In this document: positions 1 through 64,000 of the stretch, in pieces
Layout: every line of letters starts with the position of its first letter
Position numbering within the stretch: the first letter of the stretch is position 1
Assembly: GCA_026708325.1 (NCBI GenBank)
Contig: JAPOVC010000010.1
Span: 1 to 64,000, forward strand
DNA from: Anaerolineaceae bacterium
Lineage (GTDB): Bacteria > Chloroflexota > Anaerolineae > Aggregatilineales > Phototrophicaceae
Reading direction: 5' to 3'
Length of the DNA stretch: 64,000 nt
The notes under the pieces: model-generated
What the model saw: only the letters and a program-made list of their open reading frames with translations
The model's database searches: none
What the model was told of the DNA's origin: nothing
Program-made: the position numbers and the translations under genes

Positions 1-568
1 AAGCCGAGCCGATCGCGCCGCCATCCCCTGCCATATTGCCGCTGAATTCGCTGTCGACCACATTGATTTCGCTGGCCCAGCTATCCAGTACGCCGCCGTA
101 GGCTTCGGCCACATTATTCGTGAATCGGCTGTTCACCAGGTCCAGCCGGCTGCCGCGGTTGACCAAAATGGCGCCGCCGCTCTTGCTCCGGCCGGTCACG
201 CCATCGACGAAGGTGAAGCTGACCTCATTGTGAGCCAGCCCGTCCGTCAGATGGACATTCTGCAGGGTGAGCGCGCCGCCCATATCGACATAAAGGATGC
301 GGAACTGCCCGGCGCCGCTAATGCTAAAACCCGCGCCATCAATGGTGAGTTCAGACAGGACGCGCGGCAATTCGCCTTCCAGGGTGATGTCGGCGCTGAG
401 CGTGATGGTGTCGGCGCCTTCGCCGGCCGGGCATTCGCCGCGTACTTCATCGGCGTTGGCGGCTCTGATGGCGTCTGATAGCGTGCAGGTTTCATCGAGC
501 GTGTAGTCGGTCGCCAGTGCTGGCACGGTGCATAGGAGCAAGACAAGGGCAATTAAGATGTATCGCAT
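1..568 (-). CDS. Secreted CSLREA-domain / right-handed beta-helix protein (3' part outside the window)
   Basis: The reading frame opens at ATG 568 and runs off the left edge without a stop. It starts with a clear signal peptide (MRYILIALVLLLCTVPALA). This is followed by CTLSDAIRAANADEVRGEC, which matches the CSLREA motif found at the start of many secreted beta-helix proteins. Downstream are short turns typical of parallel beta-helices, such as LTIDGAG, LTLQNVHLTDG and SRFTNNVAEAYGG. A surface or extracellular role is likely; no catalytic motif is visible in the 189 residues seen. Short open frames in the other readings here are shadows. Confidence 0.75.
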   Translation of the reverse strand, partial: MRYILIALVLLLCTVPALATDYTLDETCTLSDAIRAANADEVRGECPAGEGADTITLSADITLEGELPRVLSELTIDGAGFSISGAGQFRILYVDMGGALTLQNVHLTDGLAHNEVSFTFVDGVTGRSKSGGAILVNRGSRLDLVNSRFTNNVAEAYGGVLDSWASEINVVDSEFSGNMAGDGGAIGSA

Positions 569-854
569 GGTTAAATCTCCTGAACTATGACTATGTATTC
601 ATTGTAGCGCGTTATCGCCAGTCAGGTAGAGAATCGCAGTCGTTTGAAACAGAATTGACGCGAAAACCAGTTCATGCCAGTTATCCTGGCAAGGCAGAAT
701 GATTGGAGTCACGTCATGTATTCCGGGACAAGACATCAGGGATGCGGAACTGGAGCGACTGGAGGAAGGGCGACAGAGTTTATCCCGCGAATGGCGAAGT
801 GAGCAGGGCAAGCCGGGGTATACGGGGTCAGCGAAGCGGCAGCGCGAGTAGGCC

Positions 855-1010
855 GCCCTCACCCTAAATCCCTCTCCCTCAGGGAGAGGGACTTGAATTA
901 ATTGATGTGACAAATGTGATGGTGAACCTGAAATCCAGGATTCTTGGGTATCAGGTTGCCTGCGATTTCTCCCCCTCTCCCTGAGGGAGAGGGGGCCGGG
1001 GGGTGAGGGC
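855..1010. repeat. MITE-like paired palindromic repeat, copy 1
   Basis: The element is bounded by a perfect 10-bp inverted repeat, GCCCTCACCC at the left and GGGTGAGGGC at the right. Just inside each end lies a 17-bp palindrome of the form CTCTCCCTCAGGGAGAG. The centre is unique and AT-richer. It fills most of the 445-bp gap between the CSLREA gene and the restriction enzyme. No target-site duplication is obvious. Two more copies occur at 4163-4364 and 6962-7113, and none elsewhere in the window. The rest of the gap (569-854) shows no convincing gene. Confidence 0.7.
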
Positions 1011-1013
1011 GCC

Positions 1014-4000
1014 CTACCCCTTCAGCAACGCCAACCCCGCCAGGCCGTCCACAATCTTCACCGTCTCCACGCTGACCGTGATGACCCGCCCCACCAGGTC
1101 CACGATGTAACGCTCATCTCCCCAGGCGTTGGGGTCGCTGACGATGCCCGAGCGCTTGTCCGTCTTGACCCGGTACTGGTCGATGACCCACTCCAGCGCC
1201 GAGCGCGTGCCAAGACGATAGCGAAAGGCCTCCGCCGGGATGCCGCGCAGGGTCAGCGTGTCGTTGTATTCCAGCGAGTCGAAGATCTTGAAATCACCGT
1301 CGTCAGACTGGACTTTCTTGAGGGGCCGCATCTTCTCGACGCGGTAGTCGAGCGGCCGCCCTTCGTCGACCTCCCACTCCAGGTCCCAGACGCGCTCGCG
1401 CTCATAGTTGAGGTGCAGACGCGCCAGCTCGCGGCCGGCGTCGCGGAAGGCATGGAAGTCCGGCGCCAGCGGGATGCGCGGCAACTCGCGGCGCAGCGAG
1501 TCCGCGTGGCGCTCGCGGTAGCCGGGGTGATGCAGCAGGCCGTAGACGTAGTGAAAGATGTCGAGCTTCTCGATGCCCGGGTCGCCGTAGTGGTCGCGGA
1601 AGGTGGCCAGCGCCCAGTCGATGACGTTCTCGCGCCGGTTCGTCCCGTCCGCGTCGTAGGTATAGAGGGGGAAGCATTGTGTATTGCCCATAAATCCAAA
1701 GTCAGGAAAGCAATTGACAATGAGGGAATAGAAACTGCTGGTATTTCCTGCACCTGGAAAACATATCACTTGACTCTCTTGCTCGGTCTCTAAAGAAGGA
1801 AATATGCGAGGAAACTGACCAGGCACATCAATTAACACCTTTTCAAAATACAGATGCTTTTTGGCAAACGGACGATAAAAGGCTTTTCTGAAGAGGCGTG
1901 GATCGAATGTAGCGTAATGTCCCCGACGCAGCTTTAACTTTAAGTCTCGACTCCACTTAACACGATCATATTTGACAAACCCGTCCACATTTTCTGGTCT
2001 ATTGTGTCTTGCATACCGATCAACTTCGGAATTGTATTCTTCAACGAAATCTTCAATCCTTGATTTCAATTGGTGAAAATCAAAGCCGTATACGATTGCT
2101 CCTCGTGCGGTGTTAACTCCGCTCGCAAAGTTTCCGAACAATGTCCCAGCAATCGGTTCCCCTTTTCCTCTTGCTGCTTTTGCTTCCCTTGAGCCGATTG
2201 GCCAAAAATCTTCAAATTCGCCTTCATTTTCTGCAAGTAACCAATCGCTTTTGGAATTGGGCTGCAACTCATTCCATTCAATTGATTGCAGGGCACCTTC
2301 ATGAAGTGCTGTGTTTTCGGCAAGATAAGCTAGTTTCTCCTCCCTCCGCATCTGCTCAGGCACTCGATGATAAAAGAGATTATTGCCTGAATCTGTATTC
2401 TTTCTAACCGCTAAAGTGATTCCCACACCTACTTGAATCCCGAACACATTGTGTGAAGTGCCACTAATTCTTGGGTTCCGGCGAACGTTGCCATGCAGGT
2501 CCAAATGAAAAACGCTTGTGAAGTCTTGCATTAGATGTTTTCGCAAACCATCCAATGCCCGACCGTCGACAAAACTGTTGTTGCTAATGTAGCAAACCAA
2601 CCCATCACAGTTTTCCAAGCGATCACTTGCCCAACGAAAGAATTTCACATACGAATCGTACAGTTTCGTTTTCAAGGTCGCTTGTGAGTCAGCCGCATAC
2701 GTCTCCCTTACCCGCCCATCCACAACCTCATACTTCCGGTTCTTGTTGTTGTCGTTCTCATTCAACTGACCCACGTTATACGGCGGGTTGCCGATCACCA
2801 CGTTGATCTTCGCCGCCTTCTGCCGCTCCACGCGGGCGCTGTTCTTCTGGCTGAACTCCTGGAACATCTCCGGCATGTCGCCCTCGGCCAGGTCCAGCGT
2901 GTCCACGAAGCACAGGCCCTCGAAAGGCTCGTAGCGCCCGCTGCGCTGGTGGTATTCGTGCTCGATGTTCAGGCTGGCGATGTAGTAGGGCATCAGCATC
3001 ACTTCGTTGGCGAAGAGCCGCTCGCGGTAGAAGCTGTCCAGCTGGCGCGGGTTCTCGCGCGCCACGCGGCGCAGCAGCTGCACCACGAAGTTGCCCGTGC
3101 CCGTGCAGGGGTCGATGACGCAGACGCCCTCGTCGCCCAGTTTCTTTCCGAACTCGCGCTGCAGCAGCTCGTCGGTGGCCGCCACCATGAACTCGACCAC
3201 CTCCTGCGGCGTGTAGACGATGCCGTGCGTGTCGGCCACCTTCACGCTGAAGCCCTGGAAGAAGCGTTCGTAGACCGTGTTGATGAAGCGTTGCTTGTCG
3301 CTGAAGTCGGCGAGGCGGTCGGCGGCCTTCTCGATGGCCGTGTAGAAGCGGTCCAGCGAGCCGAGGAACTCGCGCCGGTTGAAGTGCTGCCCGGTCAGCG
3401 CGTCGATGACCTTCTCCACCTCGGCGGCGATGACGTTGCGCCGCACGAAGTTCTCCTGGTCGAAAACACGACGGATCAGGCGCTCGGTCAGCAGATGCTG
3501 GATCAGCATCTCCTCGACGGCCTCGCGGCTGATGTTGGGGTTCAGCGCCTCGCGGCAGAGCGTCATGAAGGCGGCGAAAGCGTCCTGGTAGGCCCTGTTC
3601 TGGACGCGCGCGATGGCGATGCGGTCCTGCAGGCCCTGCGCCAGTTGCGGCACCTCGTCGGAGAAGCGCCCGACCGCCTCCTCGAAGCTGCTGAAGTCCG
3701 GCGTTTCGTGGCGGTAGAAGCGGGTCAGCAGTTCCGCCAGGCCCTTGCGGTCGTTGCAGTCGGCCGTGAGGATGCGTCGTTCGTTCTGAAAGAGGACCGC
3801 GCTCTGCGTGTCCTCGAAGATGATGTTGCTGAAGGGATAGCCGCGCTCACGCTTGTTGCGGATCTCGACCTCAAGGTCGTCGCGGCCGTCCTTGGCCTCC
3901 CAGTAACCGTGCGGCAGTTGCCAGCTGTCGCGCAGGGTGCCGTCCGGCCGCACCCGCCCGCCACTGACCGGCAACTCCTCGATCAGCGTCCAGTCGCACT

Positions 4001-4145
4001 TGCGCCCGGTCTCCTTCAGCAGCGTGCCGAAGGCGCGACGCAGGCCGCCCTCGTGCTCGACCTGCTGCTCGCGCAGACGGCCCAGGGTCTCCTGGTAGCG
4101 CCGGATGGCGGCGTCGCTCGCCTTGATGGTTACGTCACAGGGCAT
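1014..4145 (-). CDS. Type IIG-like restriction enzyme / adenine-specific DNA methyltransferase
   Basis: A 1043-residue single-chain restriction-modification enzyme. The N-terminus has a PD-(D/E)xK-like nuclease site (D68, then E83-A-K85 in GYWEAKD). A helical connector follows, then a gamma-class N6-adenine methyltransferase with motif I DPCTGTGNF near residue 345 and motif IV NPPY near 453. The remaining ~450 residues contain the presumed target-recognition region. Domain order resembles MmeI/type IIG or the methylase half of type ISP enzymes, without a helicase. The start is supported by AAGGAG 5-6 nt upstream. No separate S, M or R gene lies nearby. Bases ~1670-2760 (residues ~460-825) are visibly AT-richer than both flanks. 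MITE-like repeats lie on either side of the gene. Confidence 0.88.
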   Translation of the reverse strand: MPCDVTIKASDAAIRRYQETLGRLREQQVEHEGGLRRAFGTLLKETGRKCDWTLIEELPVSGGRVRPDGTLRDSWQLPHGYWEAKDGRDDLEVEIRNKRERGYPFSNIIFEDTQSAVLFQNERRILTADCNDRKGLAELLTRFYRHETPDFSSFEEAVGRFSDEVPQLAQGLQDRIAIARVQNRAYQDAFAAFMTLCREALNPNISREAVEEMLIQHLLTERLIRRVFDQENFVRRNVIAAEVEKVIDALTGQHFNRREFLGSLDRFYTAIEKAADRLADFSDKQRFINTVYERFFQGFSVKVADTHGIVYTPQEVVEFMVAATDELLQREFGKKLGDEGVCVIDPCTGTGNFVVQLLRRVARENPRQLDSFYRERLFANEVMLMPYYIASLNIEHEYHQRSGRYEPFEGLCFVDTLDLAEGDMPEMFQEFSQKNSARVERQKAAKINVVIGNPPYNVGQLNENDNNKNRKYEVVDGRVRETYAADSQATLKTKLYDSYVKFFRWASDRLENCDGLVCYISNNSFVDGRALDGLRKHLMQDFTSVFHLDLHGNVRRNPRISGTSHNVFGIQVGVGITLAVRKNTDSGNNLFYHRVPEQMRREEKLAYLAENTALHEGALQSIEWNELQPNSKSDWLLAENEGEFEDFWPIGSREAKAARGKGEPIAGTLFGNFASGVNTARGAIVYGFDFHQLKSRIEDFVEEYNSEVDRYARHNRPENVDGFVKYDRVKWSRDLKLKLRRGHYATFDPRLFRKAFYRPFAKKHLYFEKVLIDVPGQFPRIFPSLETEQESQVICFPGAGNTSSFYSLIVNCFPDFGFMGNTQCFPLYTYDADGTNRRENVIDWALATFRDHYGDPGIEKLDIFHYVYGLLHHPGYRERHADSLRRELPRIPLAPDFHAFRDAGRELARLHLNYERERVWDLEWEVDEGRPLDYRVEKMRPLKKVQSDDGDFKIFDSLEYNDTLTLRGIPAEAFRYRLGTRSALEWVIDQYRVKTDKRSGIVSDPNAWGDERYIVDLVGRVITVSVETVKIVDGLAGLALLKG

Positions 4146-4162
4146 CGAGTCTCCTTGAGGGC

Positions 4163-4364
4163 GCCCTCACCCTAAATCCATTCCCGCTGAGTCGCGGGAG
4201 CCCTTCCCTCAGGGAGAGGGACTTTAACATACTATTGCGGCCGCGTTATCCTTCTCACCCCAAATCAGTTCAATTGCCCGACCATTTGAACTATCGTTCT
4301 CCCCCTCTCCCTGAGAAGGGCTCCCGCGACTTAGCGGGAAAAGGGGGCCGGGGGGGGTGAGGGC
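4163..4364. repeat. MITE-like paired palindromic repeat, copy 2
   Basis: Same family as 855-1010, with the same 10-bp ends GCCCTCACCC and GGGTGAGGGC. Both arms carry an extra internal palindrome (GGGCTCCCGCGAC and its complement), making this copy longer. It lies immediately upstream of the restriction enzyme start, so that gene has a copy at each end. Transcripts across it could fold into long hairpins. Confidence 0.7.
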
Positions 4365-4378
4365 CGACGACAAACACA

Positions 4379-4403
4379 CAGGGCGCCCCTGCGAGACGCC
4401 CTG
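4379..4403 (-). terminator. Probable intrinsic terminator of the 4447-5205 gene
   Basis: A 7-bp GC-rich stem, CAGGGCG pairing with CGCCCTG around an 11-nt loop, lies 44 bp past the stop of the minus-strand gene. On the transcribed strand it is followed by a T-rich stretch (TGTGTGTTTGTCG). A near-copy lies after the ammonium transporter gene at 5499-5558. Confidence 0.5.
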
Positions 4404-4446
4404 CTGAAAGTGGGACTCACGGCGGCGTTACAGCGCCGGCCGCGGC

Positions 4447-5205
4447 TCAGGTCTGGCTGCCGTCGCGTGGCGCCAGTATCAACGAGACGATGGCGGAGAG
4501 AAGCGCCAGAACAAGCGACAGGGCCAGGCCGGCGCCCAGAAACAGGAATTGATCGGTACTCCGGGAGCCAAGTTCACGAATGGCCAGGTCGACCAAACTT
4601 TGAAACTCCACCAACGGTGTCATGATTCGTACCTTGGCCTTGTGATACTCCGGACCATGCAGCCGCTGTATCGCCGCCAGCACGTCTCCTTCGAGGGCGC
4701 TGTAGTCCCCGCCGCCGGCGACATACGCTTCCACCACGTCCATGGCTTCATTTTCCAGTTCCACCAGGGCGTTGGACTGGGTTTCCGCTGCAAGCAAGAG
4801 AGTCATTTCATCGTCCCGGACGCCATAACGGGAAGCCAGTTCCCGGATGGTGTACGTTGTTCCGGAATCGGGCAAAGGCTCGCCAGTGGCCAGCACGAGG
4901 TCCCAGTAGGGTCTGTTGAAATAACCAAGCGGATACGACACTTCACCGTTGCGTATGGCCAGGATCTCGTCGAAATACTCCCGGTAGCGTTGCTCGCCGG
5001 TGACGACGTGCAGTCGGGCCATGCTGGTGAGGTCCTCGGAAGTCTGGCGCAGGAAGTTGGCCAGATAGGTGACATCGTATTCCCGCGGGCCTTCCGTGAA
5101 CACGTTGCCAAGTACAATGCCGATCAACAGCACGAAGATACCGGCGCTCACAGTGAAAACCACCGAAGCCCCTGCCGCCTGCTTGTGAGACAATCTGGAC
5201 AACAT
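4447..5205 (-). CDS. Two-TM membrane protein with a stand-alone sensor domain
   Basis: 252 residues. A TM helix at ~14-36 (VVFTVSAGIFVLLIGIVLGN) is followed by an extracytoplasmic region with LRQTSEDLTSMARL, YREYFDEILAIRNGE and YWDLVLATGEPLP. A second TM lies at ~220-245, followed by a very short tail. In my recollection this ectodomain normally forms the input of histidine kinases, cyclases or chemoreceptors. Here no HAMP, kinase or methyl-accepting domain follows. The gene at 8289-9776 carries two copies of the same domain. GGAGG lies 8 nt upstream of the start. Ligand and partner are unknown. Confidence 0.75.
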   Translation of the reverse strand: MLSRLSHKQAAGASVVFTVSAGIFVLLIGIVLGNVFTEGPREYDVTYLANFLRQTSEDLTSMARLHVVTGEQRYREYFDEILAIRNGEVSYPLGYFNRPYWDLVLATGEPLPDSGTTYTIRELASRYGVRDDEMTLLLAAETQSNALVELENEAMDVVEAYVAGGGDYSALEGDVLAAIQRLHGPEYHKAKVRIMTPLVEFQSLVDLAIRELGSRSTDQFLFLGAGLALSLVLALLSAIVSLILAPRDGSQT

Positions 5206-5498
5206 GCTACCGCCTCCACAATCAAGCTTAACTTTACGCCATCATAGCATTATGTCGGTCACCGTCCCAGGGCACAGGTTATACGCATCTGACGGTCCGC
5301 ATTCTACAGCGGCCAGACGCAGCGCGCGTCCGACCATCGCTGCCAATCCGCCCGGCGTGTCAGCCAGTCTCCCTCTCCGCTGCTGCACAGCAGGACGAGA
5401 AATTGGCCGGTTAACGCCATGCGCGCATCAAATCTGAAATACACCCCGTGGCACGCAGCGGGCGCCTGTTTCGGCTACAGCTGGAATTCGATAACGTA

Positions 5499-5558
5499 CA
5501 GGGCGCCCCTGCGGGATGCTTCGAGCTTGCGCTCTCGCTACCCCTGCGAGACGCCCTG
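5499..5558 (-). terminator. Probable terminator of the ammonium transporter gene
   Basis: CAGGGCG at 5499-5505 pairs with CGCCCTG at 5552-5558, the same stem as at 4379-4403. Here the loop is enlarged by about 35 bp with a partial duplication of CCCCTGCG. It sits 25 bp past the amt stop codon on the minus strand. The rest of the 377-bp gap (5206-5582) holds no recognisable gene. Confidence 0.4.
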
Positions 5559-5582
5559 CTATCAGCGTAACTTCTCGCCGCT

Positions 5583-6800
5583 CTACTGGAACAGGTAGGC
5601 CGCCTCGCCGTGTTCGGACACGTCCAGGCCCAGGGCCTCTTCCTCCGGCGTCGTGCGCAGACCGATGGCCGCCTCAATGATTTTGGACACGATCCAGGTG
5701 GCGACGAAGGCGAAAATCCACATGGCCGCCGTCCCCACGACCTGCGCGAGGAAGAAATCGCCGTTGCCCGTGAACAGGCCGCCGTTGGCCAGCGTGGTCG
5801 AGGCGAATAGGCCCAGCGCCAGGCTGCCCCAGGTGCCCGACATGCCGTGGATCGCCCAGACGTCCAGCGCGTCGTCCACCATGGCCTTGATGCGGCTCAC
5901 GGCGGCGATGTAGGACACGACCGACGCGCCGATGCCGATGATCAGGGCCGCCAGCGGCTCGACGAAACCGGCGGCGGGCGTTATCGCCACCAGGCCGGCG
6001 ACGGCGCCCGAGGCCGCGCCCAGCACGCTGGGCTTGTGCGTCAGATGCCAGGAGAGCAGCAGCCAGGCCAGGGCCCCGGCCGCCGCGGCAATGTTGGTGT
6101 TGACCAGCGCGATCACGGCGATGCCGTCCGCCGCCAGCGCGCTGCCGCCATTGAAACCGAACCAGCCGAACCACAGCAGGCCGGTCCCCAGCAGCACCAG
6201 CATCAGGCTGTGCGGCTGCTGGACGGATTCGCCCGCGGCGGTCTCGCGGCGGCCGAGGATGTGCGCGGCCGCCAGCGCCGCCACGCCGGAGGAGATGTGC
6301 ACCGCGAAGCCGCCGGCGAAATCCAGCGCACCTAGACCGTGCAGCCAGCCGTCACCCCAGACCCAGTGCGCGATCGGGCAGTAGACGAAGGTCACCCAGA
6401 TGACGACGAAGGCGGCGAAGGCGCGGAACTTGACGCGCTCGGCCAGCGCCCCCGCCAGCAGCGCCGGCGTGATGACGGCGAACATGCCCTGGAAGAGCAT
6501 GAAGAGCAGTTCGGGGATCTCCTGGCCGGGTCGCGGCTCCAGCCCCACGCCGTTCAGCGCGAGGTGGTCGAGGTTGCCGATGATACCGTTGACGCTGGGT
6601 CCGAAGGCCAGCGAGTAGCCCCAGAGCATCCATACGACCAGCACGATCGCCAGGCAGGCGAAACTGTGCATGGCCGTCGCCAGGGCGTTTTTGCCGCGTA
6701 CCAGACCGCTGTAGAACAGGCTAAGGCCCGGCAGCATGACCATGACCAGGGCGGCGGAGACCATCACCCAGGCCACACTTGACATGTTCAGCGCTTCCAT
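5583..6800 (-). CDS. amt: Ammonium transporter (Amt/Mep/Rh family)
   Basis: A 405-residue polytopic membrane protein with about 11 TM helices, the usual length for Amt channels. Family motifs include SLFYSGLVRGKN near the N-terminus, DFAGGFAVHISSGVAAL (the first conserved pore His) and DVWAIHGMSGTWGSLA (the second pore His). It conducts ammonium/ammonia across the cytoplasmic membrane. No glnK/glnB partner is adjacent, whereas amt-glnK pairs are common, so PII regulation must come from elsewhere. GGAG lies 9 nt upstream of ATG 6800. A TACAAT -10-like box lies just upstream on the same strand (TTCGGCTCC follows it). Confidence 0.95.
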   Translation of the reverse strand: MEALNMSSVAWVMVSAALVMVMLPGLSLFYSGLVRGKNALATAMHSFACLAIVLVVWMLWGYSLAFGPSVNGIIGNLDHLALNGVGLEPRPGQEIPELLFMLFQGMFAVITPALLAGALAERVKFRAFAAFVVIWVTFVYCPIAHWVWGDGWLHGLGALDFAGGFAVHISSGVAALAAAHILGRRETAAGESVQQPHSLMLVLLGTGLLWFGWFGFNGGSALAADGIAVIALVNTNIAAAAGALAWLLLSWHLTHKPSVLGAASGAVAGLVAITPAAGFVEPLAALIIGIGASVVSYIAAVSRIKAMVDDALDVWAIHGMSGTWGSLALGLFASTTLANGGLFTGNGDFFLAQVVGTAAMWIFAFVATWIVSKIIEAAIGLRTTPEEEALGLDVSEHGEAAYLFQ

Positions 6801-6889
6801 ATGTCACGCTCCACTTCATGTTTATTGGCAGGAGCCGAATTGTATTCTAACGAATCGGGGAGGTCCGGGCGAAATCATGCCGTTAACGC

Positions 6890-7195
6890 GCCCTCACCCT
6901 GAATCCCTAGCCCGCCCGGTCGCGGGAGCCCCTTCTCAGGCGTGAAGTTCTGACTGATTGGCCCTCACCCCCGGCCCCTCTCCCTCAGGGAGAGGGGGGA
7001 GAACGATTTTTCAATTGATTTGGTCACCGCATTTGGTTGGACTGAAAACAAACGTGGTCGTGTTGTTTTGTTAAAGTCCCTCTCCCTGAGGGAGAGGGAT
7101 TTAGGGTGAGGGCCCCAGCGACAGGCTCCCGTCCCCCTGGACGGGAAAGGGGGCCGGGGGAGGGCTCCCGCGACTGAGCGGGAAAAGGGCAGCCC
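6890..7195. repeat. MITE-like repeat copy 3 (core 6962-7113) with partial flanking arms
   Basis: The core 6962-7113 has the same GCCCTCACCC / GGGTGAGGGC ends and internal 17-bp palindromes as the other two copies. Partial arms lie outside it: 6890-6948 (GCCCTCACCC with the GTCGCGGGAGCCC motif) and ~7125-7195 (GGGCTCCCGCGAC and GCGGGAAAAGGGC). This looks like a nested or composite insertion. It fills the whole 396-bp gap between amt and the acetamidase gene. Confidence 0.65.
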
Positions 7196-7196
7196 C

Positions 7197-8132
7197 CTAC
7201 CAATACGTCCCGGGCGGCAGCAAGGCGTGTACGCCGCGCGTATGATTGACGATCTGCGTGACGCGCAGGTCGACCGTCAGGCTGGCCAGCGCAAGGGCCT
7301 CGTTGCGCCGGATATCGAGACGCGCCGCCAGCAGGGTCACCATGGCGTCCAGCGCCATGTTGGCCGCCTGCTGCAGGTCGCGGTGAAAGCCGAGCGTCAG
7401 GGTGCCCGCGGGCGTCTCGGCCCAGGGCGTACTGATCGGCAAGTCCTCGTGCAGCGTGAAGCGCAGCAGCGCCCGCTCCATGCCGCACTCGATGGCCGTG
7501 CTGGAGACCTCGCCGTCGCCCTGGCAGGCGTGGCCGTCGCCGGTGGAGAAGAGGCCGCCTTCAACCGCCACCGGCAGGTAGAGCGTACTGCCGACCACCA
7601 GTTCGCGGCAGTCGATGTTGCCGCCGTTGATGCGCGGCGGGCGGGTGCTGTGTATGCCGGGCTCGGCCGAAGGCATGCCCATCACGCCGGGGAAGGGGCG
7701 CATCGGCACGCTGATGCCGCTCTGGTTGCGCGCGACGAGGCGCGTCATGTCCAGCTGCCACAGGTTCCAGTGCATCTCGCCCAGGTCGCCCAGGGGCTGA
7801 CCGTCCTCTTCCAGCCAGTCGCCGCCACCGCCGTTCCAGCCCCAGTCGGCGGTCACGATTTCCTCAATGGCGATGCCCAGCATCATGCCGGGCCGCGCGC
7901 CGCGCACATGGACCGGGCCGGTCAGGGCATGGCCGTTGTCCAGTTTGGGGTCCCATGGCTCAAACTGGACCCGGGGGCGTCCCGGCGCGTCGGGCATTTC
8001 GACGCTCCAGGCGGCGTCGAGCGCAGCGAAGTCGACCGCGTCGCCGGGGTCGATGGTCAGCACGGGCGCCAGGTCCTTCGACCAGTGACCGTGCAGGTTC
8101 TGGCGATTGATTTCAAGCCGGTGCAGGGTCAT
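7197..8132 (-). CDS. Acetamidase/formamidase family protein
   Basis: 311 residues of the FmdA/AmdA amidohydrolase family, which releases ammonia from short amides such as formamide or acetamide. Family features include LTGPVHVRGARPGMMLGI, GGNIDCRELVVGSTLYLPV and GGLFSTGDGHACQGDGEVS (the conserved glycine- and His-rich metal-site region). An earlier in-frame ATG at 8174 exists. ATG 8132 is preferred because GGGAG lies just upstream and homologous N-termini begin near MTLHRLEIN. The nearby ammonium transporter fits a nitrogen-scavenging theme, though the two are separated by repeats and are not an obvious operon. Exact substrate cannot be told. Confidence 0.85.
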   Translation of the reverse strand: MTLHRLEINRQNLHGHWSKDLAPVLTIDPGDAVDFAALDAAWSVEMPDAPGRPRVQFEPWDPKLDNGHALTGPVHVRGARPGMMLGIAIEEIVTADWGWNGGGGDWLEEDGQPLGDLGEMHWNLWQLDMTRLVARNQSGISVPMRPFPGVMGMPSAEPGIHSTRPPRINGGNIDCRELVVGSTLYLPVAVEGGLFSTGDGHACQGDGEVSSTAIECGMERALLRFTLHEDLPISTPWAETPAGTLTLGFHRDLQQAANMALDAMVTLLAARLDIRRNEALALASLTVDLRVTQIVNHTRGVHALLPPGTYW

Positions 8133-8288
8133 GAGGGCTCCCCTTCCAGGTCCGGTGGATACACGCGCAGACACTCCTGTTCGCAGCGATTGACAGGTGC
8201 CGATGCCCGCCTCCCTGCGCCCTGTCGTAAAATAGCCAGGACTGCCTCCGCTGCCAACTGCGCCGGCCGGGCCGGCCCTGTCGACGCT

Positions 8289-9776
8289 TCAGGCGCTCCG
8301 GTCTCTCTGCGCCAGCAAAACGCCAACACCCGACAGGAATGCGAGAGCGATTGCGGCAACCAGCAGGGCGAAACTCTGCGGCAGTTCGATCAGCAACCTG
8401 TCAACCGTCGCCTCCACACGTTGCCAGACGGACCCGGTCAATTCGACCAGCGGCCGCATGATGCCTTCCTTGGCCTGATGGTACTCTTCTCCGTGTAGCC
8501 GCAGCATGTTGTCCAGCGCCTCACCTTCCAGCGCGTAATCGCCCCCGGCAGCCTCGCGGTAGGCCGCCACATTGTCCATGACCTCGTATTCCAGCTCCGT
8601 CAGGAGGTTGGACTGGTCTTCAGCCTCCAGCAGCAGCGCCAGCTGTTCACCGGCTATGCCGCTGTCCATGAAGAACTGCCGCATTGCAACGGGCTCGCCG
8701 GGCGGCGAAGGTCGCTCCCCGGTGGCCAGCACGATGTCCCACCAGGGAATTTCGTGGTATGGCTCCGGCCGAGGCAGGTCGCCGTTGCGGATGGCCAGGA
8801 CCTCGTCGAAATATTCGCGGTAGAGCGGGTCGCCGGTGATTGCGTTCAGGCGCGCCATGCGCGTCAGGTCATCGGAGGTCCGGCGCAGGCGGTAGGCGTA
8901 GGTGGCAATGTTGAGCAGTTCGGGAAATTCGCCCAGATTGAAAACCGGCAACCGGGCGAGCGTCACCACGGTCAGCAACAGCAGCAACAGTTGCAGACCC
9001 GCCATCAGCGCCTGGCGTCGGCGCCCCCTGCGCCGCCAAAGGGTCCAGAGGCACAAAAGGAGAGACAGGACGACCGCCACGATCACCGCCACGAGGTTGC
9101 GGGCCAGCAAGCCAAAGAACTCCCTGCCGTAGGCGCTCAACTGTTGCCGACTGTTTTGGGCGAACTCCATCAGCGGCCGCATGACCCGTTCCTTGCCGTC
9201 ATGGTATTCGGGCCCGTGCAGCCGCAACATGTTCTCCAGCGCCGCGCCTTCCAGGACGTAGTCGCCACCGGTAGCCTCGCGCAGGGCCGCCACCTGGTCC
9301 ATGACCTCGTACTCCAGCGCCGTCAGGGCGTTGGAATAGTCCTCGGCCTCAAAGAGCGGCGCGAGGTCCGCTTCCCCGGGGACGTTCTCTGCCAGCAAAT
9401 CACGCAGGGAGATGGTTTCGCCGGGCGCCGTCGGCCGCTCCCCGGTGGACAGCACGATGTCCCACCAGGGAATCTCGAAGTATTGCAGCGGGCGCGGCAT
9501 GTCGCCGTTGCGAATGGCCAGGACCTCGTCGAAATACTGACGGTAGAGCGGGTCGCCGCTGATGGCGTTCAGGCGCGCCATGCGCGTCAGGTCATCGGAG
9601 GTCTGGCGCAGGTAACCCCCGTAGAAAGTCGTGTAGACGGTTCCCGCGGCTGTGTTCAGCTCAAAGGAAAGCAGTTGTGTCGCCGCGACCAGCGCCAGCA
9701 AGAGCAGCAACAACTGAAGCAGGACTGGCAGCGACTGGCGGGTGTTGAATTGCACATTGTTCATGGCTCTACCCAT
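8289..9776 (-). CDS. Membrane protein with two tandem output-less sensor domains
   Basis: 495 residues: TM at ~15-38, sensor domain 1, a TM plus Arg-rich loop (LWRRRGRRR) and another TM at ~225-285, sensor domain 2, and a C-terminal TM at ~465-488. Each domain repeats LRxTSDDLTRMARLNAI, YFDEVLAIRNGD, PWWDIVLxTGERP and a NxLTxLEYEVMD helix. They are clearly paralogous to 4447-5205. No kinase, cyclase, HAMP or receptor-signalling module is present. ATG 9764 is an alternative start and neither has a strong Shine-Dalgarno site. An internal duplication followed by dispersal is likely. The 155-bp gap to the acetamidase gene shows nothing. Confidence 0.75.
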   Translation of the reverse strand: MGRAMNNVQFNTRQSLPVLLQLLLLLLALVAATQLLSFELNTAAGTVYTTFYGGYLRQTSDDLTRMARLNAISGDPLYRQYFDEVLAIRNGDMPRPLQYFEIPWWDIVLSTGERPTAPGETISLRDLLAENVPGEADLAPLFEAEDYSNALTALEYEVMDQVAALREATGGDYVLEGAALENMLRLHGPEYHDGKERVMRPLMEFAQNSRQQLSAYGREFFGLLARNLVAVIVAVVLSLLLCLWTLWRRRGRRRQALMAGLQLLLLLLTVVTLARLPVFNLGEFPELLNIATYAYRLRRTSDDLTRMARLNAITGDPLYREYFDEVLAIRNGDLPRPEPYHEIPWWDIVLATGERPSPPGEPVAMRQFFMDSGIAGEQLALLLEAEDQSNLLTELEYEVMDNVAAYREAAGGDYALEGEALDNMLRLHGEEYHQAKEGIMRPLVELTGSVWQRVEATVDRLLIELPQSFALLVAAIALAFLSGVGVLLAQRDRSA

Positions 9777-9895
9777 TCTCTGTCGGGTACTGCGGAAGTT
9801 TCGGCGTTCTTTGTGAGATTTTGTGGGGCTGCGGGCGAATCAGGCTATACAGTGTGACAATTTTGTAATCAGGCTACCGCGTACGGCTCGGGGAT

Positions 9896-10471
9896 TCAAG
9901 CCGCTGCGGGGCTACGGGGCTCACCTTCAAGGTCCAGTTCGTAACGTTCCCCGCCGGAGACGAAGTCGCCGCGGCGCAGGCGGAAAAGCGGCAGGTGACC
10001 TTCGTAGAGGTGGACCCGCCCCCGGGGTTGCATGCCCAGACGCCGCCAGAGTTTTCGCGAGTCGCGATTGCCGGGCAACACGACGGCCATCACCTCCGCC
10101 AGGCGCGCGACCTCAAAGCCGTGGCGCAGAACGGCGCGCGCCGCCTCCTGCGGCAGGTCGCCGCGGCCGTGCGGCGGGCAGAGCGCGACGGACAGCTCGA
10201 CGCGCGGGCCGCTGTCGAGGCGCTGCAGTCCGGCCTGACCGATGAGCGCGCCGGTCGCGAGCAACGCCACCGCCCACAGGCCGTGGCCGTGTTCCTGCCA
10301 GTGGTCCCTGACGTCGGCGAGGATGGCGGCGGCCCGCTGGCGCGGCGCGGGTCGGCCGTATGGCAGCGCGCGCATGGTGACCGGGTTGGTCAGCACGGCT
10401 CGGGCCCAGTCGGCCTCGTCGGCGGGTGTGAAATGGCGCAGCAGCAGATGGTCAGTGAAGATGCGCGGCAT
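9896..10471 (-). CDS. GNAT-family N-acetyltransferase (RimJ/RimL-like)
   Basis: 191 residues from ATG 10471. The fold is recognisable from MPRIFTDHLLLRHFTPADEA at the start, the acetyl-CoA-binding stretch near GHGLWAVALLATGALIGQAG, and PGNRDSRKLWRRLGMQPRG in the C-terminal half, typical of RimL-type enzymes acting on amino or N-terminal groups. The start codon overlaps the asnS stop as TGATG, so the two genes are translationally coupled. A longer upstream frame exists but lies inside asnS. The substrate is not predictable. Confidence 0.8.
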   Translation of the reverse strand: MPRIFTDHLLLRHFTPADEADWARAVLTNPVTMRALPYGRPAPRQRAAAILADVRDHWQEHGHGLWAVALLATGALIGQAGLQRLDSGPRVELSVALCPPHGRGDLPQEAARAVLRHGFEVARLAEVMAVVLPGNRDSRKLWRRLGMQPRGRVHLYEGHLPLFRLRRGDFVSGGERYELDLEGEPRSPAAA

Positions 10472-11814
10472 CAGGGCGACTTGCGGTTGAGCATGCGCGC
10501 GTAGGGAACGCTCTCGCGAATGTGCGGCAGGCCGCAAATCCAGGCGACCGTGCGCTCCAGGCCGATGCCGAAGCCGGAATGCGGCACGCTGCCGTACTTG
10601 CGCAGCTCGAGATACCAGTCGTAGGCCTCGCGCGGCAGGCCGATCTGCGCCACGCGCTCCTCGATCAGCGCGAGGTCGTGGATGCGCTCGCTGCCGCCCG
10701 TGATCTCGCCGTAGCCCTCCGGCGCCAGCAGGTCGACGCTGCGACAGAGCTCCGGGCGCTCCGCCAGGGGTTCCATATAAAAGGCCTTCACCGCCGTCGG
10801 GTAGTGGTAGACGAAGACCGGGCGGTCGAACTGTTCGGCGATGGCCGTTTCCTGCGGTGAGCCGAAGTCCTCGCCGTGTTCGATGGCCAGCAACTCGCGC
10901 TGCTCCGCGTCCTCGATGGTCGAAGTCAACGCGTGCAGACGCTCCACGGCCTCGTCGTAGCTGATGCGCGGGAAGGGCGCCTTTATGCGCTCCAGCGCCG
11001 TCGTGTCGCGGCCGACCAGCGCCAGTTCCTGCGAATGTTTCTCCAGCACCGTCCCGACGACGTGGCTGATGAAGCGTTCCTGCAGCTCCATCAACTCTTC
11101 CAGGGTGCAGAAGGCGATCTCCGGCTCCAGCATCCAGAACTCGAGCAGGTGACGCCGCGTGCGCGATTTCTCGGCGCGAAAAGTGGGGCCGAAGCAGTAG
11201 ACCTTGCCGAAGGCCGCGATGTTGGCCTCGTTGTAAAGCTGGCCGGTCTGGGCGAGGAAGGCCTGCTCGCCGAAGTAGTCGATGTCGAAGAGCGTGGTGG
11301 TCTCCTCGCCGGCGGCGGGCGTGATGATGGGCGTGTCGACCAGCAGAAAGCCCTCGTCATCGAGCCAGTTGCGCATGGCGCTGACGATGGTGGCGCGGAT
11401 GCGCAGGATGGCCCACTGGCGACTGGAGCGCACCCAGAGGTGGCGCCGGTCCATGAGGAACTCAACGCCGTGCTCCTTGGGCGTAATGGGGTATTCCTCC
11501 GCCGCGCCGACCAGCTCGAGGCGCTGCACGCCGACTTCGTAGCCGCCGGGCAGGCCGGGCGCGCGCTCGTCGCGGCGCACCTCGCCGCTTACGCGAATGG
11601 CGGCCTCTTGGGTCAGGGCGCGCGCAAGGGCGAACCCGTCCTCGTCCATTTCGTGGCGGAAGGCGACGCACTGCACGATGCCGCTGCCATCGCGCAGGCG
11701 AATGAAGTGCAGGCGTCCCTTGCCTGTGCGCGCCTGTACCCAGCCCTGCAGCAGCACCTGCTCACCTTCGTGCGCGGCGATGTCGGCGATGCGGATGAGG
11801 GTTGGGCTGGCCAC
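10471..11814 (-). CDS. asnS: Asparagine--tRNA ligase
   Basis: 447 residues, class II aminoacyl-tRNA synthetase. The N-terminal OB fold (VLLQGWVQARTGKGRLHFI) binds the anticodon. Motif 2 is FRAEKSRTRRHLLEFWMLEPE-like and motif 3 is GFGIGLERTVAWICGLPHIR. The absence of extra domains and the AsnRS-like HLLEFWMLEPE favour Asn over Asp specificity. The start is GTG 11814, with AGGAG 8 nt upstream and a TATACT -10-like box at 11849-11854 on this strand. Its stop overlaps the start of the GNAT gene, forming a two-gene operon. Confidence 0.93.
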   Translation of the reverse strand: MASPTLIRIADIAAHEGEQVLLQGWVQARTGKGRLHFIRLRDGSGIVQCVAFRHEMDEDGFALARALTQEAAIRVSGEVRRDERAPGLPGGYEVGVQRLELVGAAEEYPITPKEHGVEFLMDRRHLWVRSSRQWAILRIRATIVSAMRNWLDDEGFLLVDTPIITPAAGEETTTLFDIDYFGEQAFLAQTGQLYNEANIAAFGKVYCFGPTFRAEKSRTRRHLLEFWMLEPEIAFCTLEELMELQERFISHVVGTVLEKHSQELALVGRDTTALERIKAPFPRISYDEAVERLHALTSTIEDAEQRELLAIEHGEDFGSPQETAIAEQFDRPVFVYHYPTAVKAFYMEPLAERPELCRSVDLLAPEGYGEITGGSERIHDLALIEERVAQIGLPREAYDWYLELRKYGSVPHSGFGIGLERTVAWICGLPHIRESVPYARMLNRKSP

Positions 11815-11897
11815 GGGCTGCGCTCCTGTGTCGGGAGGTCAGCTGGGGAGTATAGCATGAGCGCTTTGATAGTTGACGAAGAAGCTATTTGGCTCCC

Positions 11898-13115
11898 TTA
11901 GCGAGTAGTGGCCATTGCATTTTCCGCGATGTATTCGATCGCATAGCGAATCTCTTGAGAACGACTTTGGAGTGTATTGCTTTCAGGATTCACCAGACGC
12001 GCCTTGCGGAACAAGCAGTCCGCATCGTTCAAGTCGAAACTGCTATTGTTCAGATACGTTTGCAGAGGTTCAAGCGATGCGCTTCCTTGTCTGAATTCAT
12101 AAACGCAACCAGCAAGCAATTGCAGGACAGTGCTAGTGTAGGAAATATGCCTCTGTTTGCTGCGGCCGACGATATCTGGTCCTGACTGTGGTTGCAGAAG
12201 GTTTGCATACTCCTTTCGGGCACCGGGCAAAAAGTCATCTGCCCATTGGACGCCCAACCTGTATATTGAGTCTCTTCGATGTTGGGCCACCCGCATGCGT
12301 TCACCAGACATTCGTCCGGGGTACCCAAACTGCAAATATTTCAGACAAGTCGCTAGCTGGTTTAGGGACAACAAATGGTTGCTGCTCACTGCCGGTGTTG
12401 AACGCTCCATTTCAATGCGACCACTGAAAAGCATGCTGCTGCCTTCGTTGACAATTCGATGGGCAGCGTAGTTGAAGGGATCACGTTCGTCAAAGCGAGC
12501 CTTCGAGATAGCGTCGATTGCTCGCGTCTTGGCAAGATCAGCAAACATTTGTTGAAGAGTGCTGATGTTCGACTCCTCAAAGATAACAACAGGGACAGAC
12601 ATTGCATCCAGTTTGTCCAAACGTTTTTCAAGTGCAATCAGTTTGCTGCTTGCACTGTTCTTACCCTCGTTGGAATCCGTCTGAAGGCGGAGGTGTGTAC
12701 ATTCGGATCTCATTCGTTCTCTCACGCTACGGATAGCCATCCTTCGATGCTGGCCGTCCAAAATCCTCGCTGACGTAAGGCCAGGTACTCGAGGCAAACT
12801 CAAAGAACCAATGGGAGTTGGTTGACCAGATTCAGTTAGATATGACTGGAAATTCACACGTGAAGGGTCCAATCCCAACAGAATTGATCCCAAAACCCAA
12901 TCATCAGTCTCGTACAGATAGTCCTCAATCTTTTTTTGATGGGAAGGATGGAATCTTCTGTTTGCTTCTTGAATTCTCTCCCGACTGAATCTGTCTGTGA
13001 GGTGTTCGTCCAAGAAATCTAGTCGCATCACCGTCGAATAGGCGGTTCGCCCACCCTGCACAAATTTTTGAACACCCAACTCGATGTTTTGATCCGGAAT
13101 TCTGCCTATGACCAT
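11898..13115 (-). CDS. Orphan DGQHR-domain protein (DndB-like)
   Basis: 405 residues with the DGQHR signature at 120-124 (ILDGQHRRMAIRS) and a following MFADLAKTRAIDAISKARFDERD segment characteristic of the DndB/DGQHR family. DndB itself regulates phosphorothioate DNA modification. No dndA/C/D/E, dpd or other modification genes lie within the window, so this copy is solitary. ATG 13115 is preferred over GTG 13124 because GAGGG lies 8-9 nt upstream. Base composition is clearly more AT-rich than the asnS and sulfatase genes on either side, suggesting acquisition. It could be a defence-island relic or a stand-alone regulator. Confidence 0.75.
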   Translation of the reverse strand: MVIGRIPDQNIELGVQKFVQGGRTAYSTVMRLDFLDEHLTDRFSRERIQEANRRFHPSHQKKIEDYLYETDDWVLGSILLGLDPSRVNFQSYLTESGQPTPIGSLSLPRVPGLTSARILDGQHRRMAIRSVRERMRSECTHLRLQTDSNEGKNSASSKLIALEKRLDKLDAMSVPVVIFEESNISTLQQMFADLAKTRAIDAISKARFDERDPFNYAAHRIVNEGSSMLFSGRIEMERSTPAVSSNHLLSLNQLATCLKYLQFGYPGRMSGERMRVAQHRRDSIYRLGVQWADDFLPGARKEYANLLQPQSGPDIVGRSKQRHISYTSTVLQLLAGCVYEFRQGSASLEPLQTYLNNSSFDLNDADCLFRKARLVNPESNTLQSRSQEIRYAIEYIAENAMATTR

Positions 13116-13305
13116 TGAACCCACCCTCTAGAAATTGCTCCCATCGAGTTTAGCTCAATTAACCTTGTAGGAAGAATAGTCAACCAGACTTCTAGCAAAC
13201 GGTGTTGGCAATCTTTGCTATCAATGGAAACAATGGGTTCTTATCGATTTTACTTGACAAGCCGAGCACGACAATATATCAACTGAATTCGGAAGAGTTT
13301 CCTCT

Positions 13306-14754
13306 TCACCACTGCCCTTCCCTGAGCGGCAGGGGATCCACCGTCCAGGCCATGCGGTCGCAAAGGCGTTGCAGCAAGTCCATGCGGACGTTTGCATACG
13401 CCGGATCGCGCCAGCGATTGTGCGCCTCCTGCGGGTCGGCCTGCAGATCGTAGAGCTCGCCCTGCGCAAGGCCATGCGCCACCACCAGTTTGTGCGTCTT
13501 CGTGCGCAGCATGGTCAGCTGTGGGCCGGGTGAGCCGTGCCAGGGCATGGCGTTGTAGTATTCGGAGTAGACGTCCTCGCGCGGCGCCGCGGGCTCGCCC
13601 TGCCCCGTCAGCAGCGGCCAGAGCGAGCGGCCCTGCATGCCCGGCCAGACTGGCTCGCCGGCGGCTTCCAGCAGCGTCGGCGCCAGGTCGACCAGCTCTG
13701 TCAGGTCTTCGCAGACGCCCGGCGCGATCGTCCCCGGTTGTGAGACGATCAACGGCACCTGGATGGCAGGATCGTAGAAACAGGGCCCCTTCAGGTAGAT
13801 GCCGTGGTCGCCGAGCATCTCGCCGTGGTCGGACATGAAGATGACGATCGTGTCCTCCAGCTGACCCGTGCGCTCCAGCGCCGCCAGCATGCGCCCCACC
13901 TGCTCGTCGATCAGATCGACCATGGCCCAATACGCCGCCCTCAGCAGCCGATGGTCGCGTTCGCTCATGTCCGGGAATGGGAAAGAACCGGGGCTGTTGT
14001 AGGCGGCGACGTGGTCGATGGCCTGCCAGGGCGGCTTGTCCGCCAGTTCACCGGGCTGCCAGTTGGGCAGCGGGATGTCGTCGAGGATGTCCAGGTAACG
14101 CTGCAGATATTCCGGCGGCGGGTCGAAGTCATGGTGCGGGTCAAAGATGTTGACGGAGAAGAGCCAGGGGTTGTCGCTGTCCTCATGGGCCTCGATGAAA
14201 TTGATCGCCATTTGCGCGCACCAGGTCGTCTGGTGGTGTTCGGCCACCACGCCGCTCTTGATGTGGCGCGACAGCGGCGAAGGCCTCACGTCCCCGGACT
14301 GTCCTCGCTCGCGCAGCCAGTGGAAATACTCGTTGGTCGGCCAGTCGTCCGGACTCGGATGATGCGACCAGTGGAACTCGTCGTAGCCGTCGTCGATGCG
14401 CCGCTCGCTGCCGCGGGTGACCTCGGGGTGACAGGGGGAGAGGTGCAACTTGCCGGCGAGGCCGCAGGTGTAACCGGCATCGGCCAGCAGGCGCGTGACG
14501 AGCATCTCGTCTTCCGGGATGGACTGGCCGTTCTGGCGACAGCGGGTCGTGCGCGGGTAGCGCCCGGTCAGAAATGAGGCGCGGCTGGGTGTGCAGACCG
14601 GGCTCTGGCTGAAGGCTCGCGTGAAGCGCATCCCGCCGGCCGCCAGACGGTCGAGATGCGGCGTGCGCACGAAGTCGTTGCCCTGGCAGCCGAGCGTGTC
14701 ATGGCGTTGCTGGTCGCTGCAGATCCACAGGATGTTGGGCCGACGTGTACTCAT
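13306..14754 (-). CDS. S1-family sulfatase
   Basis: 482 residues of the alkaline phosphatase/sulfatase superfamily. The metal site begins at ILWICSDQQ, and the formylglycine motif CTPSR lies at ~54-58 (PVCTPSRASFLTG). A second metal-binding HGExLGDHG-type loop reads SDHGEMLGDHGIYLKG. No signal peptide is seen, so it is probably cytoplasmic or exported by another route. ATG 14754 has GGAG 5 nt upstream; GTG 14760 is an alternative. The likely substrate is a sulfated carbohydrate or other sulfate ester. Closely related to the gene at 37343-38740. The Cys must be converted to formylglycine for activity. Confidence 0.88.
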   Translation of the reverse strand: MSTRRPNILWICSDQQRHDTLGCQGNDFVRTPHLDRLAAGGMRFTRAFSQSPVCTPSRASFLTGRYPRTTRCRQNGQSIPEDEMLVTRLLADAGYTCGLAGKLHLSPCHPEVTRGSERRIDDGYDEFHWSHHPSPDDWPTNEYFHWLRERGQSGDVRPSPLSRHIKSGVVAEHHQTTWCAQMAINFIEAHEDSDNPWLFSVNIFDPHHDFDPPPEYLQRYLDILDDIPLPNWQPGELADKPPWQAIDHVAAYNSPGSFPFPDMSERDHRLLRAAYWAMVDLIDEQVGRMLAALERTGQLEDTIVIFMSDHGEMLGDHGIYLKGPCFYDPAIQVPLIVSQPGTIAPGVCEDLTELVDLAPTLLEAAGEPVWPGMQGRSLWPLLTGQGEPAAPREDVYSEYYNAMPWHGSPGPQLTMLRTKTHKLVVAHGLAQGELYDLQADPQEAHNRWRDPAYANVRMDLLQRLCDRMAWTVDPLPLREGQW

Positions 14755-14996
14755 GGTCACTCCGGGTTGCGCTGGTTCAGCGAAGGGTTAACGCCTCCGG
14801 TTTTACCGCAATGCCGCCCCTCATCCCCAAACTCCCGACCCTCCGGGGCCGCCTGCAACCCCGCCGGCCGCCAACCTTCCCGCCAGGATGCGCCCTGACA
14901 AAGGCAGGAGGGATTCATCCGTTTGACATCTCGCGAAACGCCGGGATTCTTGCGCGTTTTCGCCACAAAACTGCCATGGAATTCGGCATATTGGCC

Positions 14997-15025
14997 CTGA
15001 CTGGTCACATCCCGTCTGCTAGACT
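14997..15025 (+). promoter_or_regulatory. Promoter for the 15032 gene (leaderless)
   Basis: CTGACT at 14997-15002, a 17-bp spacer, then TAGACT at 15020-15025. The ATG begins only 6 nt after the -10 box, so the predicted transcription start coincides with the start codon. No Shine-Dalgarno sequence is present. Confidence 0.6.
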
Positions 15026-15031
15026 GAACTC

Positions 15032-15346
15032 ATGGTCACCTACGATTCTGCAAACGCACATTTTGACTATCCCGACGTGACGCGGCACTGGTCGCCCTTT
15101 TCCGGCCAACTCGCCGGCGGCGATTCGCTCGTCACGCTCTTCAATCAGGGTTGGCGACTATCCGACGACGTCGACAACGAGGAATTCTGGCTCAGTGGCG
15201 CGCGGCCGGTCACGGTCTGTCACATGACCCTGACCCGCGACGGCGAGGTCCTCAAATTGCCGGTCTTTGCCAATCCCTTCGTGCGCAGCCTGCTGCGCCG
15301 CCAGAAAAAGGACTCGCCCTCCCAGGGCGAGGGCATCAGGGCCTGA
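15032..15346 (+). CDS. Small hypothetical protein
   Basis: 104 residues, not recognised. Composition is ordinary for a soluble globular protein (FDYPDVTRHWSPF, LFNQGWRLSDDVDNEEFWLSG, VCHMTLTRDGEVLKLPVF) with a basic C-terminus. A well-formed promoter ends 6 nt before the ATG, which supports a real leaderless gene. Its last 11 bp overlap the 3' end of the convergent YfhO-flippase gene. No signal peptide or metal motif is seen. Confidence 0.55.
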   Translation: MVTYDSANAHFDYPDVTRHWSPFSGQLAGGDSLVTLFNQGWRLSDDVDNEEFWLSGARPVTVCHMTLTRDGEVLKLPVFANPFVRSLLRRQKKDSPSQGEGIRA

Positions 15347-18300
15347 GAGCAGGCAGGGACAGGTTGCGCAGCCGCTGCGGCAACAGGGGCTGCAACAGCC
15401 GGCGTTCTGCTGCCGAAAAGGGTCGCAGTCGCCACAGCAGCAGCGCATACAGGGCACACCCGATCAGTAGCGCCAGCGCTGCCGAGAGCGGCCACAGACC
15501 GACCAGGACCAACAGCAGCAGCGCCGTCGCCAGTGCGGGCCGCCACAGTATGTCGCGCCAGGGCAGGGGCCCCAGCGCCCGCTGCAGCAACCAGACGAAG
15601 GGCAGGAGCAGAATGACCTCCGAGGCGATGGTGGTCAACGCGGCGGCCTGGTAGCCGTAGGTCGGGACCAGCAACAGGTTGGCCGCCACGTTGAAGCCCA
15701 CCGCCAGCAGGAAGGCACGGGTGATGCGTCGCTGCAGGTCCAGCGCGATGAGCGCGTACTGCAGGAAACTGTTGACCCAGCCGACCGGAATGCTCCAGAT
15801 CATTAATTGCGTGGCGATCGCGCCATCCGGCAGGTACTGCGTGCCGCCCAGCAGGCTGGTCAGGGCCCAGGCCAGGGCGGTGAATAGCGCCGCCAGCGGC
15901 AGGGCCAGCATCAGCAAAAGCTTGATGCCCAGCACGCAGGTGCGTTTCAGCGTCTCCCGGTCTTCCTGCGCCTGGCGCGACATGACCGGCAGCAGCGCCT
16001 GGGTGAAGAAGGCCGGAATGATGTTCAGCGCCGCCACCCACTTGTAGGCCACGCTGTACAGGCCGAGCATGCGGGCGCCATGGATGGCCTCAATGATCAG
16101 CACATCCACCTGGAAAAAGATCGTCGCCAGAAAATGGTTGGCCAGCAGAGGCCAGCTGGCGCCGGTCATGCGTCGCATCAGGGGCAGTTCGGGTCGGCCG
16201 GATGCCATGCCGCGCAGCAGCGGGCGGGCGCCCAGCGTCAGCAGGACCAGGGTCAGCAGGTTGGTCACGATGCTGACTGCGGCCAGCCCCACCACGCCGG
16301 CGCCGGCCAGCAGCACAAACAGCCCGAACACCGTCTTGCTCATCGTGGCAATGCTGGTGACCGCCGCCGGGAACTCGGCGCGCTGAAAGCCGTAGAAAAG
16401 CGAGGTCAGACCCTTGGCGAGGCTGCCGGGAAAGATGCCCAGGTACAGCAGCACGATGGTCAGCAGGCCGGCCTCACCCAGCGGCGGCTCGACAAGTTCC
16501 TGCCGCGCCAGCAGGAAGGCCGCCAGCAACACCAGGCCCGCAAGGGTCAGCGCGACGCGCAGGGCGCTGCTGCTCACCAGGACCCGCAGCGCCCGCGTCG
16601 GTTCACGCGCGACCTCACGCGTCAGCCAGACGTCGAGGCCGAAATTGCTGAGAATATCGAACCACAAAAAGATGAAACCCGCGTAGAAATAGACGCCCGC
16701 GTCCGTCGGACCGAGGATGCGCAACATCACCAGGGCAAAGGCGAAGTCAATGCCGCGGTTGAAAAGATTGACGAGGATCGGCGCCACGCTGTTGCGGGCG
16801 ACCCGGGCCACGTCGCTTTCGGCCCGGCGGGTCAGCAGGCGCCAAACCTGGAAACCGGTCAGGAAGATGATCAGGGCCGCACCGATGACGGAAGCGAAGA
16901 AACCGATCTGGAAGTTGGCCGGACTGAAGGTCATGCGCAGCTGCAGCGGGCGGTCTTCCGCCAGGTCAGGGCCGAAGCGGGCTTCCAGCGCCGCCCGGTC
17001 CAGGGTCACGCCCTGGAAGTTTTCCAGCACCAATGAGACCGGCAATTCCAGTTCGTCGCTGCTGTCGGCATCGGCCGGTCGCAACCAGGCGCGCCATCCC
17101 GGCATCCAGGTCTCGCTGACCACCAGTTGGCTCATCGTCTCAGCGGGCAATGTGAACTGCAGGATTCTTTCGCGGCCGCTCTCTCGCATGATCTCGACCG
17201 GCAGCGGCTCTGGCAGCGCGTCAGCCTGCAGGGGAGACGCGGTGGTCGCGAGCCAGGCCAGGGGATACACGGGCAATTCATAAATGTGCAGGGCCGTGTC
17301 TTCCCACGCCAGTGAAGCGCCCGGCGGCAACAGCGCCTGGACGTCGAATGCCGCCTCCGTGAGCAGCCAGCGCGTGCCGGTCAGGGCCAGACGCTGCCAG
17401 TCCACAGTCGCCAGTTGATCGACATAGAGCGGCGCGACCCGATTGTAGGGCAACTGCCGCTGATCGGCGATGCCCTGCATGAAATCCACATACTGCCGCG
17501 TAATGATGCTCTCGTAGCCGCGGATATCGCGCAGACCATGCACCATGCCGCTGTTGGCGGGCAGAATGGCCCGCTCCCCCTCCAGGGTGGTGTAGCGCCA
17601 TGCGCCGGGTTGCCCCTGCAGCCACTCGATGGCCGGCGGCGTGAATTCCAGCAGCGCCGGATCGGCAGCGCCGTGAAAGCCGCCGGAGGCCAGCATCAGG
17701 TCCAGCGCCAGCAGACAGGCGGCCGCGACCTGCCAGGCGCGCGCCCGCAGCTTGCGCCCGGCCCACAGCAGAATCAGTCCGGCCGCCAATGTCATCAGTG
17801 AGAAAACCACGAGGTTGACGACCTGATAGCTGGCGAAGGTCCGGGCATCGGGAAAGACCTGGTCCGCCAGCGCGAGGGCGCGAAATACGCGTTCCACCAG
17901 AGGTTCCAGTTGCGCAAAAAAGAGCCGGAGCGCCAGCGTCCCCGCCAGAGTCGCCAGGCCGACGGTCACAAGCGCCAGTCCGAGCCGCCTGCGCCAGGCG
18001 CCGACCGTGCCGGAGACCAGTCGTTCCGCGCCAAGGCCGGCCAGAACCGCCAGGCCCAGGCTCACGGCAAACACCCAGCGGAAGGGCGAATGCAACTGGT
18101 CGATGCCCGGCAGCAGCCAGAGCAAACGGTAGCTTGGCAGGCCGAACATGAAGCTCAACCCCGCCAGGGTCAGCAGCAGGAAAAACAGGGTGAGTGCCCG
18201 CCCGTGGCTCCCTGCAAGGGGTCGGCGCAGGTTGCCCAGGGCCAGGGCGGCCAGCGTCAGGGTAAGCAGGCCGCTGTAAAGCGCGGCCTCCACGTAGTTT

Positions 18301-19328
18301 TTGATGCCCCATTCGGTCGAACGCAGCGGGACCTGTTGGCCGTTGAAGATGTCGGTCACGCTGTGTTGGGCCGGGCTGCCGTAGAAATTCGGCAGCAGGA
18401 ACTGGATGACGTCCCGCGGCGGGTGCGCCCAGCCGATCACCTGCTCGTAGGATGCCGACCCGCTGCGGAAATTCATGCCGGCGAATTCGACCAGCGGTAG
18501 CAGTTGCAGGGCGGCCGTCGCCATGCCGATGACCACAACGGCCAGCAGCCAGGGGACGACGACCGCCGCGTCGCGCAGACCGAGGGCCCGCCAGCGCTGC
18601 AACAAACGCGCCAGGGCCCAGACGCCCGCGACAAGCAGGATGTAGTAGGTCATTTCGGCGTGACCGGCCATCAGCACAAGGGTCAGGACCAGCGCGGCAA
18701 GAGCCGTCCACAGCGGACGCGCCGGTCGACCGGCCAGAGTCTGGTCGCGGACACAGAATTCGATCAGCAGCAGCAGCAGTGGCAGCCAGGTCACGGCGGC
18801 GAGGATCATCGGGAAGACCGCGCCAATCACCAGAAAGGCCGACAGCTGCCAGGCCAGCGCGGCGATGACGCTGCCAAAACGCCCGGTTCGCAGGCCGCGC
18901 ATAAAGGCGTACATGCCGGCCCCCGCCACCCAGAGTTGGAATACCGTGAACCAGCCATAGGCCAGCCACAGGGGCAGGATGTAGTAGATCAGACTAAAAG
19001 TGTAGTGTCCCGAATGCTGCCCGGCAGCGAGGAAGGGAATGCCGCTGAACTGGCGCGGATTCCACAGGGGCACCTCACCGGCCTCCAGACTTTCGCGCAG
19101 AAACTGTTTCCAGGGATAGTTCTGCAGCACCAGGTCGGAGACCAGGGCGTTGTGCGGGCGGGCCGGCGCGCCCACCTGCTCGCGATAGCTGGCCCAGGGC
19201 TCAAACTGGTAAAGGTTGTCCGCGGGTAGCAGGGTGCGCCCGCCCAGGGTCTGCTGCCAGAAGAGCAGCAGCGGCGGAATCACAAGCAGGAATACAATGC
19301 GCAGGTCCGGCGCGAAACGTCGTAGCAT
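15336..19328 (-). CDS. YfhO-family membrane protein fused to a Wzx-like flippase
   Basis: 1330 residues. Residues ~1-850 form a YfhO-like module: DNLYQFEPWASYREQ, LWNPRQFSGIPFLAAGQHSG, many TM helices, and a large extracytoplasmic part ending near 850. This family has a GT-C glycosyltransferase-like topology. Residues ~865-1330 form a second polytopic module with NRGIDFAFALVMLRILGPTD, GYQAAALTTIASE and 12-14 helices, typical of MATE/MVF-type polysaccharide (Wzx) flippases. No stop or frame break lies between them, so it is a true fusion in this assembly. GGAG lies just upstream of ATG 19328, and a TATAAT box is at 19372-19377 on this strand. Likely role: glycan transfer and export at the envelope. 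Confidence 0.8.
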   Translation of the reverse strand: MLRRFAPDLRIVFLLVIPPLLLFWQQTLGGRTLLPADNLYQFEPWASYREQVGAPARPHNALVSDLVLQNYPWKQFLRESLEAGEVPLWNPRQFSGIPFLAAGQHSGHYTFSLIYYILPLWLAYGWFTVFQLWVAGAGMYAFMRGLRTGRFGSVIAALAWQLSAFLVIGAVFPMILAAVTWLPLLLLLIEFCVRDQTLAGRPARPLWTALAALVLTLVLMAGHAEMTYYILLVAGVWALARLLQRWRALGLRDAAVVVPWLLAVVVIGMATAALQLLPLVEFAGMNFRSGSASYEQVIGWAHPPRDVIQFLLPNFYGSPAQHSVTDIFNGQQVPLRSTEWGIKNYVEAALYSGLLTLTLAALALGNLRRPLAGSHGRALTLFFLLLTLAGLSFMFGLPSYRLLWLLPGIDQLHSPFRWVFAVSLGLAVLAGLGAERLVSGTVGAWRRRLGLALVTVGLATLAGTLALRLFFAQLEPLVERVFRALALADQVFPDARTFASYQVVNLVVFSLMTLAAGLILLWAGRKLRARAWQVAAACLLALDLMLASGGFHGAADPALLEFTPPAIEWLQGQPGAWRYTTLEGERAILPANSGMVHGLRDIRGYESIITRQYVDFMQGIADQRQLPYNRVAPLYVDQLATVDWQRLALTGTRWLLTEAAFDVQALLPPGASLAWEDTALHIYELPVYPLAWLATTASPLQADALPEPLPVEIMRESGRERILQFTLPAETMSQLVVSETWMPGWRAWLRPADADSSDELELPVSLVLENFQGVTLDRAALEARFGPDLAEDRPLQLRMTFSPANFQIGFFASVIGAALIIFLTGFQVWRLLTRRAESDVARVARNSVAPILVNLFNRGIDFAFALVMLRILGPTDAGVYFYAGFIFLWFDILSNFGLDVWLTREVAREPTRALRVLVSSSALRVALTLAGLVLLAAFLLARQELVEPPLGEAGLLTIVLLYLGIFPGSLAKGLTSLFYGFQRAEFPAAVTSIATMSKTVFGLFVLLAGAGVVGLAAVSIVTNLLTLVLLTLGARPLLRGMASGRPELPLMRRMTGASWPLLANHFLATIFFQVDVLIIEAIHGARMLGLYSVAYKWVAALNIIPAFFTQALLPVMSRQAQEDRETLKRTCVLGIKLLLMLALPLAALFTALAWALTSLLGGTQYLPDGAIATQLMIWSIPVGWVNSFLQYALIALDLQRRITRAFLLAVGFNVAANLLLVPTYGYQAAALTTIASEVILLLPFVWLLQRALGPLPWRDILWRPALATALLLLVLVGLWPLSAALALLIGCALYALLLWRLRPFSAAERRLLQPLLPQRLRNLSLPALRP

Positions 19329-19433
19329 GGGCTCCGATTAACCCGGCCAAAGGAAGCGCCGCGTGCGCCATATTATAGGACACGCACGTCCCTGTCGCCC
19401 GCCATTTGCCTATGGTACTGCGCAACCCGCGTC

Positions 19434-19462
19434 TTGAGTCCCCGCCCCTGCCCCGCTACACT
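19434..19462 (+). promoter_or_regulatory. Promoter for the thioredoxin-HAD operon
   Basis: TTGAGT at 19434-19439, a 17-bp spacer, TACACT at 19457-19462. The predicted start is near 19469, giving a ~20-nt leader that contains the GGGGA ribosome-binding site. It lies in the 161-bp divergent gap with the YfhO-flippase gene. Confidence 0.6.
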
Positions 19463-19489
19463 GGACGCACATCAAACGGGGACAGTCCC

Positions 19490-20230
19490 ATGCCGGAAGT
19501 ACGCAGGGTTGACGACGACAGCCTTGAGCAACTGCTACTCGGTAACGAGCCCGTGATGCTGCTGCTGGCCGGCGGCGCGGGACTGCGCGGGGATTTCGTC
19601 ACCGCCCTTCGCAGCGCCGTCGCCGAAGAGCCGGACATGCACTTCGTGCAGATTGACCCGGACGCCAACCCGCGCGCCGCTGCGCTCTTCCAGGCCGAGG
19701 GCAGCCCGCTGTTGATCGGCTGGTACTGCGGCGAGACCGTGTTGCGCCGGGCCAAACCCTGGGGCAGCGACATGCCCCTGGCCATCGAGCGGATGAAGGA
19801 CCGCGTCGCCGAGCTCAATCCCGCGCCGCCGCAGGGTGAGGCTGCGCCGAAGCAGACCATCGTGGAGGCCGCGCCCGTCGCCGTTGGCGACGAGGACTTT
19901 CAGGAACAGGTGATTGACTGGCCCCTTCCCGTGCTGGTCGATTTCTGGGCGGAATGGTGCGGCCCCTGCCGCATGGTGGCGCCGATTCTGGACAAACTGG
20001 CGGCGGAATACGCCGGGCAGATTCGCATCGCCAAGGTCGACGTGGACGCGAACCCCGGCCTTTCGGCCCATTTCGGCATCCAGAGCATCCCGACCCTCAT
20101 GATCGTCAAGGACCGCAGCATCGTCTTCAGCCAGCCCGGCACCTTGCCGGAACACGCCCTGCGCAGCCTCGTGGATCAGGTCATCGCGCTGGACGTGCCC
20201 GCCGAAGGTACGCAGCAGGCCCCGCTGTGA
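19490..20230 (+). CDS. Two-domain thioredoxin-like protein
   Basis: 246 residues. The C-terminal domain is a standard thioredoxin with WAEWCGPCRMVAP (C157, C160), a DVDANP strand and the cis-Pro loop SIPTLMIV. The N-terminal ~110 residues look like a thioredoxin-fold domain without the CxxC (VMLLLAGGAG, DPDANPRAAALFQAEGSPLLIG). It lacks a signal peptide, so it probably acts as a cytoplasmic disulfide reductant or chaperone-type thioredoxin. ATG 19490 is chosen over an upstream ATG because GGGGA precedes it. The stop overlaps the next gene's GTG as GTGA. Confidence 0.88.
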   Translation: MPEVRRVDDDSLEQLLLGNEPVMLLLAGGAGLRGDFVTALRSAVAEEPDMHFVQIDPDANPRAAALFQAEGSPLLIGWYCGETVLRRAKPWGSDMPLAIERMKDRVAELNPAPPQGEAAPKQTIVEAAPVAVGDEDFQEQVIDWPLPVLVDFWAEWCGPCRMVAPILDKLAAEYAGQIRIAKVDVDANPGLSAHFGIQSIPTLMIVKDRSIVFSQPGTLPEHALRSLVDQVIALDVPAEGTQQAPL

Positions 20231-20904
20231 CCTTGCAACTGGTCCTCTTCGACATTGACGGAACGCTGCTGGATGGCCACGGCATCGGCCGCGCCGCCAC
20301 GAGGCGCGCCATGCTGGAACTCTTCGGCACCGTCGGCCGGCTGGATACGCACAACTTCGCCGGCAATACCGACTGGGGCACGCTCTGCCAGATTCTGGAC
20401 CGCGACGAGGCTGACATCGGCCAACACATGCCCGCCTACGAGGCCAGCATTGAACGACACATGCGCGAAGTCGCACCCGACTTTCCGCTGCTCCCCCTGC
20501 CCGGGGCCCTGAAGACGGTCCAGGCCCTGCACGACCGGCCGGACTTCATCGTCGGAATCGTGACTGGCAACGCTTCCGTCACCACGCCCATCAAGCTGGC
20601 TGGCGCCGGCTTTGACCCGGCCTGGTTCCCGGTTCGGGCCTGTGGCAGCGAAGCCGCCAGTCGCAACGATCTGCCGCCGCTGGCCCTTCAGCGCGCCCGT
20701 GCCCTAAGCGGCCAGGCGATCGCGCCGCAGGACGTGACCGTGGTCGGCGACACGCCGGCGGACGTCGCCTGCGCGCAGGCCCTCGGCGCCCGCGCGGTGG
20801 CCGTGACGACTGGCTTCAGCACGCGAGATGCGCTGTTGGCCGCCGGCCCGGACCATCTGCTGGATGACATTGCGGAATTGCTGCCCCTCTTCGGCGTAAC
20901 TTAA
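20227..20904 (+). CDS. HAD-superfamily hydrolase (phosphoglycolate phosphatase-like)
   Basis: 225 residues from GTG 20227, which overlaps the thioredoxin stop by 4 bp. Motif I is FDIDGTLLD with catalytic D9 and D11. Motif II is VTGNAS, and motif IV is VVGDTPADVACAQALGARAVAV. The helical cap is of the beta-phosphoglucomutase/Gph type (C1). The enzyme probably dephosphorylates a small phosphometabolite; the substrate is not identifiable. Translational coupling to the thioredoxin suggests co-expression without implying shared function. Confidence 0.85.
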   Translation: MTLQLVLFDIDGTLLDGHGIGRAATRRAMLELFGTVGRLDTHNFAGNTDWGTLCQILDRDEADIGQHMPAYEASIERHMREVAPDFPLLPLPGALKTVQALHDRPDFIVGIVTGNASVTTPIKLAGAGFDPAWFPVRACGSEAASRNDLPPLALQRARALSGQAIAPQDVTVVGDTPADVACAQALGARAVAVTTGFSTRDALLAAGPDHLLDDIAELLPLFGVT

Positions 20905-20923
20905 GCCGACTAGAGAACGGGGT

Positions 20924-21604
20924 TCAGGATTCCCCCTGGACCACGACGACCTGCAGGCGGCCCGGTCCGTGCACGCCCAGCACCAGGTTTTTCTCAATGT
21001 CGGCGGTGCGGCTGGGGCCGGTAATGATGCAGAGGTTGCTGCGAGTGCCCAGGTGGGCCAGGTCGTCGGCCCGTTGCTGCGCCACCCAGGCTTCCAGACT
21101 CGGCAAGAGCTGTTCCTGCCATAGCAACACGATATGCTGCGGGGGCAGCAGGGTCGCCAGGCGGCCCATCCCGGGCGCCGTGCTGACCACCAGCGAGCCC
21201 GTGGCCGCGATGGCCGCGTCCGCGCCGCTGATGCCGGCCTCCGCCGCTTCGCATGCTTCCCGGTTGTCAGGCGTCGCCTGCAGCGTTTCGACGCCGGCGT
21301 CAGCGAGGGCCATGGCCAGCCCGGGCAAGGGAATGTGCGGCCAGTCCCAGGTCAGGGCGTGACGCGCTCCGCTTTCCGCCAGCAGGGACTGGACCACCTC
21401 CAGGGCGGCTTGCTCGTCTGCAACCACGTAGACTTCGCCCTGCAACCCTTCCAGTTCCGTCCTGAAGCGGGTCAGCAAGCCCTCGGCTGACTCATCGTCG
21501 AGCTTCGAAACCGGCTGGTACTGTTCCGGCGGCGGCGGCGCGTCCGGCAGGCCGTCGCGCGCCTCGCGCAGACGGCCAAGGATTTGCTCGCGGGCCTCGC
21601 TCAC
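20924..21604 (-). CDS. lutC: LUD-domain protein, lactate utilization protein C-like
   Basis: 226 residues starting at GTG 21604, overlapping the lutB stop by 4 bp (GTGA). The LUD (DUF162) fold is indicated by ISGADAAIAATGSLVVSTAPGMGRLATLLPPQHI and the C-terminal SRTADIEKNLVLGVHGPGRL, a motif strongly conserved in LutC. With LutA and LutB it forms the L-lactate oxidising complex in Bacillus; the exact substrate here may differ. A longer in-frame extension upstream is shadow inside lutB. It converges with the HAD gene, only 19 bp apart. Confidence 0.88.
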   Translation of the reverse strand: MSEAREQILGRLREARDGLPDAPPPPEQYQPVSKLDDESAEGLLTRFRTELEGLQGEVYVVADEQAALEVVQSLLAESGARHALTWDWPHIPLPGLAMALADAGVETLQATPDNREACEAAEAGISGADAAIAATGSLVVSTAPGMGRLATLLPPQHIVLLWQEQLLPSLEAWVAQQRADDLAHLGTRSNLCIITGPSRTADIEKNLVLGVHGPGRLQVVVVQGES

Positions 21605-23037
21605 GAGTCTCCGTCCTGACCCGACTGCCCGTCGCGTTCGCGCCGCCACCAGTCGTGAAAGGACTCCTGCGGGAAAGGCGGGAAGTCCCTGTGTTCGGTC
21701 CAGGCGCCGAGCGGACCCGGCAGGCTGCGAAGTTTCCCGTCCTCTCCGGAAAAGGCCCCGCTCAGCGCGGCGCTGACCTTGCGCCCGGTCTCGTAGAGCA
21801 AGGGATGGCTGAAGCTCCAGCTCCAGGCCTGCATGCCCAGGCGCCACAGGGGGCCCTGCTCTTCCTGCAGGTCGTGGCGCAAGCCCAGCAACATGTCCGG
21901 GATGTTGATGTCCACCGGGCAGGCCGCCTTGCAGGCCCCGCAAAGGCTGCTGGCGAAGGGCAGTGGCGTGGCGTTCTCCACGCCGGTGAGCAATGGCGTG
22001 ATGACCGAGCCGATCGGCCCGGGGTAGACGGCGCCGTAAGCGTGGCCGCCCACATTCTGGTAGACGGGACAGGTATTCAGGCAGGCACCACAACGGATAC
22101 AGGCGAGCGCTTCCGAATACTGCGTGCCATAGATGGCGCTGCGTCCGTTATCCACCAGAATGACGTAATAGTGCTGCGGGCCGTCGCCTTCTTCCGGCAG
22201 GGCCGGCCCGTTGTAGAGCGTGCTGTACACGGAAAGTTGCTGACCGGTCGCGCTGCGCGCCAGGGTCTGCACCAGGGTGGCGTAGTCCTCCCAGGTGGGG
22301 ATGACTTTCTCGATGCCGACGATGGCGACATGCACCGGTTGCAGCGCCGTGCCAAGCCGCGCGTTGCCCTCGTTGGTGGTGATGGCGATGGTGCCGGTCT
22401 CGGCGATGATGAAGTTGCCGCCGGTGATGCCGAAGTCGGCCTCGAAATACCGCCGACGCAAATACTGGCGCGCGAAACGGGTCATGACCTGGGGGTCAAT
22501 GTCGTCTTCCATCGGCTCCATGCCCAGTTTCTCGACGAAGAGCTTGTGAATCCCTTCCTTTTTCATGTGCATGATCGGCGCGACGATGTGACTGGGACGG
22601 CTTTCATCCACCTGCACCACGAATTCGCCCAAGTCGGTCTCCAGCATGCGGACGCCGTGCTCCTCAAGGAATGGCACGAGATGAAGTTCCTCGGTGACCA
22701 TGCTCTTGCTCTTGACGCCGAAGCGGAGCCCGTGGCGCTGGCAGATCGCCAGCACGTGTTGGTTGGCTTCTTCGGCGTCCCCCGCCCAGAGCACCTGCCC
22801 GCCGCGCGCCGTGATTTGCGCTTCAGTCTGCTCGAGAAGTTCGGGCAATTGGGCCAGGCCGCGCAGACGGGCGCCCCGTCCCTGTTGACGCAGGGCCTCC
22901 GCGCCGGTGGTGGCGGCCATGCTCTTGACGCGCGTCGCGTCGGCGAGCCGCGCGTTGTGGTCCAGCGCGGCCTTCAGTTGTTTGTCCTGCAGGGCGCGGC
23001 TGGCGGCCTCGGCAAAACGGTTGGCTTCAAGTTCCAC
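21601..23037 (-). CDS. lutB: LutB-like iron-sulfur LUD protein
   Basis: 478 residues from GTG 23037. An N-terminal LUD domain (FGITGGNFIIAETGTIAITTNEGN) is followed by two 4Fe-4S ferredoxin-type clusters, CIRCGACLNTCPVY near 312 and CGACKAACPVD near 363. This matches LutB, the electron-transfer subunit of lactate oxidation. The LutA partner (CCG-domain Fe-S oxidoreductase) is not adjacent on either side, unlike the common lutABC order. AAGGG precedes the start. Confidence 0.9.
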   Translation of the reverse strand: MELEANRFAEAASRALQDKQLKAALDHNARLADATRVKSMAATTGAEALRQQGRGARLRGLAQLPELLEQTEAQITARGGQVLWAGDAEEANQHVLAICQRHGLRFGVKSKSMVTEELHLVPFLEEHGVRMLETDLGEFVVQVDESRPSHIVAPIMHMKKEGIHKLFVEKLGMEPMEDDIDPQVMTRFARQYLRRRYFEADFGITGGNFIIAETGTIAITTNEGNARLGTALQPVHVAIVGIEKVIPTWEDYATLVQTLARSATGQQLSVYSTLYNGPALPEEGDGPQHYYVILVDNGRSAIYGTQYSEALACIRCGACLNTCPVYQNVGGHAYGAVYPGPIGSVITPLLTGVENATPLPFASSLCGACKAACPVDINIPDMLLGLRHDLQEEQGPLWRLGMQAWSWSFSHPLLYETGRKVSAALSGAFSGEDGKLRSLPGPLGAWTEHRDFPPFPQESFHDWWRRERDGQSGQDGDS

Positions 23038-23134
23038 GGGCGGCCCTTAACGTTTTTCGCAACGGGCGGATGCTAACCCGCCACGGGCCGGCCTGCCAGA
23101 TTCAGGTCCAGATAGCGAAAGGGCCCTGCGCCCG

Positions 23135-23461
23135 TCAGCGGCGGCCGACGACGCGGCCCAGCCACACCAGCACCACCGCGCCGACCACGCCCACGGCGAT
23201 GTTCTCAATCAAATTGTCGCCGACATTGACGCCCACAACGCTGAGCAACAGGTTGCCGACGATGCCGCCGCCCAGCCCCAGCAAGACGTTGGCGACCGGG
23301 CCGTAGCCTCCGCCGCTCATGATTTGCCCGGCCAGGTAACCGGCCAGCGCGGCCGGCAGCAGCGCGATGACCAGCCCGATGGTCAGGCCCAGCACTGCCA
23401 CCAGTGCCTGAAAACCCAGCAAGATCAACACCACCAGCACAATGAGTGCGATTACGCTCAT
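23135..23461 (-). CDS. GlsB/YeaQ/YmgE-family small membrane protein
   Basis: 108 residues with three or four hydrophobic helices and the family pattern AGYLAGQIMSGGGYGPVANVLLGLGGGIVGN (transglycosylase-associated family). Function in this family is poorly defined; stress-related expression is common. GGGGAAG lies upstream of ATG 23461. The C-terminus is basic (GRVVGRR), suggesting it faces the cytoplasm. Confidence 0.8.
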   Translation of the reverse strand: MSVIALIVLVVLILLGFQALVAVLGLTIGLVIALLPAALAGYLAGQIMSGGGYGPVANVLLGLGGGIVGNLLLSVVGVNVGDNLIENIAVGVVGAVVLVWLGRVVGRR

Positions 23462-23547
23462 GGTCCGCTTCCCCGTTTCCCCGCAATCTCCAGAGATTCT
23501 ACGATGAAAGGCTTCAAAAGTGGCAAAGTCTGCCGCCGAAGCCGCGC

Positions 23548-24573
23548 TCAGGCAAGGGCGGCCACCAGCATTTCCAGAGCGAGACCGGGCCGAAGGACAC
23601 CGGTCTTCATGGCAAGGTCATTTTTCTGCAGCTCGCGATGGATGTCCTCCAGGTCCGCCAGCTCAAAGAGCCGCGCCTGTTGCTGCAGCTTGTTCAGGTA
23701 ACGGCCGGGCCGTACGCCCAGCGACTGCGCCAGCCCCTGCGCCGAACCCTGCAGCAGCAGGTGTTCGCGGGCCAGCAAGAGACGGCGGAAATGGGTCACG
23801 ACGGTGGCAAAGAGGATCAGGCCGTCGCTGCTGCTGTCCTCGGCCAGCATTTGCTGCAACAACTGCTGCGCCAGCGCCGCGCGCCGCCCGGCGAGGGCAT
23901 CGGTCAGATCAAAGGTGCGCGCCTCCGCGACCCAGGGCGTCAGCAGCGCCACGTCTTCCTCGTCGATGGCGCGTTGGCCGTCGACGTAACTGGCCAGTTT
24001 GAGCAGTTCGTTGTCCACGCGGCGCAGGTCCCCGCGCGTGACTTCCGCCAGCGCCATGGCCGCAGCCCGGCCGATTTCCGCGTCATGGCGCTCCCGCGCC
24101 CGGCGTTGAATCCAGCCGCCGATATCCTGGGGCAGCCGAAAGGCCCGCGTGTAGCCCCCGGATTCTTCCCGCGCCAGTTGTACAAAGCGATTGCGCCGGG
24201 TACGGCCGCGCTCTGGCGGTTCCAGGTCACGGTGTTCGACCAGCACGAGACGCGCGGAGGGTGGCAACCTTGTCAGGCCCTCGTAGAGCGAGTCGGCCTC
24301 GCGCTTGCCGGTTGCCCCTGCGCCCCTGCGCCCCAGCCAGGAGAGCAGGCCGCGCACGATCACCAGGCGTTGGCCGGCCAGGAAGGGACTGGTGCTGGCC
24401 AGGTTCAGGACCTCGGCGACGCGCGCAGTCGTGCCGTCCAGCTCCGTGATATTCAGGTCGCCGGTGTCTTCGGGCATCCGGGCGCGCAGCTTTTGCAACT
24501 CCTCTTCGAGCAGCAATTCCTGCGTCCCGTGAAACACGTAAAAGGAAGGGGGCATCACCACGCCACATGGCAT
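23548..24573 (-). CDS. holA: DNA polymerase III delta subunit
   Basis: 341 residues, the normal HolA length. The start reads FYVFHGTQELLLEEELQKL, as in clamp-loader delta subunits. A Rossmann-like AAA+ core follows (RLVIVRGLL, SARLVLVEHRD). The C-terminal half has LRRVDNELLKLASYVDG and DALAGRRAALAQQLLQQML, the typical collar region. It opens the beta clamp during replication. ATG 24555 is an alternative start. Neither site has a strong Shine-Dalgarno. It is transcribed away from the lipoprotein gene at 24673. Confidence 0.9.
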   Translation of the reverse strand: MPCGVVMPPSFYVFHGTQELLLEEELQKLRARMPEDTGDLNITELDGTTARVAEVLNLASTSPFLAGQRLVIVRGLLSWLGRRGAGATGKREADSLYEGLTRLPPSARLVLVEHRDLEPPERGRTRRNRFVQLAREESGGYTRAFRLPQDIGGWIQRRARERHDAEIGRAAAMALAEVTRGDLRRVDNELLKLASYVDGQRAIDEEDVALLTPWVAEARTFDLTDALAGRRAALAQQLLQQMLAEDSSSDGLILFATVVTHFRRLLLAREHLLLQGSAQGLAQSLGVRPGRYLNKLQQQARLFELADLEDIHRELQKNDLAMKTGVLRPGLALEMLVAALA

Positions 24574-24607
24574 TCCGGAATGCCCAGTTTGACGGAAAGC
24601 CGCAGAC

Positions 24608-24636
24608 CTGACAAGCGACGCGCAGGCTGCTAAACT
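24608..24636 (+). promoter_or_regulatory. Promoter for the YtkA-like lipoprotein gene
   Basis: CTGACA at 24608-24613, a 17-bp spacer, TAAACT at 24631-24636. The predicted start is near 24643, about 30 nt before ATG 24673, with AGGAA in between. Confidence 0.6.
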
Positions 24637-24672
24637 GGAAGCGGTCGCAATTGTGAAACAGGAACGATCCCG

Positions 24673-25374
24673 ATGCGCAGAATCATCTTCCTGATGTTGT
24701 GCCTTGTGCTTGTCGCGGCCTGCCGCCAGGAGAGTACGCCGGCCGCAGAGGCGGACCTGACGATCAATCTCAGGGTCCTGCCGACCGACGCCCGCGTTGG
24801 CGAGGCCGAATTCCTGATCGACATAACAGACGCCGATGGCAGGGCCGTGAGCCCTGAACGTGTGGATGTGCGCGGCGACATGGACCACGCCGGCATGCAG
24901 CCGGTCCTGCGCGATGACCTGCGGGGTTCGAACGGCAAGTATCGCGTGGCATTTGAATGGACGATGGCGGGCGACTGGACCGTGACCGTCAGGCTCACCT
25001 TCGCCGATGACAGCGTCCTGGAAGAGACTTTTGACGTAAACGTCGCCATGGCCATGGAGGAAGCCACCCCGACTCCGGAACCTGAAGACGGGGAAGGTCC
25101 GACGCCCATCCCCACACTGCGCGGCATGGGCGGCATCAGTCGCGGGGGCGCGGCTGCCGAGACGCCCTTTGGCGCCTGGCAGGGCACGCCCGACCGCACG
25201 CAACAGGCACTGACCCAGGAAGCGGAGGACGCGACACCGACGGCCATCCCCACCCTGCGAGGTATGGGCGGTATCAGTCGTGGCGGCGCGGCTGCCGAGA
25301 CGCCCTTCGGCGCCTGGCAGGACCGCTCCGGCGATGAAGACTCAGAATCAGAGGAAGAGGAAGAGGACGGCTAA
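24673..25374 (+). CDS. YtkA-like lipoprotein with a duplicated Gly-rich motif
   Basis: 233 residues. A lipoprotein signal ends at LVAAC17. Residues ~25-130 resemble the YtkA/FixH-like beta domain (VDVRGDMDHAGMQPV and GKYRVAFEWTMAGDWTVTV), a family linked to copper or respiratory contexts. The C-terminal ~90 residues are low-complexity and acidic. They contain two near-identical 27-residue copies of TPIPTLRGMGGISRGGAAAE plus TPFGAWQ, and end in poly-Glu. The next gene is a 4Fe-4S membrane protein, and the two probably form an operon. Confidence 0.75.
   Translation: MRRIIFLMLCLVLVAACRQESTPAAEADLTINLRVLPTDARVGEAEFLIDITDADGRAVSPERVDVRGDMDHAGMQPVLRDDLRGSNGKYRVAFEWTMAGDWTVTVRLTFADDSVLEETFDVNVAMAMEEATPTPEPEDGEGPTPIPTLRGMGGISRGGAAAETPFGAWQGTPDRTQQALTQEAEDATPTAIPTLRGMGGISRGGAAAETPFGAWQDRSGDEDSESEEEEEDG
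25102..25320 (+). repeat. In-frame 81-bp duplication inside the lipoprotein gene
   Basis: Copies lie at 25102-25182 and 25240-25320, encoding 27-residue units identical at all but one position. The DNA differs at several third codon positions, so the duplication is not brand-new and the protein sequence appears to be under selection. Confidence 0.8.
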
Positions 25375-25405
25375 CCCCGCCAGGTGCCATGAACGGCCAG
25401 CGCCA

Positions 25406-26872
25406 GTGAGCAACCTGTATCGTCCCGCCAACGCGGCGGACGTCCTGCAATGGCCTTACATTGGACGTTTTCTGCGCTGGAGACGAGGTCGCCTTGCCCT
25501 GCAGGGCGTATTGCTGCTGGCAGCCGTCCTGCTGGTCGTCGACGGCCTGACCGGCCCGCAATCTGCCGCGCGAAACCTGGCCACGGTCGCGCCCTGGGTG
25601 CACTATCGCGGACTGGTTGTGCTAATCCTGCTGCTGGCCGGCAACCTGTTCTGCATGGCCTGCCCCTTCGCCCTGCCGCGCACACTGGGCAAACGCTTCA
25701 GCCGTGGCCGCAATTTCCCGCGGGTTCTGCGCAACAAGTGGCTGGCCATCGCCAGCCTCTTCACGCTCTTCCTGCTCTACGAATGGCTGGACCTCTGGGC
25801 CAGCCCATGGCTGACGGCCTGGCTCATCATCGCCTACTTCGTCGCCTCTTTCCTGCTGGAGGTCGCCTTTCGCGAATCGGCCTTCTGCAAGTACGTCTGC
25901 CCGCTGGGCAGCTTCAACTTCGTCTATGCCACCAGCGCGCCGACGCAGATTGCGGTGAGAGACGCGGAGATCTGTCGTCATTGCGTCGGCCATGAGTGCG
26001 TCAACGGCAGTTACGCAGTGACGCCCATGGTCCGGCTTGACGAAATCCCCGGGGGCAGCCAGGTCGAGGTGCGCCACGGGCCGAGAGGCACGCCAGGTTG
26101 CGGCACCTCACTTTTCGCGCCGCAGATCCGCAGCAACCTTGATTGCACGCTCTGCCTGGACTGCGTTCGCGCCTGTCCGCACGACAACATCGGCCTGATG
26201 GCGCGCAGGCCTGGCCGCGAGTTGCTGCAGCCGGGCGCCTGGCCGCAGCGATTTGACGTCTCGCTGCTGGTCATTCTGCTGGCGGCGATGGGGCTGACCA
26301 ACGCCTTCGGTATGGTGTCGCCGGTCTACGCCCTCCAGCAGTCTCTGGCGGAGACCCTGAACCTGCGCAGCGAGTTGATCGTGCTGCTGCTCGTCTTCGG
26401 CGTCACCAGCCTGCTGGTACCCGCGCTGCTCACCCTGCTGGCGGCGCAACTGGGACGCCTGCTCAGCGGCTCGCGGCGCAAGCACAATCTGCGCAGCACC
26501 GTGGCCGCCTTTGCGCCGGCCTTTGTGCCGGTCGGGCTGGGCGTATGGATCGCGCACTACACCTTTCATCTTCTGATCGCGCCCTTCAGCTTCATCCCGG
26601 TGTTGCAGGAGTTTCTGGGTCAGGATGGCGACTGGGCGCGATTCGGCTCCAGTCTGGACGAGACCCTGATCGGACTGGTGCAACTCGTCGCCATCGCCGG
26701 CGGCCTGGTCTGGAGCCTGCTGATCGCGCAGCGGGCGGCCACGCGCATGTATCGCCGCGACGCCGTGCCGGGTATGCTTCCCTGGGCGCTGTTGTTGCTG
26801 GCCATCGCCTTCATCGCTGTCTGGATATTCAGCCAGCCGATGGAAATGCGCGGTTCCATTCTTTTTTCCTGA
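25406..26872 (+). CDS. Polytopic 4Fe-4S membrane protein (NosR/NapH/CcoG-like)
   Basis: About 488 residues. Several TM helices surround two CxxxCP loops, NLFCMACPFALP and FCKYVCPLGSFNF, as in NosR/NapH-type electron-transfer proteins. A soluble segment has CRHCVGHEC and a ferredoxin-type CTLCLDCVRACPHDNIG. Further TM helices occupy the C-terminus. It probably carries electrons across or along the membrane to a periplasmic partner. GTG 25406 is the likely start. ATG 25337, overlapping the lipoprotein gene by 38 bp, is the alternative. No nos, nap or cytochrome oxidase genes adjoin. Confidence 0.82.
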   Translation: MSNLYRPANAADVLQWPYIGRFLRWRRGRLALQGVLLLAAVLLVVDGLTGPQSAARNLATVAPWVHYRGLVVLILLLAGNLFCMACPFALPRTLGKRFSRGRNFPRVLRNKWLAIASLFTLFLLYEWLDLWASPWLTAWLIIAYFVASFLLEVAFRESAFCKYVCPLGSFNFVYATSAPTQIAVRDAEICRHCVGHECVNGSYAVTPMVRLDEIPGGSQVEVRHGPRGTPGCGTSLFAPQIRSNLDCTLCLDCVRACPHDNIGLMARRPGRELLQPGAWPQRFDVSLLVILLAAMGLTNAFGMVSPVYALQQSLAETLNLRSELIVLLLVFGVTSLLVPALLTLLAAQLGRLLSGSRRKHNLRSTVAAFAPAFVPVGLGVWIAHYTFHLLIAPFSFIPVLQEFLGQDGDWARFGSSLDETLIGLVQLVAIAGGLVWSLLIAQRAATRMYRRDAVPGMLPWALLLLAIAFIAVWIFSQPMEMRGSILFS

Positions 26873-26905
26873 TCCCCCTTGCCGGCTCACCTGCGGAGGC
26901 CCGCC

Positions 26906-28396
26906 ATGAACGTCATCACCGTGTTGCTCGACAGCCTGAACTTCCATGCCCTGCAGGCCTACCAGGATACCCACGTCCAGACGCCCAACTTCAGCCGCTT
27001 CGCCGAAAGGGCCGCCATTTTCGATAACCACTTCATCAGCTCCGCGCCCTGCATGCCGGCGCGGCGCGAACTCTTCACCGGCCGTCAGGAGTTTCTGTGG
27101 CGCGGCTGGGGCCACGTCGAGCCCTGGGACCGCCATCTGGCCGCCGAGGCCGGCGCAAATGGCTGCGTGACCCAGATGGTCACCGACCACTACCACTACT
27201 GGGAGAACAAGGCCCACGGCTACTTCGAGCCCTTCCACGGCGTGGAATTCGTGCGCGGCTCGGAGTGCGACATGTGGGACACGGCGCCGGTGGACGACGA
27301 ACCTGGCTGGGCCCTCGCCATCAACCGCGCCCGTTCGAGTCGCAACCGCAACTACGACGGGCGCGGCACCCAGTATTTCGCCAACGCTCGCAACTGGGAA
27401 ATCGAGGAGGAGTTCCCGGTCGCCCAGGTCATGTGCCGCGCGGCGGACTGGCTGGAAGCCAACCGCGAGCACGAGCGCTTTCTGCTATGGGTGGAGTCCT
27501 TCGACCCGCACGAGCCCTTCCACGTGCCGGAGCCCTACCGCAGTCTCTACACCGGCGGCATCGACAGCCCGGACTTCAACCCCTGGCCGCCCTATCAGGA
27601 GATTGAGGAAACCCGGCGCTTTGTGCGCAATGCCTCCGCCGACGAACTGGCCTGGATCCGCGCGCAGTACGAGGGCAACGTCACCATGGTCGACGCCTGG
27701 CTGGGCCGCCTGTGGAACCGCATGGACGAACTGGGACTGTGGGAGGACACAGCCGTCATCGTCACCACAGACCACGGCCACGATCTCTGTTTCAACGGTC
27801 TGGACAACCCCACCATCTGGGCCAAGGACTTTCCCCATCCGGAATCGCACGCGCGCATTCCCCTGATGATCTGGCACCCGCAGCATCCGGGCCAGGGTCG
27901 GCGCATCCAGGCCCTGACCAACGCCCTGGACGTCAACGCGACGATGCGTGACATGCTGGAGATCGATGAACCGGAGGGGCCGCATGGACGCTCCCTGCTG
28001 CCCCTGCTAAGCGGTGAAAGCGACAGGCATCGCGAATTGCTGCTCTACGGTCGCTTCGGCGATGGCGTGGTCGTCAGCGACGAAAACTGGACCCTGACCC
28101 AAAGCTCGCGCAGTGAAGGTCCGCTCTACTGGTATTCCACAACCGGCCTGAACACCTCGCCGGACATGACCAGCGGTCATTTCATACCGGGCGTGGAGCT
28201 TCCGCAGTGGCGCGTGCCGGCGCAGCCGCGGGTCTGCCCGGACTATCTGTGGAGCCGCGAGGAGTTCACGTTCACGCCCCGTAACCTGCATGCGCAGGAA
28301 GCGGCCCAGGTGCGGCGCATGCAGGAGCTGCTGCGCGCGGGTCTGGCGGAGTGCCAGGCGCCGCCGGAAACACTGGCGAGGCTTGGGCTGGGCTGA
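26906..28396 (+). CDS. S1-family sulfatase (divergent)
   Basis: 496 residues, alkaline phosphatase superfamily. ITVLLDSLNFHAL provides the first metal Asp (D9). The formylglycine motif is CMPAR at 49-53 (SAPCMPARRELFTGR), which keeps C-x-P-x-R but differs from the CTPSR of the other two sulfatases. VTTDHGHDLCFNGLDNPTIWAKD is the distal metal loop. The tail differs from classical sulfatases. GGAGG lies 7 nt upstream of ATG 26906. It could act on a different sulfate or phosphonate ester. It is not closely related to the 13306 and 37343 genes. Confidence 0.85.
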   Translation: MNVITVLLDSLNFHALQAYQDTHVQTPNFSRFAERAAIFDNHFISSAPCMPARRELFTGRQEFLWRGWGHVEPWDRHLAAEAGANGCVTQMVTDHYHYWENKAHGYFEPFHGVEFVRGSECDMWDTAPVDDEPGWALAINRARSSRNRNYDGRGTQYFANARNWEIEEEFPVAQVMCRAADWLEANREHERFLLWVESFDPHEPFHVPEPYRSLYTGGIDSPDFNPWPPYQEIEETRRFVRNASADELAWIRAQYEGNVTMVDAWLGRLWNRMDELGLWEDTAVIVTTDHGHDLCFNGLDNPTIWAKDFPHPESHARIPLMIWHPQHPGQGRRIQALTNALDVNATMRDMLEIDEPEGPHGRSLLPLLSGESDRHRELLLYGRFGDGVVVSDENWTLTQSSRSEGPLYWYSTTGLNTSPDMTSGHFIPGVELPQWRVPAQPRVCPDYLWSREEFTFTPRNLHAQEAAQVRRMQELLRAGLAECQAPPETLARLGLG

Positions 28397-28403
28397 CGCT
28401 GTC

Positions 28404-29564
28404 TTGAATGACGGGTCAGTCTCGTATGCTGAACTGGCGCGGGTTTTCCTGCGCCTGAGCGTCACGGCCTTTGGCGGCCCCGTGGCGCACATCGCGCTGG
28501 CCGAGGACGAACTGGTGACCCGGCGCCGCTGGCTGACGCGCGACCACTATCTGGACCTGATCGCCGCCGCCAACCTGATCCCGGGCCCCAACTCCACCGA
28601 AGTGATGATTCACGTCGGACACAGCCTGCGCGGCATTCCCGGTGCGCTGGTGAGCGGCCTGTGTTTCATCGGCCCGGCCTTTCTGATCACCCTGGCCCTC
28701 AGCTTTTTTTACGTCAACAGCGGGGCCTTGCCGGAAGTAGAGGCGCTGTTTCGCGGCATTCAGCCGGTCATCGTAGCCGTCATCGCCGGCGCCGGCTGGC
28801 GTTTGTTGCGCAGCGCCCTGCAGGGGCAAAAGCTCTGGCTGCTGTTTGCATTCAGCGCGGCGCTGCTGGCAGCCACGGAGTTGCCGGAAGTCCTGGTCAT
28901 GCTGCTGGCAGGGCTGCTGCACGTGACCTGGCAGACCCGCGCCGCCATGGCCACCCCGGCCTTTTTGCTTACTGGCCTGCCGGCCATTCCGGGTGAACTT
29001 CTCCTGACAGCGGGCACGCCGGGCCTGGGCGAATTGTTCCTGTACTTTCTGCGCATCGGCGCCATCCTCTTTGGCAGTGGCTATCTGCTGGTGGCCTACA
29101 TCCAGCAGGACCTGGTGGTCAGTTACGGCTGGCTGGGCCCGCAGCAATTGCTGGACGCCATCGCCATCGGCCAGACGACACCGGGCCCGGTGCTCACCAC
29201 TTCCACGGCCATCGGAACGATCGTCGCCGGTCTGCCCGGCGCCCTGCTGGCCACGCTGGGCATTTTCCTGCCATCCTTCATTTTCGTGATGCTCAGCGCG
29301 CCATTCATCCCGCGTCTGCGACAAAGCGCTTCGGTTCGTCACTTTCTTGCCGGGGTACATGCCGCCGTTGTGGCGGCCATCCTGGTGACCCTGCTCGGTC
29401 TGGCCCGAACGGCATTGAGCGATTCCGCCGGCCAGCCCTGGCTACCGGGCCTGGCGCTTTGTGCCCTTTCGCTCATCGCGCTGGTCCGTTGGCAGGTCAA
29501 CGCCACCTGGCTGGTGTTGATCGGCGGCGTGGCGGGTCTGCTTATGAATTCGGCGGGTCTGTAG
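28404..29564 (+). CDS. chrA: Chromate transporter family protein (ChrA-like)
   Basis: About 386 residues with two CHR domains and ~10-12 TM helices. The N-terminal domain has FLRLSVTAFGGPVAHIALAE and LIPGPNSTEVMIHVGH. The second half has FLRIGAILFGSGYLLVAYIQ and AIGQTTPGPVLTTSTAIG, both conserved CHR motifs. It mediates chromate or sulfate-type anion transport. The likely start is TTG 28404, 8 bp after the sulfatase stop; a longer ATG start at 28290 would overlap that gene by over 100 bp. Beside a sulfatase, a sulfate-related role is possible but unproven. Confidence 0.85.
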   Translation: MNDGSVSYAELARVFLRLSVTAFGGPVAHIALAEDELVTRRRWLTRDHYLDLIAAANLIPGPNSTEVMIHVGHSLRGIPGALVSGLCFIGPAFLITLALSFFYVNSGALPEVEALFRGIQPVIVAVIAGAGWRLLRSALQGQKLWLLFAFSAALLAATELPEVLVMLLAGLLHVTWQTRAAMATPAFLLTGLPAIPGELLLTAGTPGLGELFLYFLRIGAILFGSGYLLVAYIQQDLVVSYGWLGPQQLLDAIAIGQTTPGPVLTTSTAIGTIVAGLPGALLATLGIFLPSFIFVMLSAPFIPRLRQSASVRHFLAGVHAAVVAAILVTLLGLARTALSDSAGQPWLPGLALCALSLIALVRWQVNATWLVLIGGVAGLLMNSAGL

Positions 29565-29573
29565 CAGCGGGCC

Positions 29574-30764
29574 TCAGCGTGCGCCGTTTCCGAAAAAGTC
29601 GGCGCCCAGCGGCGCATGGTAGCCGGTGAGTTCAGCGTAGCCGTAACCCGAAACGTCACCTTCAATTCCGATCGCGCCTTCCCAGTAGACGACGCTGCTG
29701 CTGTGCAGTTCCTGGTCAGCCAGCAGTGGACGCAGCGTGAATTGCAGCGGCGACTCACCCTCCACACGCACGCGCCAGCCCGCAGGATAGGTCGCGCCGC
29801 TGTGCGGGCTGGTCCAGTGGCCGGTCGTCTCCACCTGGAAATCGGTCGGCGCGATCTGTCGCGTGCTGCCATCCGCCTCGACAAGGAAGGCGGCCGAACC
29901 GCCGCCACCGTAATAGCGTTCGGCGCCATCGATCAGACGCAGCCAGCCGAGCGACATCTCGCGACCGTCATCAAAAATCAGCGCGAACCAGTCCCAGCCG
30001 ACGACGTCTTCCGTCAGCGACCGGGTGAAGAATTCATGGTCCATCCACGATTCGCCCTGCACGGCGAAGGCTTCGCCGTCGAGCATGAGCGTGCCGCGCG
30101 TCGCAAGGCGCGGGATGGAATAGTAGTAACTGGCCTGGTGCGGCTCGCTTCCCTTGCGACTGTAGCCTGCCACACCGCGCAGACGGGGCGGCTTCAACTG
30201 CTCCAGCGTGAAGTCGATGGAAGCGCCCTCCATGGCGGCGCGCAGACGCATGCGGCTGGATTCGTCGTTCAGAGCCTGCATTTCCAGGTCCTCCAGCCAG
30301 ATATGCGTTCGCGGCTCACTGCTGGCCCCGGCGAGGCCCGCGCCGTCGCGACTGTAGCGCTGGTCATGCAGGAAGCGACCGCCGGCCACGTCCGTTACGG
30401 TGAAGTGGGCCATGTAAACCTGGTCGCCGCGCCATTCCGAGGAGCCGACCTCGCTGTCGGGAGGCAACGCGCGCCGAAAAATCGTGAACTGATAGCCGAA
30501 GCGCCGGCCGTCATCACCTTGCAGATTGCCGGTGTAGTACCACCACTCCGTGCCGAAGTCCGGATGCGGCCCGAAGTCCGCCGGGAAGTTCCACTCCCGC
30601 GGCCCGGTGGCGCTGGAAAACCGGTCCAGGCGCTCTTCACTGAAATCCAGCAGCAGGCTGGCCGCCACCTCGTCAGCGGTGGCAGAGACGTCCATCTCGA
30701 TCAGGCTGAGGCCATAGACGAGTATGGCAAGGATTACGACGAGCGTTGCGGCCAGGCGTCGCAT
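29574..30764 (-). CDS. CrtC/AttH-like lipocalin-fold protein
   Basis: 396 residues. A membrane anchor or signal at 1-22 (RRLAATLVVILAILVYGLS) is followed by the family hallmark FGPHPDFGTEWWYYTGNL. Later come AHFTVTDV, SWMDHEFFTRS and WDWFALIFDDGREM, all typical of the hydroxyneurosporene synthase/AttH superfamily. Members include carotenoid 1,2-hydratases and secreted proteins of unknown role; the exported form here favours the latter. GGAG lies 7 nt before ATG 30764. No carotenoid genes are nearby. Confidence 0.82.
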   Translation of the reverse strand: MRRLAATLVVILAILVYGLSLIEMDVSATADEVAASLLLDFSEERLDRFSSATGPREWNFPADFGPHPDFGTEWWYYTGNLQGDDGRRFGYQFTIFRRALPPDSEVGSSEWRGDQVYMAHFTVTDVAGGRFLHDQRYSRDGAGLAGASSEPRTHIWLEDLEMQALNDESSRMRLRAAMEGASIDFTLEQLKPPRLRGVAGYSRKGSEPHQASYYYSIPRLATRGTLMLDGEAFAVQGESWMDHEFFTRSLTEDVVGWDWFALIFDDGREMSLGWLRLIDGAERYYGGGGSAAFLVEADGSTRQIAPTDFQVETTGHWTSPHSGATYPAGWRVRVEGESPLQFTLRPLLADQELHSSSVVYWEGAIGIEGDVSGYGYAELTGYHAPLGADFFGNGAR

Positions 30765-30833
30765 GGAAACTCCGCGTTCGTGTTTGCAGCGGCACACTCC
30801 ACTCTATCATGCCCCGGCCGGCTTCCGGGACCA

Positions 30834-30862
30834 TTGACAGAACTCTCCCCTGCCGCTAACCT
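30834..30862 (+). promoter_or_regulatory. tRNA-Ala promoter
   Basis: A consensus TTGACA at 30834-30839, a 17-bp spacer and TAACCT at 30857-30862. The predicted start is about 4 nt before the mature tRNA 5' end. Confidence 0.65.
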
Positions 30863-30872
30863 GTTGCCGCCA

Positions 30873-30945
30873 GGGCCTGTAGCTCAGTTGGGAGAGCGCT
30901 TCAATGGCATTGAAGAGGGCAAGGGTTCGAGTCCCTTCAGGTCCA
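30873..30945 (+). tRNA. tRNA-Ala (anticodon GGC)
   Basis: 73 nt with a full cloverleaf. Acceptor GGGCCTG pairs with CAGGTCC including one G-T wobble. The D arm is GCTC/GAGC. The anticodon stem CTTCA/TGAAG encloses ATGGCAT, giving anticodon GGC. The T arm has loop TTCGAGT. Discriminator A is followed by CTG, so CCA is not encoded. It reads GCC and GCU codons, fitting the GCC-rich codon use here. Promoter and terminator flank it, so it is a single-gene unit. Confidence 0.95.
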
Positions 30946-30956
30946 CTGCCTGCACA

Positions 30957-30995
30957 GGCCGGTTGCCACGCCCTGCATGCCCCCGGCCATTTTTT
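30957..30995 (+). terminator. Candidate terminator after tRNA-Ala
   Basis: GGCCGG at 30957-30962 pairs with CCGGCC at 30983-30988 across a 20-nt loop, followed directly by A and six T residues. Confidence 0.5.
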
Positions 30996-31317
30996 CCGCT
31001 CACTCGACTGAGTCATCATCCGCCAAAGTCTACGCAGGTTAGCGCTGATCGCGCTCGCCCCTGCGGGTCCGCTTCGTAATTCCCTTTTCTTTCACCATGA
31101 CAGAACACCCGGCCGGAGCCTGGCGAAAGGCAGTCAGGGCGCTGCCCTTTCAGACGCATATCGCGCGTGGCCTCGTCTCATTCGTTTTTTACGGTCGCTG
31201 GTTGCCACAAGTGCAACGATCGAGGTCATCGACATGTCAGCTGGAATGTCAGGCAGGCCCATGTAAGGTAACATAAGGATAGCCTGACTCAAATTGAGAT
31301 AATGGCAATTCAAGCGT

Positions 31318-31326
31318 GTTATACTT
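31318..31326 (+). promoter_or_regulatory. Extended -10 element upstream of the hybrid kinase gene
   Basis: TGT then TATACT at 31321-31326 forms an extended -10 (TGnTATACT). No good -35 is seen at 16-18 bp. The gap 30996-31420 otherwise shows only a weak 56-codon frame. The leader to ATG 31421 would be about 90 nt, long for this window. Confidence 0.4.
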
Positions 31327-31420
31327 GTGAGTCACCCTGCTTTCTCTTTAGTCAGGCAACATTTCCAGTTTGTGAGCAGGGTCGGGGCCCGGGGTGGCCC
31401 ATGCAGACCAGGAGGGCGGA

Positions 31421-33811
31421 ATGAGTCGTCTGGACGAACTGGCACGGGAAAACGAAGCGCTGCGAGAGCGCCTGTCCGGGTTGAGTGAGGCCAGCCTCCG
31501 CATTAACGCAAGTCTCGACTTTGACACAGTCTTGCAAGAGGTCCTGGATTCCGCCCGAACGCTGACCAATGCCCGCTACGGAGTCATTTCCCTGATGGTC
31601 AGTGAAAGGGAGACTCCGCATTTCCTCTTCTCCGGCATGACGGAGGAAGAGAGCCGCAAGCTTTTGGATATCCGCGAGGGGCCCACACTGCTCGGGCACC
31701 TGCACAGGATAACCGGACCCCTGCGGATCAGGGACATTCACAGTCACATCGCTTCCCTTGGCCTGCCCGGGATGGAGCTGCTCACCACCGGGCGGCCACA
31801 TATCACCTTTCTCGCGGCCCCGCTCCAGCATCTGGGCGATCGCGTGGGAACCATCTTCCTTGCCGACAGGGAGGACGGGCAGGAATTTTCGTCTGAGGAC
31901 GAGGAGGCGCTGGTGATGTTTGCCTCCCAGGCGGCGTTGGTCATTGCCCATGCCCGCCAATATCGCGATGAACGGCGGGCCAGGGCCGATCTTGAGACCC
32001 TGATAAACATGTCGCCGGTCGGAGTGACGGTCCTGGATGTGAAGACCGGAACAGCGACTACTTTCAATCGCGAGGCGGCACGCATGGTGGACTCACTGCG
32101 TATGCCGGACCAACCGCTGGAACACCTGCTTGAAATCGTGACTTTTCGCCGCGCCGACGGCAGGGAAGTCTCCCTGCAGGACTTTCCCCTGTCAAAGACA
32201 CTGCTCGCAGGGGAAACCTTGCGAGCCGAGGAGATCGTCCTCTCGGTCCCGGACGGTCGAAGTTTGTCCGCCCTGATGAACGCTACGCCTATCTATTCGC
32301 AAGACGGAGTAATCGAAACCTACATTGTAACCCTGCAGGACATGACCCCCCTGGAGGAACTGGAGCGCCTTAGAGCCGAGTTTCTGGCCATGGTAAGCCA
32401 CGAATTGCGCACCCCGCTTACTTCCGTCAAGGGCTCGGTCGCTACGCTGCTGGACGCGACTACCGTACTCAGCCCGGTGGAGACGCTTCAACTCCACCGA
32501 ATCATTGACGTGCAGACGGACCGCATGCGGATGCTGATCAGTGACCTCCTCGACGTGGCAAACATTGAAACGGGGACGCTTTCGGTCACTCCCGAACCCG
32601 CCAGCGTAGCGATACTGATCGATGAGGCCTGCAATGCCTTTCGGAGTAGCGGAAACCAGCACCAGATTGACATCAGCCTGTCTCCGGACCTGCCCTGGGT
32701 CATGGCAGACAGGCTGCGCGTCATGCAGGTATTGGGCAATCTGCTGACCAACGCCGCCAGGAATTCGCCGGGGCAGCCTGCGATCAGTGTTAGCGCCGAG
32801 CGATACGACCTCCACGTGGCAGTTTCCGTGTCCGATGCGGGCAGAGGCATCCCGGCCGAGAGTGTTCCTCTTCTCTTTCGTAAATTCTCACAGGTCGAGG
32901 GTGAGGAGCAGGGCGGCGACAGCGGCCTGGGTCTGGCGATCTGCAAGGGCATTGTGGAGGCGCACGGCGGGCGCATCTGGGCCAGCAGTGACGGGCCGGG
33001 GCTGGGAGCTCGCTTCACCTTCACCTTGCCGGCCTTTGAAGTAACCGGAAATGTCTTGCCAGTGGCACCTGCCCGATCCGCCGCCACGCCGGCACAAGAC
33101 AAGTCGGGGGAACGAATCCGAATCCTCGCTGTGGATGATGACCCTCACACGCTCCGTTACGTGCGAGACACGCTCTCGAGGGCGGGCCACGAACCCGTCG
33201 TGACCGATGACCCAATGGATGTGCTCCGCCTCATGCAAGAGAATCCCCGCCTGGTCCTGCTTGATCTCAAGTTGCCGGGGATCGACGGGATCGAACTGAT
33301 GGAAGAAATCCACAAGGACTACGACGTGCCGGTGATCTTTCTCTCTGCCTACGGGCAGGACGAGCACATCGCCAGGGCATTTGACATGGGCGCATCCGAT
33401 TACCTCGTCAAACCCTTTTCTCCAACGGAACTGGACGCCCGCATCCGGGCGGCGATTCGCAAGCTGGAAGCAAGCATTCAACCGGAGTCCTATGTCTGTG
33501 GCGACCTCAAGATCGATTTCAATGAACGCCGCGTGACTCTTGCGGGCCGTCCGGTCCGTTTGACGGCCATCGAGTACCGTACGCTCGCCGAACTTGCCGC
33601 CAATGCCGGCAAGGTATTGACCTATGCGCATCTGCTGAAGCGCATTTGGGGCGAAAGCAGCTACGGCGACGTGCGTCCGATGCGCACCGTCATCAGCACC
33701 ATCCGACGCAGACTGGGCGACGACGCCGGCGACCCTGCCTACATCTTTACCGAGCCGCGCGTGGGTTACCGCATGGCGCGAGGCGAAACACAGGAAGCAG
33801 GGCAAGACTGA
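31421..33811 (+). CDS. Single-chain two-component protein: GAF-PAS-histidine kinase-receiver-winged helix
   Basis: 796 residues, no TM segments. A short coiled coil (1-25) leads to a GAF domain (~25-175), then a PAS-like domain (~185-315). The HisKA box is MVSHELRTPLTSVKG with H327. The ATPase has N box NLLTNAARNS and G box GDSGLGLAICKG. A CheY-like receiver (~565-680) has D615 in VLLDLKLPG and KPFSPTELDARI. An OmpR-type winged-helix DNA-binding domain (~690-785) ends in PRVGYRM. Phosphotransfer and DNA binding are thus combined in one soluble protein. AGGAGG precedes ATG 31421. Target genes are unknown. Confidence 0.9.
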   Translation: MSRLDELARENEALRERLSGLSEASLRINASLDFDTVLQEVLDSARTLTNARYGVISLMVSERETPHFLFSGMTEEESRKLLDIREGPTLLGHLHRITGPLRIRDIHSHIASLGLPGMELLTTGRPHITFLAAPLQHLGDRVGTIFLADREDGQEFSSEDEEALVMFASQAALVIAHARQYRDERRARADLETLINMSPVGVTVLDVKTGTATTFNREAARMVDSLRMPDQPLEHLLEIVTFRRADGREVSLQDFPLSKTLLAGETLRAEEIVLSVPDGRSLSALMNATPIYSQDGVIETYIVTLQDMTPLEELERLRAEFLAMVSHELRTPLTSVKGSVATLLDATTVLSPVETLQLHRIIDVQTDRMRMLISDLLDVANIETGTLSVTPEPASVAILIDEACNAFRSSGNQHQIDISLSPDLPWVMADRLRVMQVLGNLLTNAARNSPGQPAISVSAERYDLHVAVSVSDAGRGIPAESVPLLFRKFSQVEGEEQGGDSGLGLAICKGIVEAHGGRIWASSDGPGLGARFTFTLPAFEVTGNVLPVAPARSAATPAQDKSGERIRILAVDDDPHTLRYVRDTLSRAGHEPVVTDDPMDVLRLMQENPRLVLLDLKLPGIDGIELMEEIHKDYDVPVIFLSAYGQDEHIARAFDMGASDYLVKPFSPTELDARIRAAIRKLEASIQPESYVCGDLKIDFNERRVTLAGRPVRLTAIEYRTLAELAANAGKVLTYAHLLKRIWGESSYGDVRPMRTVISTIRRRLGDDAGDPAYIFTEPRVGYRMARGETQEAGQD

Positions 33812-33955
33812 CCTGCATCGCCTTTCAGCTTCGCCAGGGAAGTCTGTCGCGCCCGGGCCCGGAATAAACCGGCGCGTTTGTCGGCAGCCCTCAGGAGAAC
33901 ATCTGCTGCACCCAGGGGCTATTCCGTTAGTCCGGCACAACGAGGATACTGACCA

Positions 33956-34417
33956 ATGAAACTTGCTCCCAAACTGACACCCTGCCTTTGGTTTGACGGC
34001 CAGGCCCTGGCCGCGGCAAGGTTTTACACCTCTGCTTTTCCCGAATCCCGGATGCTGAACGTGACAGAGATTCCATCCGGGCCGGCAGAAGGCAGCGTTC
34101 TGGTGGCATTCGAAATCGGGAACCAGCGATTCGATGCCTTTGACAGCGCGCGCGATTTCAGTTTCACTCAGGCCCTTTCCTTCATGATCCCTTGCGATTC
34201 CCAGGATGAAATCGATTACTACTGGGAAAAACTGTCCGAAAATGGAAAAAAGCAACAATGCGGCTGGGTTGAGGACCAGTTTGGACTGTCATGGCAGATC
34301 ATCCCTGCCAATCTGCGGAGCATCATGCAAGGCAACCCGGGAGCGGTAATGGCTACCTTGCTCACGATGCACAAGATTGACATTGGGACATTGCAGGAGG
34401 CGTCCCAGTCGTCCTGA
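33956..34417 (+). CDS. VOC-family (PhnB-like) protein
   Basis: 153 residues. KLTPCLWFDGQALAAARFYTSAF opens the PhnB/3-demethylubiquinone methyltransferase-like VOC fold, and DQFGLSWQIIPA is the conserved C-terminal strand. These proteins bind metal or small ligands; most are uncharacterised. GAGGA lies ~9 nt upstream. GATACT also sits 5 nt before the ATG, so a near-leaderless start is possible. A YciI-like gene follows, a frequent pairing in sigma-factor-linked clusters, but no ECF sigma gene lies here. Confidence 0.85.
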   Translation: MKLAPKLTPCLWFDGQALAAARFYTSAFPESRMLNVTEIPSGPAEGSVLVAFEIGNQRFDAFDSARDFSFTQALSFMIPCDSQDEIDYYWEKLSENGKKQQCGWVEDQFGLSWQIIPANLRSIMQGNPGAVMATLLTMHKIDIGTLQEASQSS

Positions 34418-34511
34418 AGCCGCCGCCGCAGTCCTTGCGGGCCATGCGCGCCTGGGCTGTCCGCCAATGACTTTTCCTGAATGACGCACTCCTGACCTGA
34501 GGAGAACATCG

Positions 34512-34934
34512 ATGCGAGTGATGGTGCTCGCAAAAGCCACTAGAGAAAGCGAAGCCGGACTCTTGCCCTCCACGGACCTGCTGGAAGCCATGGGGCGCTT
34601 CAACCAGGAACTGATCGATGCCGGTATCATGCAGGCTGGTGAAGGCCTGAGACCTTCCAGTGAAGGTGTGCGCGTAATCTTCGACGGAGAGACACGCACA
34701 GTTCAGGACGGCCCCTTCGAGGCCATCAGCGAACTGGTCGCCGGTTTCTGGATCTGGCAGGTGAAAGACATGGACGAAGCCCTGACCTGGGCAAGGCGCT
34801 GCCCCAATACCATGCCAGGGGGCGGCGAACTGGAGCTTCGTCCGCTCTTCGAGGCCACAGACTTCGGCGAGGCCATGACTCCCGAACTCAGGGAACAGGA
34901 AGAAAAGCAGCGGCGGGCCCTGGCAGACGGGTGA
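34512..34934 (+). CDS. YciI/DGPF-domain protein
   Basis: 140 residues. MRVMVLAKATRESEAGLLPS and TVQDGPFEAISELVAGFWIWQV carry the DGPF signature of the YCII-related family, common next to VOC proteins and ECF sigma factors. Its biochemical role is unclear. GAGGAG lies upstream of ATG 34512. It is probably co-transcribed with the VOC gene. Confidence 0.85.
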   Translation: MRVMVLAKATRESEAGLLPSTDLLEAMGRFNQELIDAGIMQAGEGLRPSSEGVRVIFDGETRTVQDGPFEAISELVAGFWIWQVKDMDEALTWARRCPNTMPGGGELELRPLFEATDFGEAMTPELREQEEKQRRALADG

Positions 34935-35055
34935 AACAACGGGGTCTGCGACTCTCTCCCCGGCAAAACGGAAGCCATTAGACCAGGCCGCGCAGGGTCT
35001 CTGCCTCCATGCGTTGCATGCACGCCAGGTGCGGGAATTGAAGTACAATAGGCCG

Positions 35056-35910
35056 ATGCTCAACTTTCGATGCTCTGTAAGTTTGGTCTGGCGCGCCCTC
35101 CGTACTGCCCTGCTGACCCTGTTGACAGCCGCCTGCACCATGCCGGCCGCGCTGGACAACTTTCTTGCCGACGTCCAGGCTGTCCCGGAAGGCGAATCAG
35201 TCGCCGCGCCCGCGGACCCAACCCCCCTGCCCTTCGTCGCGAACCTGCCGGTCATGGGCATCGCGCCGGAACTGCACGACGGCGCATGGTTGAACACTTC
35301 CACGCCATTGAGCCTGGCCGGTCTGCGCGGCAAGGTCGTCGCCCTGGAGATGTGGACCTTCGGGTGAATTAACTGTATCCGGGTGATCCCCTCGTTGAGG
35401 GGATGGCATCAGCAGTACGCAGACCAGGGTCTGGTCGTGATCGGCAACCACTATCCCGAATTCAACTTCGAGCGCGACATCAACGCCGTGAGGGAGTCCC
35501 TGGTCCGACTTGACGTCCCCTACCCCGTGCTGCAGGACAACGGCCGCGAGACCTGGAACGCCTACAACAACCGCTTCTGGCCCGCCCTTTATCTTATCGA
35601 CAAGCAGGGCCGCATCCGCTACCGCCACTTCGGCGAAGGCCGCTACGAGCAGACGGACCAGGCCATCCGCGACCTGCTGCGCGAGCCCTGGGACGCTTCC
35701 GCCAGCCCGGCAGCGCCATTACCGCCTGGCCTGACGTCGACGGATATCCTCAACGTGCGCAGCGGCCCGGGTCTCGACCACGACATCATCGGCCTCGTCT
35801 CGCCGGGCGAGGTCTATCAGCGCCATGGCGAACAGGAGGGCTGGTACCGCATCCGCCACCAGGGCCGCGAAGGCTACGTTTCAGGCGAGTATGTCACGCT
35901 CAGCGGCTGA
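35056..35910 (+). CDS. Probable selenoprotein: redoxin lipoprotein with SH3 domain, in-frame UGA at the UxxC site
   Basis: Read through TGA 35365-35367, one frame encodes 284 residues. They comprise a lipoprotein-type signal (LLTAAC27), a Thr/Pro-containing linker, a redoxin domain, and a C-terminal bacterial SH3 domain (ILNVRSGPGLDHDIIG, GYVSGEYVTL). The TGA falls exactly where the first Cys of the family motif WTFxCINCxRxxP belongs: EMWTFG-U104-IN-C107-IRVIPSLRGWH. Both halves are in the same frame and keep family similarity. A perfect 8-bp hairpin with a GUU loop lies 26 nt after the UGA. No sel genes are in the window. The alternative is a one-base TGC-to-TGA nonsense mutation or sequencing error. 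ATG 35056 sits 6 nt after a TACAAT box, suggesting leaderless expression. Confidence 0.72.
35386..35404 (+). promoter_or_regulatory. Candidate bacterial SECIS hairpin
   Basis: ATCCCCTC (35386-35393) pairs perfectly with GAGGGGAT (35397-35404) around loop GTT. The apical loop begins with G, 26 nt after the TGA at 35365-35367, within the spacing and loop rules known for bacterial SECIS elements. The stem is formed inside codons for a conserved stretch (VIPSLRGW). Confidence 0.6.
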
Positions 35911-36388
35911 ACCCCGCGCCATCCAGGACTCTTACCACGACGACATCGCCATCTGCATGGGCTGCGGGCGGCAGAACCCGCAGACCCTGGGAGTCCGCAC
36001 TTTTTGGGACGGCGCGGAGGGCGTCTGCCACTTCACGCCGGCCGACCATCACACGGCCTTCCCCGGCGTGGTCTATGGCGGCCTGCTCGCCAGCCTGATC
36101 GACTGCCACAGTATTGGCACGGCCATCGCCGCCATGTACGACGCCGAGGGGCGCGCGCCGGGCACGGAGCCGGAGATTACCTGCGTCACCGCCAGCCTGC
36201 AGGTCGATTATCTGAAACCGACGCCGATGGGCGTGCAGCTCGAGTTGCGCGCGCAGATTGAAGAGTTGGCCGCGCGCAAGGTAATCGTCCGCTGCAACCT
36301 GCGCGCCGGCGATGAGGAGACCGTCCGCGGCCGCGTGATGGCGGTCCGGGTCAGCTCACGTGCGGGAGGTGGCGATGAGAATGTTTGA
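35891..36388 (+). CDS. PaaI-like hotdog thioesterase
   Basis: 165 residues from ATG 35891, overlapping the preceding gene by 20 bp. MGCGRQNPQTLGVRTFW and HHTAFPGVVYGGLLASLIDCH match the 4HBT hotdog fold; VTASLQVDYLKPTPMG is the central strand. It probably hydrolyses an acyl-CoA thioester. AGGCGAG precedes the start. The close overlap suggests co-expression with the redoxin gene. Confidence 0.82.
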   Translation: MSRSAAEPRAIQDSYHDDIAICMGCGRQNPQTLGVRTFWDGAEGVCHFTPADHHTAFPGVVYGGLLASLIDCHSIGTAIAAMYDAEGRAPGTEPEITCVTASLQVDYLKPTPMGVQLELRAQIEELAARKVIVRCNLRAGDEETVRGRVMAVRVSSRAGGGDENV

Positions 36389-36413
36389 CTTATGAGCCAG
36401 GGAATACTACAAT
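36385..36413 (+). promoter_or_regulatory. Promoter of the Panacea toxin-antitoxin pair
   Basis: TTGACT at 36385-36390, a 17-bp spacer, TACAAT at 36408-36413. The -35 overlaps the last codons of the thioesterase gene. The start would be near 36420, 35 nt before ATG 36455. Confidence 0.65.
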
Positions 36414-36417
36414 TCGG

Positions 36418-36440
36418 TTAAACATTTGTTCTATGTTGAA
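36418..36440 (+). promoter_or_regulatory. Possible autoregulatory operator
   Basis: An imperfect inverted repeat, TTAAACAT (36418-36425) and ATGTTGAA (36433-36440), 7 of 8 matching with a 7-bp gap, lies across the predicted transcription start. This is a typical place for an antitoxin operator. No binding data exist. Confidence 0.35.
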
Positions 36441-36454
36441 TTGGGGTTTGCAAT

Positions 36455-37030
36455 ATGACGGACAGAGAGGGCTTTACCTACGAGTTCCCTGAGATGTCCC
36501 CTACAGAAAGACTGAAGGAACTCATCCCCTACATCGCAGAGAAGCTACAGGATGACCCTGCATTTGGGCGCGTGAAACTCGCGAAAATCATTTACTTTGC
36601 CGATATGGAATCTTTCAGGCTGCATAGACGGCCTGTGACTGGATCTGCCTGGTCCCGCGACAATTTCGGCCCACTTCCCAAGTCCTTCCTGCAAACCCTG
36701 GACGCACTGAAGGCCGAGGGAAACATCACCGAGTGTGAACGGGAATATTTTGGGCGTACGCAAAAGCGAATCGAAGTGCTTTCAGAACCATCTCTTGACC
36801 TGCTCACAAACAAGGAACTGGATATTGTAGATCGCGTTATCGAGAGATTCGCGGACTGGAATGCGAGTCAGTTGAGCCACCAGTCACACGGTGTTGCCTG
36901 GCGCCTCTCAGAGGGCGAAAGGTACATCCCCTATGAGTATTCCCTGTATTCTGATGAGCCCTTGACTGATGAAGAATTGAGGCACGCACGGCACCTGGCT
37001 CAAAAATACAGGGATTGTGACTTTGCCTGA
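36455..37030 (+). CDS. Panacea-domain (SocA/GepA-like) antitoxin
   Basis: 191 residues. VKLAKIIYFADMESFRLHRRPVTGSAWSRDNFGPLPKSF carries the hallmark of the Panacea (DUF4065) domain, a versatile antitoxin fold that neutralises unrelated toxins. The helical C-terminus is acidic. The gene is AT-richer than its neighbours. It overlaps the next small gene by 14 bp, has its own promoter and a possible operator, and thus looks like the first gene of a toxin-antitoxin pair. Confidence 0.8.
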   Translation: MTDREGFTYEFPEMSPTERLKELIPYIAEKLQDDPAFGRVKLAKIIYFADMESFRLHRRPVTGSAWSRDNFGPLPKSFLQTLDALKAEGNITECEREYFGRTQKRIEVLSEPSLDLLTNKELDIVDRVIERFADWNASQLSHQSHGVAWRLSEGERYIPYEYSLYSDEPLTDEELRHARHLAQKYRDCDFA

Positions 37031-37346
37031 GTACCGGGTCAGATTCACAGAGGAATGTAAACGGAAACTCGAACTCCTGGCTTCACCGGAAGCGCTGGGT
37101 GAAGCACTTGCGACAGTTCTCAAAGACCTCGAGAACATGCCTTACGAACTGGGCGTCACACATATTGAGCAAGAAGATGGAAGACGCATTGTCATCAGGT
37201 TCGTCAAGACCGAACTTTATGTCAGCGAATATGGCGTCATTCAGCCCTTGACCCTCTTTTTCGGCATCAGCGAAAGTCGAAAACTGGTTTTGGTACTGGA
37301 CGTGTTGGGCGCGTCCGGCTTTGGTCTGGACCCAGGCAGCCCCTAG
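37017..37346 (+). CDS. Putative toxin partner of the Panacea antitoxin
   Basis: 109 residues from GTG 37017, overlapping the antitoxin. YRVRFTEECKRKLELLASPEAL, then a long helix, then DGRRIVIRFVKTELYVSEYGVI and a hydrophobic strand region. Size and alpha/beta pattern vaguely recall RelE/ParE-like proteins, but no catalytic signature is recognised. The assignment rests on position and overlap. Its last 4 bp overlap the convergent sulfatase stop. Confidence 0.6.
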   Translation: MTLPEYRVRFTEECKRKLELLASPEALGEALATVLKDLENMPYELGVTHIEQEDGRRIVIRFVKTELYVSEYGVIQPLTLFFGISESRKLVLVLDVLGASGFGLDPGSP

Positions 37347-38740
37347 CTGAAAAACCTCTGCGGCGGGCCGGTATCGACCGCGAAGGCCAGGGCGTCGAAA
37401 CTGCGTTGCAGCAGGTCCATGCGCACTGACGCGTGCGCCGGATCATCCCAGCGATTGTCGAATTCGCCCGGGTCTTCCTGCAGGTCGTAGAGTTCGCCCA
37501 GGGCATGACCGTGATAGCGCACCAGCTTGTAGCGCCGGTCGCGGTACATGGTGGCGTAGCTGCCCTCGAAGCCGCGACCATTGTCCAGCAGCGTGCGATA
37601 ATACTCGCAGCGCACGAAGTCGCGGTGATGCTGCGCATCGGCCCTTCCACTCAGGATGGGCCACAGCGAGCGCCCCTGCGTCCCTTCCTGCGCTTCCAGA
37701 CCGCATGCGTTAAGCAGGGTGGGGAAGATGTCGGTCAGTTCGGTCAGGGCACTGCTGCGCAGCCCGGCCTGCACCTTTCCGGGCCAGCTCCAGATGAGCG
37801 GCACGCGCACCAGTCCCTCGTAAAAGCGACAGCCCTTCATCAACAGGCCGTGGTCGCCCAGGGTCTCGCCGTGGTCGCTCGTGAACAGAATGAGCGTGTT
37901 CTCGCGTTGACCGCTGCGCTCCAGCGACCCCAGCAAGCGGCCCACCTGGTCGTCCAGTTGTTCAATCATGCCGTAGTAAGCCGCCTGCACACCGCGCGCG
38001 TCGAATTCGTCGGGATGTCGTACGTCACTCTGAAAGTCGATCGCTGACAGCGCCCGCTGCGCCTCAAGGTCGCTCTTGCGAAAGAGCGGGCCCGGCATGT
38101 CCGCCGGATCGTAACGCTCCAGGTACTCGCGCGGCGGCGTGAAAGGCGGGTGCGGGTAGTAGTAGTTAATGCTCAGTAGCCAGGGCTGGTCGGGCGGCCG
38201 TTCGGTCTCGATAAAGTCGATGGCGCGCGTGGTACACCAGGTCTCGCGATGCAGCTCGACGGGAAAGCCCGTCATGTCCTGGCAGAGTTCACCCAGGTCC
38301 CGCCCCTGCGCAGCGACCCAGTCCCTCCAGGCATGACCGACGGGCCAGTCGTCGCGCGGCGCGTGGCTCCACTCGAAGACGCGGTAGCCGTCGTCCACCG
38401 GCCGCGGCTCGAGGCGTTTGAAGCCTCCGGCCAGATGAAACTTGCCGACAAGGCCACAATCGTAACCGGCGTCGGCCAGCAACTTGCTGATCAGGGGCGC
38501 GCCTTCCCCCCAGACGGTGTTGCCGTTGCAGGTGCCGTGCACGGTCGAGGGATAACGACCGGTCAGGAAGCTGGCGCGACTGGGCGTGCAGATCGGGCTC
38601 TGGCAAAAGGCGTGGTCGAAGGCCGCGCCTTCGCGCACGAGGCGGTCGATGTTGGGCGTGCGGATGTGCGGGTTGCCCAGCGCGGCAATGGAGTCCCAAC
38701 GCTGCTGGTCCGTGCAAATCCAGAGAATGTTCGGACGCAT
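37343..38740 (-). CDS. S1-family sulfatase
   Basis: 465 residues, close in layout to the 13306 gene. MRPNILWICTDQQRWDS gives the first metal site, and ICTPSRASFLTGR the formylglycine motif with C51. FTSDHGETLGDHGLLMKG is the second metal loop. No signal peptide is seen. AGGAGG lies ~9 nt before ATG 38740. With 13306 it represents a paralogous pair, likely acting on different sulfate esters. Activity requires formylglycine formation. Confidence 0.9.
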   Translation of the reverse strand: MRPNILWICTDQQRWDSIAALGNPHIRTPNIDRLVREGAAFDHAFCQSPICTPSRASFLTGRYPSTVHGTCNGNTVWGEGAPLISKLLADAGYDCGLVGKFHLAGGFKRLEPRPVDDGYRVFEWSHAPRDDWPVGHAWRDWVAAQGRDLGELCQDMTGFPVELHRETWCTTRAIDFIETERPPDQPWLLSINYYYPHPPFTPPREYLERYDPADMPGPLFRKSDLEAQRALSAIDFQSDVRHPDEFDARGVQAAYYGMIEQLDDQVGRLLGSLERSGQRENTLILFTSDHGETLGDHGLLMKGCRFYEGLVRVPLIWSWPGKVQAGLRSSALTELTDIFPTLLNACGLEAQEGTQGRSLWPILSGRADAQHHRDFVRCEYYRTLLDNGRGFEGSYATMYRDRRYKLVRYHGHALGELYDLQEDPGEFDNRWDDPAHASVRMDLLQRSFDALAFAVDTGPPQRFFS

Positions 38741-38785
38741 GCCCCTGCCCTCCTCAAAGTAGCGCGATTGTAGCGCAGGGGATGT

Positions 38786-39235
38786 CTACATCTCCGCGCT
38801 GTCGAGGATGAGCGTGACCGGACCGTCGTTGTGGATGACGACCTGCATGTCTGCGCCGAAGACGCCGCAGGCCACCTGGCCGATGCCGGCCTCGCGCAGC
38901 TTCTCCGCGTAACGCTCGACCAACGGCTCGGCCAGGTCCGGCTTGCCGGCGCGGGTGAAGCCAGGTCGGCGACCGCGCTTCATGTCTGCGTAAAGCGTGA
39001 ACTGCGAAATGACCAGCACGCCGTAGCCGAGGTCCAGGGCGGAGCGGTTCATGCGGTGCTGGTCGTCGCGGAAGATACGCAACTGGGCCGTCTTTTGCGC
39101 CAGGCGGTCGACCTCGGCCGGGCCATCGTCCAGCGCGATGCCGACCAGCGCCACCAGGCCGCTGTCAATGGCGCCCACCAGCTCACCCGCCACGTGCACC
39201 TCCCCGCGGGTGACGCGCTGCAAAACGACGCGCAT
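38786..39235 (-). CDS. dtd: D-aminoacyl-tRNA deacylase
   Basis: 149 residues, standard DTD length. MRVVLQRVTRGEVHVAGE opens the protein; the catalytic loop is SQFTLYAD, and NDGPVTLIL is the C-terminal Gly-cis-Pro-like motif. It hydrolyses D-amino acids mischarged onto tRNA. The start overlaps the stop of the upstream DinB-like gene (TGATG). A longer in-frame extension lies within that gene and is not used. Confidence 0.95.
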   Translation of the reverse strand: MRVVLQRVTRGEVHVAGELVGAIDSGLVALVGIALDDGPAEVDRLAQKTAQLRIFRDDQHRMNRSALDLGYGVLVISQFTLYADMKRGRRPGFTRAGKPDLAEPLVERYAEKLREAGIGQVACGVFGADMQVVIHNDGPVTLILDSAEM

Positions 39236-39777
39236 CAGCCCTGGGCCGACATGTCGCCGGGAGTTGGGTGCAGGCCCTCGGCGATGCGCAGGGCGCGCAG
39301 TCGGTCCAGCCAAAAAAAGTACAGGAACTCCTGCACGGCCTGCTCGACGGTCAGGGTCTGGCCAGTGGGGGCATAGGTCAGGCGCTTGCTGAAATCATCG
39401 ACGGCGAGTTGCAGGACGAATGCTTCCTGGTCCGGCAGGGCGGCGCGAATGCCCTCTGCGCTGCTTTTCATCAGGCGACGCCGGAAAAAACGTTGTTGCC
39501 AGCCCGTAGCCCGCTCCCAGGTGCGGGCGGAAAAGGGGAATGGCAGGTTCCAGATGGCCAGTTGAACCTGAAGCAGGTGGAGGCGGTCCATCCACTGCAA
39601 ATGGCCCAGGATGGCCGCCAGCGACCAGCCATCGTGCCGCGCCTCGTACCAGCGCGCCTCGGGCACGATCGAGCGCATGGCGATGAAGGATTCGCGCACT
39701 TCACGCATCCGCGCGATGAATTGAAGACGGTCTTCCTCGTCATCCAGAAAGCGATAATCGCGCCGGGTCATGACCAA
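39235..39777 (-). CDS. DinB-like putative metal-dependent hydrolase
   Basis: 180 residues. The DinB/YfiT four-helix pattern is visible: REVRESFIAMRSIVPEARW, HDGWSLAAILGHLQWMDRLH (with the first metal His) and a C-terminal helical region. These proteins are often DNA-damage-inducible or thiol-transferase-like, with unknown substrates. It is translationally coupled to dtd by a TGATG overlap. Confidence 0.75.
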   Translation of the reverse strand: MVMTRRDYRFLDDEEDRLQFIARMREVRESFIAMRSIVPEARWYEARHDGWSLAAILGHLQWMDRLHLLQVQLAIWNLPFPFSARTWERATGWQQRFFRRRLMKSSAEGIRAALPDQEAFVLQLAVDDFSKRLTYAPTGQTLTVEQAVQEFLYFFWLDRLRALRIAEGLHPTPGDMSAQG

Positions 39778-39830
39778 TGCCTGAACGGGTTGACTTCATC
39801 TTACGCCTGGCCAGGGGCAGCGTCAACAAC

Positions 39831-39858
39831 TTGCGCGCAACCCTTCGCGGCGTAAAAT
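39831..39858 (+). promoter_or_regulatory. Promoter for the large kinase-like gene
   Basis: TTGCGC at 39831-39836, a 16-bp spacer, TAAAAT at 39853-39858. The start near 39865 leaves a ~19-nt leader with the strong AAGGAGG site. Confidence 0.5.
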
Positions 39859-39883
39859 GGACGCGTTGCCGCAAGGAGGCTGC

Positions 39884-42800
39884 ATGGCGGACAGTCTGTT
39901 CGACAACCGCTATCGCTACGACCACATTTACCCCCGTGGCCGCTCCGGCGAGACCCTGCGCGCCTTCGATTCCCGGGCCCAGGACCGGCCGGTCATCATC
40001 AAGCGACCGGCGCCCAACGATGCCCCGCCCATTCGCGCCGGCCAGGAAGTCAGCATACTGAACGAGCGCCGGGCCCTGCAGCGCCTGTCCGGCCACCCGG
40101 TGCTGACCGAACTGCTCGGCTCCGGTCAGTTTCCGATCGGCGGCATGCCCCATCAGTACATCGTCATGGAACGCGCCGTCGGCGACATCGTCGGCGACAC
40201 GGTTCTGGCGCTCAAGGCCAACGGTCAGTACCTGTCGGACCTGGAATTGCTGGTCATTCTGGACAGCCTGCTCGACCTGCTTCAAACAGCCCACGAGCGC
40301 GACATCGTTTACAACGACGTGGACGCCTGGCATTTGTTCTGGGACCGCGACGCCTGGCGGCTCAAGGTCATCGACTGGGGCAACGCCGTCCTGCTTGAGG
40401 GGGACGAAAGCACGCCGCAGGGGGTAAGCCGTCAATCGGACGTCGGCCAGGTGGGAGAATTGCTCTACTTCCTGCTGACCGGCGGACGTCGCATTGAGTT
40501 GCCGCGCGACGCCGGCAATGACTTTCGCGCGGATTTCGGCCCGGAAGCGGAACGCGTATCAACCCGCCTGCAAAGTATTGTCAGCCGTGCGGCGCACCCC
40601 CGATTGCAATTGCGTTATCCGGACCTCGCTACCCTGCGAAAGGACCTCGCCGACTTTCGCGCCCCGCTGCAACGCGAGCGCGACATGGTTCTGAACCGCG
40701 TCAGTGGCAGGTTGCGTCACGACCGCAGCCGCGACGAGTTGCATGGCCTGATGCAAACTCTGGCGCCGGCTCTGGCTGCTGACCCGGGTTATCCCCAGTC
40801 TCGCGAGTTGCAAAAGGCGATAGAGGCGCGCCTGCAGGACATCGCCATCGCCGCCGACCTCGACGCGATTCGCATCTACATGGAAAACGGCAACTGGCAG
40901 CGCAGCGCCGAACTGCTCTCCGAGCTGCGACCACGCGCGGACGGCGAGAACTCCCGTCTGGTGCGTCTGCTGGGCGATATGGCACGTCTCTTGCAGGACG
41001 CGCAGCGGGAAGACATTCCTGCACTGGTGCAGGACAGTATCGCGTTGCTTTTTGATGGCCAGGTGGCCGAGGCGGCCCAGGAACTGGTCACGCGGCATGC
41101 CAGCGAGAGCGATTACGAACTGCAATACATGCTGGCCGAGCGCATATCGGCGCACTACCCTGATGTTCAGTTGCTGCAACCCAACCTGCTGCGCGTCCGC
41201 CTGGCGATGGGGGATCTCGCGTACGCCGGCCAGCCGGTCGGCGAGCCGCAGGTCGTGCTCGATGAAGTGTTGGCGCTGCTGCAGGGAATCAACGCCAACC
41301 CGCGACTCGCGCCGGGCGTTTTGCAGGAGCGCTACGGCCAGGTCGGCGAGGGCCTGGAATCCCTGCAAACCCTGCTGGACTCCCTGGGCGGCGGCCAGCC
41401 CTTGCCAGGCGCCGAGGGCCTGGGCGGGGCCCTGCAACGCGCCCTGATGGCCAGCCGCAGTCTGGCCCGAAACCTGCAAATCATCGGCAGCCGGGCCGCT
41501 TCCAGCCCGCGCGAGGCCACCACGGCGCTCGCCGACTGCCAAATTATCGACCCGGTCAACAACGCCTGGGCGCTGCTCCAGCGCCGCCTCGATGCGCTCT
41601 ACGAGTTTTTGGGCACCTGCCAGACCTGGGTCCCGCTGGCCGACGGTTCCGGCCTCGACAACTGGCTGCGCGACACGCGCTCCGACCTGAACCCTTTCAT
41701 GGAGTTTCTGACTGACCCCTTGTTCAAGGACATGGTGAGCGGCCTCGATGTCGCCACGAGTGCCTGGGACAAATACGCCATGGCCACACTGCAGGGCAAT
41801 CGCGCCAGCGCCCTGGATGCCCTCACACAGGCCTCCGAAGCCGTTCAGACGCTGAGCCCGACGCTTTCCTCCTGGTTCATACAATTGCGTAGCGTCGTTG
41901 CCGGCGCGCGCTATGTGGAGCGGCACGCCCTTTTCGGGGGCCTTGGGCGGGCGCTGGCGGATGGCTGGCAGACCTGGGACCGCGGTCAACTGGCCGAAGC
42001 GGCGCGACTGGCGCAGCGCGCCAGGGAGATTGCCCGCAACAACCCGCAGCGTGAGGCATCGGACCGGCTTGCAAGGCTTGCCGAGGCGTCGCGTATCTGG
42101 GTCGAGCGAAACGGCGTCGCCAGTGCCGAGGCCACCCGCACGGCTCTGGCGGCCGCGGAAAGCCTGTTTACGGAGGAAGAATTGAAACTGCGCGACGACT
42201 TCGCGCAGCAAATGCCAGGAACCGACACTTTCCTCAAGGCCATGAATCGCGGCCTGGTCGACCAGGTTGACCAGCAAAGCACGGCCGCCCTGCGCATCCT
42301 GTTCTTCTATTACCTGTTGCGTGGCGCGGAAGACGCCCAGGAGAACGACGCGAACGCGCTGGAAAATGCGGCCTTCTGGCATGAGGCCGCCTTGCGCACG
42401 CTCGGTGACGACGGGCCGCAACACGTGGCCGCGCGCTCGCTGGAGAGTTTCATCAGCCGGAGACAGGACCTGCTGGACGCGGCCGGGCGCATCAACGAGA
42501 TCAACGGGCCGGACATTCTGCCCCGCCTCGCCACCATTGCGGACCAACTGGAGGCCAACCCCCAGGCGCGCCTGCTGGCGCCGGCCATCCTCAGTCTGGC
42601 GGAATTCCAGGCGGCCCTGCGTGACTGGACCGACGGCGAGTTTCGGCCGGCCGGTGTCAAGCTCGAAAACGCCATGAACGCCATTGATGACGCGGAGCAG
42701 GCCGCCGCCATCACCCTGACCGGATACCGCACCTGGCTGGTCTCGCTGCAGGCCGGCGCCGCCGAACTGCACACCCGGCTGCGACGCATGAACAAGGTCA

Positions 42801-44278
42801 TTGAGGAGAAGCCCGACACGCCTGACAACGCCTTGCTGGAAGCGCATCGCTGGCTGGTCAGCGAGACGGAGCGATTGCTCAGCCCGGAGCAGGGCAAGAC
42901 GCTGCGCCAGTGGCAAACCACCTACGAGCGTTTCCTCGCCACCCACATCGATCCGGACCTCAGTCGCAGCGCTCGTCTGACGCGCTTCAACGACCTGTTT
43001 CGCGTCATGTTTATCGACCGCCACCCGGCCTGGCCGCTCTACCGCCACTGGTTCGAACTGACCGAGCATCAGTCGGAATTTTCGGTCGCGTCCGGCACGC
43101 AGGAAAGCCCGGAGTCCGAAGCGGCCCCCGCTCGCCAGGGGCGCCGGCAACGCGGCCTCTTGCCCGGCGGTCTGCCAGTGCTGTCGCAACCCTCGTCACC
43201 ACCGCATCCTGGAGCGGAGCCGTCGGAACCGACCCTGCCACAGCCCCCGGAACCCGGGCCGGACCAGGTAGACAGGTCACCGGTCCCGTTCTCGGACGAC
43301 GATGAGTTTCCGGAACTGCCGGAAAGCGCGCCGGCTCCACGACGCATATCCCGTCAGGTCACCGTGGTGACCCTTGTCATTGTGGTGCTTGCCATTCTGG
43401 CGCTGGTATTCGTCTACGCGCCGGGCAGGGACCTGAACCCTGGTCAGGTCAGTCCGGCTGCTACGACAGTGCCCCCGATGACCCCCGGTGACGCTGCCGA
43501 CGCGCCGGCGGCCGTCGTCTTGCCAGCCAGCGCCACGCCGTTGCCGGACCCAACCACTGCGCCAACGGTAGCAACGCTGGCGCCATCCGCGACGGCCGGA
43601 CCCACCCGTACTGCGACACCCCTGCGGACCGCCACACCCCTGCCCAGTGTCACGCTGCCACCTTTGGGCCTCCAGGGCCGCCAAAACCTTCTGACCCTGC
43701 TGGCCGGTCTGGCCGCAGGGGATGCCCTCACCTGGCCGACGGACGCCTACAGGACCGGCGACGAGAACGGGGTCTGGCATCTTGGCCGCGAAGAACCTGC
43801 GGGTGACGGCCCCGTCGTCTTTGCGCTGACGTCGGATGCACTGGATGCGGCCTATGGCAATCGGGCGGCCACGCGCATCCGGCGCATGGAAGTCACCCTG
43901 GTTCTCGGCGAATACGACCCGACGCTGCTGCAGGAGGATTCCATCTGGTTTGGCGCAACATTGCAGAGTGCCGGCGATTCACAGATGGCCGCCGGCGCGC
44001 GGGTGCGTCTCGTGCAACCTGGCGTGATCAATCTGTCGCAGCATCGCGGAACGGAACTGCGGCCGGTCGGTCAGCGCACGGTCAACGCCGTGGTGGCCCG
44101 GCTGCGGCTTGAGCGTGACATGGACGCTGGCAGCGTACGCGTGTTCTTTAACGACGAGTCTCTTGGCGAGCCCGTCCCCATGGTGCCGGGCGAAGCCTTG
44201 CACCCTGTACTCTACGTTCAGGGCGGTGGCGTCATCGTCAGCGTCACGGACTGGCAAATAACCCTCAGTCCGGGTTGA
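39884..44278 (+). CDS. Large membrane-anchored degenerate Ser/Thr kinase with ectodomain
   Basis: 1464 residues. A Hanks-type kinase domain occupies ~5-270: K40 in VIIKRP, D145 in VYNDVDAWHLFW instead of HRDxKPxN, and D164-W-G instead of DFG. The Lys at +2 and Asn at +5 are replaced by D147 and H150, so catalysis may be lost. A ~850-residue helical region follows. Then come an acidic/Pro-rich stretch, one TM (VTVVTLVIVVLAILALVFVY, ~1160), a Thr/Pro linker (TPLRTATPLPSVTLPP) and a ~200-residue beta-rich ectodomain. AAGGAGG precedes ATG 39884. It may link intracellular state to the surface; partner and substrate unknown. Confidence 0.82.
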   Translation: MADSLFDNRYRYDHIYPRGRSGETLRAFDSRAQDRPVIIKRPAPNDAPPIRAGQEVSILNERRALQRLSGHPVLTELLGSGQFPIGGMPHQYIVMERAVGDIVGDTVLALKANGQYLSDLELLVILDSLLDLLQTAHERDIVYNDVDAWHLFWDRDAWRLKVIDWGNAVLLEGDESTPQGVSRQSDVGQVGELLYFLLTGGRRIELPRDAGNDFRADFGPEAERVSTRLQSIVSRAAHPRLQLRYPDLATLRKDLADFRAPLQRERDMVLNRVSGRLRHDRSRDELHGLMQTLAPALAADPGYPQSRELQKAIEARLQDIAIAADLDAIRIYMENGNWQRSAELLSELRPRADGENSRLVRLLGDMARLLQDAQREDIPALVQDSIALLFDGQVAEAAQELVTRHASESDYELQYMLAERISAHYPDVQLLQPNLLRVRLAMGDLAYAGQPVGEPQVVLDEVLALLQGINANPRLAPGVLQERYGQVGEGLESLQTLLDSLGGGQPLPGAEGLGGALQRALMASRSLARNLQIIGSRAASSPREATTALADCQIIDPVNNAWALLQRRLDALYEFLGTCQTWVPLADGSGLDNWLRDTRSDLNPFMEFLTDPLFKDMVSGLDVATSAWDKYAMATLQGNRASALDALTQASEAVQTLSPTLSSWFIQLRSVVAGARYVERHALFGGLGRALADGWQTWDRGQLAEAARLAQRAREIARNNPQREASDRLARLAEASRIWVERNGVASAEATRTALAAAESLFTEEELKLRDDFAQQMPGTDTFLKAMNRGLVDQVDQQSTAALRILFFYYLLRGAEDAQENDANALENAAFWHEAALRTLGDDGPQHVAARSLESFISRRQDLLDAAGRINEINGPDILPRLATIADQLEANPQARLLAPAILSLAEFQAALRDWTDGEFRPAGVKLENAMNAIDDAEQAAAITLTGYRTWLVSLQAGAAELHTRLRRMNKVIEEKPDTPDNALLEAHRWLVSETERLLSPEQGKTLRQWQTTYERFLATHIDPDLSRSARLTRFNDLFRVMFIDRHPAWPLYRHWFELTEHQSEFSVASGTQESPESEAAPARQGRRQRGLLPGGLPVLSQPSSPPHPGAEPSEPTLPQPPEPGPDQVDRSPVPFSDDDEFPELPESAPAPRRISRQVTVVTLVIVVLAILALVFVYAPGRDLNPGQVSPAATTVPPMTPGDAADAPAAVVLPASATPLPDPTTAPTVATLAPSATAGPTRTATPLRTATPLPSVTLPPLGLQGRQNLLTLLAGLAAGDALTWPTDAYRTGDENGVWHLGREEPAGDGPVVFALTSDALDAAYGNRAATRIRRMEVTLVLGEYDPTLLQEDSIWFGATLQSAGDSQMAAGARVRLVQPGVINLSQHRGTELRPVGQRTVNAVVARLRLERDMDAGSVRVFFNDESLGEPVPMVPGEALHPVLYVQGGGVIVSVTDWQITLSPG

Positions 44279-44284
44279 ACCCTG

Positions 44285-44776
44285 CTAACCCGAGTAACTC
44301 CACCCGATATCCTGCAGCGTCAGGGTCGCGTCGGACTTGCCGGCGCGGTTTACACCGGCGCCAATGACCTCACCGACGATCACGTCATGATCGCCACCAC
44401 TGTCAACGCTCGAGACCACGCGGCATTCCAGCCAGGCCGCAGCACCGGAAATGAGCGGGCAACCGGTCTCCGGCCCGGCAGTCGTCGAGGCGTCCTTCAC
44501 CTTGTCCGGGTTCTTCTCCCGGCTCTTCGTCAGGCCCGTAATGAGCTCGGCGTCGGCCTTGTCGAAGATATTGACGGAGAAGACCTTGCCTTCGGCGACG
44601 ATGCCATGGGTCACGGCCGTTTTGGACAGGCCAAAGGCGACCTGACGCGGCGAGAAGGAAGACTGGGTCAGCCAGTTGACCACCATCAGGTTGACGTCGT
44701 CGCCGTTGCGGGAGCCGATGGCGTAAAAGCCATAGGGAATCATGTTCAATGCATCGCGAATGCTGTCTTCAGCCAT
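44285..44776 (-). CDS. Flavin reductase-like FMN-binding protein
   Basis: 163 residues of the split-barrel flavin reductase family. MIPYGFYAIGSRNGDDVNLMVVNWLTQ and FSPRQVAFGLSKTAVTHG match the FMN-binding region; FSVNIFDKADAEL follows. It probably reduces or binds FMN. AGGAG lies upstream of ATG 44776. It converges with the kinase gene, 6 bp apart, and diverges from the MFS gene. Confidence 0.85.
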   Translation of the reverse strand: MAEDSIRDALNMIPYGFYAIGSRNGDDVNLMVVNWLTQSSFSPRQVAFGLSKTAVTHGIVAEGKVFSVNIFDKADAELITGLTKSREKNPDKVKDASTTAGPETGCPLISGAAAWLECRVVSSVDSGGDHDVIVGEVIGAGVNRAGKSDATLTLQDIGWSYSG

Positions 44777-44871
44777 GTTGCCTCTCCTGGTTGCCTGAAT
44801 CTGCTTCGCAAGTTTAGCAGAAGTGGCGACGCAAGTCGCCAGGGGTCGCCCTGGTCCGGGAGGACGGAGCG

Positions 44872-46071
44872 GTGAGCGACGATGGCCGTCGCCGGCAACT
44901 CTTTGCCATCGGTTTCCTGGGATTCGTGGCCCTCGGAATGCCGGTCGCGGCCCTGGGAGTCGCCTGGGCGCAAATGCAACGCAGCTTCGAGGTTTCCCTG
45001 GAATCCCTGGGCCTGGTCATGGTCGCCCTGCTGCTGGGCCGCGTCCTGGTCAGCGTCTACAGCGGTAATCTGGCCAGTCGTATGGGCGTGGGCAACTATC
45101 TGCTGGCGGGCAGCCTGCTCATGCTGACCGGTTTCGCCGGCGTTGCGGCGGCGCCCGGACTGTTACCCCTGATCGTCTTGCACACCACACTCGGCGTGGG
45201 GGTGACGGTGCTCAATACCGGCATCAACATCCACGCCGCCGCCAACTATTCCGGCGCTCGCATGAACCTGCTGCATACCGGCTATGGTCTTGGGTCCGCG
45301 CTGGGGCCCCTGATCGTCACCCTGGTCGTCTTTCATCTCGGCCTCGACTGGCGCTGGAGCTATGTCGTCTTCCTGGTCCCGCAACTGGGCCTGACCCTGC
45401 TGCTCGCCCGCACGCGTCAATCCTGGAAATTGAACGGGAAGCCCGCGTCCGGGGAGCCCGCGCAGCCCCTGCGCCGCACCTTGCGTCTGGCGCCGGTCTG
45501 GTTCGGCATGTTGCTTTTCTTTCTGCACGGCGGCATCCAGCACGGTACGGGCGCGCTGGGCAACAGCCTGATGATCGATGGACGTGGCATCGCCCCGGAC
45601 CAGGCGGGCCTGTGGGTCAGCATCTTCTGGGCCGGTCTGACGATCGGTCGCGTGCTAACCGGCGTGTTGGTCGAGCGCATCGGCAACGATCGCTTCATGC
45701 GCGTCAGCATGCTCTTGACCATCGTCGGTACGCTGCTTTTCCAGGCAAACCTGGGCGAATCCCCGACCTTCGCGGGAATCGCGCTCATCGGCTTAACCCT
45801 GGCGCCCGTACTTCCCCTGCTACTGGCGGATACACCTGGACGCGTGGGCGCGGTGCATTCGCCCAACACAGTCGGTCTGCAAATTGGCAGCTCTGGCGTT
45901 GGAATCGCCCTGTTGCCGGCGCTTATGGCTGTGGTGGCCGATCGAGTCGGCCTCGAGACCATAGGGGTCAGCCTCGTTCTCATCGCCCTGCTGAGCTTCC
46001 TCGCGCACGAAGGCCTGCTGGCGCTGGAACGGCGCCAGGCCCTCCCCGCTTCGCTCAGCCCTGCTCGCTGA
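44872..46071 (+). CDS. Major facilitator superfamily transporter
   Basis: 399 residues, ~12 TM helices. The loop between helices 2 and 3 (SGNLASRMGVGNYLLAG) and the mirrored VLVERIGNDRFMRVS after helix 8 fit MFS motif A. LLHTGYGLGSALGPLIV resembles sugar-proton symporters of the FucP type, but substrate is unclear. GTG 44872 has GGAGG ~8-10 nt upstream. The last 17 bp overlap the convergent 46055 gene. Confidence 0.82.
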   Translation: MSDDGRRRQLFAIGFLGFVALGMPVAALGVAWAQMQRSFEVSLESLGLVMVALLLGRVLVSVYSGNLASRMGVGNYLLAGSLLMLTGFAGVAAAPGLLPLIVLHTTLGVGVTVLNTGINIHAAANYSGARMNLLHTGYGLGSALGPLIVTLVVFHLGLDWRWSYVVFLVPQLGLTLLLARTRQSWKLNGKPASGEPAQPLRRTLRLAPVWFGMLLFFLHGGIQHGTGALGNSLMIDGRGIAPDQAGLWVSIFWAGLTIGRVLTGVLVERIGNDRFMRVSMLLTIVGTLLFQANLGESPTFAGIALIGLTLAPVLPLLLADTPGRVGAVHSPNTVGLQIGSSGVGIALLPALMAVVADRVGLETIGVSLVLIALLSFLAHEGLLALERRQALPASLSPAR

Positions 46072-46711
46072 ATTCCAGCACGATGAGATTCTGGTCGCAT
46101 TGCTCGCTGGTCACTATCTGCATGAATTCGGAAAGCGGACTGCCGCCCTGACTGCGCACTTGCAGCGACCAGGGCGCCAGCAGCGGAACATCACCGAGAC
46201 GCAACTCGAAGTTCCCTCGGGAATCCGTGGTGCCGCTCACTTCGAGGTCGCTGTCGACCTTGTCCGCGACGACCAGCAGTCCGGCTGCACCGCTTCCGTT
46301 CCTGCGCACAACCCTGCCGGCGACGCCCGACCAGTCGCAACGACCCCTGCCCGGCACGTAGTCGATGGAGGCCGGGTCCAGGGTGAAGCGCAGGCCAGGC
46401 GGCAGCGCTGTGTGGGTCGCCGTGGCCTGTGGCACGATGGAAACGGGCGGCGGCCGGGTCGAGGTCGGGCGGGGCCGCAGGGTGGGCGTGGCGCTGGCTT
46501 CCGCGACTACTCGCAGGGCAGGCGGGCGGGCGGAACCGGACGAAAACAAAATCAGCCCGGAGAACAGCACAATCAGGCACACAACCAGCAACAGGGCCAG
46601 GGGCCAGGGCGCCTGGCCGCGCCGTTCCTGGCCGCCGGCAGGAGGTCTGCTTCCGCCCTCCGATGCCTGCCGCGGGGGCGGGGCTGAAGCCGGGTCGTCC
46701 GAAGGTCCCAT
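46055..46711 (-). CDS. Single-TM anchored protein with carboxypeptidase-regulatory-like ectodomain
   Basis: 218 residues. A Pro/Gly-rich cytoplasmic tail, one TM (LALLLVVCLIVLFSGLILF) and a Thr/Pro linker (TPTLRPRPTSTRPPP) lead to a ~110-residue domain. This domain has GVAGRVVRRNGSGAAGLLVV and GTTDSRGNFELRLGDVPL, like CarboxypepD regulatory or transthyretin-like folds. Two Cys (CDWSG and EQCDQN) may pair. Start ATG 46711 lies exactly 6 nt from a CATACT box, suggesting leaderless expression. No function known. Confidence 0.65.
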   Translation of the reverse strand: MGPSDDPASAPPPRQASEGGSRPPAGGQERRGQAPWPLALLLVVCLIVLFSGLILFSSGSARPPALRVVAEASATPTLRPRPTSTRPPPVSIVPQATATHTALPPGLRFTLDPASIDYVPGRGRCDWSGVAGRVVRRNGSGAAGLLVVADKVDSDLEVSGTTDSRGNFELRLGDVPLLAPWSLQVRSQGGSPLSEFMQIVTSEQCDQNLIVLEFSEQG

Positions 46712-46717
46712 CACCAA

Positions 46718-46745
46718 AGTATGCAATGCCCTGAGCGCAGCGCAA
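46718..46745 (-). promoter_or_regulatory. Leaderless promoter of the 46055-46711 gene
   Basis: On the minus strand TTGCGC (46745-46740), a 16-bp spacer and CATACT (46723-46718). Six nucleotides separate the -10 box from the ATG. Confidence 0.45.
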
Positions 46746-46825
46746 GCACTTACCCGGCCTTGTGGCCTGACCCCTAAGACTTTAGGATAACCGCAGCAGG
46801 ATACGGCAGCGGCAGGGGACAAGGC

Positions 46826-48187
46826 ATGGCGCGAGGAAGGTATCGTCCGGCGACCAGCGCGCGCAGGAGCGGCTGCGCCTGGCAATGGCTGATCATCGGC
46901 CTGGCGCTGGGATTCGGCTGCGCCATCACCCTCTTGCTGGGCGGAATGGCGCTGGGTCAGGTCACCCTTGACCTCGGCATACAGCCCACCGATACGCCGG
47001 TCGTCGTCGTCATCACCGCCACGCCCCTGCCGGCCACGCCCACACTGCCTCCGACGAATACGCCTCCACCAACTGCCACAATGGTCCAGGTGCAGGAGAT
47101 TGACACCCCCACGCCGACGCCCGCGCCCCCGACGGCCACGCCAACACCCGAGCCAGGCAGGGGAAACCCGACGGTGCTGGACGCGCTGGAGGGTCAGTTG
47201 ACCGAACTCCTGTCGGTGGCGGGCGGCACCTTTGTCATGGGCACGACGGCCCAGGAGGTGCTGGCAGCGGTTGATGCCTGTGTCGCCGAGGGCGGCAACT
47301 GCCAGCTTTCCTTCGGTGAGGATTCCAGTCCGCCCCACAGCGTCACGCTAAACGCCTACCGGATGGAGCGTACCGAGGTCACCTACACCCAGTACCTTGC
47401 CTTTCTCAACGCTCTGGGGCCCCGCAGCCATCTCAACGGTTGCGATGGCCAGGCCTGCCTTGCCACGCTCAATGAGACGGACCTGAGCAACGTGACCTTC
47501 GACAGCGTCAATTACCGCGTGCCGGGCGTCCTGGCGGACCGCCCCGTGTCAGGAGTGACCTGGTACGGCGCGCGGGCCTACTGCGAGGCCATCGCGCGCC
47601 GTTTGCCGAGCGAGGCCGAGTGGGAACGTGCAGCGCGCAGCAACGACGACCGCATCTTCCCCTGGGGCAACCTGCGCGACGTCGCCCTGGCCAACACGAG
47701 CAGCCGGGCCGATCGGGCGCCTGAAGAACGCGGCGCGGACCCGGTCGCCAGCTTCCCCGCCGGCGCCTGGGGTCTGCACGACATGGCGGGCAACGTCGCC
47801 GAATGGGTCACCGACTGGTACTCGCCCTTCTACTACAGCCAGGCGGAGGCCGCCGGCCTCAATCCTGCCGGTCCGCCCGTTGGCACCGAAAAGGTCTTGC
47901 GCGGTGGTTCCTGGGACGCGCGCATCTTTTTTGCCCGGACGCCGCACCGTCAGAGCCTGGCGCCGGACCAGCAGGCCTTCTACGTCGGCTTCCGCTGTGC
48001 GGCGGACGTCGCCGCTCCCGGGGCTGCGACCGCCGCGGGCGTGAATCTGGCCGGTCAGGACTTCTCCCTGCTGGAGACGGCCGACGAGGACATCGGCAAC
48101 CAGCCGACCCTGCAGCCCCCGCCTGAACCCCTGTCTGCGGCTTCGGAAGACAGCGACGAGCCCCTGCCCACACTCGAGCCGGGGTGA
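46826..48187 (+). CDS. Membrane-anchored SUMF1 (formylglycine-generating enzyme-like) protein
   Basis: 453 residues. One TM (WLIIGLALGFGCAITLLLGG), a Pro/Thr linker (TPTPAPPTATPTPEP) and a SUMF1-fold ectodomain: GGTFVMGTT, RMERTEVTYTQYLAFLNAL, PSEAEWERAARS, GLHDMAGNVAEWVTDWY and VLRGGSWDARIFFARTPHRQ ending in VGFRCAAD. Canonical aerobic FGE has two Cys in the segment between GGS and GFRCA. Here that stretch has none, so sulfatase activation is unlikely. The C-terminal ~70 residues are low-complexity acidic. GGGGA precedes ATG 46826. It may be a binding or structural relative. Confidence 0.85.
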   Translation: MARGRYRPATSARRSGCAWQWLIIGLALGFGCAITLLLGGMALGQVTLDLGIQPTDTPVVVVITATPLPATPTLPPTNTPPPTATMVQVQEIDTPTPTPAPPTATPTPEPGRGNPTVLDALEGQLTELLSVAGGTFVMGTTAQEVLAAVDACVAEGGNCQLSFGEDSSPPHSVTLNAYRMERTEVTYTQYLAFLNALGPRSHLNGCDGQACLATLNETDLSNVTFDSVNYRVPGVLADRPVSGVTWYGARAYCEAIARRLPSEAEWERAARSNDDRIFPWGNLRDVALANTSSRADRAPEERGADPVASFPAGAWGLHDMAGNVAEWVTDWYSPFYYSQAEAAGLNPAGPPVGTEKVLRGGSWDARIFFARTPHRQSLAPDQQAFYVGFRCAADVAAPGAATAAGVNLAGQDFSLLETADEDIGNQPTLQPPPEPLSAASEDSDEPLPTLEPG

Positions 48188-49204
48188 TCAGACGGGCAGC
48201 GCCAGCACCGGGCCATTGACCTTGACGCCCACACGCTGACCGGCACGAAAGCGGCGGCTGTTGTCCGTTTGTGCCGTAAGGGCTGTGTCGTCCGCCAGAC
48301 GTAATTGCAGGCGCTGGTGATCCCCGAAGAACTGGACTTCCTCCACCCGCACGGGTCCACCCCCGGTCACCTGAAGCGTTTCCGGCCGCAACAGCAGGGT
48401 CACCTCCCCCGCTGCGGGTTGTCGAAGTTCCAGATCGCCAATGGCGCAGCGGGCGACGCGGCCGCTCGCCTCGGCGCCCAGAAAATTACTCTCGCCGACG
48501 AGTTCGGCCACGGCCCGGCTGGCCGGTTCGTGATAGAGGCGCCAGGGCTCGGCCACCTGCAACAGGCGACCGGCGGACATCACCGCCACCTGGTCCGCCA
48601 CACTGAGCGCTTCCTCCTGGTCATGCGTGACGAAGACGGCCGTCGTCCCCGTCGCGCGCAATATGGCGCGGACCTCCGCGCGCAAGCGGACCCGCAAATG
48701 CGTATCCAGGTTCGAAAAGGGCTCATCCAGCAGCACCAGCGCCGGCTCCGGCGCCAGGGCCCGCGCCAGCGCCACCCGCTGTTGCTGGCCGCCGGAGAGG
48801 CCCTGCAGGCTGCGCGGGCCGAATCCATCCAGCCCGACCAGGGACAGCATCGTCTCCGTGCGCCGACGGCGCTGTTCCCGACTGCCCTTCAGGCCAAAGG
48901 AAATGTTGCCGGCGACGTCGAGGTGCGGGAAAAGCGCGTAGTCCTGAAAGACCATGCCCACGCGACGATTCTCGGGAGGCACGTGGCCCTGTGGCCCGGC
49001 CACGGCGCGCCCCTCGATGTGGATCTCTCCGCTGTCGGGGCTCTCAAAGCCCGCGATCAGGCGCAGGGTCGTGGTCTTGCCACAGCCGCTCGGCCCCAAC
49101 AGGGCCAGCAACTGTCCGGCCTGTAACGAAAGGCTGAAGTCCCTCAGCGCCTGGACCGTCTCAAAGCGCTTGCCGAGATTGCGGCAGGCCAGGGCGACAT
49201 TCAT
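48188..49204 (-). CDS. fbpC: Iron(III) ABC transporter ATP-binding protein
   Basis: 338 residues. Walker A GPSGCGKTT, signature LSGGQQQRVALARAL, Walker B LVLLDEPFSNLD, and the H-loop VTHDQEEAL. A C-terminal TOBE-type domain holds LLLRPETLQV. It powers uptake by the permease encoded just upstream (6-bp gap). Together with the YY-containing binding protein it matches FbpABC/AfuABC ferric transport; the polyamine/2-aminoethylphosphonate family is the main alternative. Confidence 0.9.
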   Translation of the reverse strand: MNVALACRNLGKRFETVQALRDFSLSLQAGQLLALLGPSGCGKTTTLRLIAGFESPDSGEIHIEGRAVAGPQGHVPPENRRVGMVFQDYALFPHLDVAGNISFGLKGSREQRRRRTETMLSLVGLDGFGPRSLQGLSGGQQQRVALARALAPEPALVLLDEPFSNLDTHLRVRLRAEVRAILRATGTTAVFVTHDQEEALSVADQVAVMSAGRLLQVAEPWRLYHEPASRAVAELVGESNFLGAEASGRVARCAIGDLELRQPAAGEVTLLLRPETLQVTGGGPVRVEEVQFFGDHQRLQLRLADDTALTAQTDNSRRFRAGQRVGVKVNGPVLALPV

Positions 49205-49210
49205 GCGGGT

Positions 49211-50962
49211 TCAGCGCAAATGCACGAGGACGGCCAGGGCATGGGCGCGCGCGCGCCGCGGCAACTCGCGCAGCAGCGCGACGCCGGTCCCGGGTGCTGC
49301 GCCGGGCTGCCGTTCCCGCAGCAAAATGGCGATCAGCCCCAGGGCCGAAACCCCCAACAACAACAGGCCGGGCCCACCGATTATCGAGAGCAGTGCCTCG
49401 CTGTAGGCGGACCAGATGTGGGTAGCGAAGGTGCGCGTGCCAATGGGCGCCAGCACAAGCGTGGTCGGCAACTCCTTCATCACGCTCAGAAAGACGAGCG
49501 CGATACCGGCAAGGATGCCGGCACGGGCCAGCGGGACGTAGATGCGCAACACAACCTGCCAGGGGCGTTGACCGAGGCCGCGGGCCGCCTCCTCGAGGCG
49601 CGGACTGACCGATTCCAGGGCGCCGCGACTGGCGCTGATGGCCAGGGGCAAAAAGCGCGTGACATAGCCCAGCAGCAGCAGGGGGACCGTCTGGTACCAG
49701 GCGGGCAAATAGCGGGCGGCGAAGAACACCAGCGCCAGTGCCACGACGATGCCCGGCAACACGTTGCCGCCGTGGGTCATGGCGACCAGCCAGTGATTGA
49801 GACGACTGTGCCTGCGCCGGAGCAGCAGGGCCAGAGGCAGGGCCAGGACCCCCGCCGCCAGCGCCGCCAGCGCGCTTACGCTGGCCGTGGTTGCAGTGAG
49901 CATGCCCATATCTGGCGGGGTGACGTTGAACAGGGCCCGCCGGGTCAACCAGGAACCCAGCACGCCCACCGGCAACGCCACGCCCAGAGCGACCAGTAGC
50001 GCGCAAAAGAGCACTGCCGGCCAGCGCCAGCGACCGATTTGTTGCAGTTCGAGACGCCGTTGCGCGCCCGCCCCGAGTCTTGCGCCGCCCCGTTGTTGCC
50101 CCAGGCGTCGCTCCAGCCACAACAGAAACAAGGTGAGCAGGATGAGCATCAGCGCCAGGATGGCGGCCCGTTCCCGATCGAAGGAACTGGTGTACTGGAG
50201 ATAGATGGCGCGGGTGAAGGCATTGTAGCGCATGACCGCGACGGCGCCGAAGTCGCTGAGCGTGTAGAGAGCGACCAGCAGGCTGCCCCCGGCCAGGGCC
50301 GGCCGCAGCAGCGGCAGGGTCACCCGCCGGAAGACCTGCCAGCGGCCCAGGCCCAGGCTCCGCGCCGCCTCTTCCAGCGCCGGGTCGCTGCCCAGCAACA
50401 CGGCGCGCGCCGGCAGGGCGATGAAGGGCCAGGTGATCAGGGTGATGGAGAGCCAGGCGCCGAACCAGCCGCGCATGTCCGGCAGGCGTTCAAGCGGCAT
50501 CAGCGCCGCCAGCAAATCGTACAAAAGGCCGCGCGGACCGAAAGCCGCCAGTAGCGTCACGGCGCCCAGATAGGAAGGCACGACCATGGTAAGCAGACCG
50601 GCAATCAACCAGAAGCGCCGCAGGGGAAACTCGCAGCGCGCGGTCAGCCAGGCGAAAGGCAGGCCGATCGCCAGCGCGCCGGCGACCACCGTGACCGTCA
50701 GGACGATACTGTTGGCCAGGATGGTCAGCGTACGCGGGCGCAGGGCCCAGGCGAGCCCCTCGACTCCCGCGCCAGTCGCGCGCAATACCAGCCAGGCCAA
50801 AGGCAGCAGCACGACCAGCGCAGTGACGACGGCGATGAATTGCAACGCCTGGTGTCGGTCCAGGCGCGGCAAACGCGGCAAACGCGGACCGGCAGTCATC
50901 GCTGTGTCCGCCGGCCGCGCTGCCGCAAAACGGGTGTGTCCCCGGGTCAAGTCAGTGGCCAT
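49211..50962 (-). CDS. fbpB: Iron(III) ABC transporter permease (duplicated)
   Basis: 583 residues, two fused permease modules of ~6 helices each. The EAA loops are EEAARSLGLGRWQVFRRVTLP and EEAARGLGQRPWQVVLRIYVP, which contact the ATPase. This double permease is typical of FbpB. An internal ATG at 50899 could be the true start, as neither has a clear ribosome-binding site. It lies between fbpA and fbpC. Confidence 0.9.
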   Translation of the reverse strand: MATDLTRGHTRFAAARPADTAMTAGPRLPRLPRLDRHQALQFIAVVTALVVLLPLAWLVLRATGAGVEGLAWALRPRTLTILANSIVLTVTVVAGALAIGLPFAWLTARCEFPLRRFWLIAGLLTMVVPSYLGAVTLLAAFGPRGLLYDLLAALMPLERLPDMRGWFGAWLSITLITWPFIALPARAVLLGSDPALEEAARSLGLGRWQVFRRVTLPLLRPALAGGSLLVALYTLSDFGAVAVMRYNAFTRAIYLQYTSSFDRERAAILALMLILLTLFLLWLERRLGQQRGGARLGAGAQRRLELQQIGRWRWPAVLFCALLVALGVALPVGVLGSWLTRRALFNVTPPDMGMLTATTASVSALAALAAGVLALPLALLLRRRHSRLNHWLVAMTHGGNVLPGIVVALALVFFAARYLPAWYQTVPLLLLGYVTRFLPLAISASRGALESVSPRLEEAARGLGQRPWQVVLRIYVPLARAGILAGIALVFLSVMKELPTTLVLAPIGTRTFATHIWSAYSEALLSIIGGPGLLLLGVSALGLIAILLRERQPGAAPGTGVALLRELPRRARAHALAVLVHLR

Positions 50963-51001
50963 GCCGCACAGTGCCGGGCGGATGGCCAGCGACGGTGTCG
51001 A

Positions 51002-52015
51002 TTACTGGTCAAGCGCTCCACTTTCCTCGATCAGGTCCAGGGTGCCGGCCAGATCGTCCAGATCGCTGAGGTCCAGGTCCGGCGTCTCGATCTCCGCCAG
51101 CGGCTTCAGTTCCGCCGCCGGCTCCATATCCGCCACCACCGGGTACTCGTAGGTCTTCGTCGTGAACCAGTTCTGGCCAACCTCCCCCAGCATGAAGCGG
51201 ATCAGCGCCTCGGCCGCCTCCGGCTGGCCGCTGGTGAGCGGGATGGCCGCGCCGGCGATGTTGACCAGTGCGCCCGGATCGCCGCCGGGGAACCAGTGCA
51301 ATTGCGCCGTGATAGAGGGGTCCTCGGCCAGGAAACGGAAGAGGTAATAGTGATTGACCAGGCCGGCCGCGATCTCGCCATTGATGACGGCCTGCACGAT
51401 CGGCGTGTTCTTTGGGTAGACCTGCACGTCGTTGGCGATCATGTCCTGCATCCATGCCAGCGTGGCCTCATCGCCCAGCAACTGGCGCATGGCGGTGACG
51501 TTGGCCTGGAAGGATCCGTTGGTCGGGGCCCAGCCCACCAACCCGCGCCACTCCTCGCCCGTGAGGTCGAGGATCGACTCCGGCAATTCAAGCCCGGCCA
51601 TCTCCAGCGCGTCAGGGCCATAGACGAGGACGCGCGCCCGCCCACTGAGCGCCAGCCAGAGGCCGTCGGGCGAGACGAACGCCGGTTCGCTCACCAGGCC
51701 CAGCAGGTCTTCGGGCAGTTCCGTGAGCAGGCCGGCCTTCGCCAAAGCGCCAAGGGCGCCGGCATCCTGCGCGATGAAAAAGTCGGCGGGGCTGTTCTCG
51801 CCCTCTTCAATGATCTGTGAGGCAAGCCCGGCTGTGCCACCGTACAGGACCTCGATCTCGATGCCGCTGATGTCGCTGAAGCTTTCCAGCAGCGGGCCGA
51901 CGAGACTTTCGTTGCGCCCGGAATAGATGGTCAGGGCATCTTCCCGGGCCAGCGCGGGCAGCGCCGTCAGCGACAGGACCGACAGTGTGACGATGAGGAC
52001 TGCAAGAGTGCGCAT
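51002..52015 (-). CDS. fbpA: Iron(III) ABC transporter substrate-binding protein
   Basis: 337 residues. A Sec signal peptide (MRTLAVLIVTLSVLSLTALPALA) is followed by LTIYSGRNESLVGPLLESFS, the type II periplasmic fold entry shared by FbpA/FutA. NHYYLFRFLAED supplies the paired Tyr that typically bind Fe3+. It delivers iron to the permease encoded downstream. AAAGGAG lies ~8 nt before ATG 52015. No Fur box was recognised in the 293-bp gap to the E2 gene. Confidence 0.88.
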   Translation of the reverse strand: MRTLAVLIVTLSVLSLTALPALAREDALTIYSGRNESLVGPLLESFSDISGIEIEVLYGGTAGLASQIIEEGENSPADFFIAQDAGALGALAKAGLLTELPEDLLGLVSEPAFVSPDGLWLALSGRARVLVYGPDALEMAGLELPESILDLTGEEWRGLVGWAPTNGSFQANVTAMRQLLGDEATLAWMQDMIANDVQVYPKNTPIVQAVINGEIAAGLVNHYYLFRFLAEDPSITAQLHWFPGGDPGALVNIAGAAIPLTSGQPEAAEALIRFMLGEVGQNWFTTKTYEYPVVADMEPAAELKPLAEIETPDLDLSDLDDLAGTLDLIEESGALDQ

Positions 52016-52308
52016 GACTACTCCTTTCCAAAGGCGGTCAGGCGCGCTACCATTCCGCCTGCAACGGATTGTTCAGCGTCGGCCCGGATCCCCCGATCGC
52101 AGAGCTGGCGCTGAACAGTTTGCCAGTATCCAGGCGCCCCCAGGCGCCCGTCAACGCCAGCAGTCAACTCCTGGTCTTCCAACACGGCGGCGCGGGTCTT
52201 AATCCCGCAATGCAGAGTCCTTGCAGGCGGTTAACCCCATTGTGATGGGCGTTCAACTTCCGGCTGCACAGGGTGCGCGTGGTACAATGCGGCCAGGGAG
52301 CCCGGGGA

Positions 52309-52773
52309 ATGCAGATGGCTGCGTGGTGGGGAACGCGCGCGAAAGTGTCGGCGCGCCTGCAACTGGAAGTGGCCGCCATGCGCGATACTTTTCGCGACAC
52401 CTTTCGTCTGATCGTGGCCAAAGGCGACAGGCTTTACTGGGCTGGTGAGGTCGATCTGAACCTCGCCGGCATCCCGCAGCGCAGGCATACCCTGCACATT
52501 GTCTACCCCACCAGCTATCCCTCGCGCGCTGCCGAAGCCTACGTGCGTGACCCCGAAATCGTCAGCCGCAAGCACCAGTTTGAAGATGGCCAGCTTTGTC
52601 TCTTCAATCCCCGTGACGGCAAGCGCTATGGCTGGAACCCGGGTCGCTCCACGGCCGTGACGGTGGCCGGCTGGGCCGTTCAGTGGCTCTACGCCTACTA
52701 CACCTGGAAGGCCACCGGCAACTGGCCTGGCCTGGAAGAGCGCATTCAGAACAATGGCAGGTCCCGTCCCTGA
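52309..52773 (+). CDS. E2 ubiquitin-conjugating-like protein
   Basis: 154 residues. The bacterial E2 pattern is visible: WAGEVDLNLAGIP, HTLHIVYPTSYPSRAAEAYV, KHQFEDGQLCLFNP with candidate catalytic C97, and STAVTVAGWAVQWLYAYYTW ending in GNWPG. It would accept a modifier from the E1 as a thioester. GGGAG lies upstream; ATG 52315 is an alternative start. A TACAAT box is at 52283-52288. Stop and next start overlap as TGATG. First gene of the E2-JAB-E1 operon. Confidence 0.8.
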   Translation: MQMAAWWGTRAKVSARLQLEVAAMRDTFRDTFRLIVAKGDRLYWAGEVDLNLAGIPQRRHTLHIVYPTSYPSRAAEAYVRDPEIVSRKHQFEDGQLCLFNPRDGKRYGWNPGRSTAVTVAGWAVQWLYAYYTWKATGNWPGLEERIQNNGRSRP

Positions 52774-53822
52774 TGGCCGGCATGTCGCCACCGGAGACGA
52801 CGATTCTGCCCAACCTCGTTGTTGCGCAGCGAGTGCTGGACAAGATGGCCGAGGCCGCCCGCGCCTGGCAGGCGGACGAAACCGGTGAGGCCCTGGTCGG
52901 CCTGGTGGAGCCCGGCCTGCATACCAACGGCGTGCCCGGCATCTACCTGCTTGACACGATCGCGCCGGATGAGAGCGCGCTGCGCGACGCGCATACCTTT
53001 CAGCAGGGGGACCCGCACCAGGACGAACTGCTCTGGTGGTTGCAGGAGAACTGGCGAGCGCGTCGGCTGCGCGGCGATCTGCCGCCCAAATGGGACGTGC
53101 CCCTGCGCTATCTGGGCGACTGGCACAAACAGCCCGGCGGGATGACCCGTCCCAGCATTGGCGACCTGCGCACGGCCAGGGCCTGGCTGCGCGACGCCGA
53201 CAACGGCATGGATTTCCTGCTGGCGCCCATCGTCACCTCCTGCCTGCCTGACCCCGGCCCCGCCCCCAACCGCATCCGCGTGGACGGACAGACCCGCGTC
53301 GATTTCTGGTATCTGCAGCGCCGGCAGCGCGACTTCAACAGCATTCCGGCGGCGGTGTATCAGGACGGACAATTGCCGCGGCTCGGCGCCGGCCCCTGGC
53401 ATTTGCGAAATCCGCAGCGACTGGACCATGAATTAGATCGCCTGCTGGAAGCCGGCTTCGTCCCGTCTCCGCTCGTCTTTCTGGACTTGCTGGACCACAG
53501 CCAACTGGACGTCTGTTTCCTGCTCGGCAGACCCGGTGCGGAACAGCTCTTTCTCGTCGCCACCCCGCCGGACTACCCTGCGCATGCCGCGGAATTCCGG
53601 ACGACCGCCTACATGGACCTGGACGACGAAAGCGCCTTGCACGATCGCTTCCTGCAGCGTTGGCGCGACGCGCAACCCCTGGTCCTCACTTCAGACGGCT
53701 CCCAGGCCGGGGATCGCCTCCTGGCCGGCCAAATAGAGGAGCTGGAGCGTTCTGCCAATCTGGGCACAGTGCCGGTCGCGACGCCACCGGGAGCCGGCCC
53801 ACCGTACCGGAGCGCCAGGTGA
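52773..53822 (+). CDS. JAB/MPN-domain protein (JAMM motif altered)
   Basis: 349 residues. An N-terminal JAB/MPN domain: ETGEALVGLVEP (Glu at 36-39), then YLGDWHKQPGGMTRPSIGD with H118, Q120, S128 and D131. The JAMM metalloprotease motif is H-x-H then S-x-x-D; here the second His is Gln. In bacterial E1/E2 systems JAB proteins remove or mature the modifier. The C-terminal ~180 residues form a second uncharacterised domain with DFWYLQRRQRDFNS. Coupled at both ends (TGATG and GTGA). Confidence 0.78.
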   Translation: MAGMSPPETTILPNLVVAQRVLDKMAEAARAWQADETGEALVGLVEPGLHTNGVPGIYLLDTIAPDESALRDAHTFQQGDPHQDELLWWLQENWRARRLRGDLPPKWDVPLRYLGDWHKQPGGMTRPSIGDLRTARAWLRDADNGMDFLLAPIVTSCLPDPGPAPNRIRVDGQTRVDFWYLQRRQRDFNSIPAAVYQDGQLPRLGAGPWHLRNPQRLDHELDRLLEAGFVPSPLVFLDLLDHSQLDVCFLLGRPGAEQLFLVATPPDYPAHAAEFRTTAYMDLDDESALHDRFLQRWRDAQPLVLTSDGSQAGDRLLAGQIEELERSANLGTVPVATPPGAGPPYRSAR

Positions 53823-54727
53823 CCGACTGGTCGCGCGTCAGCAATTTGCTGGGCGACGAGGGCATGGCGCTCCTTGCGCGACGACGCGTCGCCATCGTCG
53901 GTCTTGGTTCCGGCGGCGGCGCGGCGGCGCTTTTCCTGGCGATGAGCGGCGTGCAGCGCTTCGTTCTGGTGGACGATGACCGTCTTGAGGAAGGCAACCT
54001 GCTGCGGCACGTCGCGGACCGTCGCTATCTCGGTCAGGCGAAGGTGTCGGCTGTCGCCGATCTGCTGCGACAGCGCAATCCGCAGGTGCGGGTCGAAACC
54101 CTGGAGGGCCGCATTGAGCAGCATCCCGAAGCCCTGGACGACGTCGACCTGCTGGTGGTGGCCGTGGACAACGAACCGGCGCGACATGCGCTCAACGAGG
54201 CGGCGCTGGCACGCGGGTTGACCGCCGTTTACGCGGGGGTCTACGAACGCGCCGTGGGCGGGGACGTGGCCCTGCTGCGCGCCGGGGTCGGGGCCTGTTA
54301 CGCCTGCTGGGCGGCGGAACTGCGCGATGAGGAAGCGCCGCAGGACCAGCCGGACTACGGTATGCTGGGCCCGGAGGGCACCCTGGCGGCGGAACCCGGG
54401 CTTTGGCTGCACGTGACGCGGGTGGCCGCCGCGCAGGCCCAGCTGGCCCTGAATGAATTGCTGCGCGGCAGCCCGGCGTACGAACAATTGCCCGGCAACA
54501 CGGTCCTGCTGGCCAATCGCGGGCTGGAGATCATCGAGGGACAGTTGACCTTGCCGCAAGGCGCCATCTGGGCCACCATCGAGCGCAAACCGGACTGTCT
54601 CGTCTGCGGCCCGGCTTTCCGCGACCAAACGGCCGCGCAGTCACAGGATGGCGCGCAGGACCTGTCGCTGGTTGCACTGCTGAACGATCCCCCCGACAGG
54701 ATGCAGGTTGAAGGGAACGAGGAGTGA
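53819..54727 (+). CDS. E1-like ThiF-family adenylyltransferase
   Basis: 302 residues from GTG 53819. Rossmann ATP site VAIVGLGSGGGAAALF, DDDRLEEGNLLRHV with the conserved D, N and R63, and K75 in GQAKV. Two CxxC pairs, CYAC near 160-163 and CLVC near 260-263, form the zinc site typical of MoeB/ThiF/E1; one Cys in CYACW may also act catalytically. It would activate the C-terminus of a modifier and pass it to the E2. Overlaps the JAB stop by 4 bp. Confidence 0.88.
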   Translation: MTDWSRVSNLLGDEGMALLARRRVAIVGLGSGGGAAALFLAMSGVQRFVLVDDDRLEEGNLLRHVADRRYLGQAKVSAVADLLRQRNPQVRVETLEGRIEQHPEALDDVDLLVVAVDNEPARHALNEAALARGLTAVYAGVYERAVGGDVALLRAGVGACYACWAAELRDEEAPQDQPDYGMLGPEGTLAAEPGLWLHVTRVAAAQAQLALNELLRGSPAYEQLPGNTVLLANRGLEIIEGQLTLPQGAIWATIERKPDCLVCGPAFRDQTAAQSQDGAQDLSLVALLNDPPDRMQVEGNEE

Positions 54728-54732
54728 AGGGA

Positions 54733-54996
54733 ATGGATGACAGACCTTCCCCGGAACATGACGACCTGGAGGAGCGCCGCGAACGCCTGACTGAACAGCC
54801 GGCGCCGGAAGACGTCGAAAAGGCGCGCAATCTGGGTGGTGAGCCCGCGCCGGCCGTGACCCCGGAGGAGTTCGCGCGCCTGCAGGATGCCGGCCAGGTA
54901 CACATCGACGCCCGGGGACGGGTGCGCACTGCCCGCCGCAGCGACGCCGAAGCCGGGGTTTCGCTGCGCAAGCGACGCGCCTGGTATGGTGGCTGA
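54733..54996 (+). CDS. Small charged protein ending in Gly-Gly, candidate modifier
   Basis: 87 residues ending ...RRAWYGG. The N-terminal half is strongly charged and probably disordered (DDLEERRERLTEQPAPED); VTPEEFARLQDAGQVHID may form a helix and strand. It lies directly after the E1 gene and before a NUDIX gene, in the same operon. A free C-terminal Gly-Gly is the feature E1 enzymes activate. No beta-grasp fold is recognised, so Pup-like disorder is another option, and a non-modifier role remains possible. ATG 54733 has GAGGAG 8 nt upstream; GTG 54724 is the alternative. Confidence 0.6.
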   Translation: MDDRPSPEHDDLEERRERLTEQPAPEDVEKARNLGGEPAPAVTPEEFARLQDAGQVHIDARGRVRTARRSDAEAGVSLRKRRAWYGG

Positions 54997-55648
54997 GTCC
55001 CTGGCGGACGCTGACCTCGGCATAGAGCTCGTCACGGAAGCGCTGCGCCTGCCGCAATTCGATGCAGAGGCCGCCCGTGCTCCGATGCTGCCCGAAACAC
55101 GACGGTTGCATCCCCAGGTGTGCTGCGACGCCAGCGAGGCCGCCGTGCTGCTGCTGCTCTGGCCGCAGTGCGGGTCGCTGTATTTCGTGTTGACGCGCCG
55201 CGCCAGCGAACTGCGCGGTCACGGCGGGCAAATCAGCCTTCCGGGCGGCCGCTGCGAGCCTGGCGACAGCGACCACAGCGCCACGGCCCTGCGGGAAACC
55301 GAAGAGGAACTGGGCGTCCCGGCCAGCGACGTGCAGGTGCTCGGCCCTCTTGACAAAATCTACATTCCGCCCAGCAATTACCTTGTCTATCCCCTGGTCG
55401 CCGCTCTGCCTGCCCCGCCCCGCTTCCGGCCACGCGCCAGCGAGGTCGCCGAGGTGCTGCAAATTCCCCTGACATTTTTGCTTGACCCCCGGCGCAAGCG
55501 CGAGTCCCTGCAGCATCGTAACGGCCGCTCCCTGCGCATCCCCTGGTATGCCCTCGGCGGGCAAATGGTCTGGGGCGCCACCGCCATGCTGCTCAGCGAA
55601 TTCGAGGGGCGCCTGCGCGCCGTGTCGCAACGGCAAACCTGCCAGTAA
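54986..55648 (+). CDS. NUDIX CoA pyrophosphatase
   Basis: 220 residues. FVLTRRASELRGHGGQISLP precedes the Nudix box GGRCEPGDSDHSATALRETEEELGV. The LRxHxGQxSxPGG element upstream of the box marks the NudL/NUDT7 family, which cleaves coenzyme A to 4'-phosphopantetheine and 3',5'-ADP. The start overlaps the GG-ending small gene by 11 bp. Presence in the ubiquitin-like operon may be only positional. Confidence 0.9.
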   Translation: MVAESLADADLGIELVTEALRLPQFDAEAARAPMLPETRRLHPQVCCDASEAAVLLLLWPQCGSLYFVLTRRASELRGHGGQISLPGGRCEPGDSDHSATALRETEEELGVPASDVQVLGPLDKIYIPPSNYLVYPLVAALPAPPRFRPRASEVAEVLQIPLTFLLDPRRKRESLQHRNGRSLRIPWYALGGQMVWGATAMLLSEFEGRLRAVSQRQTCQ

Positions 55649-55755
55649 ATCTTCGTCCCCTTTCTGACATTCCGTTTACGTTCCGCTTGCAGGATTCTTG
55701 TACGGGCCTGTGATACTGCTGGCATCAGGTATGAGATGTAAACAGGAGTAGAGAC

Positions 55756-56160
55756 ATGTTGGTCCGTCAGCCCTTTCCCTTCGTACGTTTCGCCCGTCCC
55801 CTGCCCCATCCTGGCGAGGAAGCGCCAGTGCAGCGCCTGCCCGTCAACGCCTGGACCACGGAGGACTCGTTGCACGTGACGGCTTCCGTCGCCGGTCTGC
55901 GCGCGGAAGACGTCGAGATCACGCTGGACAACGACGTGCTCAGCATTCGCGGTGAGGTCCCGGCCCCTGCAGAGGACATCGATTTCGTGTTGCAGGAGCG
56001 TTTCCATGGCCGCTTTGAGCGTCGCCTGACCCTGAACGTCCCGGTCGACATCGCTGCGGCAGAGGCCAGTTGCGAGGACGGCGTCCTGAGCCTGCGTCTG
56101 CCCAAGGCGGAGGAAGTCCGTCCCCGGCGCATCGCAGTGAGCGCCGGCTCCGCGCAGTAA
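55756..56160 (+). CDS. Hsp20/alpha-crystallin small heat-shock protein
   Basis: 134 residues. An alpha-crystallin domain spans ~28-125: AWTTEDSLHVTASVAGLRAEDVEI, RFHGRFERRLTLNVPVD, and CEDGVLSLRLPKAE. It holds unfolding proteins as an ATP-independent chaperone. AGGAG lies upstream of ATG 55756. No CIRCE element (TTAGCACTC) is seen. A terminator follows at 56177. Confidence 0.95.
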   Translation: MLVRQPFPFVRFARPLPHPGEEAPVQRLPVNAWTTEDSLHVTASVAGLRAEDVEITLDNDVLSIRGEVPAPAEDIDFVLQERFHGRFERRLTLNVPVDIAAAEASCEDGVLSLRLPKAEEVRPRRIAVSAGSAQ

Positions 56161-56176
56161 ACCGAATACGACATCC

Positions 56177-56216
56177 CGCCCCGATTCCAGCCGGAGTCGG
56201 GGCGATTGTCTTTCTG
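56177..56216 (+). terminator. Intrinsic terminator after hsp20
   Basis: CGCCCCGA (56177-56184) pairs with TCGGGGCG (56197-56204) across a 12-nt loop, then ATTGTCTTTCT. Confidence 0.6.
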
Positions 56217-56298
56217 CCTCGCCTCCGCCTGCCCTGAAAGGCGTCTAGGGACCGACCAGGGCCAGGGTATACTGAAACCGGATCAATTCGGTGTGCCA

Positions 56299-57468
56299 AT
56301 GCGCTTGCTTGCCTTAATCCCGCTGACGGTGTTGCTTCTTTTGCCTGCCCTGCCGCTCGCCGCCCAGGAGCAGACTGACGCGCAGGATGAAGCCATTTCG
56401 CTGGCCACGCTGGTGGCGCTGCCGGAATTGCTGGAGCGCGCGACGCAGGCCTCCCGCTCCGGCGACTACCCGCAGGCCATTCTGGATTACTCGCTCTTTC
56501 TGCTCTTCAACCCGACCCTGGGTCAGGCCTGGCATGGCCGCGGGCTCAGCTACCTGCAGACCGGCGATCTGGTCCGCGCCATGGTGGATTTTGAACATGC
56601 CCTGGAATACAGCGTCGCGCCGGAAGACCGGGCGGCCGTGCTGGTGGACCGGGCCGAAATCCTGCTGCGCCAGGAGCGCTACAACGATGCTCTGGCAGAC
56701 CTGGACAGCGCCATAGAGCTGTGGCCGGACGAAGTCTTCGGACGCATGTTGCGCGCGCGTCTGCACGAAATCGAGGGGCGGCCCGGGGAAGCCATGGCCG
56801 ATTACGATGAACTGCTGCTGCTCCTGCCGGAAAGTTCTGACGTCCTGGTGGAACGCGGGATATTCCATCTCCGCCTTGGCGACGTGGAAGCGGCCGCGCG
56901 CGATTTCGACGAAGCCGTTGCCCGCTTTCCGGAGGACTCCTACGCGCGCCTGGAACGGGCGATCTTTTTTGCTGAAAGTGGCGAAATCGAGGCAGCCCTT
57001 GCGGATATCGAGGCAAGCATGCAGCTGGACCCGGAGAACCTCGGGCTGTTTCTCTTTCGTGCGTCACTCCTGGGGGACAGCGGGGCCGAACGGGAATCCG
57101 CCGAGAGCTATCTGCAGTGGCTAAACAAGATTCGGCTGGACACGATCCGCCAAAGTGATCTGCTCGAGCAGGGTGACGTTACGGTCAGCATGGCGCCCGG
57201 GCGCAGCTATATCTTTTCTTTCGAAGGGCGTGAGGGCGACATTCTGACGGCCAGTGCCACCAGCCTCGCCCGCGGGGAAGTCGACCCCCTGCTGGTGCTG
57301 ACGGATGCCTCCGGCGCGGCCCTCGTCGCCGACGACGACGGGGGCGGCGCCCTGGACGCCCGCATTGAACGATTTGTGTTGCCGGCGGATGGCCGTTATC
57401 GCCTTATCCTGGGGCACGCCGGCGGCCCCTCCGAGGGGCCCCTGCGCGTGAACCTGTCACTGAATTGA
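56299..57468 (+). CDS. Secreted TPR protein with PPC domain
   Basis: 389 residues. Signal peptide MRLLALIPLTVLLLLPALPLAA, then six or seven TPR units (~35-270; e.g. GDYPQAILDYSLFLLFNPTL, RYNDALADLDSAIELWPDE). The C-terminal ~100 residues form a PPC (bacterial pre-peptidase C-terminal) beta domain with SYIFSFEGREGDILTASAT and ADGRYRLIL. It probably scaffolds extracytoplasmic proteins. A TATACT box lies at 56268-56273. Confidence 0.85.
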   Translation: MRLLALIPLTVLLLLPALPLAAQEQTDAQDEAISLATLVALPELLERATQASRSGDYPQAILDYSLFLLFNPTLGQAWHGRGLSYLQTGDLVRAMVDFEHALEYSVAPEDRAAVLVDRAEILLRQERYNDALADLDSAIELWPDEVFGRMLRARLHEIEGRPGEAMADYDELLLLLPESSDVLVERGIFHLRLGDVEAAARDFDEAVARFPEDSYARLERAIFFAESGEIEAALADIEASMQLDPENLGLFLFRASLLGDSGAERESAESYLQWLNKIRLDTIRQSDLLEQGDVTVSMAPGRSYIFSFEGREGDILTASATSLARGEVDPLLVLTDASGAALVADDDGGGALDARIERFVLPADGRYRLILGHAGGPSEGPLRVNLSLN

Positions 57469-57486
57469 GCGAGAGGCACGCTTCCC

Positions 57487-58626
57487 CTACGCGCCCTGGT
57501 CCTTTTGCGCATCGCCGCCAATCATGCCCTGCAGTTCCTGCTGTCGCCGGAAACGTTGGTCGGCCAGTTGACGCAGGTCCGCCACCAGGTCGGATTCGTC
57601 AGTAATCTCCACGCCAATCAGCGATTCAATCGCGTCTTCCATCGTCACGATTCCCGCAGTGCCGCCATACTCGTCAAAGGCCAGAAACAAATGCTCGCCA
57701 CGCGCCGTGAATTCGTCCAGCACCGCGGCCACGCTCATGCTCACCGGCACCGGATGCAGTGGTCGCGCCATCTCCTTGAGACGCCGGTCGTGCTCGTCAC
57801 GGGCGGCCGCCATCAGCACCTCGTTGCGCAGCACAAAACTGCGGGCATCGTCGGTGGACTGGCTGAAGAGCGGCATGCGGGAATAGGGCAGGACGCGCTG
57901 GCGCTTAATCACTTCCCCGACCGTCATGTCCTCCTGCAGCGCAAACATGACGGTCCGCGGCGTCATGATGTCGCTGACCTGCGCCGCGCCCAGTCGCAGC
58001 AGGTTGGTGAGTATCGTGTGCTCGCGTTGTTCCAGCGCCCCCTCGCCGCGGCTGATGCCGGCCAGCACTTCCAGCTCGGGCCGCGTCACCGTCGGAGTCT
58101 TCTTGCGCGGCGTCAGTAAACCCGTCAGGCGTTCAAAGGCGGTCACGAAGGGATAGAAGACGACGATCATGCCCTGAATGACCCAGGCGACCGGCATGGC
58201 CAGCGGCTTCCAGTAGACCGCGCCGATGGTCTTGGGGATGATTTCCGAAAACACCAGGATCATCAGCGTCAGGACGACGGTGACGACGCCGAAGAGTTCG
58301 TCACCCAACAGCAGCGTGGCCTCCGCACCGGCGCCGGCCGCGCCAACAGTGTGGGCGATTGTATTCAGGGTGAGGATGGCGGTAATCGGACGGTCCACGT
58401 TTTCCTTCTGCTGCCGCAACAACCGTCCGGCGCGCCGCCCTGCCTGTACCTGGACCTCGATATGCGAGCGGGAAGCGGAAAAGAGCACGGCCTCGCAAAG
58501 CGAGCAAACGAAGGAAACAACCAGCGCGAGCGCAATGTAGAGCAGCAGTGCCGGCAGCGACCCTTCTCCGGCGGCCCCGGGCAGGGCCGTCACGGCGTAA
58601 AACTCACTTGCCTGGGCCGCTAACAC
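57487..58626 (-). CDS. CNNM-domain / CBS-pair membrane protein (CorC/HlyC family)
   Basis: 379 residues from GTG 58626. Three or four TM helices form the CNNM/DUF21 domain (ILTLNTIAHTVGAAGAGAEA and LVFSEIIPKTIGAVYW). Two CBS domains follow (SDIMTPRTVMFALQEDMTVGE and HLFLAFDEYGGTAGIVTMED). Family members are linked to Mg2+ or Co2+ transport or regulation. The usual C-terminal CorC_HlyC (transporter-associated) domain is absent. GGAAACC precedes the start. Confidence 0.88.
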   Translation of the reverse strand: MLAAQASEFYAVTALPGAAGEGSLPALLLYIALALVVSFVCSLCEAVLFSASRSHIEVQVQAGRRAGRLLRQQKENVDRPITAILTLNTIAHTVGAAGAGAEATLLLGDELFGVVTVVLTLMILVFSEIIPKTIGAVYWKPLAMPVAWVIQGMIVVFYPFVTAFERLTGLLTPRKKTPTVTRPELEVLAGISRGEGALEQREHTILTNLLRLGAAQVSDIMTPRTVMFALQEDMTVGEVIKRQRVLPYSRMPLFSQSTDDARSFVLRNEVLMAAARDEHDRRLKEMARPLHPVPVSMSVAAVLDEFTARGEHLFLAFDEYGGTAGIVTMEDAIESLIGVEITDESDLVADLRQLADQRFRRQQELQGMIGGDAQKDQGA

Positions 58627-58692
58627 ATGGTTTCCAGACTGGTCGTCGGAATGCGCACAAGATAACAGCGAAGCAAATGACCTGCAAGCACT

Positions 58693-59403
58693 TCAGAGCG
58701 GCCGACGTGCGGGAGTGCCGGGTTGCCGCGGCCAGGGGGCGGGCGTCGGGGCCACCTTGTCCAGGATGACCAGATGATGGGACTTCGCGACGCCGGGCAA
58801 CTGCAGCGTCTCGATGCGATTGAGCCGGCCGCCCAGCAGCCCGATGGCCCGTCTCGCGGACTGCAACTCCTGGCGGGCGCTGCTCCCCTTCATGGCCACG
58901 CACTGTCCGCCCACCCGTGCCAGCGGCAGCATGTACTCGGCCAGCACCGGCATTCGCGCGACCGTACGCGCCAGCACCAGATCATGGGCCTCGCGTTCCG
59001 CCGGTATCTGGCCGGCCTGCTCCGCCCGCGCGTGCAGCGTGCGAACGCCCTTCAGTTCCAGCAGTTCAATGAGGTGATCGAGGAATCGCAGCTTCTTCGC
59101 TGTGGCGTCAAGCAGGGTCAGGCGCATTTCCGGGCAAAGGATGTGCAGCGGCAGGCCGGGAAAGCCGGCGCCGGTGCCCACGTCCATCACCTGCATGCCC
59201 GCCCGCAGGGGGACGAAGGCCGCCACGGAAAGCGAGTCCAGGAAGTGCCGGACCAGCACTTCCTGCGGGTCGGTGATGGCGGTGAGGTTGACACGCCCGT
59301 TCCACAAGGCCAGTTCGTCGGCGTGGCGTTGCATCTGCGCCACCTGCCGCGCCGACAGCTCAATTTCGAACAGTCGCGCGGCCTCGTCAACAAGGGGTTG
59401 CAT
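58693..59403 (-). CDS. rsmG: 16S rRNA (guanine527-N7)-methyltransferase
   Basis: 236 residues. VNLTAITDPQEVLVRHFLDSL and DVGTGAGFPGLPLHILCP are the RsmG signature and SAM-binding loop; AEYMLPLARVGGQCVAMKG follows. It methylates G527 in the 530 loop. ATG 59403 is chosen; a TTG precedes it. A TACACT box sits at 59440-59435 on this strand. It diverges from the MarR gene. Confidence 0.95.
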   Translation of the reverse strand: MQPLVDEAARLFEIELSARQVAQMQRHADELALWNGRVNLTAITDPQEVLVRHFLDSLSVAAFVPLRAGMQVMDVGTGAGFPGLPLHILCPEMRLTLLDATAKKLRFLDHLIELLELKGVRTLHARAEQAGQIPAEREAHDLVLARTVARMPVLAEYMLPLARVGGQCVAMKGSSARQELQSARRAIGLLGGRLNRIETLQLPGVAKSHHLVILDKVAPTPAPWPRQPGTPARRPL

Positions 59404-59479
59404 CAAACAGGTCCGTTCTTCCGGGAAAGCGCGCAGTGTAGCACAGCCCCCGCACCATGCGCGGCGCGCGGCCTTTTGC

Positions 59480-59485
59480 TACACT
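59480..59485 (+). promoter_or_regulatory. -10 box for the MarR gene (leaderless)
   Basis: TACACT followed by six nucleotides and ATG 59492, the same spacing as at 15032 and 35056. No convincing -35 is seen. Confidence 0.45.
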
Positions 59486-59491
59486 GAACCC

Positions 59492-59986
59492 ATGACCGGG
59501 CTTGAGCAAGACATTTCCATCTTCTGGACGCTGCTCTTTGACATCATCACCGATGCCGAAAAACGTCTGGCCGCCCATATGGCGCAGCACGGGCTCACGC
59601 CACCCCAGTTCTTCGTCCTGAAGACCCTGATCAAACACGACGGCCGTTGCGCGATCGGCCAGATTGCGCGCGAGCATCATCTGAGCCGGGCCACCATGAC
59701 CGGCCTCGTGCAGCGTCTGGAGAGCGCCGACCTGGTCACCCGCCAACGTAACCCCGATGATGGACGTTCCGTCAGTGTTCAACTCACTCCCGCCGGTCAG
59801 CGTCGCTTCGAGGCAGTGCGCGATGACGTGTTCAACCAGTTGCAGGCACTGCTCGGAATGGTCAACGACAGTGAACGCCAGGCGCTGATGTTCTTCCTGT
59901 CGCGTTACCTGGAACTGGTCAACCAGTTGTCCCCAGGCCCGGCAGCGCCGGAAACGTCGCTACAGGACGATCGGCATGGCGGTTGA
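59492..59986 (+). CDS. MarR-family transcriptional regulator
   Basis: 164 residues. A winged-helix core (ARIEHHLSRATMTGLVQRLE-like: AREHHLSRATMTGLVQRLES) with wing VTRQRNPDDGRSVSVQLTPAG. Helices at both ends provide dimerisation. It binds DNA as a dimer and often responds to phenolic or oxidant ligands. It overlaps the next gene by 11 bp, which may be its target. Confidence 0.92.
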   Translation: MTGLEQDISIFWTLLFDIITDAEKRLAAHMAQHGLTPPQFFVLKTLIKHDGRCAIGQIAREHHLSRATMTGLVQRLESADLVTRQRNPDDGRSVSVQLTPAGQRRFEAVRDDVFNQLQALLGMVNDSERQALMFFLSRYLELVNQLSPGPAAPETSLQDDRHGG

Positions 59987-61628
59987 TGCAGTCCTGCAGC
60001 ATGTTCGCGGCGCGGACCTCTTTGCGTCGCTGAACGCCGGTCAACAGGCGGCCATCGCCTCGGCCATACAGGCTTTCCATTGCCAGCCAGGAGACCTGCT
60101 CATGCAGCAGGACGAGGCCGCGCCGGGCCTTTTGCTGCTCGCCAGTGGCGCCGCTCAAAGACACAGGCAGGCCGCCGATGGCAGCCGGTTGGCAGGCGCC
60201 GATTTGCTGGGCGGCGACTACTGCTGTGAGGAAGCGCTGTTTCATCCCGTGCCGGCGCAGGAGTCGCTGGTCGTCAGCGCTCAGGACACCTGGGCCCTGC
60301 TGTTGACGCGGGAGGCATTGCAGGGTCTGCTGTCGCAGGACCCGTCCATTTTCGCGGCCCTGCAACGGGCAGCCGGTCCCGCCAGACAGGACGTGGCGCT
60401 CTTTCGCGGCCAACGCCGAGGTGAGCGGATTCTCACGTTGCGCCGACGGCATCCCTGGTCCTGGGCGTACAAGGCCCTGCTGCCCGTGACCCTGGCCCTG
60501 CTGGCGCTCATCGCAGCCTCCCTTGCCGGCGAGGTGGCGCTCACCCTGGCGCTGGTTGGCGCGGGGTTGTTCCTGCCCGCCATGTGGCTGCTGTATCTCA
60601 TGGCCGAGTGGCACAACGATTACCTCATCATCACCGACCAGCGGGTGATCCGGCGCGAGAAAACGATCCTCGCCTTCGAGGAAACGCTGGCCGAACTGCC
60701 GCTGGAAAGCGTGCATGAGGTCAGCTTCGACATTCCGAAGCGCGACACCTTCGCCCACGTCTTTGGCTACGGCACCATTTTCATCCGCACTGCCGGCGAC
60801 TCCGGCAACATGACCTTGCCGATGATGACCGCGCCGGAAGAATTGCAGACCCTGCTCATCCGCAACCGCCAGGAATTCCGGCGCCGCCTGCAGGAACAGG
60901 CGCAGGCCAGCCTCGATGACAACATGGACGCCCTGATGGCAGGAGAGCCCCTGTCGCCCCTGCCCGCGCCACCGGGATTCACCCGCCACGACGCGCCCGG
61001 CGTGCTCAGCACCCGCTTCAGCGACCCCCAGGGCAACGTCGTCTACCGCAAACACCTCTCGGTCTGGCTGGGGCACATCTTTCTGCCGCTGGTGTTGCTC
61101 ATTGGCTCCGCCATATCCCTGCTGGTCCAGTTGATGCCGGGGGTCGTGCCGGACTTCGGCCTCGCCGGCCTGCTGGCCAGCGGCATTGGCGTCACCGCGG
61201 CGGTCCTGTGGCTCTACTGGTCGGACTGGGACTGGCGCAATGATATGCTTTTTATCGGGCAGACCACCCTTCGCATCATTCACCGGCGGCCCATGTGGTT
61301 GCAGGACTACAACGAACAGTTTCTGCTGACCCAGGTCGACAGCGTGACCATCAACCGCAGCGGCCCGCTTAACACGCTCATGGACCGCGGCGACCTGCTC
61401 ATTTCGCTGATCGGCGATGACCTTGGAGCGGAGCGTAACTTCAGCAAGGTGGGCCGGCCGCACAGGGTTCAGGACGAGATTTCCGGTCAGCGGGCGGCCG
61501 TGCTGGCGCGGCGCGAGGAAAGCGAGGCGTTACGCCGGCGCGAGGAATTCGCGACCTGGATCGATGCCTGGCAGACACGTCGGCAGCTTCAGGAGCGACC
61601 GCTGACCCAGGCGGGCGATCGCCCATGA
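59976..61628 (+). CDS. Membrane protein with cNMP-binding-like domain and PH-like segments
   Basis: 550 residues. Residues ~10-130 resemble a cyclic-nucleotide-binding domain (LFASLNAGQQAAIASAIQAF, CQPGDLLMQQDEAAPGLLLL) though the phosphate-binding cassette looks weak. Two TM pairs (~165-210 and ~360-415) are each followed by a bPH-like segment: DYLIITDQRVIRREKTILAF and MLFIGQTTLRIIHRRPMWL. The C-terminus is charged and helical. It overlaps marR and def, so it is translated with both. Function unknown. Confidence 0.75.
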   Translation: MAVDAVLQHVRGADLFASLNAGQQAAIASAIQAFHCQPGDLLMQQDEAAPGLLLLASGAAQRHRQAADGSRLAGADLLGGDYCCEEALFHPVPAQESLVVSAQDTWALLLTREALQGLLSQDPSIFAALQRAAGPARQDVALFRGQRRGERILTLRRRHPWSWAYKALLPVTLALLALIAASLAGEVALTLALVGAGLFLPAMWLLYLMAEWHNDYLIITDQRVIRREKTILAFEETLAELPLESVHEVSFDIPKRDTFAHVFGYGTIFIRTAGDSGNMTLPMMTAPEELQTLLIRNRQEFRRRLQEQAQASLDDNMDALMAGEPLSPLPAPPGFTRHDAPGVLSTRFSDPQGNVVYRKHLSVWLGHIFLPLVLLIGSAISLLVQLMPGVVPDFGLAGLLASGIGVTAAVLWLYWSDWDWRNDMLFIGQTTLRIIHRRPMWLQDYNEQFLLTQVDSVTINRSGPLNTLMDRGDLLISLIGDDLGAERNFSKVGRPHRVQDEISGQRAAVLARREESEALRRREEFATWIDAWQTRRQLQERPLTQAGDRP

Positions 61629-62173
61629 CCGTGCTCGACATCATCCAGCCGGACAATCCGGTCCTGCGCCGCAAGGCCAGACGCGTCACCAGCTTCGACC
61701 GACGTTTTCAGAAGCTCGTCGACGACATGATTGAGACGATGCAGGAGGCGAAAGGCATCGGCCTGGCCGCGCCCCAGGTGGCCGTCAGCCAGCGCGTATT
61801 CGTGGCGCGCCTGCCGGATGACAGCGAGGAGGCACGTGAGGAATTCGGTGAACAGGCCGGCGTGCTCTACGTCATCGTCAACCCCAAACTGCTGCGCGTC
61901 AGCAAGGAGACAAAAGAAGGCGTGGAGGGCTGTCTGTCCATCCCCGGTTTCATCGGCGACGTGGAGCGCCCGGTCGCGGTCACCATCAGGGGCCAGGACC
62001 GACACGGGAAAGCGCTGCGCGTCCGCGCCGAAGGCTGGCTGGCGCGCGTCTTCCAGCACGAGTTTGACCACCTGAACGGCACCCTCTTCATCGACATCGC
62101 CACGGACGTCCGGCCGATCGAGGACGAAGAAGGCGAAGAGGACGAGACCAACGAGGACGACACAACTGTATAG
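61625..62173 (+). CDS. def: Peptide deformylase
   Basis: 182 residues. The three metal-site motifs are GIGLAAPQ, EGCLSIPG and QHEFDHLNG. It removes the formyl group from nascent N-termini. The C-terminal ~15 residues are very acidic (DEEGEEDETNEDD), an extension beyond the usual core. The ATG overlaps the previous stop by 4 bp (ATGA). Confidence 0.96.
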   Translation: MTVLDIIQPDNPVLRRKARRVTSFDRRFQKLVDDMIETMQEAKGIGLAAPQVAVSQRVFVARLPDDSEEAREEFGEQAGVLYVIVNPKLLRVSKETKEGVEGCLSIPGFIGDVERPVAVTIRGQDRHGKALRVRAEGWLARVFQHEFDHLNGTLFIDIATDVRPIEDEEGEEDETNEDDTTV

Positions 62174-62190
62174 GACCGGCTTCGCCTGCC

Positions 62191-63138
62191 TTACAACGCG
62201 TACTGCGCTTCCAGTTCATCGTAGAGTTGGCGGAAGCTGCGCCAGCGACGTTCGCTGAGGGCGCCCTCCGCCACCGCCTGGCGCACGGCGCAGCCGGGTT
62301 CGTCGCGATGGGCGCAGTTTCCGAACCGGCACTCCGCCACGAGGGGCGCAATGTCCACGTACCAGGCGTCCAGTTCCTCCGGCTCAATATCCCAGAGGTT
62401 GAGCGAGCGAATGCCCGGCGTATCGGCCAGCCACGAGTCCGGGCCCAGGCGCACCAGTTCGCTGTCGCGTGTGGTGTGGATGCCTTCCTCCCGCCGCCGG
62501 CTGATGGCTTTCACCTGGCGTCCCAGGCCCGGCTGCAGCACGTTGAGCAAACTGGTCTTGCCGACGCCGGAGGGACCGGTGAAGACCGACAAACGGCCGG
62601 CAAGTGCCCTCCGTAGCTCCCCGACTCCCCTGCCATCGAGCGCGCTGGTGAATAGCAGCGGATAGCCCATTTGCCGATAGTCACGAAACAGCGCCTTCAC
62701 CAGCGCCGGTTCCACCAGGTCCAGTTTGTTGACGACGATTCCTATGGTCTCAATGCCTGCGCTTTCCCCGGCGACCAGAAAGCGGTCCAGCAGGTTCAGG
62801 CCCGGCTCCGGACTGGCGGCGGCAAACACAAAAAGCGCCTGGTCGGCGTTGGCGACGATGACCTGCTCCCGCGTGGCCTCGCCGGCGCCGCGGTTACCGC
62901 TGGTGCGGGCGGCCCGCGCCAGCACGCTGTGGCGCTCGGCGACGGAGAGAATCGCGCCTTCATCCACGTCAACCACTTCGAAGCGTACGCGGTCGCCGAT
63001 GGCCGCCACGTCCGAAGCGCTGGCCTCTTCCAGCAGACGACCGCGAAGCCGGCAACGGTACAGTTCGCCCCCTTCTGTCTCCACGTCAAAGAAACCGCTC
63101 TGGGCGCGGATCACCAGACCTTCGCGAGTCGTCTGCAT
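62191..63138 (-). CDS. rsgA: Ribosome small subunit-dependent GTPase RsgA
   Basis: 315 residues. An OB fold is followed by a circularly permuted GTPase: G4 VNKLDL precedes G1 GPSGVGKTSLL and G3 DTPGIRSL. A C-terminal zinc knuckle CRFGNCAHRDEPGC closes the protein. It assists 30S maturation. GGAGG lies upstream of ATG 63138; longer starts (63189) are less likely. It converges with def. Confidence 0.94.
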   Translation of the reverse strand: MQTTREGLVIRAQSGFFDVETEGGELYRCRLRGRLLEEASASDVAAIGDRVRFEVVDVDEGAILSVAERHSVLARAARTSGNRGAGEATREQVIVANADQALFVFAAASPEPGLNLLDRFLVAGESAGIETIGIVVNKLDLVEPALVKALFRDYRQMGYPLLFTSALDGRGVGELRRALAGRLSVFTGPSGVGKTSLLNVLQPGLGRQVKAISRRREEGIHTTRDSELVRLGPDSWLADTPGIRSLNLWDIEPEELDAWYVDIAPLVAECRFGNCAHRDEPGCAVRQAVAEGALSERRWRSFRQLYDELEAQYAL

Positions 63139-63254
63139 GTCCCTCCGTTTCGCTGCCGCCGCGGCTGCCAGGTCCAATGGTATACTCATCGCTACGATGG
63201 CGCACCTGCAATCAATCGCTATCTCGCTCGCGCCTGCCAGCCGAAGGATCCAGT

Positions 63255-64000
63255 TTGAACGACGAAAGCGGCGCTCCGGCGCCCGAAGCGGAAGAGTCCA
63301 CTCCCCCGGCGGCGCCCACGCGCCAGAGTCAGCGGGTCGCAGTGCTGGTCGTCGCGGCACTGTTTGCCCTGCTGGGCTTTTTCGTCGGTCGCTGGAGCGG
63401 CGAGGCGGAACGGGAAGAGACCCGCGCCTGGCTCAATGCGACCTTGCAGGAGGAATTCGCCCGCCAGGAGACGCGTCTGCTGGAAATGATGCTCGCGGCG
63501 CGTCCGCCGGACCTGAATGACAGCAGCACCCGTTTTACCGTCAGCGCGGGCGAGGCCACGGCTCTGGGCCCGGCCGAAGCCGCCGTCGAACTCATCGAAT
63601 TCGGCGACTTCAATTGCGGCTTTTGCGCGCGCTTTCACAGCGAAACGCTGCCGCAAATCCGGGAACGCTACGGCGACCAGGTGCGCATCGTCTACCGCGA
63701 CTTCCCTATTCTGGGCGAAACATCCACGGAGGCGGCCATCGCGGCCCGTTGCGCCGACGCGCAGGGCCAGTTCTGGCCCTACCATGACCTGCTCTTCGAG
63801 AATCAGGGGACGCTGGGCGAACCCGGCATCTTTCTGAATTTCGCCCGCTCGCTGGACCTCGACCCGATCGCCTTCAACAACTGTCTGGTGGAACAGCAAC
63901 CCATCGAAAGCATTGCCGCGGACTTTCGCGATGCCCAGAGCCTGGGCATCCGCGGCACGCCGGCCTTCTTCATCAACGGCCGGCCCCTGCTAGGCGCGCG
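63255..64000 (+). CDS. DsbA-family thiol-disulfide protein (3' end outside the window)
   Basis: At least 248 residues from TTG 63255, with AAGGA upstream. An N-terminal Pro-rich cytoplasmic part precedes one TM (VAVLVVAALFALLGFFVGRW). The thioredoxin-like domain has CGFC in GDFNCGFCARFHSE, then IVYRDFPILGE, a helical insert with RCADAQGQFWPYHDLLFEN, and the cis-Pro motif GIRGTPAFFINGRP. It likely oxidises or isomerises exported proteins. Sequence continues past the edge. Confidence 0.85.
   Translation, partial: MNDESGAPAPEAEESTPPAAPTRQSQRVAVLVVAALFALLGFFVGRWSGEAEREETRAWLNATLQEEFARQETRLLEMMLAARPPDLNDSSTRFTVSAGEATALGPAEAAVELIEFGDFNCGFCARFHSETLPQIRERYGDQVRIVYRDFPILGETSTEAAIAARCADAQGQFWPYHDLLFENQGTLGEPGIFLNFARSLDLDPIAFNNCLVEQQPIESIAADFRDAQSLGIRGTPAFFINGRPLLGA

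Follow-up and report, generated by a model that had tools for sequence, protein, structure and literature searches.

Is the small protein encoded beside a bacterial set of E2, JAB and E1 genes a modifier that these enzymes conjugate, or is it a part of the machinery itself? The question is posed by a locus in the window, the whole stretch of 64,000 nucleotides that was analyzed, which belongs to a 3.3-Mb Chloroflexota genome. The features of the locus are as follows.

52309..52773, + strand: E2-like conjugating enzyme, 154 aa, ATG start (PADLOC E2, 2.5e-17)
Codon 52597-52599, + strand: predicted catalytic Cys97 of E2, in QLCLFNP, invariant in the alignment
52773..53822, + strand: JAB-domain protein, 349 aa, ATG start (PADLOC JAB, 2.5e-7)
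53819..54727, + strand: E1/ThiF-like adenylating enzyme, 302 aa, GTG start (Pfam ThiF, 3.9e-32)
54733..54996, + strand: small tail protein, 87 aa, ending RAWYGG, ATG start (in 135/154 genomes of the order)
54820..54987, + strand: core of the small protein, 56 residues, with helix TPEEFARLQ, hairpin QVHIDARGRVR and basic tail SLRKRRAWY (from the alignment, mean column identity 83%)
54988..54993, + strand: terminal Gly-Gly codons GGT GGC of the small gene, unconserved and dictated by the overlapping NUDIX ATG at 54986
54986..55648, + strand: NUDIX hydrolase, CoA pyrophosphatase-like, ATG start (NCBIfam PRK10707, 1.9e-29, below cut-off)

The coordinates bear out the layout described in the earlier note on this DNA, with an overlap of 1 bp between the E2 and JAB genes and 4 bp between JAB and E1, followed by the gene for the 87-residue protein ending in WYGG. 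The gap between E1 and the small gene is 5 bp, and an alternative GTG start at 54724 would convert this into a 4-bp overlap. The ATG of the NUDIX gene lies inside the small gene, giving an overlap of 11 bp, and the region studied ends with the NUDIX gene at 55648. There is also a PADLOC E1-E2 match in the window (8.9e-26). The usual order across the Aggregatilineales is E2-JAB-E1-small-(PIMT-like)-NUDIX, which recurs across the order better than chance. In 20 loci of 20 kb the conserved neighbors are PIMT-like, NUDIX, membrane and transport genes, with no CD-NTase and effector among them. The NUDIX gene is a frequent neighbor of the small gene, and at most a candidate member of the system. The recurrent order, the lack of a cyclase or effector among the neighbors and the unfused E1 and E2 sustain the claim that this is a conserved cassette distinct from CBASS.

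Judged by their conserved residues E1 and E2 look competent. Cys97 of E2 is invariant in 18 members of the order, and the cysteine is also invariant in a second type of operon (below). The nearest solved sequence to the window E2 is the CBASS CdnG-E2 8hsb (8.2e-8). The protein has the catalytic-type cysteine and the UBC fold of an E2, the fold being taken from the model of a homolog (L127, below) that matches structures of E2 and UEV domains with Z up to 10. In 18 aligned E1 sequences GxGSGG, N60, R63, K75 and D117 are invariant, and these are the motifs of the E1/ThiF enzymes. The only invariant cysteines are C160, C163, C260 and C263, which form a probable zinc site. The closest solved relative of E1 is MccB (8.6e-19), tied with UBA5 and MoeB at about 1e-18.

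The metal site of the JAB protein is incomplete. The JAB/JAMM site consists of E, H-x-H and D, and the window motif is GDWHKQP, in which Gln120 replaces the second histidine (H-K-Q); the glutamate, first histidine, serine and aspartate are kept. Sixty distinct motifs of homologous JAB proteins divide into 45 with HKQ or HRQ and 15 with HKH, so that most of the order has the replacement; HKH is retained in the second operon type, in family f7 and in genome G013. The E2 profile, in its N-terminal part, can be aligned to the C-terminal half of JAB (hhalign E 1.5e-4, probability 51%), and the aligned stretch has no counterpart of the E2 cysteine motif, as in RWD domains. By this alignment it resembles an inactive E2/RWD domain.

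The small protein gave no family match in the domain libraries searched (Pfam, NCBIfam and PADLOC) and no sequence match in the PDB. It has a variable acidic N-terminus, followed by a near-invariant core that extends to SLRKRRAWY. The N-terminal tail is loosely constrained between the window and its sisters. Comparing the window with two sisters, the core has dN values of 0 and 0.017 with dS values of 0.26 and 0.44, and for E1 the corresponding values are 0.03 and 0.12 (dN), and 0.20 and 0.51 (dS). Purifying selection is stronger on the 56-residue core than on E1. The suggestion that the small protein might be disordered stands for the N-terminal tail but probably not for the core, which is near-invariant and is folded as a helix and hairpin on E2 in the L127 model. 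Peptides related to the tail of the small protein are also found elsewhere in the same order, in an RHS toxin before the toxin domain and at the N-termini of structural or capsid-like proteins of prophages. No relatives of the prophage capsid protein bearing the tail motif were found in the viral contigs searched.

Of 61 relatives, 52 have the small gene and 48 have E1. Across the order Aggregatilineales the small gene is found in 135 of 154 genomes and E2 in 134, where these are counts of genomes that are not phylogenetically independent. Both are present in 129 and both absent from 14, which are the 12 genomes that make up three whole families and two further, incomplete ones. Six genomes, all incomplete, have the small gene without E2, and five have E2 without the small gene; in two of the latter E2 is close to the end of its contig, beyond which the small gene would lie if placed as in the sister genomes. 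The exceptions are incomplete genomes or likely contig breaks. The small gene is kept even where it is distant from the cassette, at 10-13 kb in G019 and G035 and about 150 kb in G042, and in G008 the two are internal to different contigs. Given the co-occurrence with E2, the joint absence in three families and the retention when unlinked, the small protein is a genuine and obligatory fourth component of the E2-JAB-E1 cassette, so that its proposed membership of the system is upheld. The cassette is vertically inherited, and is kept in a group of uncultured Chloroflexota. Vertical retention that is nearly universal within the order speaks for a housekeeping role, and against a mobile defense island.

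The terminal Gly-Gly, which had been taken as the mark of a modifier, fares differently. Conservation of this end among homologous operons was the check that had been proposed, with its lack in such operons as the refuting outcome, and it is this outcome that was obtained, as only 1 of 74 distinct small proteins of the Aggregatilineales ends in GG. G000 and its sister G001 have the GG, and it is absent from GR (the third genome of the genus) and from all other relatives read. Between zero and 22 residues lie behind the conserved W-Y. Six of the 74 have nothing there, and the others have 1-6 residues apart from two longer tails; a glycine follows W-Y directly in 20 and the remainder are varied. 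In one genus the ends WY, WYVG, WYAEPQHD and WYASHRLS are all found on almost identical cores. The small gene of the window closes with TAT GGT GGC TGA (Y-G-G-stop), and in the shifted frame ATG GTG GCT GA is the start of the NUDIX gene. The overlapping start codon therefore forces the GG. More generally, the ATG of the next gene overlaps the Tyr codon in 39 of 65 tails. A bias to Ala, Gly and Val behind W-Tyr might be read as a protease site, but it is not counted as evidence because the ATG overlap imposes a codon beginning with G. A modifier ending in GG is ruled out by the survey of tails, with the GG accounted for by the gene overlap. Moreover, since the residues after W-Tyr are variable the C-terminal carboxylate of the small protein has no fixed place.

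Weak E2 matches elsewhere in the Chloroflexota led to the second operon type, in which a protein of 54-103 aa is encoded directly upstream of E2. In a whole-genome search with one of these small proteins every copy found adjoins an E2, always upstream. They end KP[STQ]RWF, mostly with no residue beyond, and a helix-hairpin part is common to them and the window protein (hhalign E 1.8e-4, probability 49%). Scanning 84,980 species genomes brought in one MAG labeled as Cyanobacteria, one labeled as Melainabacteria and one Terriglobia MAG. The small and E2 proteins of the Melainabacteria-labeled MAG are identical to Chloroflexi ones, and this MAG is probably mis-binned. In the Terriglobia MAG L127 (on a 264-kb contig) small protein and E2 are joined as one protein of 194 aa, and the junction LKPQRWF-AWYESHRRR is the same point at which the split genes end and begin. 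This fusion is a single example, and no second one was found among the plasmids or phages searched. The E2 N-termini of L065, L109 and L120 bear a related motif of their own (LRPMRWYAAWYD, LKPTRWYAAWHE and IRPSHWHNHTWY respectively).

An AlphaFold (AF2) model of the L127 fusion has a mean pLDDT of 83.6, with values of 80-87 in the small module. The module is predicted to be one helix and short hairpin strands placed on E2, with RWFAWYES forming one helix that reaches the first helix of E2. A core of about 45-56 aa folded as a helix and hairpin is not a beta-grasp, where the fold is that of the L127 homolog rather than of the window protein. In an AlphaFold model of the E1-small read-through chain of L112 the small part has a pLDDT of 30-60. 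This model has no confident contact between E1 and the small protein, and we claim no interface. Comparison of the two models, which are of different sequences with different alignment depths and without PAE, favors E2 rather than E1 as the predicted binding partner of the small protein.

The cassette may be compared with known systems. It shares the chemistry of E1, E2 and JAB with type II CBASS (Cap2 E1-E2 and Cap3 JAB, with E2-only variants associated with CdnG). CBASS uses E1/E2 enzymes to conjugate cyclase tails that are not beta-grasp (PMC10097602, PMC11153139), and the moiety proposed to be conjugated here is likewise a non-beta-grasp protein tail. However, type II CBASS has a cyclase and an effector and a fused E1-E2, whereas here there is neither cyclase nor effector, E1 and E2 are separate, retention is vertical across an order and the client would be only tail-sized. 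Of the closest plasmid E2s that were read, most belong to CBASS and come immediately after a cyclase. The tail of such cyclases includes a hairpin-like segment, and its end is of the aromatic-Gly kind (THLFYGD, TNTFYGQ). That of L067, ...SIFVSRTGNISG...KHRYFGG, resembles the small protein in layout and end. Against the second-type profile only three of seven cyclase tails scored above shuffled sequences (p about 0.01 or better), and the hhalign probability is 6%. With such statistics we do not claim the small protein as a CD-NTase tail by homology, and the resemblance is suggestive only. Operon types 6d and 6e of Iyer et al. (2006) also have E1, E2, JAB and a small protein, together with inactive E2/RWD-like domains, but their small proteins are predicted to be beta-grasp, with a conserved terminal Gly in 6d (PMC1779556); neither holds here. 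In Bil (BilABCD) a single operon encodes a modifier together with E1, E2 and JAB, as would be the case here, but its BilA combines two ubiquitin-like domains with a processed C-terminal Gly, and BilD is a two-part E1 (PMC11354881). The E1 of the window is a single unit of 302 aa with one ThiF match, and the small protein has no ubiquitin-like match. Modifiers of the Pup type have a disordered N-terminus and a conserved C-terminal part, and are not beta-grasp. The small protein is similar in all these respects, but Pup has a GGQ or GGE end and a PafA-type ligase, whereas the surveyed C-termini are not GGQ or GGE and the enzymes are E1 and E2. MccB, the best solved match of the window E1, is an E1-like enzyme that acts on a short peptide (microcin C7), but its system lacks E2 and JAB and makes an antibiotic peptide. 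By the criteria checked the cassette is a new form of bacterial E1-E2-JAB system, and is not a beta-grasp Ubl system, CBASS, Bil or Pup. We found no description of the E2-JAB-E1-small cassette in the open literature, although the second operon type may be described already.

What then is the role of the small protein? The explanation that we favor, tentatively and at rather less than an even chance, is that this is a CBASS-like conjugation cassette whose client is a small E2-docking tail with no beta-grasp. The small protein would be a stand-alone tail that is unstructured at its N-terminus, sits on E2 by a short helix and a hairpin, and finishes with a C-terminal peptide, the end of which is W-Tyr (or, for the second operon type, W-Phe). 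In the most likely course E1 would adenylate the tail, and E2 would carry it on Cys97 and pass it to a target, as the E1 and E2 of type II CBASS conjugate a cyclase tail. The scheme would include some handling of the residues behind W-Tyr. The small protein appears to be the only client in the operon, where the E1 motif and E2 cysteine are invariant. The co-occurrence, the retention when unlinked, the second-type ends at exactly KPxRWF, and the L127 fusion with its model are in its favor, and CBASS provides the precedent for conjugating protein tails without a beta-grasp.

A number of observations argue against the tail modifier. The C-terminal carboxylate is unfixed, even among near-identical proteins of one genus, and in these lineages a metal ligand has been lost from JAB, the obvious candidate for a trimming enzyme. 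Conjugation in CBASS was abolished when the end was Trp, Val, Ser or Arg (PMC10097602). The L112 model offers no confident contact with E1, the similarity to cyclase tails is weak, and only cutting could give a free C-terminus to a module that is fused to E2. The related motif in the E2 N-termini of L065, L109 and L120 is also internal. In view of this internal motif, of the damaged JAB site and of a C-terminus that is not fixed, we divide our belief between the tail modifier and a second explanation, which is distinctly possible if on balance doubtful. Here the small protein is a detachable N-terminal subunit of E2, bound non-covalently, that positions E2 toward E1 or targets while some other moiety is conjugated. 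Its hairpin would bind E2 and its RW[FY] end would continue into the first helix of E2. The join in L127 at the split-gene boundary (RWF | AWYE), the single helix of RWFAWYES in the model and the motif without a free C-terminus in the three E2 N-termini are all as expected of such a subunit, for which variable tails would be harmless. Yet the core is more conserved than E2 itself (mean column identity 83% compared with 73% in alignments of order members), the small gene is not adjacent to E2 in most of the order, and E1 is left with no client in the operon.

It is improbable that the modifier is an unlinked beta-grasp protein of the ThiS/MoaD family, with the small protein as an adaptor or dedicated target modified, for example, at the invariant Lys in LRKRR. 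The window's genome has two ThiS-family genes over the curated cut-off, but in the order the cassette has no linked gene of this kind, and ThiS/MoaD proteins are accounted for by cofactor synthesis. A YukD-like protein occurs beside some second-type operons (L105: 23.2 bits, below the cut-off of 27), but YukD is absent from the window's genome and was rejected as a linked Ubl. A nucleic-acid-binding or regulatory protein, linked by co-regulation alone, is very improbable, for while the tail (VRTARRSDAEAGVSLRKRRAWY) is a highly basic Ala/Arg sequence that resembles a helix-turn-helix and is related to peptides that stand ahead of a toxin domain or N-terminally in structural proteins of prophages, this leaves unexplained both the fusion to E2 and the position upstream of every second-type E2.

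Returning to the tail modifier, its fullest form would be a new kind of modifier, a short helix-hairpin tail with an aromatic end (W-Tyr or W-Phe) in place of glycine and a beta-grasp domain, that is activated by E1, carried by E2, used for housekeeping in the order and of common origin with the CBASS cyclase tails. We consider this rather unlikely. Most bacterial E1-E2-JAB sets studied are sporadic defense islands. Here such a set has become fixed within an order, and its partner, obligatory and ultra-conserved, is not beta-grasp. If the small protein is conjugated, the rule of Gly (or Ala) ends for E1 clients falls, and the cellular use of such a bacterial system becomes testable. If it is a split subunit of E2, this would be a new way of controlling an E2. 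On either reading the natural small-E2 fusion offers a compact protein for expression and structure solving.

A protein-L-isoaspartate methyltransferase-like gene often lies between the small gene and the NUDIX gene (NUDIX at 54986-55648 in the window; loci L031-L049). Where the small gene is found away from the E1 operon, it is often accompanied by NUDIX or by the methyltransferase-like/NUDIX pair (same region and loci).

The conserved part of the small protein (the module) also occurs, as a complete copy (...QLFSNNFQVDEAGRIRVGRGDQPDFGASLRRRRAWY), in an RHS polymorphic toxin of genome G543 (L079 2938-4074, +). It is matched by the small-protein profile at 5.9e-7, and is placed immediately N-terminal to the C-terminal toxin-like domain. 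A peptide resembling the tail of the small protein forms the start of prophage capsid-like and scaffold-like proteins:
L198 1091-2077 (-) and 2528-3241 (-), capsid-like/scaffold-like proteins, genome G025
L051 1716-2420 (+), capsid-like/scaffold-like protein
L052 608-1297 (-), capsid-like/scaffold-like protein
These N-termini follow the pattern R.ARR.NAEAA[IV]SL.KRR.W[FY], with modest significance.

The distantly related operons of the second type, in which the small counterpart directly precedes E2, are large, as at two loci:
L065 2956-16717 (-), second-type operon
L066 4727-13673 (+), second-type operon
The genes flanking small-E2-JAB-E1 encode several E2/RWD-like membrane proteins, JAB-TPR proteins, a HerA-like ATPase, a vWA protein and an SPFH/stomatin-like protein whose end is E2-like. 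At L105 (7489-8481, +) and L107, a 330-aa protein with an N-terminal YukD-like beta-grasp domain (PF08817, 23.2 bits, under the cut-off) is encoded two genes upstream of small-E2. One second-type small gene (L091 1501-1698, -) is interrupted by an in-frame TAG (MSNEAAKNARKSLEDLKR*LQTAQ...), reflecting either sequencing error or decay. The locus in a 'Candidatus Melainabacteria' MAG (L123) is probably mis-binned: Chloroflexi bacterium 54-19 (L124) has the identical small protein and E2.

Anaerolineae genomes also contain a short CBASS-like pair of a CD-NTase, the CBASS cyclase, and one E2 (L067 9564-11065, -, and L068). The CD-NTase ends in KHRYFGG or KHRYFGR, and its gene overlaps that of the lone E2.
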